Of a stretch of 51,710 nucleotides of DNA, positions 1-51,710 are shown one piece after another; position 1 is the first letter of the stretch; every line of letters begins with the position of its first letter. The translations under genes were made by a program, and so were the position numbers. The stretch is taken from contig CALAJH010000069.1 of the NCBI GenBank assembly GCA_937922655.1, positions 1 through 51,710 of the forward strand. The letters run 5' to 3'. The DNA comes from an uncultured Bacteroidia bacterium. GTDB lineage: Bacteria > Bacteroidota > Bacteroidia > J057 > CALAJH01. Under the pieces are notes generated by a model. It did no database searches. It was given only the letters and a program-made list of their open reading frames with translations, and was not told the DNA's origin.

Positions 1-525
1 GCCGCCGCCGAAAGTGTTTTGATGGCCGCCCGCCGCAATTGCGGACGTGGAATTCGTAGAGCCGGCCAGATACACCGAGCCGTCCGAAGCCACGGCCACC
101 CCGAATGCGTAATCGTCGCCGTCGCCGCCGTAGTAGGTGGCCCACTGCCGCTGCCCCGAGGCGTTGAATTTGACCAAAAACCCGTCGTAGTCGCCGCCGC
201 CGAAGGTGTTTTGATGGCCGCCCGCCGCAATCGCGGACGAGGAAGTCGTACCGCCGGACAGATACACCGAGCCGTCCGAAGCCACGGCCACCTCCGATGC
301 GTAATCGTCGCCGGTGCCGCCGTAGTAGGTGGCCCACTGCCGTTGCCCCGAGGCGTTGAATTTGACCAAAAACGCGTCCGAATCGCCGCCGAAAGTGTTT
401 TGATGGCCGCCCGACGCAATCGCGGACGGGGAATTCGTCTCTCCGGCCAAATACACCGAGCCGTCCGAAGCCACGGCCAACGAAGAAGAGTAATCTTCGC
501 CCGTGCCGCCATAGTAGGTACCCCA
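1..525 (-). repeat. Tandem 189-192 bp SBBP-coding repeats
   Basis: Units encoding the GGHQNTFGG motif recur at offsets of 192 and 189 bp (near 10, 202 and 391), with long identical stretches between copies at the DNA level. The array continues beyond the left edge. It lies inside the surface-protein gene and keeps its frame. Confidence 0.8.
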
Positions 526-1500
526 AGCGCGGGTGGGCGGGTCGATGACCAACGTTTGGCTTTTGTCGTAGTCGGGAACGGAAAAGCTCAGCACGTTGGC
601 CGTCAAAACGGCGCGCACGTCCACCGGTCGCCGGGCGTTCGACGAACCGGCGCCCTCCAACCACGAAACCAACCGTCCTTCCTCCACCGTACCCACGCTC
701 GTGGTTACGACCAAGCCGTTTTCGGTCAATTGCAAATCGTCGGCGCCCGTGTATTCGAGTCGAATGAGTCCCGGGTCGCCGCCGGGTTTGACGACGAATT
801 CGTATTCCAAATTTCCTTCGGCGTTGGCGTAAAAGACGAGGTCGATTTGGGGATAGACGTCGAGGTAACGGACGGATTGGTAACGATGCACGCCGAGAAC
901 TTCGGGAACGCGGTTGTAATAATTTTCGTAGTCTTGGGATTTTCCGAAGGCTTGGACTTGGGCGTCGGCATTGGCGCCGACGAGGTTGACGTCGACGCGA
1001 TGGACGTCGTAAACGGACGTGCCGGCGGATTTGTCGATAGCCAAGCGCCGTTCGACGGGGTTGGTGCGATCGGCGTTTTTTTGCGCGGGACGGTTCAAAC
1101 GCCACGATTCGTAGGAAAATCCGCCTTTGCGAAGTTGTACCTTAAAGCCCGTTGCGTTGTCGAAGAGGTAGTGCAGTTGGGGGACGGGTTGGTTTTCGAG
1201 GTTCCTGAACTGGCCTTTGTTTTCGACGAAGGGGTGGGTCGTGTTTGAAGTCGGCTTGGGCTCGGGTTCGACGACGGCGCCGCTTGTTCGGTAGGCCTTG
1301 GGCATGGGTGCGGCGGGCCGGAAAACGTTTTGAGGGTCGGGCGCCGAATTCCAACGGTCAATCGTCGCTTGCGCTCTCGGGACGAGCGTCGCGTCGGCGA
1401 CGACCGTTCGATGCAAGCTTTCGGCTTCGAGCGTTGTCGCCAAGCAAATCGCGCCAACGGCGGGCGCAATCCACTTCGTTTTGTATTTAAAAATCATCAT
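1..1500 (-). CDS. SBBP-repeat surface protein, 3' end cut by the window edge
   Basis: The reverse strand is open from the double ATG at 1500/1497 to the window edge (500 codons, no stop). It starts with a short hydrophobic signal-like segment, followed by a domain of about 330 residues with the look of the DUF7948 region found before SBBP repeats (HPFVENKGQF near its start, YPQIDLVFYANAEGNLEYEF around the middle). From about residue 325 come tandem units with TYYGGTGDDYA, VAVASDGSVYLSG and GGHQNTFGG motifs, 63-64 residues each, which are typical of SBBP beta-propeller repeats. In Bacteroidota such proteins are usually secreted, often with a C-terminal T9SS signal, which would lie beyond the edge. 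The opposite strand also carries a 409-codon open frame (19-1248), an artefact of GC-rich repeats. The family assignment is good; the function is unknown. Confidence 0.8.
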   Translation of the reverse strand, partial: MMIFKYKTKWIAPAVGAICLATTLEAESLHRTVVADATLVPRAQATIDRWNSAPDPQNVFRPAAPMPKAYRTSGAVVEPEPKPTSNTTHPFVENKGQFRNLENQPVPQLHYLFDNATGFKVQLRKGGFSYESWRLNRPAQKNADRTNPVERRLAIDKSAGTSVYDVHRVDVNLVGANADAQVQAFGKSQDYENYYNRVPEVLGVHRYQSVRYLDVYPQIDLVFYANAEGNLEYEFVVKPGGDPGLIRLEYTGADDLQLTENGLVVTTSVGTVEEGRLVSWLEGAGSSNARRPVDVRAVLTANVLSFSVPDYDKSQTLVIDPPTRAWGTYYGGTGEDYSSSLAVASDGSVYLAGETNSPSAIASGGHQNTFGGDSDAFLVKFNASGQRQWATYYGGTGDDYASEVAVASDGSVYLSGGTTSSSAIAAGGHQNTFGGGDYDGFLVKFNASGQRQWATYYGGDGDDYAFGVAVASDGSVYLAGSTNSTSAIAAGGHQNTFGGG

Positions 1501-1883
1501 TTTATATAGATAAAATTTATTTTCAAGATTTTTTTTTGCCTTTACGGCTTATCGATTGCAAATATATATAAGTCTTCAAAAAAAAAAAAATCGAATTTTT
1601 TTAAAAAATTTTTTTGTTGTTCCGTTCAAGTTCAAGGGCGGGTTGAAAGACGAGCGTCCACAATGCATTGGGGTTAAACGTTGGTTGCGCGGGCAAATCG
1701 GTCGGCGGCTCGGAGCGTTAAGGACGAATCGGCCAAAAATTAAGGGCGCAATTTGTTTTCAAGAAAGCCGATTTCGGTTTTGCTTATCGTTTGATATCGT
1801 TTAACCGGGGCTAAACGTTTGGGATGCGTCGCTTGGAAAAAAATAGCGAATTTTGCGTATTCCGCGGGTTGCGGAGATGACGA
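1501..1883. other. Intergenic region between divergent genes
   Basis: This stretch of 383 bp separates the divergently read SBBP gene and the ABC-F gene. It holds long A/T homopolymer runs (about 1577-1620) and the possible minus-strand promoter at 1559-1566. I see no convincing gene or RNA in it. Confidence 0.6.
1559..1566 (-). promoter_or_regulatory. Possible -7 element (TATATTTG) for the SBBP gene
   Basis: On the minus strand TATATTTG matches the Bacteroidota -7 consensus TAnnTTTG exactly, about 58 nt upstream of the ATG at 1500. No TTTG/TTG partner is visible at the usual -33 distance; A-rich tracts lie around it. Confidence 0.3.
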
Positions 1884-3782
1884 ATGCTGACGTTACAAAA
1901 CTTATCGTTCGAGTTTGGGGGCCGGTGGCTGTATCGGGACGCGGATTGGCAAATTTCACCGGGCGACAGAATCGGCCTCATCGGGCGTAACGGCGCGGGT
2001 AAAACCACGCTTTTTCGATTGATGGTCGGCGAATACTCCCCGACCGAAGGAACGATTTCCCGTTCGTCCGACCTCAAAATCGGCTATCTCAACCAAGATT
2101 TGAAAGGCTTCGATTCCGACGAACCGATATTGAAGGTGGCGATGAAAGCTTTCGAGCGCGCCCTTGTGCTTGAAACCGAAATACAGGCGCTGCTTGAAAA
2201 AATCGAGGCCGGCGACCACGCGCCCGAACTTTTCGAGCAATTGGCCGAGAAACAAGAGGAGTTCGGCATGGCCGGGGGTTACGAAATGGAGGCCCGCGCC
2301 CACGAAATTCTCGACGGCCTTGGTTTCGACGCCGCCGCCCGAATGCGCCCCTACAACTCGTTTTCCGGCGGTTGGCGCATGCGTGTGCTTTTGGCCAAAC
2401 TTTTGCTCGAAAACCCCGACTTGCTCCTGCTCGACGAACCGACCAACCACCTCGACCTTCCGTCCATTCGTTGGCTCGAAGGTTACATCAAAACCTTTGA
2501 CGGCGCGGTCGTGGTCATTTCCCACGACCGTCATTTCATCGACCGTATTTGTACCAAAATCGTCGAGGTGGCGTCGGGGCGCATCCACCATTATACCGGC
2601 AACTATTCCAAATATTTGACGCAAAAAGAAGAGCGGCAAGCGATACAAAAGTCGGCGTACGAAAATCAACAGCGGGAAATCCAAAAAACCCAACAACTCA
2701 TCGACCGTTTCCGGGCCAAAGCCAACAAAGCCAGCCAAGCGCAAAGTTGGATGAAACAACTCGAACGCATGGAGTTGGTGGACGCGCCCGACGTCGAGGA
2801 GGCGACGATGCACATTCGTTTTCCGCCGGCGCCCAAGTCGGGTGCGGACGTGCTTGTCATCGAGAACGTTGTCAAGCGTTACGGCGAAACCACGGTGTTG
2901 GAGGGGGCGAACGCCGTCGTGCGCAGGGGGGACAAAATCGGTTTGGTGGGCGCCAACGGCGTGGGCAAGTCCACGGTTTTGAAGGTTTTGGCCGCCGCCG
3001 TGGACTTTGAGGGCAAACGCGTCGAGGGCTACAACGTGCGTTCGTCGTTTTTCGCCCAGCATCAAATCGAGGTTTTGAACCCTAGGTACACGGTCTTGGA
3101 CGAGGTCATGCACGTGGCCCACGAAAAAAACGAAACGCGCCTGCGCACGATTTTAGGGGCCTTTTTGTTTCGCGGCGACGACGTGGACAAAAAAATCGGC
3201 GTGCTTTCGGGCGGCGAGCGTTCGCGCGTGGCTCTGGCCAAAACCCTGCTTTCCGAGGCCAATCTTTTACTGCTCGACGAACCGACCAACCACCTCGACA
3301 TCCAAAGCATCAAGGCCCTCGCCCAATCGATGCAACAATACGACGGCACTTACATCGTCGTATCACACGACCGTTATTTTTTGGGCGAGGTAACGAACAG
3401 GATTTGGTACATCGAAAACCGGCAAATCAAGGAATATCCGGGGGGATATTGGGAATACGAGGAGTGGCAAAACCGTCAAAACGCTGCCAAAGCCGAGCTC
3501 AAAACGCCGGCGCCCGCCAAAACGCCCGCGCCAACGGTTTCCAAGCCCGCCCGCAACGACGGCGAACTCAAACGTCTGCAAAACCGGGTTAAAAAAATCG
3601 AATCGGAAATCGAGACGTGGGAGGGTAAAAAGGCCGAATTGGAGGAGCGATTGGCCCAAAGCGGACTGGCTCCGGCGCAATTTCAGACCTTGGCCGCCGA
3701 ACACCAATCGGCCGCCGCCAAACTCGACGAACTCATGGCCCAATGGGAGGAGGCGTCGTTGGCGTTGGAAAGCGTCGCGTAA
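1884..3782 (+). CDS. ABC-F family ATPase (Uup/EttA-like ribosome-associated)
   Basis: This soluble 632-residue protein has two fused ATP-binding cassettes and no membrane segment, the layout of ABC-F proteins that act on the ribosome. Walker A motifs are GRNGAGKTT (34-42) and GANGVGKST (about 356-364). Signature motifs are FSGGWRMRV (about 157) and LSGGERSRV (about 439). Both Walker B motifs read LLLLDEPTNHLD. The linker between cassettes is rich in charged helix-forming residues, as expected for the P-site tRNA interaction motif. The last 70 or so residues form a charged coiled coil, as in Uup. Length and architecture are normal. The ATG at 1884 opens directly on the first beta strand. The stop is 6 bp from the convergent stop of the next gene. 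Confidence 0.9.
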   Translation: MLTLQNLSFEFGGRWLYRDADWQISPGDRIGLIGRNGAGKTTLFRLMVGEYSPTEGTISRSSDLKIGYLNQDLKGFDSDEPILKVAMKAFERALVLETEIQALLEKIEAGDHAPELFEQLAEKQEEFGMAGGYEMEARAHEILDGLGFDAAARMRPYNSFSGGWRMRVLLAKLLLENPDLLLLDEPTNHLDLPSIRWLEGYIKTFDGAVVVISHDRHFIDRICTKIVEVASGRIHHYTGNYSKYLTQKEERQAIQKSAYENQQREIQKTQQLIDRFRAKANKASQAQSWMKQLERMELVDAPDVEEATMHIRFPPAPKSGADVLVIENVVKRYGETTVLEGANAVVRRGDKIGLVGANGVGKSTVLKVLAAAVDFEGKRVEGYNVRSSFFAQHQIEVLNPRYTVLDEVMHVAHEKNETRLRTILGAFLFRGDDVDKKIGVLSGGERSRVALAKTLLSEANLLLLDEPTNHLDIQSIKALAQSMQQYDGTYIVVSHDRYFLGEVTNRIWYIENRQIKEYPGGYWEYEEWQNRQNAAKAELKTPAPAKTPAPTVSKPARNDGELKRLQNRVKKIESEIETWEGKKAELEERLAQSGLAPAQFQTLAAEHQSAAAKLDELMAQWEEASLALESVA

Positions 3783-3788
3783 AATAAA

Positions 3789-5309
3789 TCAGATACGCAT
3801 GGCCACGACGATAAAGTTTTCGTGGCGTCGGCGCGTGCCGTAATGTTGGTCCAAGAAATCTTCCATGTGGTGGCGTTGAAGGTCGGTCGGCAAACCGGCG
3901 ATGCTTTCCAAAAATTCGATGAAACGCGCCATGCCCCACGCTTCGCCCTCGGGGCCGCCCAACATTTGCGGAATGCTTCGGGTGAAGAGATAGACCATGT
4001 CGCCGGGCAAGAGTTTTCGTCCCCGGGCGCGGAAATAGCGCGTCGGTTTGCCTTCGACGACCTGAATCGGCGCCTCTTCGCCCGGAATCTGCCGTATTTT
4101 TCCTTCTCTGACCAAAAACAAGGACGCATTGGCCCCCGAAAACCTTACGTGGTCGCTCGACTTGGCGATGCTTGCCACCCCGACGTTGATTTCGGGCAAG
4201 TCCTCTTCTTCGGCGAAAAAATCCACTTGAAGCAGGGGCGAAAGTTTGAAGTGCAGTTTGGCCAAGACCTGTTCGGGCAAGGTAACGACGTTGTCGTAAA
4301 ACATTTGTTTGAGCACCCCGGCGGTAAGCAGGGAATAGTAGGCGCCGATTTCGCTTTTTTCGCTCGATTCGATGAGGCCGATGAGCGTTTTGTCGAACTT
4401 TTTATTGACGAGCAGAAAATTTCCGCCGTTGGAATTGGGCATTTGGCGGATGAAAAACGAATGGGGAAAATGGGCGCGGAGGGCCTCCTCGTCGGGGAAA
4501 AGTTCGGGCGGCGAATAATGGACGTAGTGGCGGTGAATGTGGATGACCTTTTGGAGTTCGCCGTGTTCGTTTTCGATTTGTTGGATTTCGAAGTCGGTGG
4601 CGGCGGCGTCTTGGGTGGCCTCGCGAATAACGTAAACAAATCCGATGACGGCGCCTTCGGGGTCGGTAACGCCGTTGACGGTCATGTTGGCCAAAAAATC
4701 CGTTCCCGCCCGTTTGGTAACGTAGAGATTTCCCGACCATTTTCTTTCCACGGCGCGCGGGATGATTTCTTCGAGGGTTTCGGCGTCGTTGAGGTGTGAA
4801 AATATCAGCGAGGGGTCGCGCCCGACGACTTCCTCCAACACATAACCGAAAAAGCCGGTAAACGCCGGATTGACGTAAAGGATGCGGTTTTGGCCGTCGG
4901 TGAGGATGACGGCGTCGTTGAGTGATTGAAAGGCCCGGGCCTGCATGAGCAGGCGGTTTTCGTGTTCTTTGATTTGGGAAATATCGAAAACGGTGCCGAT
5001 GACGTCGGTAACGACGTCCATTGCGCGATAAGGTTCGAGGTTGCAGTGCAAATAGCGGTCTTTGAATTTGAATTGGCAGGAAACGGCTTTGCCGTCGAAG
5101 GCTTGGCGGGCCAATTCGGTCAGTAGAGGATAACCAAAAACGTCCGCCGGCCTTTTACCCTCGATGGCCTCGTTTTCCAAGCCCAAGTTTTGGCTCAACA
5201 GCCCGGCGCCGCGAACGAACACGATCTCGCCTCCCGCACGCCCCAGCTGGAAAAGCATGTGCGTACACTTCTCTATCAGCTTGTGATAGTTGATTAACGT
5301 TTGCGTCAT
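3789..5309 (-). CDS. PAS-domain protein with SpoIIE/PP2C-like domain lacking the catalytic aspartates
   Basis: A 506-residue cytoplasmic protein with two PAS-like segments (about 15-112 and 124-230; the second has NDAVILTDGQNRILYVNPAF) and a C-terminal domain aligning by pattern with SpoIIE/RsbU phosphatases (about 285-506). Such proteins usually dephosphorylate anti-sigma-factor antagonists or other partner-switching proteins. The fold landmarks SGANASLFLVREGKIRQI and LLPGDMVYLFT are kept. The metal-binding motifs are not: the usual GGDFYD is GGNFLLV (N297), the Asp before GHG is E314 in ESSEKSE, the TDG motif is TRS, and the final DD is HEN. It may be a pseudophosphatase or sensor scaffold. 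The frame stays open upstream to 5459, but the ATG at 5309 fits the start of the first PAS segment. Confidence 0.75.
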   Translation of the reverse strand: MTQTLINYHKLIEKCTHMLFQLGRAGGEIVFVRGAGLLSQNLGLENEAIEGKRPADVFGYPLLTELARQAFDGKAVSCQFKFKDRYLHCNLEPYRAMDVVTDVIGTVFDISQIKEHENRLLMQARAFQSLNDAVILTDGQNRILYVNPAFTGFFGYVLEEVVGRDPSLIFSHLNDAETLEEIIPRAVERKWSGNLYVTKRAGTDFLANMTVNGVTDPEGAVIGFVYVIREATQDAAATDFEIQQIENEHGELQKVIHIHRHYVHYSPPELFPDEEALRAHFPHSFFIRQMPNSNGGNFLLVNKKFDKTLIGLIESSEKSEIGAYYSLLTAGVLKQMFYDNVVTLPEQVLAKLHFKLSPLLQVDFFAEEEDLPEINVGVASIAKSSDHVRFSGANASLFLVREGKIRQIPGEEAPIQVVEGKPTRYFRARGRKLLPGDMVYLFTRSIPQMLGGPEGEAWGMARFIEFLESIAGLPTDLQRHHMEDFLDQHYGTRRRHENFIVVAMRI

Positions 5310-5523
5310 TTTAGCGCCAAATTTACCGCATTTTCGTCTAACAAAAAAGTGTCTGACGACGCACAAAAATCGGCGGGCGCAAACCCTCGGCTTGATGCCC
5401 GACGCGCGGCGCCGGCAAACGTTCGGAGCCGTTTTAAGCGAAAAACGGCCGCGCTCCAAAGTCCGCGCCGCATCGGTTTACGACCGCCATCGCCGCCGGA
5501 CGCAATAATTGCACGATTTTTGT

Positions 5524-5531
5524 TAATTTTA
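5524..5531 (+). promoter_or_regulatory. Possible -7 element for rseP (TAATTTTA)
   Basis: TAATTTTA deviates from TAnnTTTG only in the last base and lies 35 nt before the rseP ATG at 5567. No clear -33 element is seen at the standard spacing, so this is weak. Confidence 0.25.
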
Positions 5532-5566
5532 CGATTCCTTGGCTTCGGCCGGGAAAAACGTTGCGA

Positions 5567-6892
5567 ATGGAATCGGTATTGGGTTTTTTGAGCGTGGCGT
5601 TCAAGCTTATTTTGGGTTTGAGCGTCTTGGTGGTGGTGCACGAGTTCGGACACTTTTTGCCCGCCAAACTTTTCGGCATGAAGGTCGAAAAATTTTATTT
5701 GTTTTTTGATTGGCCACGCAAACTTTTCAGTTTCACGTGGCGCGGCACGGAGTACGGCGTGGGATTGCTTCCTCTGGGAGGGTACGTCAAAATCGCGGGC
5801 ATGATTGACGAATCGTTGGACAAAAACCTAAACGTCCGGCCCGAACCGTGGGAGTTTCGCGCCAAACCCGTTTGGCAACGATTTATCGTCATGATAGGCG
5901 GCGTGTTTATGAACGTCGTTTTGGGCGTAACGATATTTACGCTTATGCTTCATTTTTACGGCGTACAAAAATACCCGATGGATAAAATTCCCGGCGTTTA
6001 TGTGGAAAAGGGTTCGGCGGCCGAGGAGCTGGGATTTCAAACGGGGGATAAAATCATCAGTTTTCAGGGCGAACCCGTCAAATACCTCCAAGACGTGGCC
6101 AATCCCAATATTTTGCTCGAATCCTCGCCGACGGTTGTCGTCGAACGCGACGGCAAACGCGTCGAAATCGCCATCCCCAACGATTACATCAACAAGTTTG
6201 CCCAAAAAAAATCGGACGGTCTGCTCTTCGGCCCGCGTATGTGGACTTACGTCTACGTTCAGGCGGGCAGTCCCGCCCAAAAGGCCGGTCTCAAAGACGG
6301 CGACAAAATCGTGGCCGTGGATTCGGTTCCCGTCAAGTATTTCGACGAACTGCGCGAGCAAATTAAAAACCGTAAGGATAATTCCATTTTGGTAACCTAT
6401 GAGCGCAACGGAGTCCTTGCCTCCCTATCGGTGGAACTAAAAGAGGGAATGCTGGGCGTCGGTCCGATTGATACGATGTTTGTCGAACGGCAAAAATACG
6501 GTTTGGCCGAGGCCGTGGGGCCCGGCGCGGTTACGGCCTTCAAGACCGTCGGAGACAACGTCAAAGGTCTCAAAAAAATATTTTCCGGCGACGCCGACGT
6601 TTCCAAAAGTCTGCAAGGGCCGGTGAAAATCGCCAAAATGTACGACGACACGTGGCGGAAAATGGGATGGGCCGGCGTGTGGATGCTCACCGGACTGCTC
6701 AGCATGGTTCTGGCTTTGATGAACCTTTTGCCCATTCCCGCCCTCGACGGCGGCCATATTTTGTTTTTGATGATAGAAGCCGTCACCCGACGAAAACCCT
6801 CGGAAAAAATCCTCATGATTGCCCAACAAGCGGGCATGGTTATCATTTTGTCCTTGATGGTTTTCGTGCTTTACAACGACATCTTCAACTAA
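5567..6892 (+). CDS. rseP: RIP metalloprotease RseP (site-2 protease)
   Basis: A 441-residue membrane-embedded zinc protease that cuts transmembrane substrates such as anti-sigma factors during envelope stress. The first membrane helix carries the zinc motif HEFGH (25-29). The C-terminal helix carries LLPIPALDGGH (about 388-398), which supplies the third zinc ligand. Between them lie two PDZ-like segments; GVYVEKGSAAEELGFQTGDKI and the AGSPAQKAGLKDGDKI stretch are the ligand-binding loops. HEFGHFLPAKLFG and LFFDWPRKLFSF resemble other Bacteroidota RseP proteins. Length is typical. A TTG in frame at 5561 is possible, but the ATG at 5567 is preferred. It is read divergently from the PAS/SpoIIE-like gene. 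Confidence 0.93.
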   Translation: MESVLGFLSVAFKLILGLSVLVVVHEFGHFLPAKLFGMKVEKFYLFFDWPRKLFSFTWRGTEYGVGLLPLGGYVKIAGMIDESLDKNLNVRPEPWEFRAKPVWQRFIVMIGGVFMNVVLGVTIFTLMLHFYGVQKYPMDKIPGVYVEKGSAAEELGFQTGDKIISFQGEPVKYLQDVANPNILLESSPTVVVERDGKRVEIAIPNDYINKFAQKKSDGLLFGPRMWTYVYVQAGSPAQKAGLKDGDKIVAVDSVPVKYFDELREQIKNRKDNSILVTYERNGVLASLSVELKEGMLGVGPIDTMFVERQKYGLAEAVGPGAVTAFKTVGDNVKGLKKIFSGDADVSKSLQGPVKIAKMYDDTWRKMGWAGVWMLTGLLSMVLALMNLLPIPALDGGHILFLMIEAVTRRKPSEKILMIAQQAGMVIILSLMVFVLYNDIFN

Positions 6893-6941
6893 TTCGTGCA
6901 AGTCCGTAACGGCACGCGTACATCTTTGTGACGCAAAAACG

Positions 6942-7328
6942 CTAAACGGACAATTTGAGGGTCGCCGTTTTTTGGATGGTCGCCAAGAGTTCGGACGGAC
7001 TAATCGGCTTGGCCAAAGCGTAATCGAAGTCGGACGTGTTTTTTTCGCCGATGGATTGTCCGCTGAGCAGAATTATCCGTAGGCCGCGTAGTCGGTCGTT
7101 TTGGCGGATAAGCGCGGCGGTTTCAAAACCGTCGAGAACGGGCATGTCTCCGTCCAAAACGACAAGGTCGAATGGGGCGGCCTCCAACCTTTCGATGACC
7201 TTTCGCCCGTCGCCCACCGTTTCAATGACGAAACCCGACTTTTCCAACACTTTTTTAAGTAAAAGTTGGGAAATCGGATCGTCGTCGGCGAGCAGGATTC
7301 TATATTCGGTTTTATTGTCGGCGTTCAT
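6942..7328 (-). CDS. Single-domain response regulator (CheY-like receiver)
   Basis: A 128-residue stand-alone receiver domain. The acidic pocket is ADDD (about 14-17), the phosphoacceptor is D59 in VVLDGDMPVLDG, the conserved Thr/Ser is in ILLSGQS, and the lysine is in ALAKPISP (about 106). There is no output domain, so it probably passes a phosphate or binds a partner, as in hybrid kinase phosphorelays. No histidine kinase is next to it. The open frame extends upstream to 7415, but the ATG at 7328 gives a normal receiver start. It is convergent with rseP. Confidence 0.88.
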   Translation of the reverse strand: MNADNKTEYRILLADDDPISQLLLKKVLEKSGFVIETVGDGRKVIERLEAAPFDLVVLDGDMPVLDGFETAALIRQNDRLRGLRIILLSGQSIGEKNTSDFDYALAKPISPSELLATIQKTATLKLSV

Positions 7329-7570
7329 TTGCCCGGCATTAAATGCAAATATAACAAAATAAACGATGCAAGGGTTTTGTGAATACAACGACGACTTGGG
7401 CCGTCCGCTTTTCAACCTTGGTTCAAAAACCGCCCGCCAAAATCGGTGTCTTTTTCAAAAGCTCGGGTAAAACAAAACGGGGAACGGATAAAAAAGGGTA
7501 TACATGAGGCGCCCGCGGGGGGATTGACCGAACGAAAGAAGGCCGGTGGCGTTTGCCGCAAGTTTGAAAG

Positions 7571-8209
7571 TTACAAGGCGGTGGAGGAGCCGATTCTTGT
7601 GGCGCCGGCTTGGAGAAATTTTTCGGCGGTTTGCCGGTCGCGGATGCCGCCCGAGGCTTTGATTTTCAAGCGCGTGCCTTGGGTGTGCTTGCGTAAAAGT
7701 TCGACCTTTTCCAATTCGGCGCCGACGACTTTGCCCTCGCGCAAATAAAAGCCCGTGGACGTTTTGAGAAACGTAAGCAGGGGACCGACCTCTTTGACGA
7801 TAAAGGGCAAGAGTTTGTCGAGTTCTTTGACGGAAAAGGCGCCGGTTTCGAGGATGGCTTTGAGTGGTTTGCCGAGTTGGGCGAGGTAGCGGGCTTCGCG
7901 CCGAAGGAGTTTACGGGCTTCGGGGTCGTCGAGGCTGTCGCGCATGGCCCCCAACTGAACGACGTAATCGATTTCATCGGCGTCTATTTGCGCCTGACGC
8001 AGCTTGACGTCGGGTTCGTCGGCGCCGGACGGAAACCCCGCCACCCCGACGATTTTTACCCCCGTACCCCGCAGAACCTCGCGGGCAAGAAGAACACGGC
8101 TTGGAAATAAACAAACGGCGTAATATTTTTTTTCCGCCGCCGTTGCGCAATGACGTACGACGTCGTTTCTGGAAGCATCGGGACGCAGCAAAGTGTAGTC
8201 TATTTCCAT
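7571..8209 (-). CDS. deoC: Deoxyribose-phosphate aldolase
   Basis: DeoC splits 2-deoxy-D-ribose 5-phosphate into acetaldehyde and glyceraldehyde 3-phosphate during deoxynucleoside breakdown. At 212 residues the protein is slightly shorter than most DeoC enzymes, but the catalytic set is present: Schiff-base lysine K149 in FLKTSTGF, the second lysine K184 in KIKASGGIR, and D81 in ADEIDYVV. IVGVAGFPSG and GATRIGSS are family landmarks. The usual DHTLL start is DYTLL. No other deo genes are adjacent; it is divergent from the ABC exporter gene. Confidence 0.9.
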   Translation of the reverse strand: MEIDYTLLRPDASRNDVVRHCATAAEKKYYAVCLFPSRVLLAREVLRGTGVKIVGVAGFPSGADEPDVKLRQAQIDADEIDYVVQLGAMRDSLDDPEARKLLRREARYLAQLGKPLKAILETGAFSVKELDKLLPFIVKEVGPLLTFLKTSTGFYLREGKVVGAELEKVELLRKHTQGTRLKIKASGGIRDRQTAEKFLQAGATRIGSSTAL

Positions 8210-8309
8210 GCCGCAATATTACGAAAAACGCAATCGTCAAAAGATGTTCGGCAAGTCGAAAAAAATCGTTTTCTTTGCATGACGATTTCCGTTGTCGTTG
8301 TCCAAACCG

Positions 8310-10568
8310 ATGATAGAACCGATACCCATAGCCATCGTTCAGAAAACGGCGAAACTGTTGAAAGTCGCTTTCGACCCGTTCCAAGTGCGCGAACACTACA
8401 AAACCATTCACGCGGACACCGTGACGTCGGTGGACGAAATCGTCCGGCACATGCAGGAGTTGGTGCGTTTTACGGGCATCAGCTTTTTGGAAAATCGTTT
8501 GAGCGTCGAGTCGTTGGAGGAGCTTATCGAGTCGAAATGTTTGCCGCTTTTGGTGTTCGTCAACGTTCCCGAGCCGAAGCCTTTTTTGATAACGGGATAT
8601 AAAAGCGGAAGCGCGGACGGTTTTCTCTTCGAGCGCGAGGGCAAGCGTTTCGTTTCCTATACTTTCAAAGAACTTGAAGATACGCTTTACCGCGAAGGGG
8701 ATTCGGGCTGGAAGGTGTCGTATATCCGGGACATGGAGCAGAGCGTGTTGGTGCTTTCTCCCATAGCCATCAACCCCTTGGTCTCCTCGCCCGAAGAATT
8801 CGAGGGGCCGGCCAAACCATGGAAACGCTTTTGGCACCTGATTCTTAGCGAGCGCCGAAACATCGGCTTTATTTACGTTTACGCGCTCATCGCGGGGCTG
8901 CTGAGCCTGACCACGCCTTTGGGCGTGCAGGCCATCATCGGCCTGATTTCCGGCGGACTGTTGCTCGAGCCGATTGTGCTCTTAATTGCGTTCGTGATTT
9001 TGGCCACGCTCATCGGAGGAGTACTGCAGGTGATGCAGGCGCGGGTCGTGGAGTACGTCCAGCAACGCATCTTTGCCCGGGGCGCTTTCGAGTTTGCCTA
9101 TCGAATCCCGCGCATCGACCTCGAAGCCATTTCCCGAAACTACGCCCCCGAACTCATGAACCGTTTTTTTGATATTCTCACCATTCAAAAAGGATTTTCC
9201 AAAATCCTAACGGACATGTTGTCCTCGGGTCTGCAAATTATTTTCGGATTGTTGTTGCTTTCGTTTTACCACCCGTTTTTCGTTTTTTTCGGCATATTTT
9301 TGGCTTTCGTATTGATTATTATTTTTCGATTCACGGGCGCCCAAGGCCTAAGCACCTCGATTCTCGAATCAAAATACAAATACAAGGTCGTGCAATGGCT
9401 CGAAGAAATTGCACGCACGCTTCCGACCTTTAAACTCGCGGGCTTCACCAACATCTCGCTTCAACGCATGGACTCGCACGTCAGTTACTACCTCAAAAAG
9501 CGCGAGGCCCATTTCCGAATCCTCATGACCCAATATTTTTCCATCGTTTTTTTCAAAACCGTCATTACCGGCGGCATTTTGATTATCGGAGCTTATTTGG
9601 TCATTAACCGTCAAATTACGCTGGGGCAGTTCGTCGCCTCGGATATCGTCATCATCACCGTTTTGAACGGCGTCGAAAAAATCATTCAAAACCTCGACCA
9701 AGTCTACGACGTGCTTACGGCCGTCGACAAAATCGGACAGGTAACCGACCTGCCGCTCGACAGCTCGAAAGGCATTCTGCTCGCCCACACCGACAAAACC
9801 CACGGCTTCGACATCAAAACCCGCAACCTCGCTTATAAATATCCCCACGCCCGCGATTACGCCATCCACGGCATCAACGTCGACATTCGCTCGGGCGAAA
9901 AAATCGGCGTCATCGGTACCGAGGCCAGCGGAAAAACCACGTTTATGCACGTGATTTCGGGCTTGTTGCATTCCTACGAGGGCGTCGTCGCTTACAACGG
10001 CATCTCCTTGCGCGACCTTAACGTTACCAGCCTCCGCGACGACATCGGCGACATCCTTTCCGTCGAAGACATTTTCGACGGAACCTTGCAAGACAACATC
10101 ACCGTTGGAAAATCCGAGGTCAGCTTCGAAGACCTGATGTGGGCCATTGAAAAAGTCGGATTGTTGGATTTCGTCCATTCGCTTCCCGAAGGTTTGCAAA
10201 CCCACCTGACCACCGGCGGAAAGGACATTCCCAGAAGCGTCATGCAAAAAATCATCCTCGCAAGGAGCATCGCCGAACATCCCCGGCTTATCGTCATCGA
10301 CGACTTTTTCTTCAACACCGATTTAAGCATGCAACGGGAAATGGCGGCCTTGCTTTTCGACCCCGCCGCCAAATGGACGGTCATCGCCGTGACCCAAAGC
10401 CCCATTATCCTTTCCAAATGCGACCGCATTCTTTTCTTCGACAAAGGCACCATTACCGAAGATTTGCGTTACGAAGACCTTTTCGTTGCCCCGCACCTTC
10501 AACCTTTCGTCGTCAAAAGCGTACCGACCAATTCCGGTTCCTTCAATAATGCCGATATTTCCGAATAG
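8310..10568 (+). CDS. ABC exporter (fused permease/ATPase) with degenerate ATPase motifs
   Basis: This 752-residue protein has an N-terminal cytoplasmic domain (about 1-160, possibly an inactive C39-peptidase-like domain), a six-helix type IV ABC permease (about 175-460) and an ABC domain (about 495-730). The permease sequence, for example PLGVQAIIGLISGG and FDILTIQKGFSKIL, resembles a conserved Bacteroidota exporter family often found near HlyD-type adaptors; none is adjacent here. The ATPase domain is unusual. Walker A is GTEASGKTT (acceptable), but LSGGQ is replaced by TTGGKDIPRS, the catalytic Glu after Walker B is Asp (LIVIDDFFF), and the switch His is replaced in VTQSP. It may hydrolyse ATP poorly or act with a partner. 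A TTG start at 8292 is possible, but the ATG at 8310 is preferred. The substrate is unknown. Confidence 0.75.
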   Translation: MIEPIPIAIVQKTAKLLKVAFDPFQVREHYKTIHADTVTSVDEIVRHMQELVRFTGISFLENRLSVESLEELIESKCLPLLVFVNVPEPKPFLITGYKSGSADGFLFEREGKRFVSYTFKELEDTLYREGDSGWKVSYIRDMEQSVLVLSPIAINPLVSSPEEFEGPAKPWKRFWHLILSERRNIGFIYVYALIAGLLSLTTPLGVQAIIGLISGGLLLEPIVLLIAFVILATLIGGVLQVMQARVVEYVQQRIFARGAFEFAYRIPRIDLEAISRNYAPELMNRFFDILTIQKGFSKILTDMLSSGLQIIFGLLLLSFYHPFFVFFGIFLAFVLIIIFRFTGAQGLSTSILESKYKYKVVQWLEEIARTLPTFKLAGFTNISLQRMDSHVSYYLKKREAHFRILMTQYFSIVFFKTVITGGILIIGAYLVINRQITLGQFVASDIVIITVLNGVEKIIQNLDQVYDVLTAVDKIGQVTDLPLDSSKGILLAHTDKTHGFDIKTRNLAYKYPHARDYAIHGINVDIRSGEKIGVIGTEASGKTTFMHVISGLLHSYEGVVAYNGISLRDLNVTSLRDDIGDILSVEDIFDGTLQDNITVGKSEVSFEDLMWAIEKVGLLDFVHSLPEGLQTHLTTGGKDIPRSVMQKIILARSIAEHPRLIVIDDFFFNTDLSMQREMAALLFDPAAKWTVIAVTQSPIILSKCDRILFFDKGTITEDLRYEDLFVAPHLQPFVVKSVPTNSGSFNNADISE

Positions 10569-10745
10569 CCCTACCCGGGTGCGAAAATCGTTTCCGCATC
10601 TCGTTCGGCAAGGCTATACGACCAACGATGAAAAATCGAGCCGTGTGTTTCATAAAAGACGCCGAAAATAATTTCGGTTTAACGCCGGCGCAAACGCAAG
10701 CCGGCGGACGGATTTAGCGGGTCGAAGGCGGTGTATTTTGGGGGC

Positions 10746-12041
10746 ATGAACTTCGACTTTACCCGCAACGAAAAACAAGCGCAATTTTTTCGGGCGGTGG
10801 CGGCGGCGTGCGACGGCGCTTCTCCCCAACGCTACTTCTTTTACGGCGGCGGCGTGCGCGGCGGAAAAACCTCCATTTGTTTGGCGACGCTTTTGTGGCT
10901 GGCGCTTAAATATCCGGGGGCGCGGGCGCATATCGTACGCGAATCCCAACCTTTGTTGTTTTCGACCGTACGCCCCGCTTTCGACCGTCTTTGTCCGCCC
11001 CATCTCCTTGCCGAAAAGCGTTTTTCCGGCGGCTTGGCCCACTATCGATTCAAAAACGGCAGCGTCTTACATTTGTTTTCCGAATCCTTTGCCCACGACC
11101 CCGATTTAGACCGGTTCAAAGGCCTCGAAACCAATTTTTTTCTTTTGGAACAGGCCGAAGAACTGCAATATCAAACCTTCGTTAAATGTTTGGAACGCGT
11201 CGGCTCGTGGCGTTTGGAATCCTCACCGCCCGGCGTGGTCATGGCCACCTTCAATCCCGCCCAAAATTGGGTCAAAACCGAAATACGCGACAAATACTTG
11301 GCCGGACTTTTGCCCGAAGCCTATTTTTACCTCGAAGCCTTGCCGAGCGACAATCCCTTCGTTACCGGCGAACAATGGAACGCATGGAAACATATGGACC
11401 CGCTTTCGTACCGACGATTCGTTGAAGGGGATTGGACGGCCTTCGAAAACGAAAAACGCTTTGCCTACGCCTTCGACCCCGCACGGCACGTCGTCGCCCG
11501 CGCTTTTGTGCCGACCCTGCCCGTCTATTTAAGCTTTGATTTCAACGTCGAACCCTTTTGCGCGACGGCCTTCCAAACCGACCGTGCAACATGGGCGCAC
11601 GCAACGGCCGAGTTTCGCATCGAGCGGGCCGACGTCTACGAAATGGCGGCGGCGGTGCGTCGACGCTTTCCGGGCGCGGTGTTTTATCTTACGGGCGACG
11701 CCTCGGGCCGCCAACGTTCGGCGCTCACGGCCGCCAACGCCTCCGCCTATACCATATTGACCGAAGCCCTCGACGTCGCGCCCGCTTGTTTGGACGTGCC
11801 CATCGTCAATCCAAGCCACAGGGAAAGCCGCGTGTTTGTCAACGCCCTGCTTTCCCGTTGGAACGGCCTTTCCATTTCCCCCGAATGCCCTGCGCTCATC
11901 GAAGATTTAAGCGTTTGCAACGTCGACGAACGCGGGCGTATCGTCAAATCCCACGCCTTACAAACCCATCTGCTCGACACCTTCCGTTATTTTCTACATA
12001 CGTATTTTGCCCACCTTTTGCCCTCGACGGCACGCGTCTAA
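10746..12041 (+). CDS. Phage-type terminase large subunit
   Basis: A 431-residue protein with the two domains of a terminase large subunit, the motor that packages phage DNA into capsids. The ATPase part has Walker A GGGVRGGKT (34-42), a Walker B-like NFFLLEQAEEL (130-140, in the style of xWxEEA terminases) and a coupling motif ATFNPAQNWV (167-176). The nuclease part keeps the three acidic positions: D265 in SFDFN, D318 in LTGDASGRQR and D411 in LLDTFRYFL. Nothing is broken, so it is not an obvious decayed prophage remnant. The neighbours are an ABC exporter and a CorC-family gene; no small terminase or portal gene adjoins it. A GTG at 10731 is in frame, but the ATG at 10746 is preferred. Assignment to the terminase fold is fairly sure; the biological role here is not. 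Confidence 0.75.
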   Translation: MNFDFTRNEKQAQFFRAVAAACDGASPQRYFFYGGGVRGGKTSICLATLLWLALKYPGARAHIVRESQPLLFSTVRPAFDRLCPPHLLAEKRFSGGLAHYRFKNGSVLHLFSESFAHDPDLDRFKGLETNFFLLEQAEELQYQTFVKCLERVGSWRLESSPPGVVMATFNPAQNWVKTEIRDKYLAGLLPEAYFYLEALPSDNPFVTGEQWNAWKHMDPLSYRRFVEGDWTAFENEKRFAYAFDPARHVVARAFVPTLPVYLSFDFNVEPFCATAFQTDRATWAHATAEFRIERADVYEMAAAVRRRFPGAVFYLTGDASGRQRSALTAANASAYTILTEALDVAPACLDVPIVNPSHRESRVFVNALLSRWNGLSISPECPALIEDLSVCNVDERGRIVKSHALQTHLLDTFRYFLHTYFAHLLPSTARV

Positions 12042-12050
12042 ATCCGGGGC

Positions 12051-12066
12051 AAAAAGTGTGGATTGT
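12051..12066 (+). repeat. 16-bp box, copy 1 (AAAAAGTGTGGATTGT)
   Basis: An exact 16-bp direct repeat, shared with 16709-16724. This copy starts 9 bp after the terminase stop and upstream of the corC-like gene. Its TTG (12063-12065) sits 18 nt before a TAnnTTTG match. Confidence 0.8.
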
Positions 12067-12091
12067 TTTTGCCGACAATTGCTTAGATTTG
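12063..12091 (+). promoter_or_regulatory. Promoter of the corC-like gene (TTG-N18-TAGATTTG)
   Basis: TTG at 12063-12065, an 18-nt spacer and TAGATTTG at 12084-12091 match the Bacteroidota promoter pattern. The -33 part lies within the shared 16-bp box, and an A-tract sits just upstream like an UP element. The predicted leader is about 120 nt. Confidence 0.5.
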
Positions 12092-12217
12092 CGCAGTAAT
12101 CCGGCGGCCAACGCCGAAAAAAAATTGACAACCGGTTTTCACTTTAACCCGTTTTATCGCTTTCGAGAAGGAGAATTTAAACCCAGAATATAGTTTCGTC
12201 GGCGACGCCGGAGCGCC

Positions 12218-13492
12218 ATGGACGTAGTGGTCATACTGGTGCTGATGCTCTTCAACGGCCTGTTTGCCATGGCGGAAATCGCGTTTATTTCGTCGCGTCG
12301 GCCGAAGTTGGAGGACGGCAAGCGCCACGGCAACAGGAACGCCGGCTTGATTCTCGGTCTTAAAGACCGGCCCGAACGCGTGCTTTCCACCATACAAATC
12401 GGCATCACGTTGGTAGGGACGTTGGCGGCGGCTTACGGCGGCAAAAATTTGGCCGACGACCTTGCCCGTTACTTTTCGGGCGTGCCCGGTTTGGCCGCGT
12501 ATTCGGGCCAATTGGCGCTGGTGGCCGTCGTGGCAATCATTACGTATTTGGAACTGGTCGTCGGCGAATTGGTGCCGAAATCCATTGCCATTTTACACCC
12601 CGAAAAAATTTCTTACGCTTTTGCCCGTACACTCAAAGCGTTGATTGTCTTGACGGCGCCCTTGGTGGGCTTGCTTTCGCTTTCGACGCGGCTGATTTTG
12701 AAAATCATGGGGGTTAAGCCGTCTCAATCCGCCGAGTTTACCGAAGAAGAGTTCAAGCTGATGATAGACCACGGCGCCAAACAAGGGGTCTTCGAGGACG
12801 AGGAGCAGGCGATGATGAAAGGCGTGATACGCTTGGGCAATCAACGCGCCGACGCCGTCATGACCCATCGTTCGGAAATCGTTTGGCTCGACGCCGACGT
12901 TTCCCAAGACCGCGCCCTCGAAATTGTTTTTTCCGAAATGCATCTGTTCTATTTAGTCGCCGAAGGCTCGCTCGACAAACTGCTTGGCGTGGTGGCCGTC
13001 AAGGACGTGCTTCGTCAGATTTACGTCGAAAAGCGTTTTGATTTGAAAAGCCTTGTTCGCACTCCCGTTGTTATTCACGAAAAAATGCCCGCCCTCGACG
13101 TCCTTGAACATCTCAAAACCCAAAAAGCGCAAATCGCCGTCGTCGTCAACGAATACGGCGCCCTTGAAGGCATCGTTACCCTCAACGACATCACCTCCGC
13201 CCTCGTCGGCGATTATTCCGCCTTCGACGGTCAGGATGAACCCGAGATTATCGTCCGTGAAGACGGTTCTTATCTCGTCGACGGCATGACCAATTTCGAC
13301 CGGGTCCGCGAAACGCTCGACATGCTCGACGACGACGAAGACGGCGAATACGTTACCCTCGGCGGTTTTGTGATGTTCAAACTTGGACGCTTGCCGCGCT
13401 CGGGCGACCGTTTCGAGGCCGGAAACTACCGATTCGAGGTCGTGGACATGGACAAAAATCGCGTGGACAAAGTGATGATTACCCGCCTTTGA
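12218..13492 (+). CDS. CBS/CorC-family membrane protein (hemolysin-related, CNNM-like)
   Basis: This 424-residue protein has the standard layout of the DUF21-CBS-CorC family: an N-terminal membrane domain (about 1-165) with LFNGLFAMAEIAFIS and the ELVVGELVPKSIAI stretch, a pair of CBS domains (about 195-320, ADAVMTHRSEIVWLDAD, IVVVNEYGALEGIVTLND) and a C-terminal CorC_HlyC domain ending FEVVDMDKNRVDKVMI. Relatives mediate or regulate magnesium and cobalt transport; Bacteroidota GldE also belongs here, but nothing ties this gene to gliding. The ATG at 12218 follows GGAG by a normal distance. It is convergent with the outer-membrane barrel gene. Confidence 0.88.
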   Translation: MDVVVILVLMLFNGLFAMAEIAFISSRRPKLEDGKRHGNRNAGLILGLKDRPERVLSTIQIGITLVGTLAAAYGGKNLADDLARYFSGVPGLAAYSGQLALVAVVAIITYLELVVGELVPKSIAILHPEKISYAFARTLKALIVLTAPLVGLLSLSTRLILKIMGVKPSQSAEFTEEEFKLMIDHGAKQGVFEDEEQAMMKGVIRLGNQRADAVMTHRSEIVWLDADVSQDRALEIVFSEMHLFYLVAEGSLDKLLGVVAVKDVLRQIYVEKRFDLKSLVRTPVVIHEKMPALDVLEHLKTQKAQIAVVVNEYGALEGIVTLNDITSALVGDYSAFDGQDEPEIIVREDGSYLVDGMTNFDRVRETLDMLDDDEDGEYVTLGGFVMFKLGRLPRSGDRFEAGNYRFEVVDMDKNRVDKVMITRL

Positions 13493-13562
13493 CCGCCGTC
13501 TTGCGGCTTTGGGTTCTATCGCGGGGGCGAAAACCGAAATTTTTAAAAAACGGGGCAGTCGT

Positions 13563-14669
13563 TTATTTGCTCTTGTCCGCGAATCCTATGAGGCCGACCC
13601 GTAAACCGAACGAATGGTCGAAGGCAAAGCGCAAACCCGAGCCAAAATAACGGTAGGGACGATAAAAAAATTCGACTTCCAAGCCGAGGCTTTGACCGAC
13701 GCAAAAGTCGAGGCCGACGCTTCCTCCGAAACGCGCCGTTGTGTAGGAGACCGAAAACGCCGCCTCCGACTGTCGGAAGTATCCCACCGAACCCATGACT
13801 TCTAAAAACGGCATGACCCCGTTGCTCGGGATGAAGTAGCGCAAAAACGGTCCCGTATGAGCGTTCCATGCGCCACGGTCTTTGTCCGAAAACGCCGCGA
13901 CTTCGAGCGTCGGACCGATGGAAAGTTTGTCGGCGAATATCGCCCCGAAACGAAAAGGCATGAAAAAATGAAACCGCCCCGACGACAACCATTGGCTTTG
14001 GAGTTCGGCGAGATAGAAATAGTTGCCGGCGCGGCTTCTGGCCGCACAAAATTCGCGTCCGGCCACGCCCGCGAAGCCTCCCAAGAATCCCGTCAGGCCC
14101 GCGTTCAACGAAAGCCGGTGGATAACGGGGTCGAAAACCGCCGCCGAGGGCAGATAGTCGTAGCCCAAGCGGACGTCGAAGGCTGAGCTTCGGTCGAGGA
14201 AAAGAGCGATGCCGACGGCGCCGCCCGCGCTCCACGACCCGCCCGTACGCGCGTAAACATACGGCGAAAACGTCGGTTCGACCTCCGCCTCGATGCGGTG
14301 TTCCAAAAAACTACCGTAATTGACGCTTGCGTTCGCCTCCAAATATGGTGCGAAAGCCCGGTTGTCGGAAGCGAAATAATAGCGAAGAAAAGGTTTGAGT
14401 TCGGCGTAAAATCGTTCGGTTGTCGGGCGTACGGAACCGGCGGGATAACTCCGAAAAAAAACGTCCGTCCGCAACTGCATCGCGAACAGCAAATTTTTGG
14501 CCACCGTGCCGCCAAGCGCGAAGCGATTGGGAAAATTGACGTAGCGAGCATAGTCTCCCACGGGAAAGTTGCTCGTCAGCGTCGTGCGTCCGTCTATAAA
14601 CAGGCGCTTTTTTTCGATTTGGCCCTCGACCGTACCGGTCAATAATAATAACACACAAAGCAATCGCAT
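13563..14669 (-). CDS. Outer-membrane beta-barrel protein (unknown function)
   Basis: Starting at the ATG at 14669 this gives 368 residues with a signal peptide (MRLLCVLLLLTGTVEGQ). The rest consists of short alternating hydrophobic strands rich in Tyr, Phe and Gly, such as PFLRYYFASDNRAFAPYLEA and the closing strand FGLRVGLIGF, as expected for an outer-membrane barrel. Two halves both contain a FLRYF plus PYLEA/PFLEV pair, which hints at internal duplication. No specific family was recognised. The frame stays open far upstream to 15392, but that extension is antisense to the small plus-strand genes and lacks a signal peptide, so it was dropped. Confidence 0.7.
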   Translation of the reverse strand: MRLLCVLLLLTGTVEGQIEKKRLFIDGRTTLTSNFPVGDYARYVNFPNRFALGGTVAKNLLFAMQLRTDVFFRSYPAGSVRPTTERFYAELKPFLRYYFASDNRAFAPYLEANASVNYGSFLEHRIEAEVEPTFSPYVYARTGGSWSAGGAVGIALFLDRSSAFDVRLGYDYLPSAAVFDPVIHRLSLNAGLTGFLGGFAGVAGREFCAARSRAGNYFYLAELQSQWLSSGRFHFFMPFRFGAIFADKLSIGPTLEVAAFSDKDRGAWNAHTGPFLRYFIPSNGVMPFLEVMGSVGYFRQSEAAFSVSYTTARFGGSVGLDFCVGQSLGLEVEFFYRPYRYFGSGLRFAFDHSFGLRVGLIGFADKSK

Positions 14670-14731
14670 GACGTAGACGTTGAAAGCCGACCGCGATTTT
14701 CCGCGACGGGTGCGCGATATAGGCGTTTTTG

Positions 14732-14739
14732 CAAATTTA
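14732..14739 (-). promoter_or_regulatory. -7 element (TAAATTTG) for the barrel gene
   Basis: On the minus strand TAAATTTG matches TAnnTTTG exactly, 62 nt upstream of the barrel ATG at 14669. No -33 TTG was found at the expected distance. Confidence 0.4.
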
Positions 14740-14897
14740 GGCATAATTTTCGTGTTTTCGTGGCGCGGCGGCGTTTTTTCTTGTAAGGCATTGACCTTGG
14801 GTCTGATAACCCCGGGGCGTCGAATCGGTGGTGTATCGGGGGGGAGGGCCCGTGTTTTTGAAACCCGTGCGTTTTTGGGTGCATTGTCGTTACAACG

Positions 14898-15119
14898 ATG
14901 GAAGAAAAGTTCGTCGTCATGGAGAACGCGGCGGGGGTTATGCAGTTTTTCCCCGAAGCGTTTTATAAACAGTATTTTTCCGACGGCAAACCGACGACGA
15001 CCGCGGACGGTCGGCCGGTGGTCTCGGAATTGTCGGGATTGTCGTTGGCGGCCGGGGTTCGGGCGGTGATACGTCAGTTTCCGTCGGGGCCGGCGGTGAT
15101 GGAAATCGAAAAAAAGTAA
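14898..15119 (+). CDS. Small unknown protein, first gene of the capsid-like cluster
   Basis: A 73-residue acidic-basic protein with no membrane segment or recognised domain (MEEKFVVMENAAG... FPSGPAVMEIEKK). I do not recognise it. It is followed after 3 nt by the next small gene and then by the capsid-like gene, all on the plus strand, so it is probably part of the same transcript. In phage genomes small genes at this position often encode head accessory or decoration proteins; that is only positional inference. Confidence 0.5.
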   Translation: MEEKFVVMENAAGVMQFFPEAFYKQYFSDGKPTTTADGRPVVSELSGLSLAAGVRAVIRQFPSGPAVMEIEKK

Positions 15120-15122
15120 AAA

Positions 15123-15419
15123 ATGAACATGGATACGCATCCTTTGGGTTGGTTTGCGCCCGAGGCGCCGCAGGTTGTTGCGCCGTTGTCGGAGGAGGGT
15201 TCGCCGCCGGTGGTTTCGGAAACGCTCCCCGTTGCAACAAACGCTGAAGCGAGGGTCGTTCCCGCCACGCCGACGGCGCAAGCCGACCCTGCGGCCGTCG
15301 TGGAGCGCGCCGTTGTGTCGTCGGACGACTATTTGCGGGGCGGCCGCTACCGGCCGGAAGAGAGTCCGTCGGTATACCGCAGTTTTGTACAAACCCTTAT
15401 TCGTGAAAGGATATGTTAG
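15123..15419 (+). CDS. Small Pro/Ala/Val-rich protein preceding the capsid-like gene
   Basis: A 98-residue protein whose middle (about 12-65) is low-complexity Pro/Ala/Val/Glu, apparently disordered, with a more regular charged C-terminus (DDYLRGGRYRPEESP, FVQTLIRERIC). The stop overlaps the start of the capsid-like gene by 7 nt (ATGTTAG), so the two are probably translationally coupled. The position and composition would suit a scaffold-like or head accessory role, but there is no sequence proof. Confidence 0.5.
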   Translation: MNMDTHPLGWFAPEAPQVVAPLSEEGSPPVVSETLPVATNAEARVVPATPTAQADPAAVVERAVVSSDDYLRGGRYRPEESPSVYRSFVQTLIRERIC

Positions 15420-16504
15420 GATATTGCGAAGCCTTGTTGGTGGGCTTGGAGGAGGTCGCGGGCCTTAACGATCCGCAACTCAAAACCCGGCCGACGGGAT
15501 TGATTCAAGCCCTTCGTTCGACGAACAACACGCGTAATTCGGAGGTTTTGCGCGTCGATTCGGGCGACGGCCACCGGGTGGACGTAAGGGTGCGGCGTTT
15601 GTTGCGTTCGCGTGCCGTCGACACGCGCACCTCCCGCTCTTGCGACCCCGTACTGACCCCCGTCTACAACGAACAGACCGTTACGATAAGCAATTACCGC
15701 GAAACGGCCGTGGCCGTTACATGGGACGAAATTTCGCGTTATTGCAAGGAGGCCTCGTCGCTGACGAGCAACGGCCAACGCATCGCCGGGGCGCCGAACA
15801 CGCCGTTGATGCGCGACCATTTGCGTAAAATCATGGCGGCGATGAACGGTTTGCGGCAGGCCGTCAATCAGGACGTATGGGCGGCGCTTGCGGGCTCGTT
15901 CGGATGGAACGGCGTTACGCTTTCGTCGGCGCCGAAACCGGTGAATCTTTTGCGGGCCTCGCTCGACAACGCCAAAATCGAGGAGGGCCTGCAAGACCTG
16001 ATGTTCGACATGGCCTTCAACGAGGTCGAAGGCACTCCCATCGTCGTTGGCGCGGGTATTTTTCACCGTTTCAACACCTCGATACAATACGGCTGTTGCA
16101 ATTTGGGCGGTTTCGATTGGAAAGGGCCGTCGTCGGAAACGCCGTACGAATATTGGCTCGATTGGACGGCGCAAACGGCATTGGGCGCCAACCAGTTTGC
16201 GGTATTGGCGCCGGGCGCGGCCCAACTGCTCACCTACAACCATTACAGGGGGGCGTTTACGGGCCGGCACGGCGCCAGCGATTTCGGCGTTTTGCCCGAC
16301 CCCTATCTTACCCCCGGCGAAACCCCTTGGGCCTGGGACTTACAACTGCGTTTCGAGGATTGCGGTCCCAACGCCAGACGTTATACCGCCATCGTCGGAA
16401 TCACTTTCGGACTCTACACTTTACCCGCCGCCTCCTTCCCGCCCGGCGACCCGCTTTCAAACGTGAATGGAATTTTTCGATATCTTGCACAAATCAAACC
16501 ATAA
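15413..16504 (+). CDS. Putative phage major-capsid-like protein
   Basis: A 363-residue protein with no signal peptide. Its C-terminal third (ending PWAWDLQLRFEDCG, FGLYTLPAASFPPGD and VNGIFRY) looks like the end of major capsid proteins from Bacteroidota phages, where a Trp-rich strand, a D-C pair and a VNG-F/L-Y ending recur. The middle (about 95-185) holds amphipathic helices as in a capsid spine and A-domain region. The call rests on pattern memory, not alignment, so it is moderate. It overlaps the upstream small gene by 7 nt and is followed by a strong terminator. The terminase lies 3.4 kb upstream; no portal or protease gene lies between them. Confidence 0.5.
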   Translation: MLGYCEALLVGLEEVAGLNDPQLKTRPTGLIQALRSTNNTRNSEVLRVDSGDGHRVDVRVRRLLRSRAVDTRTSRSCDPVLTPVYNEQTVTISNYRETAVAVTWDEISRYCKEASSLTSNGQRIAGAPNTPLMRDHLRKIMAAMNGLRQAVNQDVWAALAGSFGWNGVTLSSAPKPVNLLRASLDNAKIEEGLQDLMFDMAFNEVEGTPIVVGAGIFHRFNTSIQYGCCNLGGFDWKGPSSETPYEYWLDWTAQTALGANQFAVLAPGAAQLLTYNHYRGAFTGRHGASDFGVLPDPYLTPGETPWAWDLQLRFEDCGPNARRYTAIVGITFGLYTLPAASFPPGDPLSNVNGIFRYLAQIKP

Positions 16505-16565
16505 ATTTTGTAACTTGCATTCGTTTTTCAGATTTCTGTTTTTTTTGTTTTTTTGAGAAGGCACG

Positions 16566-16594
16566 AGGCCCCATTCCGGGGCCTTTGCTTTTTT
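16566..16594 (+). terminator. Rho-independent terminator after the capsid-like gene
   Basis: AGGCCCC (16566-16572) and GGGGCCT (16578-16584) form a 7-bp perfect stem with a 5-nt loop, followed by a T-rich run to about 16594. It lies about 60 nt after the capsid-like stop and closes the three-gene cluster. Confidence 0.75.
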
Positions 16595-16708
16595 CCTTGC
16601 AATTCAATATCGTTTGGACAAAAAACAAGACGACGCAAAGGCTGCTTGTGTCGGCAGCGGATAAATTTTTTATTAAAATACACGGGGCGTGCAACGCTTG
16701 AGGCCGGG

Positions 16709-16724
16709 AAAAAGTGTGGATTGT
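16709..16724 (+). repeat. 16-bp box, copy 2 (AAAAAGTGTGGATTGT)
   Basis: An exact copy of the box at 12051-12066. Here it lies 46 nt upstream of the smc ATG; a related CCGGG precedes both copies. Confidence 0.8.
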
Positions 16725-16750
16725 CCGTCCGGCGGGATTACGTAATTTTA
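16721..16750 (+). promoter_or_regulatory. Promoter of smc-murG-murC (TTG-N19-TAATTTTA)
   Basis: TTG at 16721-16723, at the end of the 16-bp box, a 19-nt spacer and TAATTTTA at 16743-16750 (one mismatch to TAnnTTTG). The layout parallels the corC-like promoter at 12063-12091. Confidence 0.45.
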
Positions 16751-16770
16751 CGGCGTTATCTACGCCGCAA

Positions 16771-19700
16771 ATGCGCTTAAAAACGCTGGAGATTCAAGGG
16801 TTCAAAAGTTTTGCCGACCGCACCAAATTCGAGTTTGACGACGCGATAACCGCCATCGTCGGTCCCAACGGTTGCGGTAAATCCAACGTCATCGACGCCA
16901 TTCGCTGGGTCTTGGGCGAACAAAAAACTCGCAGCCTGCGCAGCGACAAAATGGAAAACATCATCTTCAACGGCACCGAAAAACGAAAAAAAGCCAACTT
17001 TGCCGAAGCCTCCATCACCTTCGACAACGACCGCAACCTTCTCCCGCCCGCGTATACCACCGTTACCGTCACCCGTCGGCTTTACCGCGACGGCGAAAGC
17101 GAGTATCTGCTCAACAACGTCCCCTGCCGCCTCAAAGACATCAATCATTTGTTTATGGATACGGGCCTCGGTCCCGACGCCTATTCCATCATTGAGTTGG
17201 GCATGATTGAGGATATGCTCAACGATAAAAACAATTCGCGAAGGACGCTTTTTGAAGAGGCCGCAGGCATCGCAAAATATAAAAACCGACGAAAAGAAAC
17301 CCTTTCCCGCCTCGAAGAAGTGGACGCCTCCCTCAACCGCGTCAACGATCTTTTAATCGAAATCGACAAAAATCTTAAATCGCTCGAAAAACAAGCCAAA
17401 CGCGCCGAACAGTACTTTGTTCTCAAGAACGAATATAAAGTCGCAAGCGAAAGGCTTGCTTATCTCAAGGCCGCGGAATACCAAACCCAACTCAACAAAT
17501 GGGCCGACGAAGAAGACAAAATCAAGGATTTAATTGCCGATTTGGACGTTAAAATCGCGGCCGAAGACAAAAACATCGCTCTGCTGCAAGAAAAACTCTT
17601 GAAAAACGAACAGGAATCCGAAAACCTGAGAAAACAATACGCCAACGTCAAAGAAAAAATAAGGGCCTTCGAAACCGAAAACGAAGTACGAAAAGAACGC
17701 AAAAAACACATCGAAAAAAAAATCGCCGAACTCGCCGACATTCACGTCAAAACCGACGAGGATTGCGAAAAAATACGCGCCCGACTCGTCGAACTCGAAT
17801 CCTTGATTGACGCGGCCAACGAAGAACTCGACAAAAAAGAGTTTTATCTTTCCGAACTCGAAACCGAACTCGACGAACTGAAAAAGTCCATCGAAAATCG
17901 AAAAATCACACTCGAAGAAACGCTCGCAACCCTCAAAAGCAAAGAAAATCAATTGCAAAACGCCCTCCGCGACCGCGACAGAAAACATATTCAAATCGAA
18001 ACCCTGCTCAATGAAAAGAAACGATTGGAAAAAGAAGAATCCGGCGTACTGGGCAGAACCGACGATTTGGAAAGCCGCCGTTCCGAAAAGCAAAAGGAAG
18101 CCCAAACCGCAGAGCAACAATACGAAGCCCTCGTCCGAACCAAAAACGAACAGGACGCCGCCATTCATTCGTTGAACGAATCGCTCAAAGAACTTCGCAA
18201 AAAACACGCCGAAGCCTTGCGCCGTTTGGACGGCAAAAAAAACGAATACAAAATCCTTCAAGACCTCGTGCAAAACCTTGAAGGATTCCCCGAGGGCGTA
18301 AGATATTTGCGACAAACGGTTTTCAAAAACCGACATGTACCTCTGGTTTCCGACATTTTTTATACCGAAGAACAATATAAAACCGCGATAGAAACCTACC
18401 TCGAACCCTTCTTAAATCATTACGTCGTACCGGATAAAAACACGGCTTTGGCGGCGGTGGAATTGTTGAAAAAGTCCGTTAAGGGAAGGGTTAATTTTTT
18501 TGTTTTGGATGAAATTTCGGGGCCAACCTTGCCGCAGGAATATTTCGACGAACGCTTGGTTCACGCCCTTTCCGTCGTCGAATATTCGGTCGAATACGAA
18601 CGTTTGGCCCGTAAACTTTTGGGCGGCGTGTATATTTTTCGTTCGGAAAACGTGGATTTTTCCGAATTTCCCAACGCCGTCGCTTTGATACACGTCAGCG
18701 GTTCGATGCTGTTCAAACAAAGCGTTGTTGGCGGTGGTTCGGTGGGACTTTTCGAGGGAAAACGTCTGGGACGCACCAAAAATTTGGAAAAAATCGAACA
18801 ACAAATTCGTGAACTTCAAGCCCTTTGCGACGAAATCAAGGCCGAACTCGACGAAAAAGAAAACCGGTACGAAAAACTGAAATCCGGCGAATTGGACAAA
18901 ATCGTCAAGGCCGCTTACGATGCGAAAGTCAAAAAGATTCAAGAACTGGCGGTTTTGGAAAGCCAGCGTAAATCCGCCGCCGAAAGTATCGAGAGGTTCG
19001 CGCAACGCAAAAACGAAATCGAGCTGGAAATCGCCGAAATTTCCCGAAATATTGAAAGCCGCGAATCCGCTTTCGACGAACTCCGAGACGAATGCGACCG
19101 CCTGCGCAACCAAGAAGAGCGTCAACGCAAAGAACTCCAAACCCAACAAACCGTCTTTGACGAAATCAATCGCAAATACAATCAAGAAAACATCGCTTCG
19201 ATCAATATTCAAAATACGATAAAATCCTTAAAATCCGAATACAAGGCGGGCAAGGAAAAGATAGAAAACGCCGTTTTCGTCGTCGAAAACGCGCAAAAGC
19301 AAAAAGCCGAACTCCTTTGCGAACTCGCCGAATACGAAAATCAAAAATCCGAGGACGACGACAAACTTGCCGCTCTTTACGAAATCGCCGCCGACGGCGA
19401 AAAACAACTTTCCGCCCGTTACGAAGAACTTTCCGAAATTCGCAACGCCATTAAACAAGCCGAATCCAACATCCGAATTTTCCGAAATCAAAAGGAAAAC
19501 GCCGGCGTTACGCGAGAAAAAAACCTTGAAAAACGCAACGAAGTCGTATTGAAATATACGGGTTTGGAGGAGCGCTTGCGTGTCGAATGGCAAATGGAAT
19601 TGTCTCAATTGACGTTCGACGCCTTGTTTTCGGATTGTGAAGTGCCGACGAATTTGTCCGAATTTGAATCGCAAGTTTCGAGGTTGCGGGAAAAGTATTT

Positions 19701-20316
19701 GCGTTTCGGAGAAGTGAACACGACGGCCATCGAGGCGTTCAACGAAATGAAGGAGCGCCACGATTTTATTTCGACGCAAAAAAAAGATTTGGAAGAAGCA
19801 AAGGCCGCCCTGCTCGCAACAATGCAAGAAATCGACGAAACCGCAAAAGCCCGGTTTATGGAATGTTTCAACGCCATTCGCGACAGTTTTGTCAAGGTGT
19901 TTCGTTCGCTCTTCACCGAAGACGACAAATGCGAACTGCAATTGGTCAATCCCCTCGACCCGCTCGAATCTTCGATAGAAATCACGGCGCAACCCAAGGG
20001 CAAACGTCCCCTGACCATCAACCAACTTTCGGGCGGAGAGAAAACTTTGACGGCCATATCTTTGTTGTTTGCGATATATCTTTACAAGCCGGCGCCGTTT
20101 TGCATTTTCGACGAAGTCGACGCCCCGCTCGACGACGCCAATATCGACAAGTTCAACAACATCATCCGTGATTTTTCCGGCAATTCCATGTTCATCATCG
20201 TTACACACAACAAGCGAACGATGGTCAAAGCCAACCGAATATTCGGCGTAACGATGGAAGAAACCGGCGTTTCGCGCGTTCTTCCCGTGGATTTGGTCGC
20301 GCTCAATTTGAATTAG
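16771..20316 (+). CDS. smc: Chromosome segregation protein SMC
   Basis: An 1181-residue SMC ATPase, the core of the bacterial condensin that organises and separates chromosomes. The N-terminal head has Walker A GPNGCGKS (31-38). Two long charged coiled-coil arms (about 170-500 and 690-1020) flank a hinge (about 510-680, starting near LEGFPEGVRYLRQTV). The C-terminal head carries the signature LSGGEKTLTAISLLF (about 1085) and Walker B FCIFDEVDAPLDD (about 1109). Length and order are typical. The ATG at 16771 opens on the canonical MRLKTLEIQGFKSF. murG follows after 3 nt. No scpA or scpB is nearby. Confidence 0.95.
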   Translation: MRLKTLEIQGFKSFADRTKFEFDDAITAIVGPNGCGKSNVIDAIRWVLGEQKTRSLRSDKMENIIFNGTEKRKKANFAEASITFDNDRNLLPPAYTTVTVTRRLYRDGESEYLLNNVPCRLKDINHLFMDTGLGPDAYSIIELGMIEDMLNDKNNSRRTLFEEAAGIAKYKNRRKETLSRLEEVDASLNRVNDLLIEIDKNLKSLEKQAKRAEQYFVLKNEYKVASERLAYLKAAEYQTQLNKWADEEDKIKDLIADLDVKIAAEDKNIALLQEKLLKNEQESENLRKQYANVKEKIRAFETENEVRKERKKHIEKKIAELADIHVKTDEDCEKIRARLVELESLIDAANEELDKKEFYLSELETELDELKKSIENRKITLEETLATLKSKENQLQNALRDRDRKHIQIETLLNEKKRLEKEESGVLGRTDDLESRRSEKQKEAQTAEQQYEALVRTKNEQDAAIHSLNESLKELRKKHAEALRRLDGKKNEYKILQDLVQNLEGFPEGVRYLRQTVFKNRHVPLVSDIFYTEEQYKTAIETYLEPFLNHYVVPDKNTALAAVELLKKSVKGRVNFFVLDEISGPTLPQEYFDERLVHALSVVEYSVEYERLARKLLGGVYIFRSENVDFSEFPNAVALIHVSGSMLFKQSVVGGGSVGLFEGKRLGRTKNLEKIEQQIRELQALCDEIKAELDEKENRYEKLKSGELDKIVKAAYDAKVKKIQELAVLESQRKSAAESIERFAQRKNEIELEIAEISRNIESRESAFDELRDECDRLRNQEERQRKELQTQQTVFDEINRKYNQENIASINIQNTIKSLKSEYKAGKEKIENAVFVVENAQKQKAELLCELAEYENQKSEDDDKLAALYEIAADGEKQLSARYEELSEIRNAIKQAESNIRIFRNQKENAGVTREKNLEKRNEVVLKYTGLEERLRVEWQMELSQLTFDALFSDCEVPTNLSEFESQVSRLREKYLRFGEVNTTAIEAFNEMKERHDFISTQKKDLEEAKAALLATMQEIDETAKARFMECFNAIRDSFVKVFRSLFTEDDKCELQLVNPLDPLESSIEITAQPKGKRPLTINQLSGGEKTLTAISLLFAIYLYKPAPFCIFDEVDAPLDDANIDKFNNIIRDFSGNSMFIIVTHNKRTMVKANRIFGVTMEETGVSRVLPVDLVALNLN

Positions 20317-20319
20317 ACG

Positions 20320-21423
20320 ATGTCGAAAATCGAAACGGCGATGTTTGCCTGCGGCGGAACGGGCGGACATATTTTCCCGGCAATAGCGTTGGCCGACGAA
20401 CTTAAACGCCGCCTTCCGAACGTTAAAATCGTATTCGTCGGCGCGGAGAACGGCATGGAAAACGACCTTGTTCCCCGTGCGGGTTATGAAATCGTTTCTT
20501 TGCCCATCTCCGGCTTTTATCGCAATTTGAACGTAAAAAATATTTTTCGCAACGCAGCTTTGCCGTTTAAATTCGTTGTTTCGTTTGTAAAATCGCTTCG
20601 TTTGATGCGCAAGTTTTCTCCGAATTTGGTCGTTGGAACGGGGGGATACGCCTCGTTTCCTTTGTTGCGGGCGTCGGTTTTTTTTTCCAATATTTTTCGT
20701 GTAATTCAGGAACAGAACGCTTTTCCGGGACTTTCCAACCGACTGTTGGCGCCGTTCGCCGACCTGATTTTTTTGGGAAACGAAGCCGCAAAAAAATATT
20801 TTCCCGAAAAAAAATGCCGATATACGGGCAATCCCGTCCGCGTTTTTTTGCCCAAAGACCGCAACCAACTTTTGTCGAAATGGCGCATTGAAAAAAATAA
20901 AACAATATTGTTCGTTACGGGTGGAAGTCTGGGTTCCGGCGCCATCAACGCCGCAATCTACAAGCGCTTGGACGATATATTGTCTTGCGACGTCCATCTG
21001 ATTTGGCAAACGGGTAAATATTATTTCGACCGATATCGCGGATTGCTTGGCGACAAAAAGTATGTAACTTTGTTGCCGTTCGTCGACGATGTATCCGAGG
21101 CGTATACGTTGGCCGACGCGGTGGTTTCGCGGGCGGGTGCGCTGACGTTGTCGGAATTGATGCATTACCGCAAACCGGCGTTGTTGATACCTTCGCCCAA
21201 CGTCGCCGACGATCATCAGCGCCACAATGCGGAAAGTTTGACCCGCATCGGTGGCGCCAAAATGATTTTGGAGTCCGAAATCGGTGAAAAGTTTTTTCCC
21301 GCGTTGTTGTGCCTGCTTGAACATCGAAACGCCATTATCGAACGACTGAAAACCCTTGCCGTCAAAAACGCGGCCAAAGAATGTATCGACGCAATCATGG
21401 AAGAATATGGGGGCAAAGATTGA
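20320..21423 (+). CDS. murG: UDP-GlcNAc:lipid I GlcNAc transferase MurG
   Basis: MurG adds N-acetylglucosamine to lipid I on the inner face of the membrane, making lipid II. The 367-residue GT-B protein has the donor-site loop CGGTGGHIFPAIALADEL (11-28), NLVVGTGGYASFP, QEQNAFPGLSNRLLAPFAD, and the C-terminal VVSRAGALTLSEL and LLIPSPNVADDHQRHNA motifs. Length is normal. It starts 3 nt after smc and its end overlaps the murC start by 17 nt, so the three genes are probably one unit. In many bacteria murG is followed by murC and ftsQ within the division cluster; here smc precedes it. Confidence 0.95.
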   Translation: MSKIETAMFACGGTGGHIFPAIALADELKRRLPNVKIVFVGAENGMENDLVPRAGYEIVSLPISGFYRNLNVKNIFRNAALPFKFVVSFVKSLRLMRKFSPNLVVGTGGYASFPLLRASVFFSNIFRVIQEQNAFPGLSNRLLAPFADLIFLGNEAAKKYFPEKKCRYTGNPVRVFLPKDRNQLLSKWRIEKNKTILFVTGGSLGSGAINAAIYKRLDDILSCDVHLIWQTGKYYFDRYRGLLGDKKYVTLLPFVDDVSEAYTLADAVVSRAGALTLSELMHYRKPALLIPSPNVADDHQRHNAESLTRIGGAKMILESEIGEKFFPALLCLLEHRNAIIERLKTLAVKNAAKECIDAIMEEYGGKD

Positions 21424-22801
21424 GTTGCACACCGGCACTTTGAACGGAATACTGGAACCCGGTTCGAAGGTTATGTGGCTGGGTATAGGAGGCATTGGTA
21501 TGAGCGCTTTGGCCGAATACTTTTGGCTTCGCGGCGTGGAATGCCGCGGTTACGACCGTACGCCCTCGTCCATTACCCGCCGCCTTGAATCGTTGAATAT
21601 TCCCATTGTTTACGATTTTTCCCTGCCGCTTGCCGACGATATTTCCGCCGTCGTTTATACGCCCGCCGTCGGCGAGAACAATCCTTATCTTCTCGAAGCA
21701 CGACGACGCAACCTTCCGGTATACAAGCGTTCGACGGTCTTGGGGCGGTTGTCGAACAATTATCGGAGCATTGCCGTTGCGGGAACACACGGAAAAACAA
21801 CGACGACGGCATTGGTCGCGCACATTCTTAGGTTTTCGGGTTGCGACCCCGTGGCGTTTGTCGGAGGCATAATGAAAAACTATCAAACGAATCTTTTGGC
21901 GGGAAACAGCGACAGGTTCGTCGTCGAGGCCGACGAATACGATAAATCTTTTTTGACGCTCACCCCCAATCTTTCGGCCGTAACTTCGCTCGACCCCGAC
22001 CATCTGGACGTCTATCAAACCTCTGAAAACCTTGTCGAGCATTATCAAATGTTTATTGCAAAAACCCGTCAAGGCGGGACGGTGGTTTTGCCCGTTGAGT
22101 TGTCGTATTTGTCCGTTCCCGCGACCGTTACGCCCGTGTATATCTCGCAGCTTCCGCATCCGAAGGCTCATGCGTTTATCGAAAATTATCGTATCGAAAA
22201 CGGATGTTCGGCTTTCGACTTTCGTTATGAAAAAGTTTTTTTGAAAAATTTGCGATTGAGATTGCCCGGAAAATACAACGCTTTCAACGCAAGTATGGCG
22301 GCGACTTTGTGTATTTTGGCGGGGGTGAAACCGGACATTGTTCCGCCGGCATTGGTGACTTTCGAGGGTTTGCGTCGTCGTTTCGACGTATTGTACGAAA
22401 TGGAAAACAAGATTTTGATAGACGACTACGCTCATCATCCAACGGAAATCACGTCGTTTTTATCGGGAGTAAAGGACGTTTATCCCGGCCGTAAAATTAT
22501 TGCGATATTTCAGCCGCATTTGTTTTCACGGACGCGGGATTTTTATCAAGGTTTTGGGGAATCGTTGAGTTTGGCGGATTATGTGATATTGTTGCCGATA
22601 TATCCCGCACGGGAAGAGCCGATACCCGGCATTGATTCCCAACTCGTTGCAAAACACGTGAACGTACCGTGTGTTGTCGCACAAAGTTTTGAAGACGCGG
22701 CGCGTACGGCAATCAACGAAGCGGGAAAAAACGGGGTGATATGCACCATAGGCGCGGGCGACGTCGACCGTCTTCCCGAAAAGATTCTCCAACTAATTTA
22801 A
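21407..22801 (+). CDS. murC: UDP-N-acetylmuramate-L-alanine ligase MurC
   Basis: MurC adds L-alanine to UDP-MurNAc using ATP, the first step of the peptidoglycan stem peptide. The 464-residue protein has the Mur-ligase N-terminal loop MWLGIGGIGMSALAEYF (23-39), the ATP loop GTHGKTTTT (126-134), VVEADEYDKSFL, the LDPDHLDVY metal/ATP motif, and the C-terminal YAHHPTEI and IFQPHLFSRT motifs. The ATG at 21407 gives the usual length and overlaps murG by 17 nt. The next gene is a convergent lipoprotein, so the usual ftsQ-ftsA-ftsZ continuation is absent here. Confidence 0.95.
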   Translation: MGAKIELHTGTLNGILEPGSKVMWLGIGGIGMSALAEYFWLRGVECRGYDRTPSSITRRLESLNIPIVYDFSLPLADDISAVVYTPAVGENNPYLLEARRRNLPVYKRSTVLGRLSNNYRSIAVAGTHGKTTTTALVAHILRFSGCDPVAFVGGIMKNYQTNLLAGNSDRFVVEADEYDKSFLTLTPNLSAVTSLDPDHLDVYQTSENLVEHYQMFIAKTRQGGTVVLPVELSYLSVPATVTPVYISQLPHPKAHAFIENYRIENGCSAFDFRYEKVFLKNLRLRLPGKYNAFNASMAATLCILAGVKPDIVPPALVTFEGLRRRFDVLYEMENKILIDDYAHHPTEITSFLSGVKDVYPGRKIIAIFQPHLFSRTRDFYQGFGESLSLADYVILLPIYPAREEPIPGIDSQLVAKHVNVPCVVAQSFEDAARTAINEAGKNGVICTIGAGDVDRLPEKILQLI

Positions 22802-22853
22802 GCGGTTTTGTTTGGCGAAAGCAAAATTAACCGCCAAAAAATAGATGGGAAAT

Positions 22854-23294
22854 TTAGGGTAAAACGGTGATTTCGGGCGTTGGAATTCGGTTGCTTTCGT
22901 TGCCGGCACGGTCTTTAAGAAATACTTCGAACGTTGTTTTTTCGCTTTGTCCCGAAAGGTTGGGAATTCCACCGATTAATATTCGAAGGTTGCCCGTAAT
23001 CGGCAGTTCGCTTTGGCCCTCGGGCGTTAAAGGTTGCAAACGAAACTTGTGAACGACGCCGTTGCGCAAATCGGTTGCAAAAATCGAATTGGAATCGGGG
23101 TGGGCGTGGCCCAAATCGCCGTCGCCGTCGGTGTATTTGACGACGATGTTGAGCGTGTCCCGGAGGGCGACGAGCGTTTGCGGGGAAACGGACAGCAATT
23201 GAACGACCGGTCGGCGGTCGAATTCCACTTTTTTGCCTTCTTGGCACGCGACGACGAGCAAAGTCGCCGTTAGAAGCGCGATAGTTGTTTTCAT
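22854..23294 (-). CDS. Small lipoprotein of unknown function
   Basis: A 146-residue protein with a lipoprotein signal: MKTTIALLTATLLVVAC, with lipobox VVAC and cysteine at residue 17. The mature part contains YTDGDGDLGH, an acidic motif common in Bacteroidota lipoproteins that may bind calcium, and resembles an immunoglobulin-like or beta-sandwich domain (TFEVFLKDRAGNES). An open frame continues upstream to 23513, but it lacks coding character and the ATG at 23294 gives a perfect signal. It is convergent with murC after a 52-bp gap. Confidence 0.75.
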   Translation of the reverse strand: MKTTIALLTATLLVVACQEGKKVEFDRRPVVQLLSVSPQTLVALRDTLNIVVKYTDGDGDLGHAHPDSNSIFATDLRNGVVHKFRLQPLTPEGQSELPITGNLRILIGGIPNLSGQSEKTTFEVFLKDRAGNESNRIPTPEITVLP

Positions 23295-23526
23295 TTTGTG
23301 CAAAGATAGCCGTTTTTGGCGTTCGATGAAATAAATTTGTTTACAAACGCATGGAATTTTGTGTTTAGGGGTTTGAATTTTTGTGTGTCTCCGAAAATTT
23401 TGCGATATTTGCATGGGCTTAATTATGCAAATATCGATAAGTTTTCGCAAAAACGGCTTTTTTTGCCAAAAGTCTGAACGGATGAATTTGCCCGAGGGCA
23501 TTTGATTAAACAATTCGAATAACGCA

Positions 23527-23534
23527 TAGATTTG
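23527..23534 (+). promoter_or_regulatory. -7 element (TAGATTTG) inside the intergenic region
   Basis: TAGATTTG matches TAnnTTTG exactly. There is no gene start within a short distance downstream; it could drive an RNA or give a long leader to the helicase gene at 23913. Confidence 0.35.
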
Positions 23535-23540
23535 CGCATT

Positions 23541-23822
23541 TTGGATGACGCAAGCTTTCGATTGAAGACCGCGTCAAAACATAAGTTGTTACGAGCATTC
23601 GGTTATCGTTTTCTTGGTTGTCGAATTAAATTTTCGTCCAAGAGCCAAGCGGATGCCTGTAATTGTGTGGATGTGGTTTTTCTCCGAAAAACGTATGAGC
23701 GAAAAAAACGAATCTAATCGATAGACAAATGTTTATTCAAATACCGGTCGGGTATTGTGCGATGAAAAGTCTAACGATTTACGTGAACAAGCATTCGAAG
23801 AGGGCCGTCAGTCGGCTTTTTT
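23541..23822 (+). ncRNA. Candidate small RNA of about 280 nt
   Basis: The segment starts just after the -7 match at 23527-23534 and ends at a hairpin (GCCG, loop TCAGT, CGGC, extended by three weaker pairs) followed by TTTTTT. Stop codons interrupt all obvious ATG frames. It does not match tmRNA, RNase P or SRP RNA landmarks that I can recognise. It may instead be a leader with an attenuator for the helicase. Purely positional evidence. Confidence 0.25.
23801..23822 (+). terminator. Terminator-like hairpin upstream of the helicase gene
   Basis: GCCG (23804-23807) and CGGC (23813-23816) with a 5-nt loop, extended by G-U and A-T pairs, are followed by six T. The stem is short but the T-run is good. 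Confidence 0.45.
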
Positions 23823-23912
23823 ATTTATCGATGTTTACATAAAAAAGTTCATAAACGTTTGACGACTTTATCGCCAAGAGTCGGTAATTTTTGACAAATA
23901 CTTGAAAAACAA

Positions 23913-26126
23913 ATGATAGACGAATACTTGGAAGGTTTGAACGCGGCCCAACGTGCGGCGGCGACGCACACCGACGGTCCGGCAATAATTATCGCGGGAG
24001 CGGGTTCGGGAAAGACGCGGGTATTGACGCTTCGCTTGGCTTATCTTTTAAGCCGGCGCTTGGCAAGTCCGTTCCAGCTCATGGCCCTGACTTTTACCAA
24101 CAAGGCCGCCAAAGAAATGCGCCGCCGCATCGAAACGCTCATCGGTTCGGATGCGCGAAGTCTGCCCATGGGGACGTTTCACTCCGTTTTTTCCCGTGTT
24201 TTGCGTATCGAAGCCGACGCTTTGGGATATACCTCGTCTTTTTCCATCTACGACGAAGAAGATTCCGAATCTCAAATCAGGACCATCGTCAAAGAACTCA
24301 ACCTTGACGACAAACGCTTCAAACCCCGCGTCATCAAAAACAATATTTCCAAAGCAAAAAACTTTCTTGTTTCTCCAAGCGAGTTTTCCGCACGGCATAT
24401 TATCGACGAATTTACCGAAACTACGGCCAAGGTTTATCATATCTATCAAAACAGACTTCAACGTTCGAATGCGATGGACTTTGACGATTTGCTCGTCAAT
24501 ATGGTCGTGTTGTTTAATTCCCGCCCCGATTTGTTGCACAAATACCAACACAAATACCGGTATTTGATGATAGACGAATATCAGGATACCAATCACGCGC
24601 AATACGTTATTGCGAAAAAGTTGGCGGCGGTGCACGAAAACATCGTTGTCGTCGGAGACGATTCGCAAAGCATATATTCGTTTCGTGGAGCGACGATAGA
24701 AAACATTCTCAATTTTTCAAAGGATTATCCCGACGCGAAAACCTATAAACTCGAACAGAATTATCGTTCGACTTCGACGATAGTCGAGGCCGCCAATTCC
24801 GTCATAGAAAACAATGTAAAACGTTTGCCCAAAAATATTTTTAGCCTTAAAGAGGAGGGGGATTTGATTGGATTGATAGTAGGGGAAACGGAAGTTCAGG
24901 AGGCGGAAAAGGTTGTGGATTCCATCCGCGAACAAAAACTTCGTCGCAATCTTAACAACAAGGATTTCGCCATTCTTTACCGCACCAACGCGCAAAGTCG
25001 AACGCTCGAAGACGCTTTGCGTCGTGCGTCCATTCCATATAAAGTTTTTGGCGGAATGTCGTTTTACCGACGCAAAGAGATTAAGGATGCGGTGGCATAT
25101 TTGCGTTTGGCCCTCAATCCTTACGACGAAGAGTCGATTAAACGGGTCATTAATTACCCTGCTCGCGGCATTGGAAACACGACAATGGAACGGCTTTTAC
25201 AGGCGGCTTACGAAAACAATCTTCGGTTGTGGGACGTGATTCTTCGCAGCGACCGATACCTTTCGGGACGCAGTTGGTCGGCGGTGAACGCGTTTGCGGC
25301 GTTGATAACGTCTTTTCAGAATGCGGCTCTCAACACTTCGGCTTATCTTGCCGCCGAATACATTATCAAGGCTTCGGGCATGCTTGAAGACCTGCATCAA
25401 CCCAAAGACTTTGAAATGATGGACCGTTACGAAAACGTGATGGAGTTTTTGGACGGCGTCAAGGAATTTACCGAAAATCCCGATAACGAAGTCCGGAGTT
25501 TGTCGGCGTTTCTCAACGAAATCGCACTGTACACCGACGCCGACAAAGACGAAGAATCCGACGATTATGTTTCGTTGATGACCATTCACGCTTCAAAGGG
25601 TTTGGAATTTCATTCGGTGTTTGTGGTGGGTATGGAAGAGGGCCTTTTTCCGTTGTCGATGTCGTTGGATAACCGCGAGAGTTTGGAGGAGGAACGTCGG
25701 TTGTGCTATGTGGCGATGACGCGTGCCAAAGAAAAATTGACGCTCAGCCAAGCCAAGCGCCGCATGCGCTACGGCAACTTGGAATTTACCGAGCCGAGTC
25801 GATTTTTGGACGAGGTGAATCCGAAATACATCGGGACGAAGACCCGGTCGGCGGCGGAAAAAAAACCGACCATTCCCGTCGAGCCGCCGCGCAACCTTAA
25901 AGCGCTCAAACCCATTTCCGCCGCCGCGACCGCTCCTTCCGAAAACCTCGGCGCCAATACGCCCGACATTGCCGTCGGTCATACGGTGGAACACGACCGC
26001 TTCGGACGCGGCATCGTTGTCAGGCTCGACGGTCCTCCCGAAGACCGTCGCGCCGTCGTTGATTTTCCGGGCAGGGGCGAAAAAACGTTGCTTCTCCGTT
26101 ACGCCAAACTCGTCGTTGTACAGTAA
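23913..26126 (+). CDS. UvrD/PcrA-family 3'-5' DNA helicase
   Basis: A 737-residue superfamily 1A helicase, as in UvrD and PcrA, which unwind DNA in repair and replication-conflict resolution. Motifs in order: Q-motif LNAAQRAAA, Walker A AGAGSGKTR (28-36), motif Ia ALTFTNKAAKEM, motif II DEYQDTN (about 220), motif III VGDDSQSIYSFRGA, motif IV LEQNYRST, motif V TIHASKGLEFHSVFVVGMEEG and motif VI EERRLCYVAMTRAK. The C-terminal GHTVEHDRFGRGIVVRL is the Tudor-like tail typical of PcrA. The length is normal. Upstream lies the possible RNA with its terminator-like hairpin. Confidence 0.93.
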   Translation: MIDEYLEGLNAAQRAAATHTDGPAIIIAGAGSGKTRVLTLRLAYLLSRRLASPFQLMALTFTNKAAKEMRRRIETLIGSDARSLPMGTFHSVFSRVLRIEADALGYTSSFSIYDEEDSESQIRTIVKELNLDDKRFKPRVIKNNISKAKNFLVSPSEFSARHIIDEFTETTAKVYHIYQNRLQRSNAMDFDDLLVNMVVLFNSRPDLLHKYQHKYRYLMIDEYQDTNHAQYVIAKKLAAVHENIVVVGDDSQSIYSFRGATIENILNFSKDYPDAKTYKLEQNYRSTSTIVEAANSVIENNVKRLPKNIFSLKEEGDLIGLIVGETEVQEAEKVVDSIREQKLRRNLNNKDFAILYRTNAQSRTLEDALRRASIPYKVFGGMSFYRRKEIKDAVAYLRLALNPYDEESIKRVINYPARGIGNTTMERLLQAAYENNLRLWDVILRSDRYLSGRSWSAVNAFAALITSFQNAALNTSAYLAAEYIIKASGMLEDLHQPKDFEMMDRYENVMEFLDGVKEFTENPDNEVRSLSAFLNEIALYTDADKDEESDDYVSLMTIHASKGLEFHSVFVVGMEEGLFPLSMSLDNRESLEEERRLCYVAMTRAKEKLTLSQAKRRMRYGNLEFTEPSRFLDEVNPKYIGTKTRSAAEKKPTIPVEPPRNLKALKPISAAATAPSENLGANTPDIAVGHTVEHDRFGRGIVVRLDGPPEDRRAVVDFPGRGEKTLLLRYAKLVVVQ

Positions 26127-26477
26127 TTTATTTATTAATTTTATTTTATTCTTATTTTTTGGTCCAAGTTTCGATATATAATTATTGATAAATTTACTTA
26201 TGCCGGTAGCCTCGTCGGCGCTTTCAAGCGTCGATTAAGACGAGTGGCAACGGATTTTGAAAATAGAGTTTAAGGAAAAAAACGTATATCTATGTTTTGA
26301 CGTCCCGAAAACGGTTTACGACGGATTGATGTGAACAAATTTCGTTGCGAACGGGTGGGACGCGAAATTTAAAGGGAATTGGGTTTAGGCGAATTGTTTT
26401 TGACGTTTGCAATGAATGCCGGGATAATTTTTCGGTTGGACAAAGTTTTGTAATTTTGACCGTTAAACGGCACGACG
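26127..26477. other. 351-bp gap with a promoter at its end
   Basis: T-rich sequence directly after the helicase stop, followed by mixed sequence. Apart from the -7 element at 26451-26458 I see no gene or structured RNA. Confidence 0.6.
26451..26458 (+). promoter_or_regulatory. -7 element of pdhA (TAATTTTG)
   Basis: An exact TAnnTTTG match, 19 nt before the pdhA ATG at 26478, which predicts a short leader of about 12-15 nt. A TTG lies at 26436, closer than the usual -33 spacing. Confidence 0.45.
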
Positions 26478-27479
26478 ATGGCGAAAGCGAAAAAAAGCGC
26501 ATACCCCAAGGAGTTGGTCATGCGCTGGTACTATCAAATGTTGCTGATGCGCCGGTTGGAGGAGAAGGCGGGTCAGCTTTACGGACAGCAAAAAATCAAG
26601 GGTTTTTGCCATTTGTACATTGGTCAGGAGGCGGTGGGTGCGGGCATTGAATCGGCGATTCGTCCCGACGACTACATCATTACGGCGTATCGCGACCACG
26701 GCAACGCCTTAACGCGCGGTATATCGGCGCGGGCGGTCATGGCCGAACTGTACGGCAAAATTGGGGGATGCTCCAAGGGCAAGGGAGGCTCGATGCACAT
26801 GTTTTCGCGGGAAAACAACTTTTTGGGCGGCCATGGCATTGTTGGGGCGCAGATTCCCCTTGGCACGGGCGTGGCTTTCGCCATCAAATACCAAAAGCGC
26901 GACAACGTGTGCATTTGCATGTTCGGCGACGGCGCCGTTCGTCAGGGCGCTTTGCACGAAGCCTTCAACCTTGCCATGATGTGGAAGTTGCCCGTCGTTT
27001 TTGTCTGCGAAAACAATCTTTACGCGATGGGAACGGCCGTCGAACGTTCGTCCAACGTAACCGATATCTATCGGTTGGGTTCGGCGTACGATATGCCGTC
27101 CGCCCCCGTGGACGGCATGTCGGTTGTGGCGGTACACGAGGCGACGCTTGCCGCCGTCGAACGCGCCCGCAAAGGCGACGGCCCCACTTTCCTCGAAATG
27201 AAAACCTATCGTTACCGTGGGCACTCGATGTCCGATCCCGCCAAGTACCGCACCAAGGAAGAGCTCGAAAAGTTTAAAAGCGAAGACCCGATTGCCGAAA
27301 TACGCAACTACATCTTCGAGAACAAAATTGCCGACGACGCCGAACTCGACGCCATAGACCAACGGGTCAAAGCCGAAGTACAGGACGCCGTCGATTTTTC
27401 CGAGGCTTCGCCTTTTCCCGACCCCAAAGAACTTTATACCGACGTTTACATCGGCGATTATCCTTTCGTCATGGATTGA
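26478..27479 (+). CDS. pdhA: Pyruvate dehydrogenase E1 component, alpha subunit
   Basis: E1 alpha/beta decarboxylates pyruvate with thiamine diphosphate and hands the acetyl group to E2. The 333-residue protein has HLYIGQEAVGAG, ITAYRDHGNAL, GKGGSMHMF, the thiamine-diphosphate motif GDGAVRQGALHEAFN (about 151) ending in CENN, and the RGHSMSDPAKYR loop (about 247). Length fits a stand-alone alpha subunit without a fused beta part. The E1 beta gene is not next to it and not in the window; the E2 gene lies about 9 kb downstream at 36336. Confidence 0.93.
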   Translation: MAKAKKSAYPKELVMRWYYQMLLMRRLEEKAGQLYGQQKIKGFCHLYIGQEAVGAGIESAIRPDDYIITAYRDHGNALTRGISARAVMAELYGKIGGCSKGKGGSMHMFSRENNFLGGHGIVGAQIPLGTGVAFAIKYQKRDNVCICMFGDGAVRQGALHEAFNLAMMWKLPVVFVCENNLYAMGTAVERSSNVTDIYRLGSAYDMPSAPVDGMSVVAVHEATLAAVERARKGDGPTFLEMKTYRYRGHSMSDPAKYRTKEELEKFKSEDPIAEIRNYIFENKIADDAELDAIDQRVKAEVQDAVDFSEASPFPDPKELYTDVYIGDYPFVMD

Positions 27480-27765
27480 CGAAAAGTTTGTTGGGTCGTT
27501 GCCGGAGCTTTGGGTCGGAGTTATCATAAGCCGAACATGGCGCAAAGGCCCAACAATTCTCGATGCACATTCGACGGCGACGTTGAAATCATGGTAAATT
27601 CGGACATGGTTTTGAAATTTTTCTTTTTGGGGATAAATTTTGATTGTATTTGACGGATAGAGAAATTTAAAACAAATAACATAAATTTTATCGCCGAATA
27701 GGCGGATTCCATACAACCGAACTATTTGGTAGGGGTATGGTTGTGCCACGAACCGGCATTTATAT

Positions 27766-28782
27766 ATGAGCGACGGATTGGACCATTTTGTTTGCGACAC
27801 GGGTTTTAAGCGAATAATGAATCGAAGCCCGGGATTTTTTTGGAGCTTGATGTTTCCGGAATTGCGGGCGACGATTCGCATCCCGGGTGCGGACAAAGAG
27901 CTTGTCGAATCGGAAAGGTCGCTTCGCGGCGACGGTCTTTGGGAGGTTGGGGTCGAAAACCGACCGAAAACGGGGTATTTTTGGTGCGAGGCTTTTACGC
28001 GATACGACAAATCGATTCCCGTGCGTGTTGTGGAATACAAAACGGGTAAGCATAGGGAACATCTCGCGGCGTACAACGAGGTGGTCGAAGTTTACGCGGG
28101 CGCCGTTGTTTTGACCCACCCGCCTAAAAACGCCGATTTTTCTCTTGCCGGATTGCCTGAAATCGCTGTTCCGCACGTAGTTATGCCTTGGGTTTCCGCC
28201 GTAAAATGTTTGGAAGTCGAGGGGGCGGCCGGCGGTGCATTGGCTGTTTTGTCCGACGAACGCAACTTTTTTCTCTCCGTCATCGTAGAAAGGCTCAACG
28301 AGGTTGAGGACGAACGGCAATGGCGGAGCTGGGCATCCATCGTTTTTGCTTTTGCCGCCGCCGTCAAGGATAAAACATTTTTCCGAAATTTTATGGATTT
28401 GCTGCAAACGACCGTCGAGACCGAAAAAATCCAAAGGCTCAAAAAGGAATTGGAGCCGGTTTTGGACGTGCTTTATGAAATGCGCTACGAGGAGGGCGTT
28501 GAGGACGGATTCTCCGAGGGGAAAAAAGAGGGATTTTCCGAGGGGAAAAAAGAGGGATTTTCCGAGGGGAAAAAAGAAGGATTCTCCGAGGGGAAAAAAG
28601 AGGGGTTCTCCGAGGGGAAAAAAGAAGGATTTTCCGAGGGGAAAAAAGAGGGTGTGTTAGGCACAAGCTTAAAGTTTGCGGCCAAACTCTTAAGTCGCGG
28701 GATGAGCGTTGAAGAAGTCGCCGAAATAAGCGAACTTGAGCTTGACCAAGTTGAAGCCCTCGCTTCCGCCAACGGCAATTAA
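27766..28782 (+). CDS. Rpn/PD-(D/E)XK-like protein with GFSEGKKE repeat tail
   Basis: The 338-residue protein resembles the Rpn (recombination-promoting nuclease, YhgA-like) family. GDGLWEV supplies an Asp (D56), then WCEAF (E75) and DKSIPVRVVEYKTG follow in the same order as the family's D, E-x-Q and mPxRxxxY segments. The usual E-x-Q reads E-A-F, so nuclease activity is uncertain. Near residue 248 begins a tail of six GFSEGKKE repeats and then a short helical end (MSVEEVAEISELELDQVEAL). Gly/Glu/Lys repeat tails are common in this family. It may be mobile or domesticated; no transposon ends are seen. Confidence 0.6.
   Translation: MSDGLDHFVCDTGFKRIMNRSPGFFWSLMFPELRATIRIPGADKELVESERSLRGDGLWEVGVENRPKTGYFWCEAFTRYDKSIPVRVVEYKTGKHREHLAAYNEVVEVYAGAVVLTHPPKNADFSLAGLPEIAVPHVVMPWVSAVKCLEVEGAAGGALAVLSDERNFFLSVIVERLNEVEDERQWRSWASIVFAFAAAVKDKTFFRNFMDLLQTTVETEKIQRLKKELEPVLDVLYEMRYEEGVEDGFSEGKKEGFSEGKKEGFSEGKKEGFSEGKKEGFSEGKKEGFSEGKKEGVLGTSLKFAAKLLSRGMSVEEVAEISELELDQVEALASANGN
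28507..28650 (+). repeat. Six 24-bp tandem repeats coding GFSEGKKE
   Basis: Six consecutive 24-bp units, differing only by silent changes (GGA/GGG, TTC/TTT, GAG/GAA), each with a GGGG-AAAAAA run. Because the unit is a multiple of three, copy-number change would keep the frame. Confidence 0.95.
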
Positions 28783-29000
28783 ACCGAATAATCAATCAAA
28801 ATTTAAAAATACGACGCTTGCACTCAAATTGTTTGGGATTGAATTTAGGATGCGGGCAAAGAATGAAAATCGCGCCGGCCCCGGTTCGAGGCTTTGTCGT
28901 CTTCGACAAAAAAAACACGCAACGGACGAGAGAGACTCGTCGCTCATAAAAATATCTTAAAAATTTTTGGCGGGTAAAAATATTGTCGTTATTTTTGCAA

Positions 29001-29008
29001 TATCTTTG
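29001..29008 (+). promoter_or_regulatory. -7 element of the tRNA gene (TATCTTTG)
   Basis: An exact TAnnTTTG match ending 3 nt before the first base of the tRNA. If real, transcription starts within a few bases of the motif. Confidence 0.5.
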
Positions 29009-29011
29009 GAA

Positions 29012-29085
29012 GGGCCCGTAGCTCAGACGGTTAGAGCAACAGACTCATAATCCGGAGGTCGGGGGTTCGATTCCCTCCGGGCCCA
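29012..29085 (+). tRNA. tRNA with CAT anticodon (Met, or Ile with modified C)
   Basis: A 74-nt cloverleaf: a perfect 7-bp acceptor stem (GGGCCCG/CGGGCCC), a 4-bp D stem (GCTC/GAGC), anticodon CAT at 29046-29048 in loop CTCATAA, a 5-nt variable loop AGGTC and T arm GGGGG-TTCGATT-CCCTC. A at the discriminator position; CCA is not encoded. The anticodon stem ACAGA/TCCGG has two mismatches (A27-G43 and A29-C41). Elongator Met is the default; Ile-CAT (lysidine) cannot be excluded. The bases do not suit initiator tRNA, which would have a 1-72 mismatch. Confidence 0.9.
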
Positions 29086-29158
29086 CCCGATAGTCAAACA
29101 TCGAAACGTGGGCGGTCTAAAGATCGCTATTTTTTTATTTCCTTACCATATCATCCTT

Positions 29159-29443
29159 ATGTATTCCCACCAAAATTCGGGAAACCGTACACCCAACCGA
29201 GTGTACAAAGCCGTGGTTAGCACGCGCTCCGGCAAAATAGTTGCGCACGATTACCGCAAAGGAACGCTGGATTATGCCGGCAACATCGACCGCAACGCTG
29301 AATTTCAACCCGACGAAGGCGTCTACTTCTGGGGTTACGAAAAAACCATCCACCCAAGAAACGGGAACGACCCCTTCAAAGTCATCGTACCCGACCGCGA
29401 AGCCACCCAAGACGAATTTGAATCCACCAGACCTTCCCATTAA
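29159..29443 (+). CDS. Small unknown soluble protein
   Basis: A 94-residue hydrophilic protein (MYSHQNSGNRTPNRVYKAVV...) without membrane segments. Not recognised. An in-frame GTG or ATG start further upstream (29108) would add a hydrophobic leader, but the ATG at 29159 is preferred. A strong terminator follows, which supports a real transcript. It lies between the tRNA and the AhpD-like gene. Confidence 0.55.
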   Translation: MYSHQNSGNRTPNRVYKAVVSTRSGKIVAHDYRKGTLDYAGNIDRNAEFQPDEGVYFWGYEKTIHPRNGNDPFKVIVPDREATQDEFESTRPSH

Positions 29444-29468
29444 CTCCTTTACGCCGCATCAACGCCTT

Positions 29469-29502
29469 GCCGGCCCCTTCAAAGGGGCCGGCGTTTTTTT
29501 TC
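29469..29502 (+). terminator. Strong Rho-independent terminator
   Basis: GCCGGCCCC (29469-29477) and GGGGCCGGC (29484-29492) make a perfect 9-bp GC stem with loop TTCAAA, followed by G and eight T. It follows the small gene at 29159-29443. Confidence 0.9.
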
Positions 29503-29545
29503 GCCGTATCGGATTACGCCGAGAAAGAGTCCGAAAAATTGCACC

Positions 29546-29917
29546 ATGCTCCCAAAAATGACGAAATTTGCCACGATGGTTGAAGAATTTAACGAATATC
29601 GGGCGAAAATGAACGCGCGGATTATGGAGGACGCGTCGCTGAACGTAAAACGATTTTGGGCGGTGGACGCACGGGCCTACGAACCCGGAGCTTTGAACGC
29701 GACGGTCAAAGAACTCATGGGCCTTTGCGCATCGCTTGTTTTGCGTTGCGACGACTGCGTCAAATATCACGTCCAACAAGCGGTGACACTCGGCGCCACC
29801 GACGCTGAAATTAACGAGGCCATGGAAATCGCATTGGTCGTCGGTGGAAGCATCGTCATACCGCATATGCGTCGGGCGTACGAATTTCGCGACGCCTGCC
29901 GGAACGTTAAAAACTAA
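29546..29917 (+). CDS. Carboxymuconolactone decarboxylase/AhpD-family protein
   Basis: A 123-residue helical protein with the AhpD-type redox motif CDDC followed by VKYHVQQA (about 68-78), preceded by KELMGLCASLVLRC and followed by LGATDAEINEAMEIALVVGG. This is the alkylhydroperoxidase-like fold with CxxC-x3-H. Members reduce peroxides or serve as decarboxylases, and function cannot be told from sequence. An alternative ATG at 29558 exists. Its stop overlaps the convergent DUF5686 gene by 11 bp. Confidence 0.85.
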   Translation: MLPKMTKFATMVEEFNEYRAKMNARIMEDASLNVKRFWAVDARAYEPGALNATVKELMGLCASLVLRCDDCVKYHVQQAVTLGATDAEINEAMEIALVVGGSIVIPHMRRAYEFRDACRNVKN

Positions 29918-32519
29918 TATTGGCGTTGATTCGAAAACCGAAATTGTAATTGAACTTGGCCAGTCTGCCCGGAGCCTGCGGGTCGAAATACGACAGCCGC
30001 CAAATAAAGTCGATGCGAAAAATGCGGAAAATATTTTCCAAACCGGCGCCAACCTCCATGTAAGGAATGCCGTCGGGCGCGCGGGCGACAATCATTTCGG
30101 AAATCAGTTCGGGATTGGGCGGCGCCGGCGAATTCATTAATCGGTTGGCTTCGGTGAGCGTACCCCAGCCAATCCGAAAGCTGGCCGTTTCCCGCCACCT
30201 GAGTTTTTTCATCAGCCACCGCCAACCCGGAATCTTATTGAAAATCCATCCCTCGCCGTGATAATCCACGGCGCCCACGGCGTAGCGGTCGGCACAAAAT
30301 TCGTAGTAGTACATGAGGTTGAAGCCGACGCCGTCGTAAATCGTGCCGCGATTCTTTGAACCGATGAAAGAAAAAGCCGCGTCCCAATAATATCCGTTGG
30401 GGTCGAAAACGTAAGACTGGTTGCCGGTGAAAACATATAGGCTCGGATAGGGAAGCGTGCCAAAAATTTGCCCGATGGTAACGGTGTAGTTCGCCCAACC
30501 GAACCGTGCCGACTTCAAGCGCCCCGTGAACGACAACGACACCTTATGGTATTCGAATTGCCCGCCCAAAAGCCCTTTGATGCCGTAGTTGTAGTCCACG
30601 TAAAACTTTGGAATCGGCGTAGGCATGTAAATTTTTTCGTTTTGTTTCCAAACGTACTCTTCTTTAAACGATATGCGCAAGGAAAAACCCGTTTCGGCGT
30701 AGCGATAAACGGAATAGAGTTTGTTGTCGATTTGATAAAAATAAGGAAAGGTAGGGGCCGGAGTGAAATTGTAAGTTTTGAGGTAAAATATGCCGTAGAC
30801 GTTGCGGAGAATGTCGGCGCGAAGGCGTAGGGTGTTGTCGGTGTAATAATTGAGTTTGGTCAGCGGCACGCGCATCAACAAAGAGTAGAGCAAACCCGTG
30901 CCGTCGACGTCGTAGTTTTTGAAACCGACCTGCTCGACCTCCTGTGTTCGCGAAATGCCCAAATCCAAGCGCGGTCGCTTGACAAATCGGTACATCGCCT
31001 CGACGTCGTATTTAAAACGTTTGTCCTTAAAGCCGTAGGCGCCCTGTGTCCCAAAATACCAACGTTCGCTGAACTTGAAATTCGTGTAAACGCCAAATTG
31101 TACCCTCAAACCCTCGACACGGTTGAAACCCACCAGTTTTGAATACGGCCCGATGTCTATCGGCCCGAAACGTTTTTTGCCCGTGGTAAAAAATTGGTTT
31201 ATCGTCGAAATCAATTTCCATATCGAACGTTTTTTAAGTTCTTCAATAAAACGATAGGCGGCTTTGTCACTTTTTTCGAGCGCCGACGCCCTGTTCGTCA
31301 CCCAATACAGCGAATCTTTTTTGTCGGCGTCTTCGGCGACGTCCATGGCCTCGCCGCGAAAAAAATCGGGTGCAAGCGGCACATTGAGTTGGTATTTGGT
31401 GTTGAAGGTTACCGTCCTGCCAACGATGCCGATTCTGTCCTCTTTGTTCTTGAAATCGACCTCGATGTCTCGAACTACGGGTATCCACAGACTGTCGATT
31501 TTTTCGAACTCCTGACGAACGCGGACGTTTTCGACGAAATTGATGTTGGGGTCGGAGGCGAGCCACAAGTCCACTTTTTTCACGGCCCAACTGCCCGACT
31601 CGATGTATATCTTTCCGACGAAAAGGGGGTCGTATTTGTTACGGGGAACGATGTTCATGCCAAAAACGCTGTCGGCGCCGTTGACGACGGTGTCGAACAA
31701 ATAAAAGCGGTAACTGAGCAGCGAAGCCGTCGCTATCGGACTCAAAAACGCTTTTTCTACGATGACAATGTTGTTGTCGTAGACGTCGACGTTGGCCAAA
31801 AGCGTAGTCAGAAACGTCGATTCGTTGCTTTCGATGCCCGTGGTTTTTCTGGCGACGACCAGCTCTTTTTTTCGCGGTTTGTGGTATTCGATTTTTTTGA
31901 TTTCCTCGGTCAAATATATGCCGAGTTTGTAGCGGTTGTTGGAGTCGGTAACGGCGCTGTCGCCTTTTTGTTCGAGAAGAAAATCCCGGGCGGGTTTGAG
32001 CCAAATCGATGAATTAAGTTTTTCTTCGGTGATGTTGTTGAGGGTGATGGTCGTTTTGGTATAGACTTCGCATGAATAGTTTTCCAAGGCCTGAATGCGG
32101 TTTTTGTCCCGGTTTTTGATCGCGTTGCGAATGATGCGGTTGGCGGGATTTTCCCGGGCTTTGATGACCACCGCCTCGGTGATGACGTGTTCTTTGGTAC
32201 GCAAACGGAAAACCAGACCTTCGAGCGCTTCCGTTCCGACGGCTACGGTCGTATCGAAAGGCAGGTAGCCGATGGCTCGAACCGAAAATTTGTGTCGGCC
32301 CGAGGGCAATTCCAAACGAAATTGTCCGTCGAGGTTGGTAATCGTGCCGACGTTCAAACTGTCCACCGTTACGTTGACGAGTTGGAGCGGTTCGTCGTCT
32401 TCGATGACGAGCTTGCCCGAAACAGGTACCGTTTGGGCGTACACCGACCCCATGACAAGCGCCGGCACAAGGCATATTAATTTTAACAAATCCAAGGTAT
32501 TGAATACGACGGAATGCAA
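29907..32519 (-). CDS. DUF5686-type outer-membrane protein with carboxypeptidase-regulatory-like domain
   Basis: This 870-residue protein starts with a signal peptide (to about 29, SVYAQ). A CarboxypepD_reg-like beta-sandwich domain follows (about 33-110: VSGKLVIEDDEPLQLVNV, TNLDGQFRLELPSG, FSVRAIGYLPFDTTV), and then a long region typical of DUF5686 proteins ending in an outer-membrane barrel with aromatic final residue (FNYNFGFRINANISF). Such proteins are found across Bacteroidota near surface or gliding genes; their role is unclear. Downstream it overlaps the AhpD-like gene tail to tail. It is divergent from rsfS. Confidence 0.85.
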   Translation of the reverse strand: MHSVVFNTLDLLKLICLVPALVMGSVYAQTVPVSGKLVIEDDEPLQLVNVTVDSLNVGTITNLDGQFRLELPSGRHKFSVRAIGYLPFDTTVAVGTEALEGLVFRLRTKEHVITEAVVIKARENPANRIIRNAIKNRDKNRIQALENYSCEVYTKTTITLNNITEEKLNSSIWLKPARDFLLEQKGDSAVTDSNNRYKLGIYLTEEIKKIEYHKPRKKELVVARKTTGIESNESTFLTTLLANVDVYDNNIVIVEKAFLSPIATASLLSYRFYLFDTVVNGADSVFGMNIVPRNKYDPLFVGKIYIESGSWAVKKVDLWLASDPNINFVENVRVRQEFEKIDSLWIPVVRDIEVDFKNKEDRIGIVGRTVTFNTKYQLNVPLAPDFFRGEAMDVAEDADKKDSLYWVTNRASALEKSDKAAYRFIEELKKRSIWKLISTINQFFTTGKKRFGPIDIGPYSKLVGFNRVEGLRVQFGVYTNFKFSERWYFGTQGAYGFKDKRFKYDVEAMYRFVKRPRLDLGISRTQEVEQVGFKNYDVDGTGLLYSLLMRVPLTKLNYYTDNTLRLRADILRNVYGIFYLKTYNFTPAPTFPYFYQIDNKLYSVYRYAETGFSLRISFKEEYVWKQNEKIYMPTPIPKFYVDYNYGIKGLLGGQFEYHKVSLSFTGRLKSARFGWANYTVTIGQIFGTLPYPSLYVFTGNQSYVFDPNGYYWDAAFSFIGSKNRGTIYDGVGFNLMYYYEFCADRYAVGAVDYHGEGWIFNKIPGWRWLMKKLRWRETASFRIGWGTLTEANRLMNSPAPPNPELISEMIVARAPDGIPYMEVGAGLENIFRIFRIDFIWRLSYFDPQAPGRLAKFNYNFGFRINANISF

Positions 32520-32654
32520 AATTAAGACATTTTCCGCGACAATCGGCGGACGAACGCCAACGTACGGATTGGTCGTTTTTTAGGAATACGGGTTCAATCG
32601 ACGCGGACGCCAAACTTGGCTTTTGAAGCGCCGGGAGAATTGCCTAAAAAATCG

Positions 32655-32662
32655 TAATTTTG
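32655..32662 (+). promoter_or_regulatory. -7 element of rsfS (TAATTTTG)
   Basis: An exact TAnnTTTG match ending 9 nt before the rsfS ATG at 32672, predicting a leader of only a few nucleotides. Confidence 0.45.
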
Positions 32663-32671
32663 CGCCGGCAA

Positions 32672-33046
32672 ATGACAACACACCCCACTACGGCAACGGC
32701 TTACGAAAAGTTGATTGCCGCCATTGTCGAAGGTCTACGGGAAAAAAAGGGCTTCGATTTCGCAATCATGGATTTGAGCGAACTCAAAGGCGCGGTGGCC
32801 GACGCCTTCGTTATTGCGTCGGCGGCTTCCGACCGGCAGGCACAGGCCCTTGCCGACTCCGTCGAAGAGTTCACCCGGAAACTATGCGGCGACAAACCTT
32901 TGCGTGTGGAAGGTTACGCCCGAGGCGAGTGGATACTCTTGGACTACGTCAACGTCGTGGTCCACGTTTTTTTACCCCGCGTTCGTCTGTTTTACGGACT
33001 GGAAGACTTGTGGGCGGACGCACCCGTTCAACGCATCGCCGAATGA
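32672..33046 (+). CDS. rsfS: Ribosome silencing factor RsfS (Iojap/DUF143)
   Basis: RsfS binds protein uL14 on the 50S subunit and blocks subunit joining under starvation. The 124-residue protein keeps the family core: FDFAIMDLSELKGAVADAFVIASA, the RVEGYARGEWILLDYVNVVVHVF stretch in two parts, and YGLEDLWADAP near the end. Length is normal. The ATG at 32672 is the only good start; a TTG at 32660 overlaps the promoter motif. In many Bacteroidota ftsH follows rsfS; here an unknown gene follows after 1 nt. Confidence 0.92.
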   Translation: MTTHPTTATAYEKLIAAIVEGLREKKGFDFAIMDLSELKGAVADAFVIASAASDRQAQALADSVEEFTRKLCGDKPLRVEGYARGEWILLDYVNVVVHVFLPRVRLFYGLEDLWADAPVQRIAE

Positions 33047-33047
33047 C

Positions 33048-33905
33048 ATGAAATCCGCGCGGTTAAACGAGTCGCCGTTGAAATTGATGTTGCGGGCCAT
33101 AGGCGGGCCTAAGGAAGTGGCGCTGAAATTTTGGCGCATGGCCGAATCCTTCGCCCTTATCCTCAACGTACCCGAAAGCACCCGCAGGCTCCGAAAGTTC
33201 AAAGAACTCGGCTATTGCGACGAACCGCCCAATCACGCCCAGCTCATTGTCGCTTCTTTCGACCAACTTCGTTTTTACATCGTCCCCGCCGCCTACGACT
33301 TCTACGATTCCATCGGCATCAACTTCAACTTTCATCAATTGCTCCGGGTCTTGGACGACCCCGTTGCCGTTATGGACCCTATCGGCATTCGCACGAGCAA
33401 AAACGGAATCATCGGACACCTGCTTCAGGTGGTGCATACCAGTCCCCTTTACGACCTACAACTGTTGAGGATGTGGGACGACGGCCTCGATGAAATGGAA
33501 AAACAAACGGCTCAAATGATTGACGGCAGTCATCCGCGTTACAAACAAATTTCCGCCGTCAACGAAGACCCGCGTTATTTCGTCAGACTTTTGGATTTCA
33601 TCCGTCGATACAGGGTCAGTTTGGACGAAAACGAGCCTTTCGAGCGACGCAGCGGCGTGGCCCAATACGAGTTTATGTTTCTTTTGGCGGAGTATCAATT
33701 TCGAAGTTTGCCCGGTTTTTTGCGTTACGCGGGTCGGCTGCCGAAAACGACGTCGAAATTGTTGCGCCATTACCGGCGGACGAAAAAATTGGATTTTCGC
33801 TTGTGTGACGTCGACGTTTGCCGGCGGGCCGCCCGCGACGCAAACGCCCACGGCCGTCCCGTTCCCGAAGACGTGATGCTTTATCTTGCCCAAAAGCCCG
33901 CATAA
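33048..33905 (+). CDS. Unknown protein coupled to rsfS
   Basis: A 285-residue soluble protein, not recognised. It is rich in helices with many aromatic and basic residues (LMLRAIGGPKEVALKFWRMA near the start; LRHYRRTKKLDFRLC near the end) and has no signal peptide or membrane segment. It starts one nucleotide after the rsfS stop, so the two are almost surely co-transcribed. The longer open frame upstream overlaps rsfS out of frame and was rejected. A role in translation is possible by association only. Confidence 0.7.
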   Translation: MKSARLNESPLKLMLRAIGGPKEVALKFWRMAESFALILNVPESTRRLRKFKELGYCDEPPNHAQLIVASFDQLRFYIVPAAYDFYDSIGINFNFHQLLRVLDDPVAVMDPIGIRTSKNGIIGHLLQVVHTSPLYDLQLLRMWDDGLDEMEKQTAQMIDGSHPRYKQISAVNEDPRYFVRLLDFIRRYRVSLDENEPFERRSGVAQYEFMFLLAEYQFRSLPGFLRYAGRLPKTTSKLLRHYRRTKKLDFRLCDVDVCRRAARDANAHGRPVPEDVMLYLAQKPA

Positions 33906-34132
33906 ACTACGGCACGCGAGCTTTGTCCATGTTCACGGAAAAAACTTTGCAGTAAAAGAATATTTTTAATCAACGCCGGTTTTTCATCGCCGTCTACTTA
34001 ACACTACCCGCAAAACTATCGACCTGTGCGTCGTTGCGGTTATGGGTACCGGAGACCCAACGAGTAAAACGACGGAACTTTTCTTTGACTCCAATTTGTA
34101 TTTAGTCTAAATAATACGACCGCCCCGGGCGC

Positions 34133-34462
34133 ATGAAAGTTTACGACCTTACCTTCCTGTTTGAAGAACCGGACAAGTCTCCCGTTACCGTAAAAGTCGT
34201 TGAGGGCGACTCGATTTTGGACGCGGCCCTCGACAACGACATCGACCTTCACCACAATTGCGGTGGTGTATGCGCTTGCAGTACCTGCCATGTATACATT
34301 GAAGAGGGCATGGAATATTTACCCGAAATCACCGACAAAGAAGAGGATTTTATCGACAGGGCTATCAATCCGCGTTTGGAATCGCGACTGGGTTGCCAAT
34401 GCATCATTGGCGGCCCCGTGGTTGTGCGTATTCCCGACCAATCGGTTTTGTTGGGGCATTAA
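34133..34462 (+). CDS. Adrenodoxin-type 2Fe-2S ferredoxin
   Basis: A 109-residue electron carrier. The iron-sulphur ligands follow the vertebrate-adrenodoxin/ISC Fdx spacing C43-x5-C49-x2-C52-x35-C88 (CGGVCACSTC and RLGCQC). VVEGDSILDAALDNDIDL, and later YLPEITDKEEDFID, are typical of this family, which feeds electrons to iron-sulphur cluster assembly or P450 systems. No isc genes lie nearby. The gap upstream (33906-34132) shows no exact promoter match. Confidence 0.92.
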   Translation: MKVYDLTFLFEEPDKSPVTVKVVEGDSILDAALDNDIDLHHNCGGVCACSTCHVYIEEGMEYLPEITDKEEDFIDRAINPRLESRLGCQCIIGGPVVVRIPDQSVLLGH

Positions 34463-34606
34463 TCAATAAGACGGGGCTGAAATCTTGACGGCATTCAAAC
34501 GTCGCTTGGCTTGAAAAAAAACTCGGCGGAAGTACATTGCCAAGAACCGACCTTTTGCACAAGTACTAAAAAAACAAAATTCATGTCCGAAAAACAAGAA
34601 AAATTT

Positions 34607-34614
34607 TAATTTTG
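34607..34614 (+). promoter_or_regulatory. -7 element (TAATTTTG) in the gap
   Basis: An exact TAnnTTTG match about 53 nt before the ATG of the 54-codon frame at 34667. No -33 partner was found. Confidence 0.3.
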
Positions 34615-34666
34615 GCAAGACAACCGATAAATATTTTGCCGGCGTCGAACCGATAACGACGAGCGC

Positions 34667-34831
34667 ATGAAAACGCCGGTTTGGAAAGGAGCCAAACGTC
34701 GTACGCGGCCCCCACGTGAAAAAGATGCGGACGCTTTTGGCATGACGGGAAGGGCGAACGCGCAGGGTCGCTTTCGCTTATCGTTGATTCTTCAATATTT
34801 AATTTACCGTCGCGTCCGGAACATGCCGTAA
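34667..34831 (+). CDS. Possible 54-residue basic protein (tentative)
   Basis: An ATG-started frame coding MKTPVWKGAKRRTRPPREK and then a more hydrophobic end (FRLSLILQYLIYRRVR). It is very basic. A matching promoter motif lies upstream, but no family, ribosome-binding site or codon signal supports it. It may be chance. Confidence 0.2.
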   Translation: MKTPVWKGAKRRTRPPREKDADAFGMTGRANAQGRFRLSLILQYLIYRRVRNMP

Positions 34832-34858
34832 AACGTCCGGGCCCAAGGTTTATTTTGA

Positions 34859-34866
34859 TAACTTTG
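34859..34866 (+). promoter_or_regulatory. -7 element (TAACTTTG) abutting the gene at 34870
   Basis: An exact TAnnTTTG match ending 3 nt before the ATG at 34870, the same distance as between the -7 motif and the tRNA at 29012. Confidence 0.45.
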
Positions 34867-34869
34867 TGC

Positions 34870-35289
34870 ATGATATTGACGGAGGCGGACGTTGCCCGTT
34901 TGTACGGAAAAAAAATTTTTCGCATCGTTGACGACGAAGGTGGAACCATCACTTGGCGCAACAAGCCTGCGGGCAAGGTAACTTTTTTTCTTTCGCGCGC
35001 CGAATACACCAACGAGGCTTATACCAAGCTGGTCAAAAGCGTCGTCGATGCTTTGGGGATTGCTCCCGACGCGGTGGGTTTTGGGATGGTCGACGGCAAA
35101 CCCCCGCTCGAAGCGTTTTTTCAAATGCCGACGATTTTCGGTTTGGTTTTCGGTATTCACTTTCCGGGCGAACACATGCTCGACGGCAAAGAAATTTACG
35201 TCGTGCCGTCCGTTAGCGACATGACCCGGGAACGAAAGTACAAATTCGAGGCATGGGAGGCCATGAAAAAGTTTAAAGACCGGTTGTAA
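34870..35289 (+). CDS. Unknown protein, possibly related to DNA polymerase III psi (HolD)
   Basis: A 139-residue soluble protein. The order LVKSVVDALGIAPDAV, a central LVFGI segment, VPSVSDMTRE and a final KFEAWEAMKKF recalls the layout of HolD-like psi subunits (helix with a PD pair, L-G strand, PSL, K-x-x-LW helix), but this is a pattern impression and not an alignment. An in-frame TTG at 34855 lies inside the promoter motif, so the ATG at 34870 is preferred. It is convergent with the RidA-family gene. Confidence 0.55.
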   Translation: MILTEADVARLYGKKIFRIVDDEGGTITWRNKPAGKVTFFLSRAEYTNEAYTKLVKSVVDALGIAPDAVGFGMVDGKPPLEAFFQMPTIFGLVFGIHFPGEHMLDGKEIYVVPSVSDMTRERKYKFEAWEAMKKFKDRL

Positions 35290-35419
35290 TTGTTTGTTGG
35301 CGGTTGCGGGGGCGTTAATCGTGTCAAAGGCTTGGGGGCGCCGTGCGTTGAAAGCGGCGCAATGTAAAGGTCTTAGGATGGTTTGTGTTGGCGCGGCGCC
35401 GCAAAACTTTGTCGAAGTT

Positions 35420-35830
35420 TTAGTCGATGTAGGCCACGACCTTGATTTCCACGGCGATGGGCGTAGGCAGGGCCGTAATGCCGAGGGTGGTGCGCGTTGG
35501 CTTGGGATTTTGGGAAAAATATTCGGCGTAAACGCGGTTGTAAACGGCGAAGTCTTGTTGGATGTTGGTCAAAAATACGGTAACGTCGACGATGTCTTCC
35601 CACTTGGCGCCCGCGTCTTCGAGGACGAGGCGCACGTTCTCAAACATTGACCGGCATTGGGCTTCGACGTCGTATTCGCGGACGGCGCCGTTGTCGTCGA
35701 AAACGACGCCGGGTATTTCTTTACTGCCGCGTTTGCGCGGCCCGATGCCCGACAAATACAGCCAGTTGCCGACGCGGCGGGCGTGGGGATAAGGCCCCAC
35801 GGGTTCGGGGGCGCGGGGAGAATCTATCAT
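35420..35830 (-). CDS. RidA/YjgF-family protein (2-aminomuconate deaminase-like)
   Basis: A 136-residue Rid-family protein. Family members deaminate reactive enamine/imine intermediates. LYLSGIGPRKRGSKEIPGV and the ending TRTTLGITALPTPIAVEIKVVAYID keep the trimer core with the conserved Arg before the beta strand. The GPRKRG-KEIPG wording recalls aminomuconate-deaminase relatives of tryptophan and kynurenine breakdown, though no other gene of that pathway is here. It lies 51 bp after the unknown gene 35882-36238 on the same strand. Confidence 0.85.
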   Translation of the reverse strand: MIDSPRAPEPVGPYPHARRVGNWLYLSGIGPRKRGSKEIPGVVFDDNGAVREYDVEAQCRSMFENVRLVLEDAGAKWEDIVDVTVFLTNIQQDFAVYNRVYAEYFSQNPKPTRTTLGITALPTPIAVEIKVVAYID

Positions 35831-35881
35831 AAGCGTCGTGCGTCGCCGGCTTACTTTTCATTTCAAGCCGGAACGATAACA

Positions 35882-36238
35882 TTATACTTTCCTGGTAATG
35901 AGAATAATTTCGATTTGCAAGGGTCTTTTACCGTCTTTGGCGGGGGCTTCGGGGTCGAAGGTGAAGCGGGCGCGTTTGCCTTCGGCCAACGAGGTTTCAA
36001 AGAAAAATTCGCTGACGTGGCCTTCGTCGTGATGAAAGTAAATGCCGAGTTTGAACTTGTTTTTGACGTAGTATTCGCGTAAAATACCTTCGAATTCACG
36101 GCCTTCGCAGGTGATGGACAAGCGTTCGTTTTCTCCGGTGAAAAGCTTGGCGTACTCGGTTCCCGCGTCGTCTTCGAGGATGAGGCATTGGTTGGTTACC
36201 TCGTATTTTGTGATGTGTTTTTCAAAAACGGTTTGCAT
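35882..36238 (-). CDS. Unknown 118-residue protein
   Basis: A soluble, acidic, beta-rich protein (MQTVFEKHITKYEVTNQCLI..., FHHDEGHVSEFFFETSL). Not recognised. It probably shares a transcript with the RidA-family gene downstream and is divergent from pdhC. The ATG at 36238 is the only start that gives a full-length globular frame. Confidence 0.65.
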   Translation of the reverse strand: MQTVFEKHITKYEVTNQCLILEDDAGTEYAKLFTGENERLSITCEGREFEGILREYYVKNKFKLGIYFHHDEGHVSEFFFETSLAEGKRARFTFDPEAPAKDGKRPLQIEIILITRKV

Positions 36239-36281
36239 AATCAGGTTTGAAAACTAATGCGTCGCAAAAATAGGAAAAAAC

Positions 36282-36313
36282 TTTGCCGGTTTGCGTAAGG
36301 CGTTGTAATTTTA
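36282..36313 (+). promoter_or_regulatory. Promoter of pdhC (TTTG-N20-TAATTTTA)
   Basis: TTTG at 36282-36285, a 20-nt spacer and TAATTTTA at 36306-36313 (one mismatch to TAnnTTTG), 22 nt before the pdhC ATG. Confidence 0.4.
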
Positions 36314-36335
36314 CATGTAATTACGGAAAAGGCCG

Positions 36336-37577
36336 ATGGCGGAAATTATCGATATGCCGAAAATGAGCGACACAATGTCCGAAGGGGTGGTTGTGGCGTG
36401 GCACAAGAACGTTGGAGACAAGGTTTCAGCGGGCGATTTGCTTGCCGAGGTCGAAACCGACAAGGCGACGATGGAGTTGGAGTCGTATTTCGACGGCGTG
36501 TTGCTTTATCGGGCGGTTGAGGCGGGCAAGGCGGTAACGGTCGGGGATTTGCTGGCGATTATCGGTTCGGCGGGGGAAGACGTGGAAGCGATATTGGCGT
36601 CGCGCAAAGGGGGGCCGGTTTCGGCGACCGTCGCGGCCGAACCGGCCGTGGCTTCGGCGGTTGCTACATCGGCGGTGGTTTCGATGTCGTCCGAAGCGTC
36701 GGACGGCGATAAAACCGACCGAATCAAAGCCTCGCCTTTGGCCAAAGCAATGGCCAAAGAGGCGGGCGTCGAGTTGGCGGGCATTGCGGGTACGGGGGAC
36801 GGCGGCCGCATCGTCAAACGCGACGTCGAGGCGGCGATGAGCAAGCCGGTTTCCGTTCCCTTGGTGGCGCCCCCTCCCGTTGTTGCGTCCGTCGGCGCAT
36901 TCGTAGACCTGCCCGCCTCTCAAATGCGCAAAACCATCGCCCGTCGTTTGGGGGAAAGCAAGTTTTCCGCTCCGCATTTTTATTTGACCGTCGCCGTCGA
37001 AATGGACGAGGCCGCCGCTTTCCGCGACGCTCTCAACGCCGATTCCGACGTCAAAATATCTTTCAACGACCTCATCGTCAAAGCCGCGGCCGTTGCATTG
37101 CGCAAACATCCCGCAGTGAACGCTTCTTGGATGGGCGATTTTATCCGTCAATACTCGTACGTTAATATTGGCGTGGCCGTGGCAATGGACGAGGGCTTGA
37201 TTGTGCCGGTGATACGCGACGCCGACCGCAAAGGCTTGTCGGAAATTTCGCGCGAGACGCGCGTTTTGGCCGAACGGGCCCGCAACAAAGAGCTTCAGCC
37301 CCACGAATTTCAAGGCAATACCTTCACCATCTCGAATTTGGGGATGTTCGGCATCGAGGAGTTTACGGCGATTATCAACCCTCCCGACGCTTGTATTTTG
37401 GCCGTTGGGGGCATTGTCAAAGAGGCTGTCGTCGAAGACGACGATACGATACGCGTCGCGAAAAGAATGCGTTTGACGCTCTCGTGCGACCATCGGGCGG
37501 TGGACGGAGCGACGGGTGCAAAGTTTTTGCAAACGCTTAAAGCCTGTTTGGAAAAACCGATGCGAATGCTGTTGTGA
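36336..37577 (+). CDS. pdhC: Pyruvate dehydrogenase E2 (dihydrolipoamide acetyltransferase)
   Basis: E2 moves the acetyl group from the lipoyl arm to coenzyme A in the pyruvate dehydrogenase complex. The 413-residue protein has one lipoyl domain with the modified lysine K43 in ETDKATMEL, an Ala/Val/Pro-rich linker, a subunit-binding domain (about 130-167, IKASPLAKAMAKEAGVELA) and the catalytic core ending in SCDHRAVDGATGAKFL, with the active His in HRAVDG (about 386). Many bacteria have two or three lipoyl domains; one is common too. Its stop overlaps the next gene's ATG by one base. Confidence 0.93.
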   Translation: MAEIIDMPKMSDTMSEGVVVAWHKNVGDKVSAGDLLAEVETDKATMELESYFDGVLLYRAVEAGKAVTVGDLLAIIGSAGEDVEAILASRKGGPVSATVAAEPAVASAVATSAVVSMSSEASDGDKTDRIKASPLAKAMAKEAGVELAGIAGTGDGGRIVKRDVEAAMSKPVSVPLVAPPPVVASVGAFVDLPASQMRKTIARRLGESKFSAPHFYLTVAVEMDEAAAFRDALNADSDVKISFNDLIVKAAAVALRKHPAVNASWMGDFIRQYSYVNIGVAVAMDEGLIVPVIRDADRKGLSEISRETRVLAERARNKELQPHEFQGNTFTISNLGMFGIEEFTAIINPPDACILAVGGIVKEAVVEDDDTIRVAKRMRLTLSCDHRAVDGATGAKFLQTLKACLEKPMRMLL

Positions 37578-38401
37578 TGAGGTTCGTCGTTTACGCTTGG
37601 GTTTGTCTCGCGGCCTTGGCGTCGTGCGCCCCGTTGCAATACCAAACGCAAATATTTCGCGACAAAAAGTATGAAAAATATTATCAGGCACAAAAAAGGG
37701 CCAACCCCCGTGCCGCCATTATTCGATACAAGCCCGTAGAAGACGACATCAAGTATTATCGATACACGTTGAGGGAAGGCGACGAAATCGAGGTTCGGCT
37801 GCTTAACGTACCCGCAGAGTTGCGCGTCGAGGGCGTCAATCTATCCGGTGACAAAACTTACATCGTTTCTGCCGACGGATACATAATTTTGCCGTTAATA
37901 GGAAAGATTTACGTCAAGGGTAAAACAAGCGACGAGGTTAGAAAAATGGTTGAAACGGAGCTTTCGGTTTATTATCGCGATCCATTTGTGGACGTGGTCG
38001 TCAAGTCGATGCGCATATTTTTATTCACCGCCGATATGCAGCGCAAAATCGTGCTGACTTCGGAACGGATGCATTTGACCGAAGCGCTGGCTATGGGGAT
38101 GGGCGGGGGCATGGCATTCATGGGCGGGGGCTTGAACCGGCAGGTCAAAGTGGGGAAAGTGAAAATAATTCGCGGAGACCCTTTGGATCCGCAAATTATT
38201 TGGGTGGATATGCGAAAAATGGAAGTTATGGCCGAACCCGATCTGATGATGCGAAGCGGCGACATTGTCTACCTCGAAAACCGTAACTTGCCTTTGTTCA
38301 ACGCCGAGGCGGGTACCGTTTTTGCCGCCATCACCGCCGTCAATACTTTGGTCTCTCTTTATTTTTTGCTTCGTAGCCTTGGCATCATTAATTTTAGATA
38401 A
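37577..38401 (+). CDS. Polysaccharide biosynthesis/export lipoprotein (Wza-like)
   Basis: A 274-residue lipoprotein (MRFVVYAWVCLAALASC, lipobox LASC) of the Poly_export/SLBB family that forms the outer-membrane channel for capsule or exopolysaccharide. The export domain is YTLREGDEIEVRLLNV with YIVSADGYIILPLIGKIYVKGKT, and a SLBB-like part follows (LTSERMHLTEALAMGM). A C-terminal hydrophobic helix (AITAVNTLVSLYFLL) is present, as in Wza. The start is the A of a TGATG overlap with pdhC. The partner kinase/co-polymerase follows after 5 nt. Confidence 0.88.
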   Translation: MRFVVYAWVCLAALASCAPLQYQTQIFRDKKYEKYYQAQKRANPRAAIIRYKPVEDDIKYYRYTLREGDEIEVRLLNVPAELRVEGVNLSGDKTYIVSADGYIILPLIGKIYVKGKTSDEVRKMVETELSVYYRDPFVDVVVKSMRIFLFTADMQRKIVLTSERMHLTEALAMGMGGGMAFMGGGLNRQVKVGKVKIIRGDPLDPQIIWVDMRKMEVMAEPDLMMRSGDIVYLENRNLPLFNAEAGTVFAAITAVNTLVSLYFLLRSLGIINFR

Positions 38402-38406
38402 ACGTT

Positions 38407-40815
38407 ATGGAAGACAACAAACCGAAGGGCATACCTCTTGAAGAGTACGACATCAAACGGTTTATTGGCGTCGTTATTCGCGGGCGCTGGTATATTCTTT
38501 TAACTCCCTTGGTTTTTTTCATCCCCGCGCTGCTTTATCTGCGTTATACACATTACCTGTACGAATCTTCGGGATCAATTAACGTTCAACTTCAAACCGG
38601 AGCGGCTGTTGAATCCAAGCCAATGTTCGCTTTCGACAATCAGGGGCAAGAAACTATCGAAGTTCTAAAATCCCGAGACTTAATAGAAAAAGTTATCGAA
38701 CGTTTGGATCTAAGGGTTGCCTATTTTGAACGAGGAAACGTATTAACCACCCCGCATTATAAATCTTCCCCCATCGTTATTGAATACGACACTACCACCT
38801 TCCGCCTTTACGACGTTACTTTGGACTTCGAATTTACGGGAGAAGACGATTTCGTGTTTAGAGTCCGGGACAAAACTTTGAACGGAAAACTCAACGAACC
38901 CGTTGTCGTCGATGAAAAATCAAGGTTTGTGTTACGGCGTCGTCCGGGATATGGCGGCAAACTCGTTGAACGTGAATTTCAGATTGTCGTGCAGTCGATT
39001 CCCAAGCTGGTTTCCGATTTGTTAAGAACGTTGAAAGTCGAAAATTCCGGCAACACCGTTTTCGCCGTTTCGCTTACCGACCAAGTTCCGCAACGCGCCA
39101 CCGACATCATCAACTCCCTTTTTCAAGTCTATCTTGAAGAAGAGTTGTCGTTGAGTCGGCGTTCGGCAGACCAAGCCATACAATTTATCGACACGCTGCT
39201 TTTGGATATTTCCGAACTCATGCGCAAGTCCGAAACGAATTTGGAAAGTTACGAAAAGGACCGCAAGATGTCCCTTTTCCCTACGCTTCGTCAGTTCAAT
39301 ATTGGGCGCATGTCGCGTTTTCAGGAAGATTTGGCCAATATGGAGATGCAGGAGATGGTTCTTAACAGCGTAATAGATTACGTGGAAAAGGCGCAAAATG
39401 TCGATGGCGGCGGGGTGTCGGCTTTTGCCCCCAGCCTGCAAGGAGTGGACTTTCCCGAACTTGCCGGATATATCAACGCCTACAAAGACGCGCTTTACGA
39501 ACGTGCCCTTCTCCTTCAAAAGGTGAGCCCCAAGAGTCCCGTCGTCGCGCAAAGCAATCTAAAAATTGCGGCCCTCGTTGGGCAAATCAAGGAAAGCATC
39601 GCTACTACCAAGGCCGCTTTTGCCCGAAAACGTAATTACATCCGTGACGAACTCAAAAAACTCGACCAACGTATCGTCAATTACCCGTCCATGGAACGTG
39701 AATTTTCAGGCGTTACCAAAGAATTTGAAAATTATCAACAAATTTATACCAATTTGTTGATGAAAAAAACGGATTTAGCCATTTCAAAAGCCGCCATCGT
39801 TTCCAAGAGCCGGGTCATCAACTATGCCTTTTCCAACAACGTTCCCGTTTCCCCCAAAAAAAACAATATTCTTTATGGCAGTTTGATTATCGGATTTTTG
39901 GTCGGCTTTACCTACGTCATCGTCAAGGAAGTATTGAAGGATAAAATTTCTTTTCGAGGCGAATTGGAAGTCAAAACCTCCGTTCCCATCGTCGGCGAAA
40001 TTGTCAAGACCCGCCGCAAGCTTAATTATGTGGCGCTTCAAGTGTTCTCAAGCACTAAATCTTTGGTGACGGAGTCTTTCCGGCTTTTGCGCACCAACGT
40101 CGAATTTATCGCCGGCGCACGTTATCCCTTAGTGGTTACTATTACCTCAACCGTTTCCGGCGAGGGAAAATCGTATATTTCCGTTAATTTCGCAGGTATT
40201 TTGTCGCTCTTGAATAAGAGAGTGGTCTTAATCGACTTGGACTTGCGCAAACCCAGACTGCACTTGGCCTTCAACCTCGTCAACGACGCCGGGGTCAGTA
40301 CCTTGCTTATCGGTAAAGACAGTCTGCGAGACGTCGTTCAGTCCACGGGGTACCACAATTTCGACGTCATCACCTCGGGCCCCTTGCCGCCCAATCCCGC
40401 CGAACTCGTTTCCAGCAACGCCTTCCTCAAAATGATTGAAGACCTTAAAAAAGAGTACGAATGCATCGTGATTGACACCTCGCCCGTTGGGCTGGTTACC
40501 GACTCGATCCCCGCCCTGAAAATATCGAACGTCGGTCTTTACGTTTTCCGCGCCGACTATTCGCGTAAGTTTTTTCTGCAAAACGTCGAACGTTTACGCG
40601 AAGAACACGCACTCAACCAGCTTTATTTGGTGTTTAATCACTCGGATGCAAGAAAGGCGGGTTACGGTTACGGCTATGGTTACGGCTATGGCTATGGCTA
40701 CGGCTATGGTTACGGTTACGGCTATGGTTACGGTTACGGCTATCGAAGCTACGGCGCCAACAACTACTACACCGAAGAGGAGGGGGCCGCACCATGGTGG
40801 CAGTTTTGGAAATAA
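38407..40815 (+). CDS. Wzc-like polysaccharide co-polymerase with BY-kinase domain
   Basis: This 802-residue inner-membrane protein combines a Wzz-type chain-length domain (two membrane helices, about 27-46 and 487-508, with a long periplasmic coiled coil between) and a cytoplasmic bacterial tyrosine kinase. Kinase motifs: Walker A SGEGKS (about 584), Walker A' VVLIDLDLRKPRLH (about 605) and Walker B CIVIDTSPVG (about 684). The tail is 14 Gly-Tyr dipeptides (residues 752-779), followed by SYGANNYY and WWQFWK. Autophosphorylation of such tail tyrosines controls polymer length and export in relatives. It forms a pair with the Wza-like gene; glycosyltransferases are not in this window. Confidence 0.9.
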   Translation: MEDNKPKGIPLEEYDIKRFIGVVIRGRWYILLTPLVFFIPALLYLRYTHYLYESSGSINVQLQTGAAVESKPMFAFDNQGQETIEVLKSRDLIEKVIERLDLRVAYFERGNVLTTPHYKSSPIVIEYDTTTFRLYDVTLDFEFTGEDDFVFRVRDKTLNGKLNEPVVVDEKSRFVLRRRPGYGGKLVEREFQIVVQSIPKLVSDLLRTLKVENSGNTVFAVSLTDQVPQRATDIINSLFQVYLEEELSLSRRSADQAIQFIDTLLLDISELMRKSETNLESYEKDRKMSLFPTLRQFNIGRMSRFQEDLANMEMQEMVLNSVIDYVEKAQNVDGGGVSAFAPSLQGVDFPELAGYINAYKDALYERALLLQKVSPKSPVVAQSNLKIAALVGQIKESIATTKAAFARKRNYIRDELKKLDQRIVNYPSMEREFSGVTKEFENYQQIYTNLLMKKTDLAISKAAIVSKSRVINYAFSNNVPVSPKKNNILYGSLIIGFLVGFTYVIVKEVLKDKISFRGELEVKTSVPIVGEIVKTRRKLNYVALQVFSSTKSLVTESFRLLRTNVEFIAGARYPLVVTITSTVSGEGKSYISVNFAGILSLLNKRVVLIDLDLRKPRLHLAFNLVNDAGVSTLLIGKDSLRDVVQSTGYHNFDVITSGPLPPNPAELVSSNAFLKMIEDLKKEYECIVIDTSPVGLVTDSIPALKISNVGLYVFRADYSRKFFLQNVERLREEHALNQLYLVFNHSDARKAGYGYGYGYGYGYGYGYGYGYGYGYGYGYRSYGANNYYTEEEGAAPWWQFWK
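40660..40743 (+). repeat. Fourteen 6-bp repeats coding Gly-Tyr
   Basis: Fourteen consecutive GGY-TAY units (GGTTAC, GGCTAT, GGCTAC). The silent variation shows the tract is not a fresh slippage product, but the hexamer unit allows in-frame length change. Confidence 0.95.
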
Positions 40816-40945
40816 ATCGTAAATTTTTCCGCCCGTTTTATACGATACCTCCGCCTTACGGCGTTATCAGGGCGTACCCTCGGACGATTTATACACATTC
40901 TTGCGGAATTTTGCACGAATATTTTGCGCTTATCTTTTTTCGCCC

Positions 40946-40953
40946 TAATTTTG
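40946..40953 (+). promoter_or_regulatory. -7 element (TAATTTTG) before the T9SS cargo gene
   Basis: An exact TAnnTTTG match 13 nt before the ATG at 40967 and 37 nt before the alternative ATG at 40991. Confidence 0.45.
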
Positions 40954-40966
40954 AAAATTGAAAGCC

Positions 40967-42970
40967 ATGCATTCCTTGAAACGGAAAAATATGAGAAAAC
41001 TACTGCTTTCGCTCGGTGCGGTTTGTTTCCTGTACGCCGGCTCCGCCGTCGCTCAGGAGCTCTTCATTGGCGACACGCTCTTCATCCCCGCTCGTGGACA
41101 ATGGGATTCGCCTATTTTCTCCCGGGACGAAGTCGACGAGTACCTTCGCTTTAACGAAGCCCTCGTCTCCGTACGCAACATCGAAAGTCCGGACAACGGA
41201 AGCGTTCTCGTCGACGACCAAGGCATAATATTAAACCAAAACAAATTCCATATTTCCGGCGATTGGATAAACAATTCCCCCGCCCGAAATCCCATTGTGT
41301 CCAACGCCCGGCAGATTTTCGGAGCATGGGGACGAAATTATCTCACCACCCAAGGTACTTTCATTTTTGACAACGGCGTAGAAAATTATGCTTTTGAAGT
41401 CGTTTCCCCGACGGGGCAAACTTCCACCTACAATGCCGTCGACGTAGCACGGATACAAGACTTTCGCAGCACCGCCGGCGCCGCGTCCACCGTCTTCAAC
41501 AACGTTACGCTACGCGGTATTTCCGGCCCCTCGCTCGAAAAACGCCTCGACCGCCACAACCTCATCGTCGACGTACCCAACGTTCTCGACCTTTCCAGCG
41601 AAAGGGAAATGCACCTACGCGGACAAAACAATTTCGTCGTCGTTCGCAATCCCTTACCCGGCGCCGTCGACAACGGTGGTCTGCGGAGGGGGGGGTACGT
41701 CTCCAACCTCGGCAACGGACGCTTGATTCGCGATTGCGGTCTTTTAGGGGAAGAATATTACTTTCCCGTCGGTTCCGACCTCGTTACCGCCACCGGATGC
41801 GATATCTACAAAAAGCGTCCCATCGTTATTCGTCCCACGGCGGAGGGGCGTCGTTACGCCGTACGTTTGGCTTATGAAAATCCCCGCAACGCCGGCTACT
41901 TCTGTTCCTTCGTCGACGACACCACCATGTGCGACTATAACAACAAGTTCTTTTGGTACGTCGAAGACTCTACGCGAGACAACCAAAACCTTGTCGCCTT
42001 TCGTTTCGACGCACAGTTTTGCCATCCCCCCGGACAAGACGGCGTATTCAACGCCCTTTTGAATTACGACCTCCAAAACAACGACTGCCAAAACACGCAG
42101 GCACGCATCGTTTCGGGTACCGGTCTTGCCCCCGTTCTCACATGGAACGACCAAACCTCGCGCGACCTCAACGAACCCGTTTTTATTCTCGGCGCCCTTC
42201 GTCCTTACGAAGGTTTTACCCGAAATCCCGCCGGACGTTTGCAGTCCGAGAAAAAGACTTTCGGCAGTCGCGTCGTTCCCGTTTGCGACATTGATTTTGA
42301 AATCAACCGACGCAACCTCACCAACCCCGCCTATCAAGACCTGATTATTACTTGGGATTTTGGCGACACCGTCAACAACGGAACCAAAGGTTGCTACGGA
42401 AATTGTTTGGGTCAACTTTCGGGTCCCGTCAGCGACCCCGCCGTTTCCCGTCCAACGAAAACCTTTCGTCCGGGGCGTTACGTCATTACTTATACCATAT
42501 ACAATCCCGCCAGTGAGTCGGGGGCTTGTGTCGAAGTTATGCGGGATTCCATCTTTTGCGAACCCCCCCTTATTACCGACTTCCCGAACGCCTTTACGCC
42601 CAACGGCGACCTTCACAACGGATTCTTCGTTTTTCGTTTGAGTGAAATGGACGACGTGCGCTTTGAGGTCTACGACCGCTGGGGCATCAAGGTTTTTTCC
42701 AAGGAGTACGACAAAGATTTTCCTCCGCTCGAAGCCGTGGATTTGCACCAAGTCGGCCAATTTGGTTTGGATAAAGAATCCGCAACGAATTTAATCCGCG
42801 ACAATTTCTGGGACGGAACGATGAATCCGGACGGTCAGCCGTGGGTAGACAATCGTACCCCTTGTCCCGAAGGCGTTTATACCTATAAATTGAAGTTTCA
42901 CCTTTTCCGTGACGGCGTCAAAGACCCGAAAGAAATCGTAAAAACCGGAACCATAACTTTGATTCGATAG
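40967..42970 (+). CDS. T9SS type-B secreted protein (gliding-motility-associated C-terminal domain)
   Basis: A 667-residue secreted protein. It has a signal peptide (to about 30, GSAVAQ; the start could also be the ATG at 40991), a long beta-rich region with few cysteines, a PKD-like segment (LIITWDFGD, TKTFRPGRYVITYTIYN) and a C-terminal type-B sorting domain (about 540-667) with FPNAFTPNGDLHNGFF, VYDRWGIKVF, WDGTMNPDGQPW and CPEGVYTYKLKF. The domain directs export by the type IX secretion system and anchors the protein at the cell surface. The function of the body is unknown. It follows the export/kinase pair and precedes the adhesin. Confidence 0.88.
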   Translation: MHSLKRKNMRKLLLSLGAVCFLYAGSAVAQELFIGDTLFIPARGQWDSPIFSRDEVDEYLRFNEALVSVRNIESPDNGSVLVDDQGIILNQNKFHISGDWINNSPARNPIVSNARQIFGAWGRNYLTTQGTFIFDNGVENYAFEVVSPTGQTSTYNAVDVARIQDFRSTAGAASTVFNNVTLRGISGPSLEKRLDRHNLIVDVPNVLDLSSEREMHLRGQNNFVVVRNPLPGAVDNGGLRRGGYVSNLGNGRLIRDCGLLGEEYYFPVGSDLVTATGCDIYKKRPIVIRPTAEGRRYAVRLAYENPRNAGYFCSFVDDTTMCDYNNKFFWYVEDSTRDNQNLVAFRFDAQFCHPPGQDGVFNALLNYDLQNNDCQNTQARIVSGTGLAPVLTWNDQTSRDLNEPVFILGALRPYEGFTRNPAGRLQSEKKTFGSRVVPVCDIDFEINRRNLTNPAYQDLIITWDFGDTVNNGTKGCYGNCLGQLSGPVSDPAVSRPTKTFRPGRYVITYTIYNPASESGACVEVMRDSIFCEPPLITDFPNAFTPNGDLHNGFFVFRLSEMDDVRFEVYDRWGIKVFSKEYDKDFPPLEAVDLHQVGQFGLDKESATNLIRDNFWDGTMNPDGQPWVDNRTPCPEGVYTYKLKFHLFRDGVKDPKEIVKTGTITLIR

Positions 42971-43051
42971 AAAATTGCGATATTTGCCCCGGTTTTGGGG
43001 CCATTCCCGAAGTCATAAATTAATTTGAGCGTTAATTTTATACCGATTAAA

Positions 43052-46000
43052 ATGAGAAAAATATTCTCGGTGTCTTGGTTGCTTATCGTTGGCGTTTTGC
43101 TGAGTTGGAGCAATCAAGCGGCGGCACAGGTTGGGGTGGGAACGACGAGCCCGTCGGCCCGTTTCCACATTGCCGGCCAGCCCTTTCCCACTACCAACGG
43201 GGAGGTATTAAAAATTGACAATATGCCCGACGCCCAACAAAGCGTCAACAACGCCGTCATCGTTCGTATGGAGAACGGCGGGGTGCGGCAAATCCGTGGT
43301 ACAGCCGCAGGACAAGCCTTGATTTGGAACGGAGACCGCTGGGTGCTTTCCAATCCTTCGGGCGTGGACGTTGTCGGCGAAGCTCCCGTTACCGTTACCG
43401 GCGGACCGTTTCCATTTCGCGTTGGTTTGGCGACCGGACAAGGCCCCGGATTTTGGTTCTACAACGGTACCTCGTGGCAATGGGTCGCCGATTTGACCGG
43501 CGCTTTCAACCCACTTGCCCCTATCTTTATCGACGGCACCGACATCGGCCTTAGCCCCGGCAACGCCATCGGCGATTTTTATCAATGGGACGGCGACAGT
43601 TGGGAGCTTGGCGGTGGAGGAGCCGTTACCGCGTGGCAGGTTTTGCGTTGGGACGCCGCTAGTCAAAAATGGGTTCCCGGACGTATCACCGGCTCGTGTA
43701 TCTTGAACGTCGGCGTTTCCGGAAACGACCTCGTCGTCGGCTTCAACGTAGGCAACGCGCAAAACGGCTACCTCGTTTACTGGAACGAAAACGCCAATTG
43801 CTGGCAGTTGGGCAGTTTTGAAACTCCCTTTATCGAAAACATCATTAATCAAAAAATTACCAATCACATCACCAACAACTTCAATACCCTTCTGCCCCAG
43901 TGTACGGCGGCCGGACATGTATTGACTTGGAACGGAACGCAATGGGTTTGCGCCGCCTTGCCTCCGTCTGCCGGAACTTTGCCTACTTGTACCGACGGTC
44001 AGATTTTGGTGTACAGCGACAGCGCACAGACGTGGATTTGCCTTTCTCCTTCTCAAGTTCCCGGAGGAGGTTTGCCCACCAACTGTACCAACGGCCAAAT
44101 TTTGGTCTACAATGCTGCTACCGGCGCGTGGGAATGCGGCTCGGTGGAAGTTACGATTAACGTCGATTCGCTTACGCTTACAGCCGACGCTCCCCTTGAA
44201 TTCGTTGCCAATCCTGCCGATACCAGCCTTCGCTTTCGTTTGATACCCTGTCCCGACGGACAAACTTACGTTTGGAACGCTACCGCCGGAGCATGGGAAT
44301 GCCGTACCGCCGTGAATGTTAATATAAATCTCAGCGGCGTCGACTTGGCTGTGACCCCGCCCTTAACTGCCGAAATCATCGTTTCTTCCGAAAACGATAC
44401 GACTTTGGCTTTGGGTTTGCGTAACTGCGCCGAAGGCGAGTTGCTGGCTTTTGTTCAAGGAGCTTGGACGTGCGTCTCGCCCGGCGATGTAAATCTTCCC
44501 GTCTGTACCGAGGGTCAAGTGTTGGTTTATGCGGATACCGATGACGACGGCGTGTTTACTTGGGAGTGCGCCAACCTTCCCGCCGCGCTTCCTACGTGTG
44601 CCGACGGCCAAATCTTGAAATACAACGAGACTACGCAAGCATGGGAATGCGTCAACGACGCCGGACTTACTTCCGTTACCGCCACCTCACCCCTCAACGC
44701 CACGGTAAGCAACAACACCGCCAACGTCGCCATTAACAACGGAGCCGTCAACGGCGACCAAATCATTTGGAACGCCTCGACCAACGCTTGGGAAATTCGT
44801 CAGCCTGCCGCTACCGCATGGCGATTGACGGGTAACGACGCCAATGCCACCGACTTTATTGGTACTTTGAACCCTGTCGCATTTACCGTTCGTTCCAACA
44901 ACGTCGAGCGCATGCGCGTCAATCCGAATGGTCAGGTGCAGGTAAACTACAACCAAAACATTGTTTCGACGACGGGCGTAACGCAAGGTTCGGACGACGT
45001 GCTGCAAGTCCTTTCCGCCGTTTTCCCCAACAACGCCACCTTCACCAACAACGCCATTCACGGCCGTGGCGGTAGTAAAAACTCCGTCGGTATTTTGGGT
45101 ACGAACGCCAACGCCGCCGGTACGGGTATCGTCGGTATTGGCAACGGTATTCCGTTTTATGGCATCGACGGTCAACCGATTTTTGCGACGGGCTTCGTAT
45201 CGCAAGGTGCGGGCGTGGTTGGTTTGGGTAGCTACACGGGGGTAAAAGGTTTGGCGCTGGCGACGACGGGCGGGGTGGAATCGTTCGGGGTTTACGGTGA
45301 ATCCCGGAGCGAGCTCGACGGCGCCGTTGGCGTATTCGGCGACGCTTCCAGCCCCAACGCTACGATTTCTTACGGGGTCGTGGGGGTTACCTCTGCAGAA
45401 AACTCCGGTTCGTCCACCGTTTCGATTGGCGAAGCGATTTATGCGGCCGGCGTTTTGGGTCAATCTTACGGTCTCAATGCATTGAACTATGGCGTTATCG
45501 GTGAAACGTACAGCCGTATCGGCAACGCCGCCGGCGTGTTGGGCGTTTCCGATATCGACCCTTCGGGACCGCAATACGGCGTTGTCGGCCAAACGTACAG
45601 CGCGTATGAAAGTGCGGCGGGCGTTTACGGTGATGCAAGCGTGAACAACGGCCTTTCCTTTGGGGTGTTCGGTCAAACGCGCAGTGGTTCCGACGGCGCC
45701 GCAGGCGTTTACGGCTACGGATACAACGTCGCCGGGGTAACCTACGGCGTGTTGGGTTCGACGTACAGTCAAACCGACGGCGCCGCCGGCGTGGCGGGTA
45801 TATTGAACGGCCCGAGTTCGGCGGGTTCTCGTTCGTTCGCCGTTAAAGCGCAAAATCTTCGCTCGGGTGCGGGTATAAACGTCGGTTTGATGGCTCATGC
45901 CGCCGGCGGCGCCGAAAACTACGCCATTTGGTCGAACGGCAACGTCTGGTCCAACGGCACGGTGGGCGGCTCGCTCAAAACCTTCCGCATCGACCACCCC

Positions 46001-46480
46001 CTCGACCCCGCCAACAAATATCTTGTACACGCCTCCATCGAATCCAACGAAGCCGTCAACGTCTACACGGGCAACGTTACCACCGACGCCAATGGTTTGG
46101 CCACCGTCGTCCTTCCCGAGTATGTAGAAGCGATAAACAAAGATTTTCGCTATCAGCTGACGGTCATCGGCCGCTTTGCCAATGCCATCGTCAAAGAAAA
46201 AGTGGCCGCCGGTAAATTCGTCATCCAAACCGACCAACCGAACGTGGAAGTGAGCTGGTCGCTTACGGGGATTCGCAACGACAAATACATGCAAGCGTTC
46301 CCGATGTCGGCCGAACAAGACAAAGGCGCTTTGCGCGGAAAATATATCCACCCCGAACTTTTCGGCCAACCCGTCGAAAGCGGCGTGATGTACCAACCGC
46401 AGCCCGTTATGCCCGAAGGCGGCGTGGACTTCAAATACACCCCCGCCCGTAAGGTATTCAAAAACCGTTCGGAAAAGTAA
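43052..46480 (+). CDS. Large adhesin-like repeat protein with conserved C-terminal domain
   Basis: This 1142-residue secreted protein has a signal peptide (to 26, NQAAAQ). Residues about 80-585 hold about 13 repeats of a short motif like GQxLxWNxxxxxWxC (GQILVYNAATGAWEC, GHVLTWNGTQWVC). A glycine-rich beta-helix-like array follows (about 730-930) with units such as AAGVYG, YGVVGQTYS and SFGVFGQTRS. From about 973 comes a domain starting TFRIDHPLDPANKYLVHA and containing FRYQLTVIG and VSWSLTGIR, which recurs at the C-terminus of many large environmental bacterial surface proteins. A second ATG at 43025 would add a non-signal stretch. No type-B T9SS motif is seen at its end. It may bind surfaces or sugars. 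Confidence 0.75.
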   Translation: MRKIFSVSWLLIVGVLLSWSNQAAAQVGVGTTSPSARFHIAGQPFPTTNGEVLKIDNMPDAQQSVNNAVIVRMENGGVRQIRGTAAGQALIWNGDRWVLSNPSGVDVVGEAPVTVTGGPFPFRVGLATGQGPGFWFYNGTSWQWVADLTGAFNPLAPIFIDGTDIGLSPGNAIGDFYQWDGDSWELGGGGAVTAWQVLRWDAASQKWVPGRITGSCILNVGVSGNDLVVGFNVGNAQNGYLVYWNENANCWQLGSFETPFIENIINQKITNHITNNFNTLLPQCTAAGHVLTWNGTQWVCAALPPSAGTLPTCTDGQILVYSDSAQTWICLSPSQVPGGGLPTNCTNGQILVYNAATGAWECGSVEVTINVDSLTLTADAPLEFVANPADTSLRFRLIPCPDGQTYVWNATAGAWECRTAVNVNINLSGVDLAVTPPLTAEIIVSSENDTTLALGLRNCAEGELLAFVQGAWTCVSPGDVNLPVCTEGQVLVYADTDDDGVFTWECANLPAALPTCADGQILKYNETTQAWECVNDAGLTSVTATSPLNATVSNNTANVAINNGAVNGDQIIWNASTNAWEIRQPAATAWRLTGNDANATDFIGTLNPVAFTVRSNNVERMRVNPNGQVQVNYNQNIVSTTGVTQGSDDVLQVLSAVFPNNATFTNNAIHGRGGSKNSVGILGTNANAAGTGIVGIGNGIPFYGIDGQPIFATGFVSQGAGVVGLGSYTGVKGLALATTGGVESFGVYGESRSELDGAVGVFGDASSPNATISYGVVGVTSAENSGSSTVSIGEAIYAAGVLGQSYGLNALNYGVIGETYSRIGNAAGVLGVSDIDPSGPQYGVVGQTYSAYESAAGVYGDASVNNGLSFGVFGQTRSGSDGAAGVYGYGYNVAGVTYGVLGSTYSQTDGAAGVAGILNGPSSAGSRSFAVKAQNLRSGAGINVGLMAHAAGGAENYAIWSNGNVWSNGTVGGSLKTFRIDHPLDPANKYLVHASIESNEAVNVYTGNVTTDANGLATVVLPEYVEAINKDFRYQLTVIGRFANAIVKEKVAAGKFVIQTDQPNVEVSWSLTGIRNDKYMQAFPMSAEQDKGALRGKYIHPELFGQPVESGVMYQPQPVMPEGGVDFKYTPARKVFKNRSEK

Positions 46481-46513
46481 GCACGCTCAAAATTATTGAC
46501 AGGGGACGAAACG

Positions 46514-46544
46514 ACGGGAAGGCCAACGCCTTCCCGTTCCCTTT
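46514..46544 (+). terminator. Terminator hairpin after the adhesin gene
   Basis: ACGGGAAGGC (46514-46523) and GCCTTCCCGT (46528-46537) form a perfect 10-bp stem with the tetraloop CAAC. The tail (TCCCTTTAAA) has few T, so termination may be partial or assisted. Confidence 0.6.
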
Positions 46545-46552
46545 AAAAACGC

Positions 46553-46560
46553 TAACTTTG
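46553..46560 (+). promoter_or_regulatory. -7 element of guaA (TAACTTTG)
   Basis: An exact TAnnTTTG match ending 5 nt before the guaA ATG. The -33 zone falls inside the right arm of the upstream hairpin. Confidence 0.45.
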
Positions 46561-46565
46561 CCGGT

Positions 46566-48080
46566 ATGAACAAAGCGCTTATCGTAGATTTTGGTTCGCA
46601 ATATACGCAGTTGATAGCGCGACGGATACGCGAGGCGGGGGTGTATGCGGAAATCGTCCCTTGTACGCGTGTGCCCGCCCTTGACGAGCAGACGCTCGGG
46701 GTGGTGCTTTCGGGCAGTCCCTTCGGCGTGAACGACGACAAGGCGCCCGACTACGAATTTTCCGCCCGCGTACCGACTTTGGCCATATGTTACGGGGCGC
46801 AATTGGCGGCGAAAAAGCTGGGAGGGTGCGTCGAATCTTCGGACAAGCGTGAATACGGTCGGGCGGCTTTGATACTCGAAAATCCGTCTCCGTTGTTCGA
46901 CGGCGTAAACGACGGCGCCACGGTATGGATGAGTCACGGCGACGCCGTTTCCAAAATTCCTCCCGGCGCCCGGCTTACCGCCCGTACCGATTCCATTCCC
47001 GTCGCCGCTTTCGACGTCCCCGAAAAAAACATCTTCGCCGTCCAGTTTCATCCCGAGGTTTTTCATTCCGAATGCGGCCCGCAAATTCTCCACAACTTTT
47101 TGTACAACGTCTGCGGCGCCACCGGGGGCTGGACGGCGCAAGCGTTTATAGAAAGCGCTGTGGCCGACGTTCGGGCGCAAGTTGGTGAACGGGGCCGCGT
47201 GGTTTGCGCCCTTTCGGGCGGCGTCGATTCGACCGTCGCCGCCGCCTTGGTTCACCGTGCCGTCGGAGAGCGTCTCGTTTGTGTTTTTATCGACAACGGC
47301 CTTTTGCGCAAGGACGAGTTCGTCTCGGTGCAGGAACAGTATCGTTGTTTGGGGTTGAATTTGACGGCGGTGGACGCAACGGACGAATTTTTGTCGGCCT
47401 TGGACGGCGTAGCCGACCCCGAAACCAAACGCAAAATCATCGGTGCGAAGTTTATCGACGTTTTTGAACGCGAAGCCCGTAAAATTGACGCCGATTTTTT
47501 GGTGCAAGGCACGATTTATCCCGATGTAATCGAAAGCGTGTCGGTGGCGGGGCCGTCGGCAACGATAAAATCCCATCACAACGTCGGCGGCCTTCCCGAA
47601 AAAATGCGCATGAAGGTCGTCGAACCCTTGCGCTATTTGTTTAAAGACGAGGTGCGTCGCGTAGGAGCGGCGCTGGAGTTGCCGGCCGAACTCTTAGGGC
47701 GCCATCCCTTCCCCGGCCCCGGCTTGGCCATACGCATCATCGGCGCGGTAACCCGCCCCGGACTCGAAACCCTTCGCGCCGCCGACCATATTTTTATTTC
47801 CGAACTCAAATCCTCGGGTGAATACGACAAGGTATGGCAGGCGTTTTGCGTGCTGACCCCCGTTCGTTCCGTTGGCGTCATGGGCGACGAACGCACCTAC
47901 GAAAATACGCTCGTCCTTCGTGCCGTAACCTCCACCGACGGCATGACCGCCGATTGGGCTCCTCTTCCTTATCCGCTCTTGGCCAAAGTTTCCAATCGTA
48001 TCATCAACGAAGTCAAGGGTATCAATCGCGTGGTTTACGACGTTTCGTCCAAACCGCCCGCCACCATCGAATGGGAATAA
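46566..48080 (+). CDS. guaA: GMP synthase (glutamine-hydrolysing)
   Basis: GuaA converts XMP to GMP with glutamine and ATP. The 504-residue protein joins a class I glutamine amidotransferase (ICYGAQL with catalytic C75, and the FHPEVFHSE histidine/glutamate motif) to an ATP-pyrophosphatase domain (SGGVDSTVAAAL, about 216) and a dimerisation domain ending in the canonical KPPATIEWE. Length is normal. The very short distance to the -7 motif suggests a leaderless messenger. It is convergent with dxs. Confidence 0.96.
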   Translation: MNKALIVDFGSQYTQLIARRIREAGVYAEIVPCTRVPALDEQTLGVVLSGSPFGVNDDKAPDYEFSARVPTLAICYGAQLAAKKLGGCVESSDKREYGRAALILENPSPLFDGVNDGATVWMSHGDAVSKIPPGARLTARTDSIPVAAFDVPEKNIFAVQFHPEVFHSECGPQILHNFLYNVCGATGGWTAQAFIESAVADVRAQVGERGRVVCALSGGVDSTVAAALVHRAVGERLVCVFIDNGLLRKDEFVSVQEQYRCLGLNLTAVDATDEFLSALDGVADPETKRKIIGAKFIDVFEREARKIDADFLVQGTIYPDVIESVSVAGPSATIKSHHNVGGLPEKMRMKVVEPLRYLFKDEVRRVGAALELPAELLGRHPFPGPGLAIRIIGAVTRPGLETLRAADHIFISELKSSGEYDKVWQAFCVLTPVRSVGVMGDERTYENTLVLRAVTSTDGMTADWAPLPYPLLAKVSNRIINEVKGINRVVYDVSSKPPATIEWE

Positions 48081-48171
48081 CAACGGATGATTTTCCGTAG
48101 TCGAACATACGCTCAATGAAAAGCGGCTTTATACCGGCGCTTCTTTTGCCGTCGCTTCGGCCAAGCGAGGT

Positions 48172-50088
48172 TTAGGGGCGGCTCAACACCGTTTGGATTT
48201 CAAAGAGGGCCTCGACGGCGGCGATAAGCGCGCTTAATCCATAGCCGCATTCGTCGTAAAGCTCTTCCTGCGTGCCGTGGTGGACGACACGGTCGGGAAT
48301 GCCCAAGCGTTTGACCGTTGCACGATAGCCGTGTTCGGCCATGAACTCCAAAATCGCACTGCCGAATCCCCCCGTCAAACATCCGTCCTCCAAAGTAACG
48401 ATACGGTCGTAACGAGCGAAAACCTCGTGCAAGAGTTCTTCGTCCAACGGCTTGACAAAACGCATATCGTAATGGGCGGGAAAAAATCCGCGTGCGTTCC
48501 ATGTTTTTTGGGCCTTGACGACCGTATTGCCCGCATGACCATAGGATAGGACGGCGACCGTTTCGCCGTCGGATATTTTTCGTCCTTTTCCGACGGTCAA
48601 AAGTTCGAAGGGGGTGCGCCACTCGACTTTTACGCCGTTGCCGCGCGGGTAGCGAATAACGAAGGGATGAACGTTGGAGTCGTGGGCGGCGGTGTACATC
48701 AACGACCGCAGTTCGGATTCGTCCATCGGCGCGGAAACGACGAGGTTGGGAATAATGCGCATGAAGGCGATGTCGAAAGCGCCGTGGTGGGTGGCGCCGT
48801 CGGCGCCGACAAGCCCGCCCCGGTCCAAACAAAATATGACTTTGAGGTCTTGAATGGCGACGTCGTGAATGACCTGGTCGTAGCCCCGTTGAATGAACGT
48901 CGAATAAATGTTGCAGAAGGGAATCATGCCCTGCGTGGCCATGCCCGCCGAAAAGGTAACGGCGTGCTGTTCGGCGATGCCGACGTCGAAACAGCGCTCG
49001 GGCATGAGTTTGCTCATTTTGACCAAGCCGGAACCCGAAAGCATGGCCGGCGTTACGGCCACGATGCGTTCGTCGCTTTGGGCCAATTCGATGACCGTTT
49101 CGCCGAAAACGTCTTGGTATTTGGGCGGGGACGGGGCGGCGGTTTTGATTCCGATGGGCAAACCCGTGGCGGGGTCGAAGTTGAAGGCCGGCGCGTGCCA
49201 TTTGGTTTGGTCGGCTTCGGCGGGTGCAAAGCCTTTGCCCTTGACGGTTTTGATGTGTAAAAGACGCGGCCCCCGAATTTCCTTCAAGTCCCGAAGGATG
49301 CGTACGAGGTGGTTGACGTCGTGGCCGTCGATGGGTCCGAAATAACGAAAGCCCAATGCCTCGAACAAAGCCCCCGGAGAAAAAAGCGCGTTCGAAATCA
49401 TGTCCTCGAAACGGGCGGCGTACTGTCGGGCGGCGTTGCCGATGTGCGGGAGTCGTCCCAAAAGTCCCCAAAGCCGGTCGCGAAACTTGTTGTACGTCCG
49501 AGACGAAGTAATGTCCACCAAATATTCCATCAACGCGCCGACGTTCGAGTCGATGGACATGCAGTTGTCGTTGAGGATGTAGAGCACGTCGGCTTTGGCG
49601 AAACCCGCGTGGTTGAGGGCTTCGAAAGCCATACCGCCGGTGAGGGCGCCGTCGCCGATGACGGCCACCACGTTTTTGTTCAAGTTTAGGCGTTTGCACG
49701 CCACGCTCATACCTAGGGCCGCCGAAAGCGACGTCGAAGAGTGCCCCACCCCGAAAGTATCGTATTCCGATTCGGAGCGCTTGGGAAAGCCGCTAATCCC
49801 TTTATAGAGGCGGTTGGTGTGGAAGCGCTCCCGACGGCCCGTAATCAGTTTATGACCGTAGGCTTGATGACCCACGTCCCAAACCAAAAGGTCGTTGGGC
49901 GTATCGAATACGTAATGCAGGGCGGCCGTCAATTCCACTACGCCCAAACTCGCCGCAAAATGGCCCCCGTGAACCGAACAGTGCGTAATAATATATTGGC
50001 GAAGCTCCTCGCAAAATTCGTACAGCGATTCTTCGGGAACGGCGCGAAGATCCGACGGATAATGGACTCTTTCCAGCCAAGCGCTCAT
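48172..50088 (-). CDS. dxs: 1-deoxy-D-xylulose-5-phosphate synthase
   Basis: DXS condenses pyruvate and glyceraldehyde 3-phosphate with thiamine diphosphate, opening the MEP route to isoprenoids. The 638-residue protein has DVGHQAY (71-77), GHSSTS (115-120), the thiamine motif GDGALTGGMAFEALNHAG (145-162) with NDN after it, and the C-terminal DRGGLVGADGATHHGAFD and PRGNG segments. The length is typical. The ATG at 50088 gives a normal start. A DnaA-box-like palindrome lies upstream at 50156-50172. Confidence 0.96.
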   Translation of the reverse strand: MSAWLERVHYPSDLRAVPEESLYEFCEELRQYIITHCSVHGGHFAASLGVVELTAALHYVFDTPNDLLVWDVGHQAYGHKLITGRRERFHTNRLYKGISGFPKRSESEYDTFGVGHSSTSLSAALGMSVACKRLNLNKNVVAVIGDGALTGGMAFEALNHAGFAKADVLYILNDNCMSIDSNVGALMEYLVDITSSRTYNKFRDRLWGLLGRLPHIGNAARQYAARFEDMISNALFSPGALFEALGFRYFGPIDGHDVNHLVRILRDLKEIRGPRLLHIKTVKGKGFAPAEADQTKWHAPAFNFDPATGLPIGIKTAAPSPPKYQDVFGETVIELAQSDERIVAVTPAMLSGSGLVKMSKLMPERCFDVGIAEQHAVTFSAGMATQGMIPFCNIYSTFIQRGYDQVIHDVAIQDLKVIFCLDRGGLVGADGATHHGAFDIAFMRIIPNLVVSAPMDESELRSLMYTAAHDSNVHPFVIRYPRGNGVKVEWRTPFELLTVGKGRKISDGETVAVLSYGHAGNTVVKAQKTWNARGFFPAHYDMRFVKPLDEELLHEVFARYDRIVTLEDGCLTGGFGSAILEFMAEHGYRATVKRLGIPDRVVHHGTQEELYDECGYGLSALIAAVEALFEIQTVLSRP

Positions 50089-50155
50089 GTTTTTGTTTGA
50101 AAAAATGGACGTAAATTTACCAAAATAACGCCGTAATTAAACAAGAGGTTGGAAT

Positions 50156-50172
50156 TGTGGATAACTTTATCC
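50156..50172. promoter_or_regulatory. DnaA-box match within a 14-bp palindrome upstream of dxs
   Basis: TGTGGATAA (50156-50164) is the exact complement of the DnaA box TTATCCACA. It overlaps the palindrome GGATAA-CT-TTATCC (50159-50172). A single box does not make an origin; it may be a DnaA-controlled operator or chance. Confidence 0.3.
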
Positions 50173-50305
50173 GTCGCGTTGCGCGGGCGAATTCGGTATG
50201 GAGTTTTCAAACATTTGTCCGGAAGGCGCCCACGTTCGGTCCTCGTCTTCGCCGTCAACGACAACATCGGTCCGGTTTCACGCCGTCCGAGCTTGCCGCC
50301 CGGCT

Positions 50306-51235
50306 TTATACCAACAAAGCAATGGCGGTGATGGCCGCCGCCACGCCCGTCCAAGCGTAAATCGAACGTTTTTCGCCGTAAACGACGGCGCCTACGCCCG
50401 TCAGCAAAACAAGCAAACCGACGTTCATGAGCGGAAAGGCGACGGCCGCTTCGTAAGCGTCCAGCGCTTTGAGCAGCGTGAAGATGGAAAAAAAATTGAC
50501 GACCCCCAAAACAATCCCGGCAAGCGTCGCCGTACGCGTCAGGCCCATTCGGCGCATCGGCGGCAACTCCCTGCGGCCCGTCGCCAGTTTGGACGCCAAT
50601 AGGGACGCGCCGCATACGCCCGCCGTACAAAATATCAAAAACAAAAACGCGGCAATGGGCAAATGTTTTTCGTAATACACCTGAAAAAACTTAAAAGCGG
50701 TGTCGCTGGCGCCCGAACCCAAAAATATCACCGCGCCGATAAACAGCGCCGTCGCCGCCGAAACCGAACTCTTTTGTTGGCCCGAAAAATGGTCGACGTG
50801 CAAGAGCGCTATCGCCGGCGGTACCAACGCCAAACCTATCCATTGCCGCGTTGCTATCGTCTCGTTCAAATAAAAATAGGCGACGGCCACGGGTATGATG
50901 ACCGAAACCTTTGAAATCATGCCCGTATACCCGACGCCCATTTTGTCGGCGCCCATGCCGATAACCGTGAAAACGGAGATAAACAAAACGCCCAAGCCAA
51001 AACCAAGCATCAAACCGGCTTCGGGGGCGGCGTTGAGCGTGCTCCACAGGTTCGGGGTCAGGGCCGCGCCCAAGAACGTACACACCCAGTAATTGACGGC
51101 AATGACGGGCAATAGGCCGAAGCCCCGACGGCCCGTTTCGCGAAGCAGTATGACCACCCCCGCGTTCATGAGTATATTGAGCAGTACGTAAAGCACGCGT
51201 ATCGAATATGCGCAAAAATCGGTAAAAATTTTCAT
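50306..51235 (-). CDS. EamA/DMT-superfamily transporter
   Basis: A 309-residue inner-membrane protein with about ten hydrophobic helices in two halves, as in EamA (drug/metabolite) exporters. Helices include YVLLNILMNAGVVILL, GFGLGVLFISVFTVIGM and the final VAAAITAIALLV; the inner loops KMGVGYTGMISK and ALDAYEAAVAFPLMN resemble the EamA pairs. The substrate is unknown. The ATG at 51235 opens with a short cytoplasmic stretch. dxs lies downstream on the same strand. Confidence 0.8.
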   Translation of the reverse strand: MKIFTDFCAYSIRVLYVLLNILMNAGVVILLRETGRRGFGLLPVIAVNYWVCTFLGAALTPNLWSTLNAAPEAGLMLGFGLGVLFISVFTVIGMGADKMGVGYTGMISKVSVIIPVAVAYFYLNETIATRQWIGLALVPPAIALLHVDHFSGQQKSSVSAATALFIGAVIFLGSGASDTAFKFFQVYYEKHLPIAAFLFLIFCTAGVCGASLLASKLATGRRELPPMRRMGLTRTATLAGIVLGVVNFFSIFTLLKALDAYEAAVAFPLMNVGLLVLLTGVGAVVYGEKRSIYAWTGVAAAITAIALLV

Positions 51236-51382
51236 CCCCTACGCAGGCCGACGACGACTTTTTTCTCCTTGGGCGAATCGCCGGGGTTGGCGCACGTTTT
51301 TGCGGGAGAAGGTTCGTCCGCACGCGGGCAAACAATTTTCGGCAAGCGCCTCGTCGTTCGTTTTTTCCCGATTTTCGCTTTG

Positions 51383-51710
51383 TCAAGGGGGCGGGAAAAT
51401 ATGTTTGGACGGGCCGTCGTCAAGGGTTGGGTTCGTTGCAAGCGAATCGCCGGGGGGAGGGTCGGAAGGGAGGGAAACCGAATCCTTGTTTTGCGCCTCG
51501 TTGTTTTGCGCCGCGGCTCTTTTGGCGGCGTGGGCGGCTTTGATTTCCATGACCTCGATGGTCGTTTGACCGAAAAGCCCGCGTTTTTTGTAGGGCAAAT
51601 CCAAATCCCTTATCCACGCCTCGACTTGCTTCAAAGGAACGGGTGCGTTGGGGTTGGGGCCGCGTTCGGGTTTGTCGGGGCCGTATTTGAGTTTGATGAG
51701 CCAACGGGCC
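51383..51710 (-). CDS. Unknown protein, 5' part beyond the window edge
   Basis: The reverse strand is open from the window edge to the stop at 51383, so the start is missing. The visible 108 residues begin ARWLIKLKYG, contain the regular stretch QVEAWIRDLDLPYKKRG and end in a low-complexity Ala/Gln/Asn-rich and Pro-rich tail. I do not recognise it. It is followed by the EamA gene on the same strand after about 150 bp. Confidence 0.55.
   Translation of the reverse strand, partial: ARWLIKLKYGPDKPERGPNPNAPVPLKQVEAWIRDLDLPYKKRGLFGQTTIEVMEIKAAHAAKRAAAQNNEAQNKDSVSLPSDPPPGDSLATNPTLDDGPSKHIFPPP

Follow-up and report, generated by a model that had tools for sequence, protein, structure and literature searches.

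Isolated phage-type head, packaging and tail genes of a Bacteroidia genome suggest a dispersed, gene-transfer-agent-like particle

A three-gene module that ends in a capsid gene, found in the genome of an uncultured Bacteroidia bacterium, appears to be one of the loci encoding a host-kept particle of phage origin that resembles a gene transfer agent (GTA) with unlinked genes. We consider this rather probable, and the particle possibly serves the passage of DNA between cells. Besides its prophage copies, the genome carries one lone copy of each of the eight head, packaging and tail gene families that we queried (8/8), and these lone copies stand at eight places on five contigs (Table 1). The module itself lies in the window, by which we mean the whole 51,710-nucleotide stretch analysed. 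The window is contig C69 of this genome (G000; 3.58 Mb, 84 contigs, rated 100% complete).

Table 1. Features of the module and lone particle genes of G000. Names of flanking genes outside the window come from reading of the translations.
Feature	Contig	Position	Strand	Description	Basis or surroundings
s73	C69 (window)	14898..15119	+	73 aa, function unassigned	coding score +10.8; no significant homologue
s98	C69 (window)	15123..15419	+	98 aa, Pro/Ala-rich, amphipathic C-terminus; probable minimal scaffold	position and architecture
Major capsid protein, HK97 fold (predicted)	C69 (window)	15413..16504	+	363 aa	profile kin, predicted fold
Intrinsic terminator-like hairpin	C69 (window)	16565..16594	+	8 pairs, 6 G-C, then T6	
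Lone phage terminase large subunit	C69 (window)	10731..12041	+	436 aa, alternative ATG 10746 possible	
Lone portal	C15				between FKBP-type gene and homoserine kinase gene
Lone tail-tube-like gene	C63				between secA and adhesin-type gene
Lone tail protein	C58			795 aa	near PP2C gene
Lone tape measure	C28			373 aa	near prfA and BamA-type gene
Lone post-capsid protein	C28				about 29 kb from lone tape measure
Lone tail-associated protein (A18 family)	C58			358 aa	63 kb from lone tail protein; between hslU and GNAT/pyrB pair

The preliminary description of this DNA had read the module (14898-16504) as two small ORFs and a capsid-like gene on one strand, with a 3-nt gap and a 7-nt overlap, closed by a strong terminator. 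These coordinates are confirmed, and the closing hairpin has the most G-C pairs among the 10 terminator-like sites of the region, a number of sites that proves nothing in itself (5.6 ± 2.7 in shuffles). The module is flanked by a gene for an outer-membrane-type protein, which has no Pfam match, and by an SMC gene. The codon-based coding score was +44.9 over 363 codons for the capsid gene and, for s73, was reached over 73 codons; s98 scored an uninformative +0.5 over 98 codons, and a long antisense frame across the small genes was not coding-like (-28.4). The host-codon scores of s73 and s98 were +0.04 and 0.00, respectively. The two small ORFs share a reading frame and are separated by one TAA and three bases only; they may be two genes or a single gene divided by a stop.

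Performing profile searches of the genomes, we found two paralogues of the capsid in G000 (contigs C78 and C52) and one relative in another genome, G006. Both paralogues sit in prophages, beside portal and scaffold-position genes, and the C78 prophage additionally has tape-measure, tail and replication-type genes. Phages in IMG/VR carry capsid relatives at about 30% identity, and the capsid start at 15413 fits that of one of these phage relatives, L216 (MLGYCEALL and MALGFCPALL). The window capsid had no match in Pfam or PHROGs. Neither it nor the G006 capsid matched any of 50,697 phage records in tblastn, and the window capsid as a single-protein query retrieved nothing from IMG/VR or the named genomes. 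An AlphaFold2 model built from 17 sequences reached a pLDDT of 72.4 and a pTM of 0.78, and the fold searches used this model only; a six-sequence model (pLDDT 38) was useless. Foldseek matched the model to the capsid of mycobacteriophage Douge (E 9.4e-7). In VIA it scored Z 15.2 against the Douge chain and 13.1 against the best encapsulin (M. xanthus EncA), and in a viral structure library it matched phage capsids. Predicted fold and phage major capsid relatives together identify the product of 363 aa as a major capsid protein of the HK97 fold, so that the third gene had been named correctly.

The small product s98 is Pro/Ala-rich as first described (24% P+A), and its scaffold-like character gained support from its position. 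In all 14 related capsid loci compared, an ORF of 198-339 aa occupies this place before the capsid gene, and it is as short as 98 aa in the window only. The count covers G006, the two prophages, G131, G152, L216, L212, L057 and G401-G406, and leaves out G251 and the remaining IMG/VR loci. The plan of s98, a Pro-rich part and an amphipathic end, resembles that of the scaffold ORFs in L216, G006 and both prophages and is less evident in the scaffolds of G403 and G404. Thus s98 is probably a shortened scaffold, judged by place and layout. Neither small ORF matched Pfam or PHROGs, and profile and single-sequence searches detected no homologue of s73 or s98. The expectation that the small genes are conserved where the capsid gene is kept therefore stands for the position and fails, at this level of detection, for the two sequences.

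We also checked s73 against a 112-aa family that precedes the scaffold in six named genomes. The profile search gave a short FFPExxYxxYF-like match, and s73 was rejected as a member because 5 of 2000 shuffles scored higher. In single-sequence tests, s73, s98 and their joined reading were compared with 19 proteins (57 tests, 300 shuffles each). No shuffle (0/300) equalled the scores of s73 against the 112-aa protein (5.7 bits) and the G405 scaffold (6.1 bits), of s98 against the G131 scaffold (1.5 bits) or of the joined reading against the G405 scaffold (4.3 bits), each of which is suggestive only among 57 tests.

The terminase gene lies 2.9 kb upstream of the module. Its product matches PHROG 2 (E 1.4e-20), is 39% identical to the terminase of IMG/VR phage L062 and, compared with three relatives, keeps the Walker A motif GGGVRGGKTS and the nuclease motifs SFDFN, TGDASG and HLLDTFRY. 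The gene is flanked by an ABC transporter gene and a CNNM gene, and no small terminase or lysis gene was seen beside it. The preliminary description had further taken the module to be self-contained, able to assemble a shell without tail or packaging genes. This claim did not survive, as the window itself holds a packaging gene and G000 carries isolated portal, tape-measure and tail genes at other places.

We found these by searching G000 with the structural-gene families of its resident prophages at a cut-off of E <= 0.001. The terminase and the capsid were known from the window beforehand, and a lone copy of each of the other six families was predicted and might not have turned up; the query set did not include scaffold, MuF-type, tail-chaperone, small-terminase or lysis genes. 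PHROGs lends independent support to three of these genes, the lone portal matching phage portal families, the lone tape measure phage tape-measure families and the lone tail protein virion-protein families. The lone tape measure compares with 876 and 958 aa in the two prophages, and the lone portal is about 150 C-terminal residues shorter than its relatives. Weak matches were C25 in the tube-like search (E 0.76) and C58:39235 in the A18-family search (E 0.13). In the phage contig L216, homologues of the tail, tail-associated, portal, capsid and post-capsid genes stand in a single line. The genes dispersed in G000 thus have a linked counterpart in phages. No motif shared upstream of the eight lone genes was clearly above 25 Markov resamples.

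Several features of the prophage-type loci may be recorded here. The portal family has a DnaJ-like cysteine motif, approximately CxxCxG...CxxCGGxG, which both lone portals have with small changes (L029:9356-10558 (-), L030:8875-10536 (-), L005:10656-12386), and the sole match of the C78 prophage portal in the phage records is a weak one to Croceibacter phage P2559Y. A pentapeptide-repeat-like protein adjoins the tube-like gene in both prophages (L005:9525-10082, L006:19243-19893). In a third prophage fragment of G000 (L042, on C47), a DNA-methyltransferase-like ORF lies between the tape-measure gene and the next tail gene.

We then ask whether the lone genes are leftovers or kept genes. When the ORFs of 18 loci, phage or phage-bearing, were run by tblastn (E <= 1e-4) against ten lone loci of G000 and G006, everything matched apart from the lone genes was, by our reading, host-type (ABC ATPases, TPR/kinase and secreted proteins). 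This filtered search did not show the lone tape measure, which rests on its profile and PHROGs matches. The structural genes of G000 stand among bacterial genes, and no linked phage replication, integration or lysogeny genes were seen; none of the lone loci shows head, tail, replication and integration genes linked as in a prophage. All seven large lone genes scored showed host-like codon usage (LLR/codon +0.13 to +0.30), where 13 of 14 host genes and 0 of 14 prophage genes were positive; the eighth lone gene, a later find, is outside this scoring. This usage suggests long residence in the host without loss of the frame. In the order, the capsid profile matched 2 of 22 genomes. In the class it matched 4 of 395, and in that sample, at that sensitivity, the capsid is lone in G000 only. 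The other three (G131, G152 and G251) carry capsid kin in phage-like surroundings. G006 was not among the matches of this sample, and a more distant lone capsid could escape the profile.

G006 belongs to another family of the order and carries terminase, portal and capsid as lone genes, spread over three contigs of an uncultured Bacteroidia MAG (contig C44 of G006 is CALDDN010000044). On the three contigs no other phage genes were seen, except a scaffold-position ORF before the capsid. Five of the eight families (tube-like, tail, tape measure, post-capsid and A18) were not found in this genome, which is 56% complete, and a tape-measure-like match on its contig C18 holds a stop (E 0.02). The capsid and portal are nearest to a different phage lineage (L057, L059, L290). 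The terminase (L013:11657-12937, minus strand) runs off the contig end with one flank unseen, and its nuclease motifs are intact. Its Walker A motif reads GRRYGMT against GRRWGKT in phage kin, Met replacing the Lys that is kept in all five phage kin printed.

Scanning named genomes for the terminase gave 16 loci, of which 12 were examined and L233, L235, L237 and L240 left out. By reading, seven are lone, one of them that of G006, and five have phage-type surroundings. The remaining lone terminases belong to SZAS-23, UBA4414, IBVUCB1, UBA6221, an uncultured 'Bacteroides sp.' and Taibaiella BROCD030 (G401-G406); Chitinophagales is indicated by name for IBVUCB1 (Chitinophagaceae) and Taibaiella, and for the other four the label would rest on likeness. 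These six terminases are 55-85% identical with intact motifs, and portal and capsid are present in all six genomes. In G401-G404, the terminase, the portal and a scaffold-capsid-post-capsid trio lie within about 25-40 kb of a single contig, with secreted-protein, kinase and other host-type genes intervening; tail genes were seen in G401-G403, and the printed portions of the translations show no integrase at the G401-G404 loci. Portal and capsid occupy separate contigs in G405 and in G406. At locus L252 the reading covered the portal only. A further terminase match, in G059 (E 5e-10), stands beside a portal-like ORF.

Other proteins recur around these gene sets. A DnaJ-domain-like gene lies, by reading, between the terminase and the tail genes in G401 and G403 (L264, L265), and a small-terminase-like protein of 129-136 aa is read near the gene set at the same two loci (L264, G403:C2:1404937-1405326; L265, G401:C5:304235-304645). 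Look-alike proteins of about 94-95 aa stand beside portal or lone terminase genes (L250:12206-12490, L251:10532-11309, L231:6111-6395, L234:1269-1553) and are possible partners or regulators. In G406, an ORF starts tape-measure-like and ends portal-like (L254:1786-2973); the contig with this ORF is probably chimeric, and the terminase contig of G406 has a coverage of about 4.

Selection was checked in the six named genomes by NG86; no close relative of G000 was among the genomes compared. The ratio dN/dS ranged from 0.011 to 0.36 in the 51 of 56 pairs where it was computable; five pairs gave no ratio, and dS exceeded 1 in all but two of the rest. The G404/G406 pair is the sole unsaturated one for the capsid (dN/dS 0.011, dS 0.46, 99.1% identical), and it gave 0.048 for the scaffold (dS 0.86) and 0.093 for the terminase (dS 1.05). 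The firm values are thus the capsid and scaffold ones of this pair only. Other capsid pairs lay at 0.05-0.09 with dS above 1, and, at mostly saturated dS, the terminase ranged over 0.05-0.19, the portal 0.06-0.14, the post-capsid gene 0.03-0.16 and the scaffold 0.05-0.36. Scaffold and terminase were compared in all six genomes and the post-capsid gene in five. The capsid was compared in five, as the G402 gene holds an ambiguous base, and the G405 frame, which runs on, was cut at the usual end; the portal was compared in four, leaving out the frame break of G405 and the chimeric contig of G406. The closest pairs were consistent, G404/G406 for three genes compared and G402/G403 for four. These comparisons support purifying selection on the gene sets of the named genomes; for G000 the codon usage is an indirect sign only.

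The trees suggest separate origins and domestication more than once. In the terminase tree, the window gene groups with phages of IMG/VR (97/95), the genes of the six named genomes form a single clade (100/99) beside a phage, and G006 is placed elsewhere. Joining the window terminase with the six was rejected by the AU test (p 0.0006), and joining it with that of G006 was rejected in the second set (p 0.005) and gave p 0.157 in the first. The first set took 33 of 80 IMG/VR loci and dropped four partial ones; for the second, 12 further far or near-duplicate rows were dropped and eight added (29 in all). The capsid tree is unresolved (window with G006, p-AU 0.157). A single domestication common to the window, G006 and the six named genomes is unsupported by the AU tests.

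For the GTA-like particle, the logic is one of linkage. A phage with structural genes at eight loci cannot package itself, so that such genes, if kept, serve the host. A selfish phage needs linkage and a host-serving particle does not, and open but unlinked genes are therefore expected after selfishness has been lost. The cell would express the whole scattered set, s98 would scaffold a procapsid, and portal and terminase would fill it headful-fashion without selecting the genes of the particle itself, which lie too far apart for joint packaging. A short tail, itself a GTA-like trait, would deliver the DNA as in gene transfer agents. Counting against this reading are the short portal of G000, the Walker A Met of G006, the lack of a common upstream motif, trees that do not join the lone terminases and the yield of only three of eight families in G006.

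Some of these points would equally fit decay, in which the lone genes are the last pieces of old prophages surviving by chance. Two prophages and a third fragment of this kind remain in G000, its lone portal is C-terminally short, and the G006 terminase has lost the Walker A lysine. Chance survival must nevertheless account for eight different families with one copy each, every piece isolated with its frame open and no remnant neighbours found, for host codon usage in the seven genes scored, for capsid matches in just 4 of 395 genomes and for purifying selection in the six named genomes. We hold decay to be unlikely. Improbable to a further degree is that singly captured head and tail genes act as independent decoys, poisoning or blocking related phages by joining their particles. 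Single structural genes could be dominant-negative, and G000 is lysogenised by phages of the same family; a nearly full head-packaging-tail list, one copy each, exceeds the needs of a decoy, and the terminase retains its enzymatic motifs. The encapsulin-type shell built by the trio, as first proposed, has a very small chance. The predicted fold is close to encapsulins too (the VIA Z scores above), but the sequence kin are phage capsid proteins adjoining portals and scaffolds, no cargo-enzyme gene adjoins the capsid gene, and the remaining particle is encoded elsewhere in G000. Decay, decoys and a plain shell are thus each less likely than the GTA-like particle. That assembly or binning error spread prophage pieces over contigs is scarcely credible, even for 84 contigs of what may be a metagenome assembly, given lone genes inside contigs amid bacterial genes, host codon usage in the seven scored and a similar arrangement in other assemblies.

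Few GTAs are known, most of them from Alphaproteobacteria. Like RcGTA and its kin (Rhodogtaviriformidae) and BhGTA/VSH-1, the putative particle draws on host-kept head, packaging and tail genes of Caudoviricete origin, and the gene types looked for in a GTA (caudoviricete-type capsid, portal, large terminase and tail genes in the host genome) are present in G000. Most RcGTA structural genes are kept in one cluster; G000 differs in having eight families at eight places, as isolated genes except for the capsid with its two small ORFs, in belonging to another phylum with a likely different phage ancestor, and in being known from genes alone. The phages L216, L057 and L062 of IMG/VR and the prophages C78 and C52 have homologous capsid, portal, terminase, tail and post-capsid genes, but theirs are linked, most of the compared proteins are longer, and the codon usage of the two prophages is unlike that of the host. 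Encapsulins have the HK97 fold in common with the window capsid; they differ in that the latter has phage kin and no adjoining cargo gene (CNNM, outer-membrane-type protein and SMC genes are its neighbours).

The known RcGTA genes are scattered over five loci (PMC9662315), GTA operons are dispersed, and understanding of GTA operation, prevalence and phylogeny was in 2026 'extremely limited' (PMC12946183). The dispersal in G000 is nearly gene by gene, beyond the few-loci spread known for GTAs. FpGTA of Faecalibacterium (PMC12946183) likewise has chromosomal GTA-like terminase, portal, scaffold and capsid genes outside Alphaproteobacteria; FpGTA I differs in being podovirus-like, in its 10.5-kb operon and in having its packaging of host DNA shown by sequencing. 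No Bacteroidota GTA appeared in the titles or abstract openings among the literature matches listed, a coverage outside which lie bioRxiv and most subscription papers.

There is about an even chance, in our estimate, that Bacteroidota domesticated tailed phages into DNA-transferring particles repeatedly, their genes in some lineages being dispersed almost singly. If true, GTA-like sets, in dispersed and loosely clustered forms, would extend the phenomenon to a major phylum. Such systems would escape prophage- and cluster-based searches, and GTA-like particles may be far commoner than supposed. The corresponding search principle is to look for co-occurring, unlinked, host-ameliorated phage genes instead of clusters, and Chitinophagaceae bacterium IBVUCB1 is a strain offered for testing. 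Open, unlinked structural genes would then be the genomic signature of lost selfishness.
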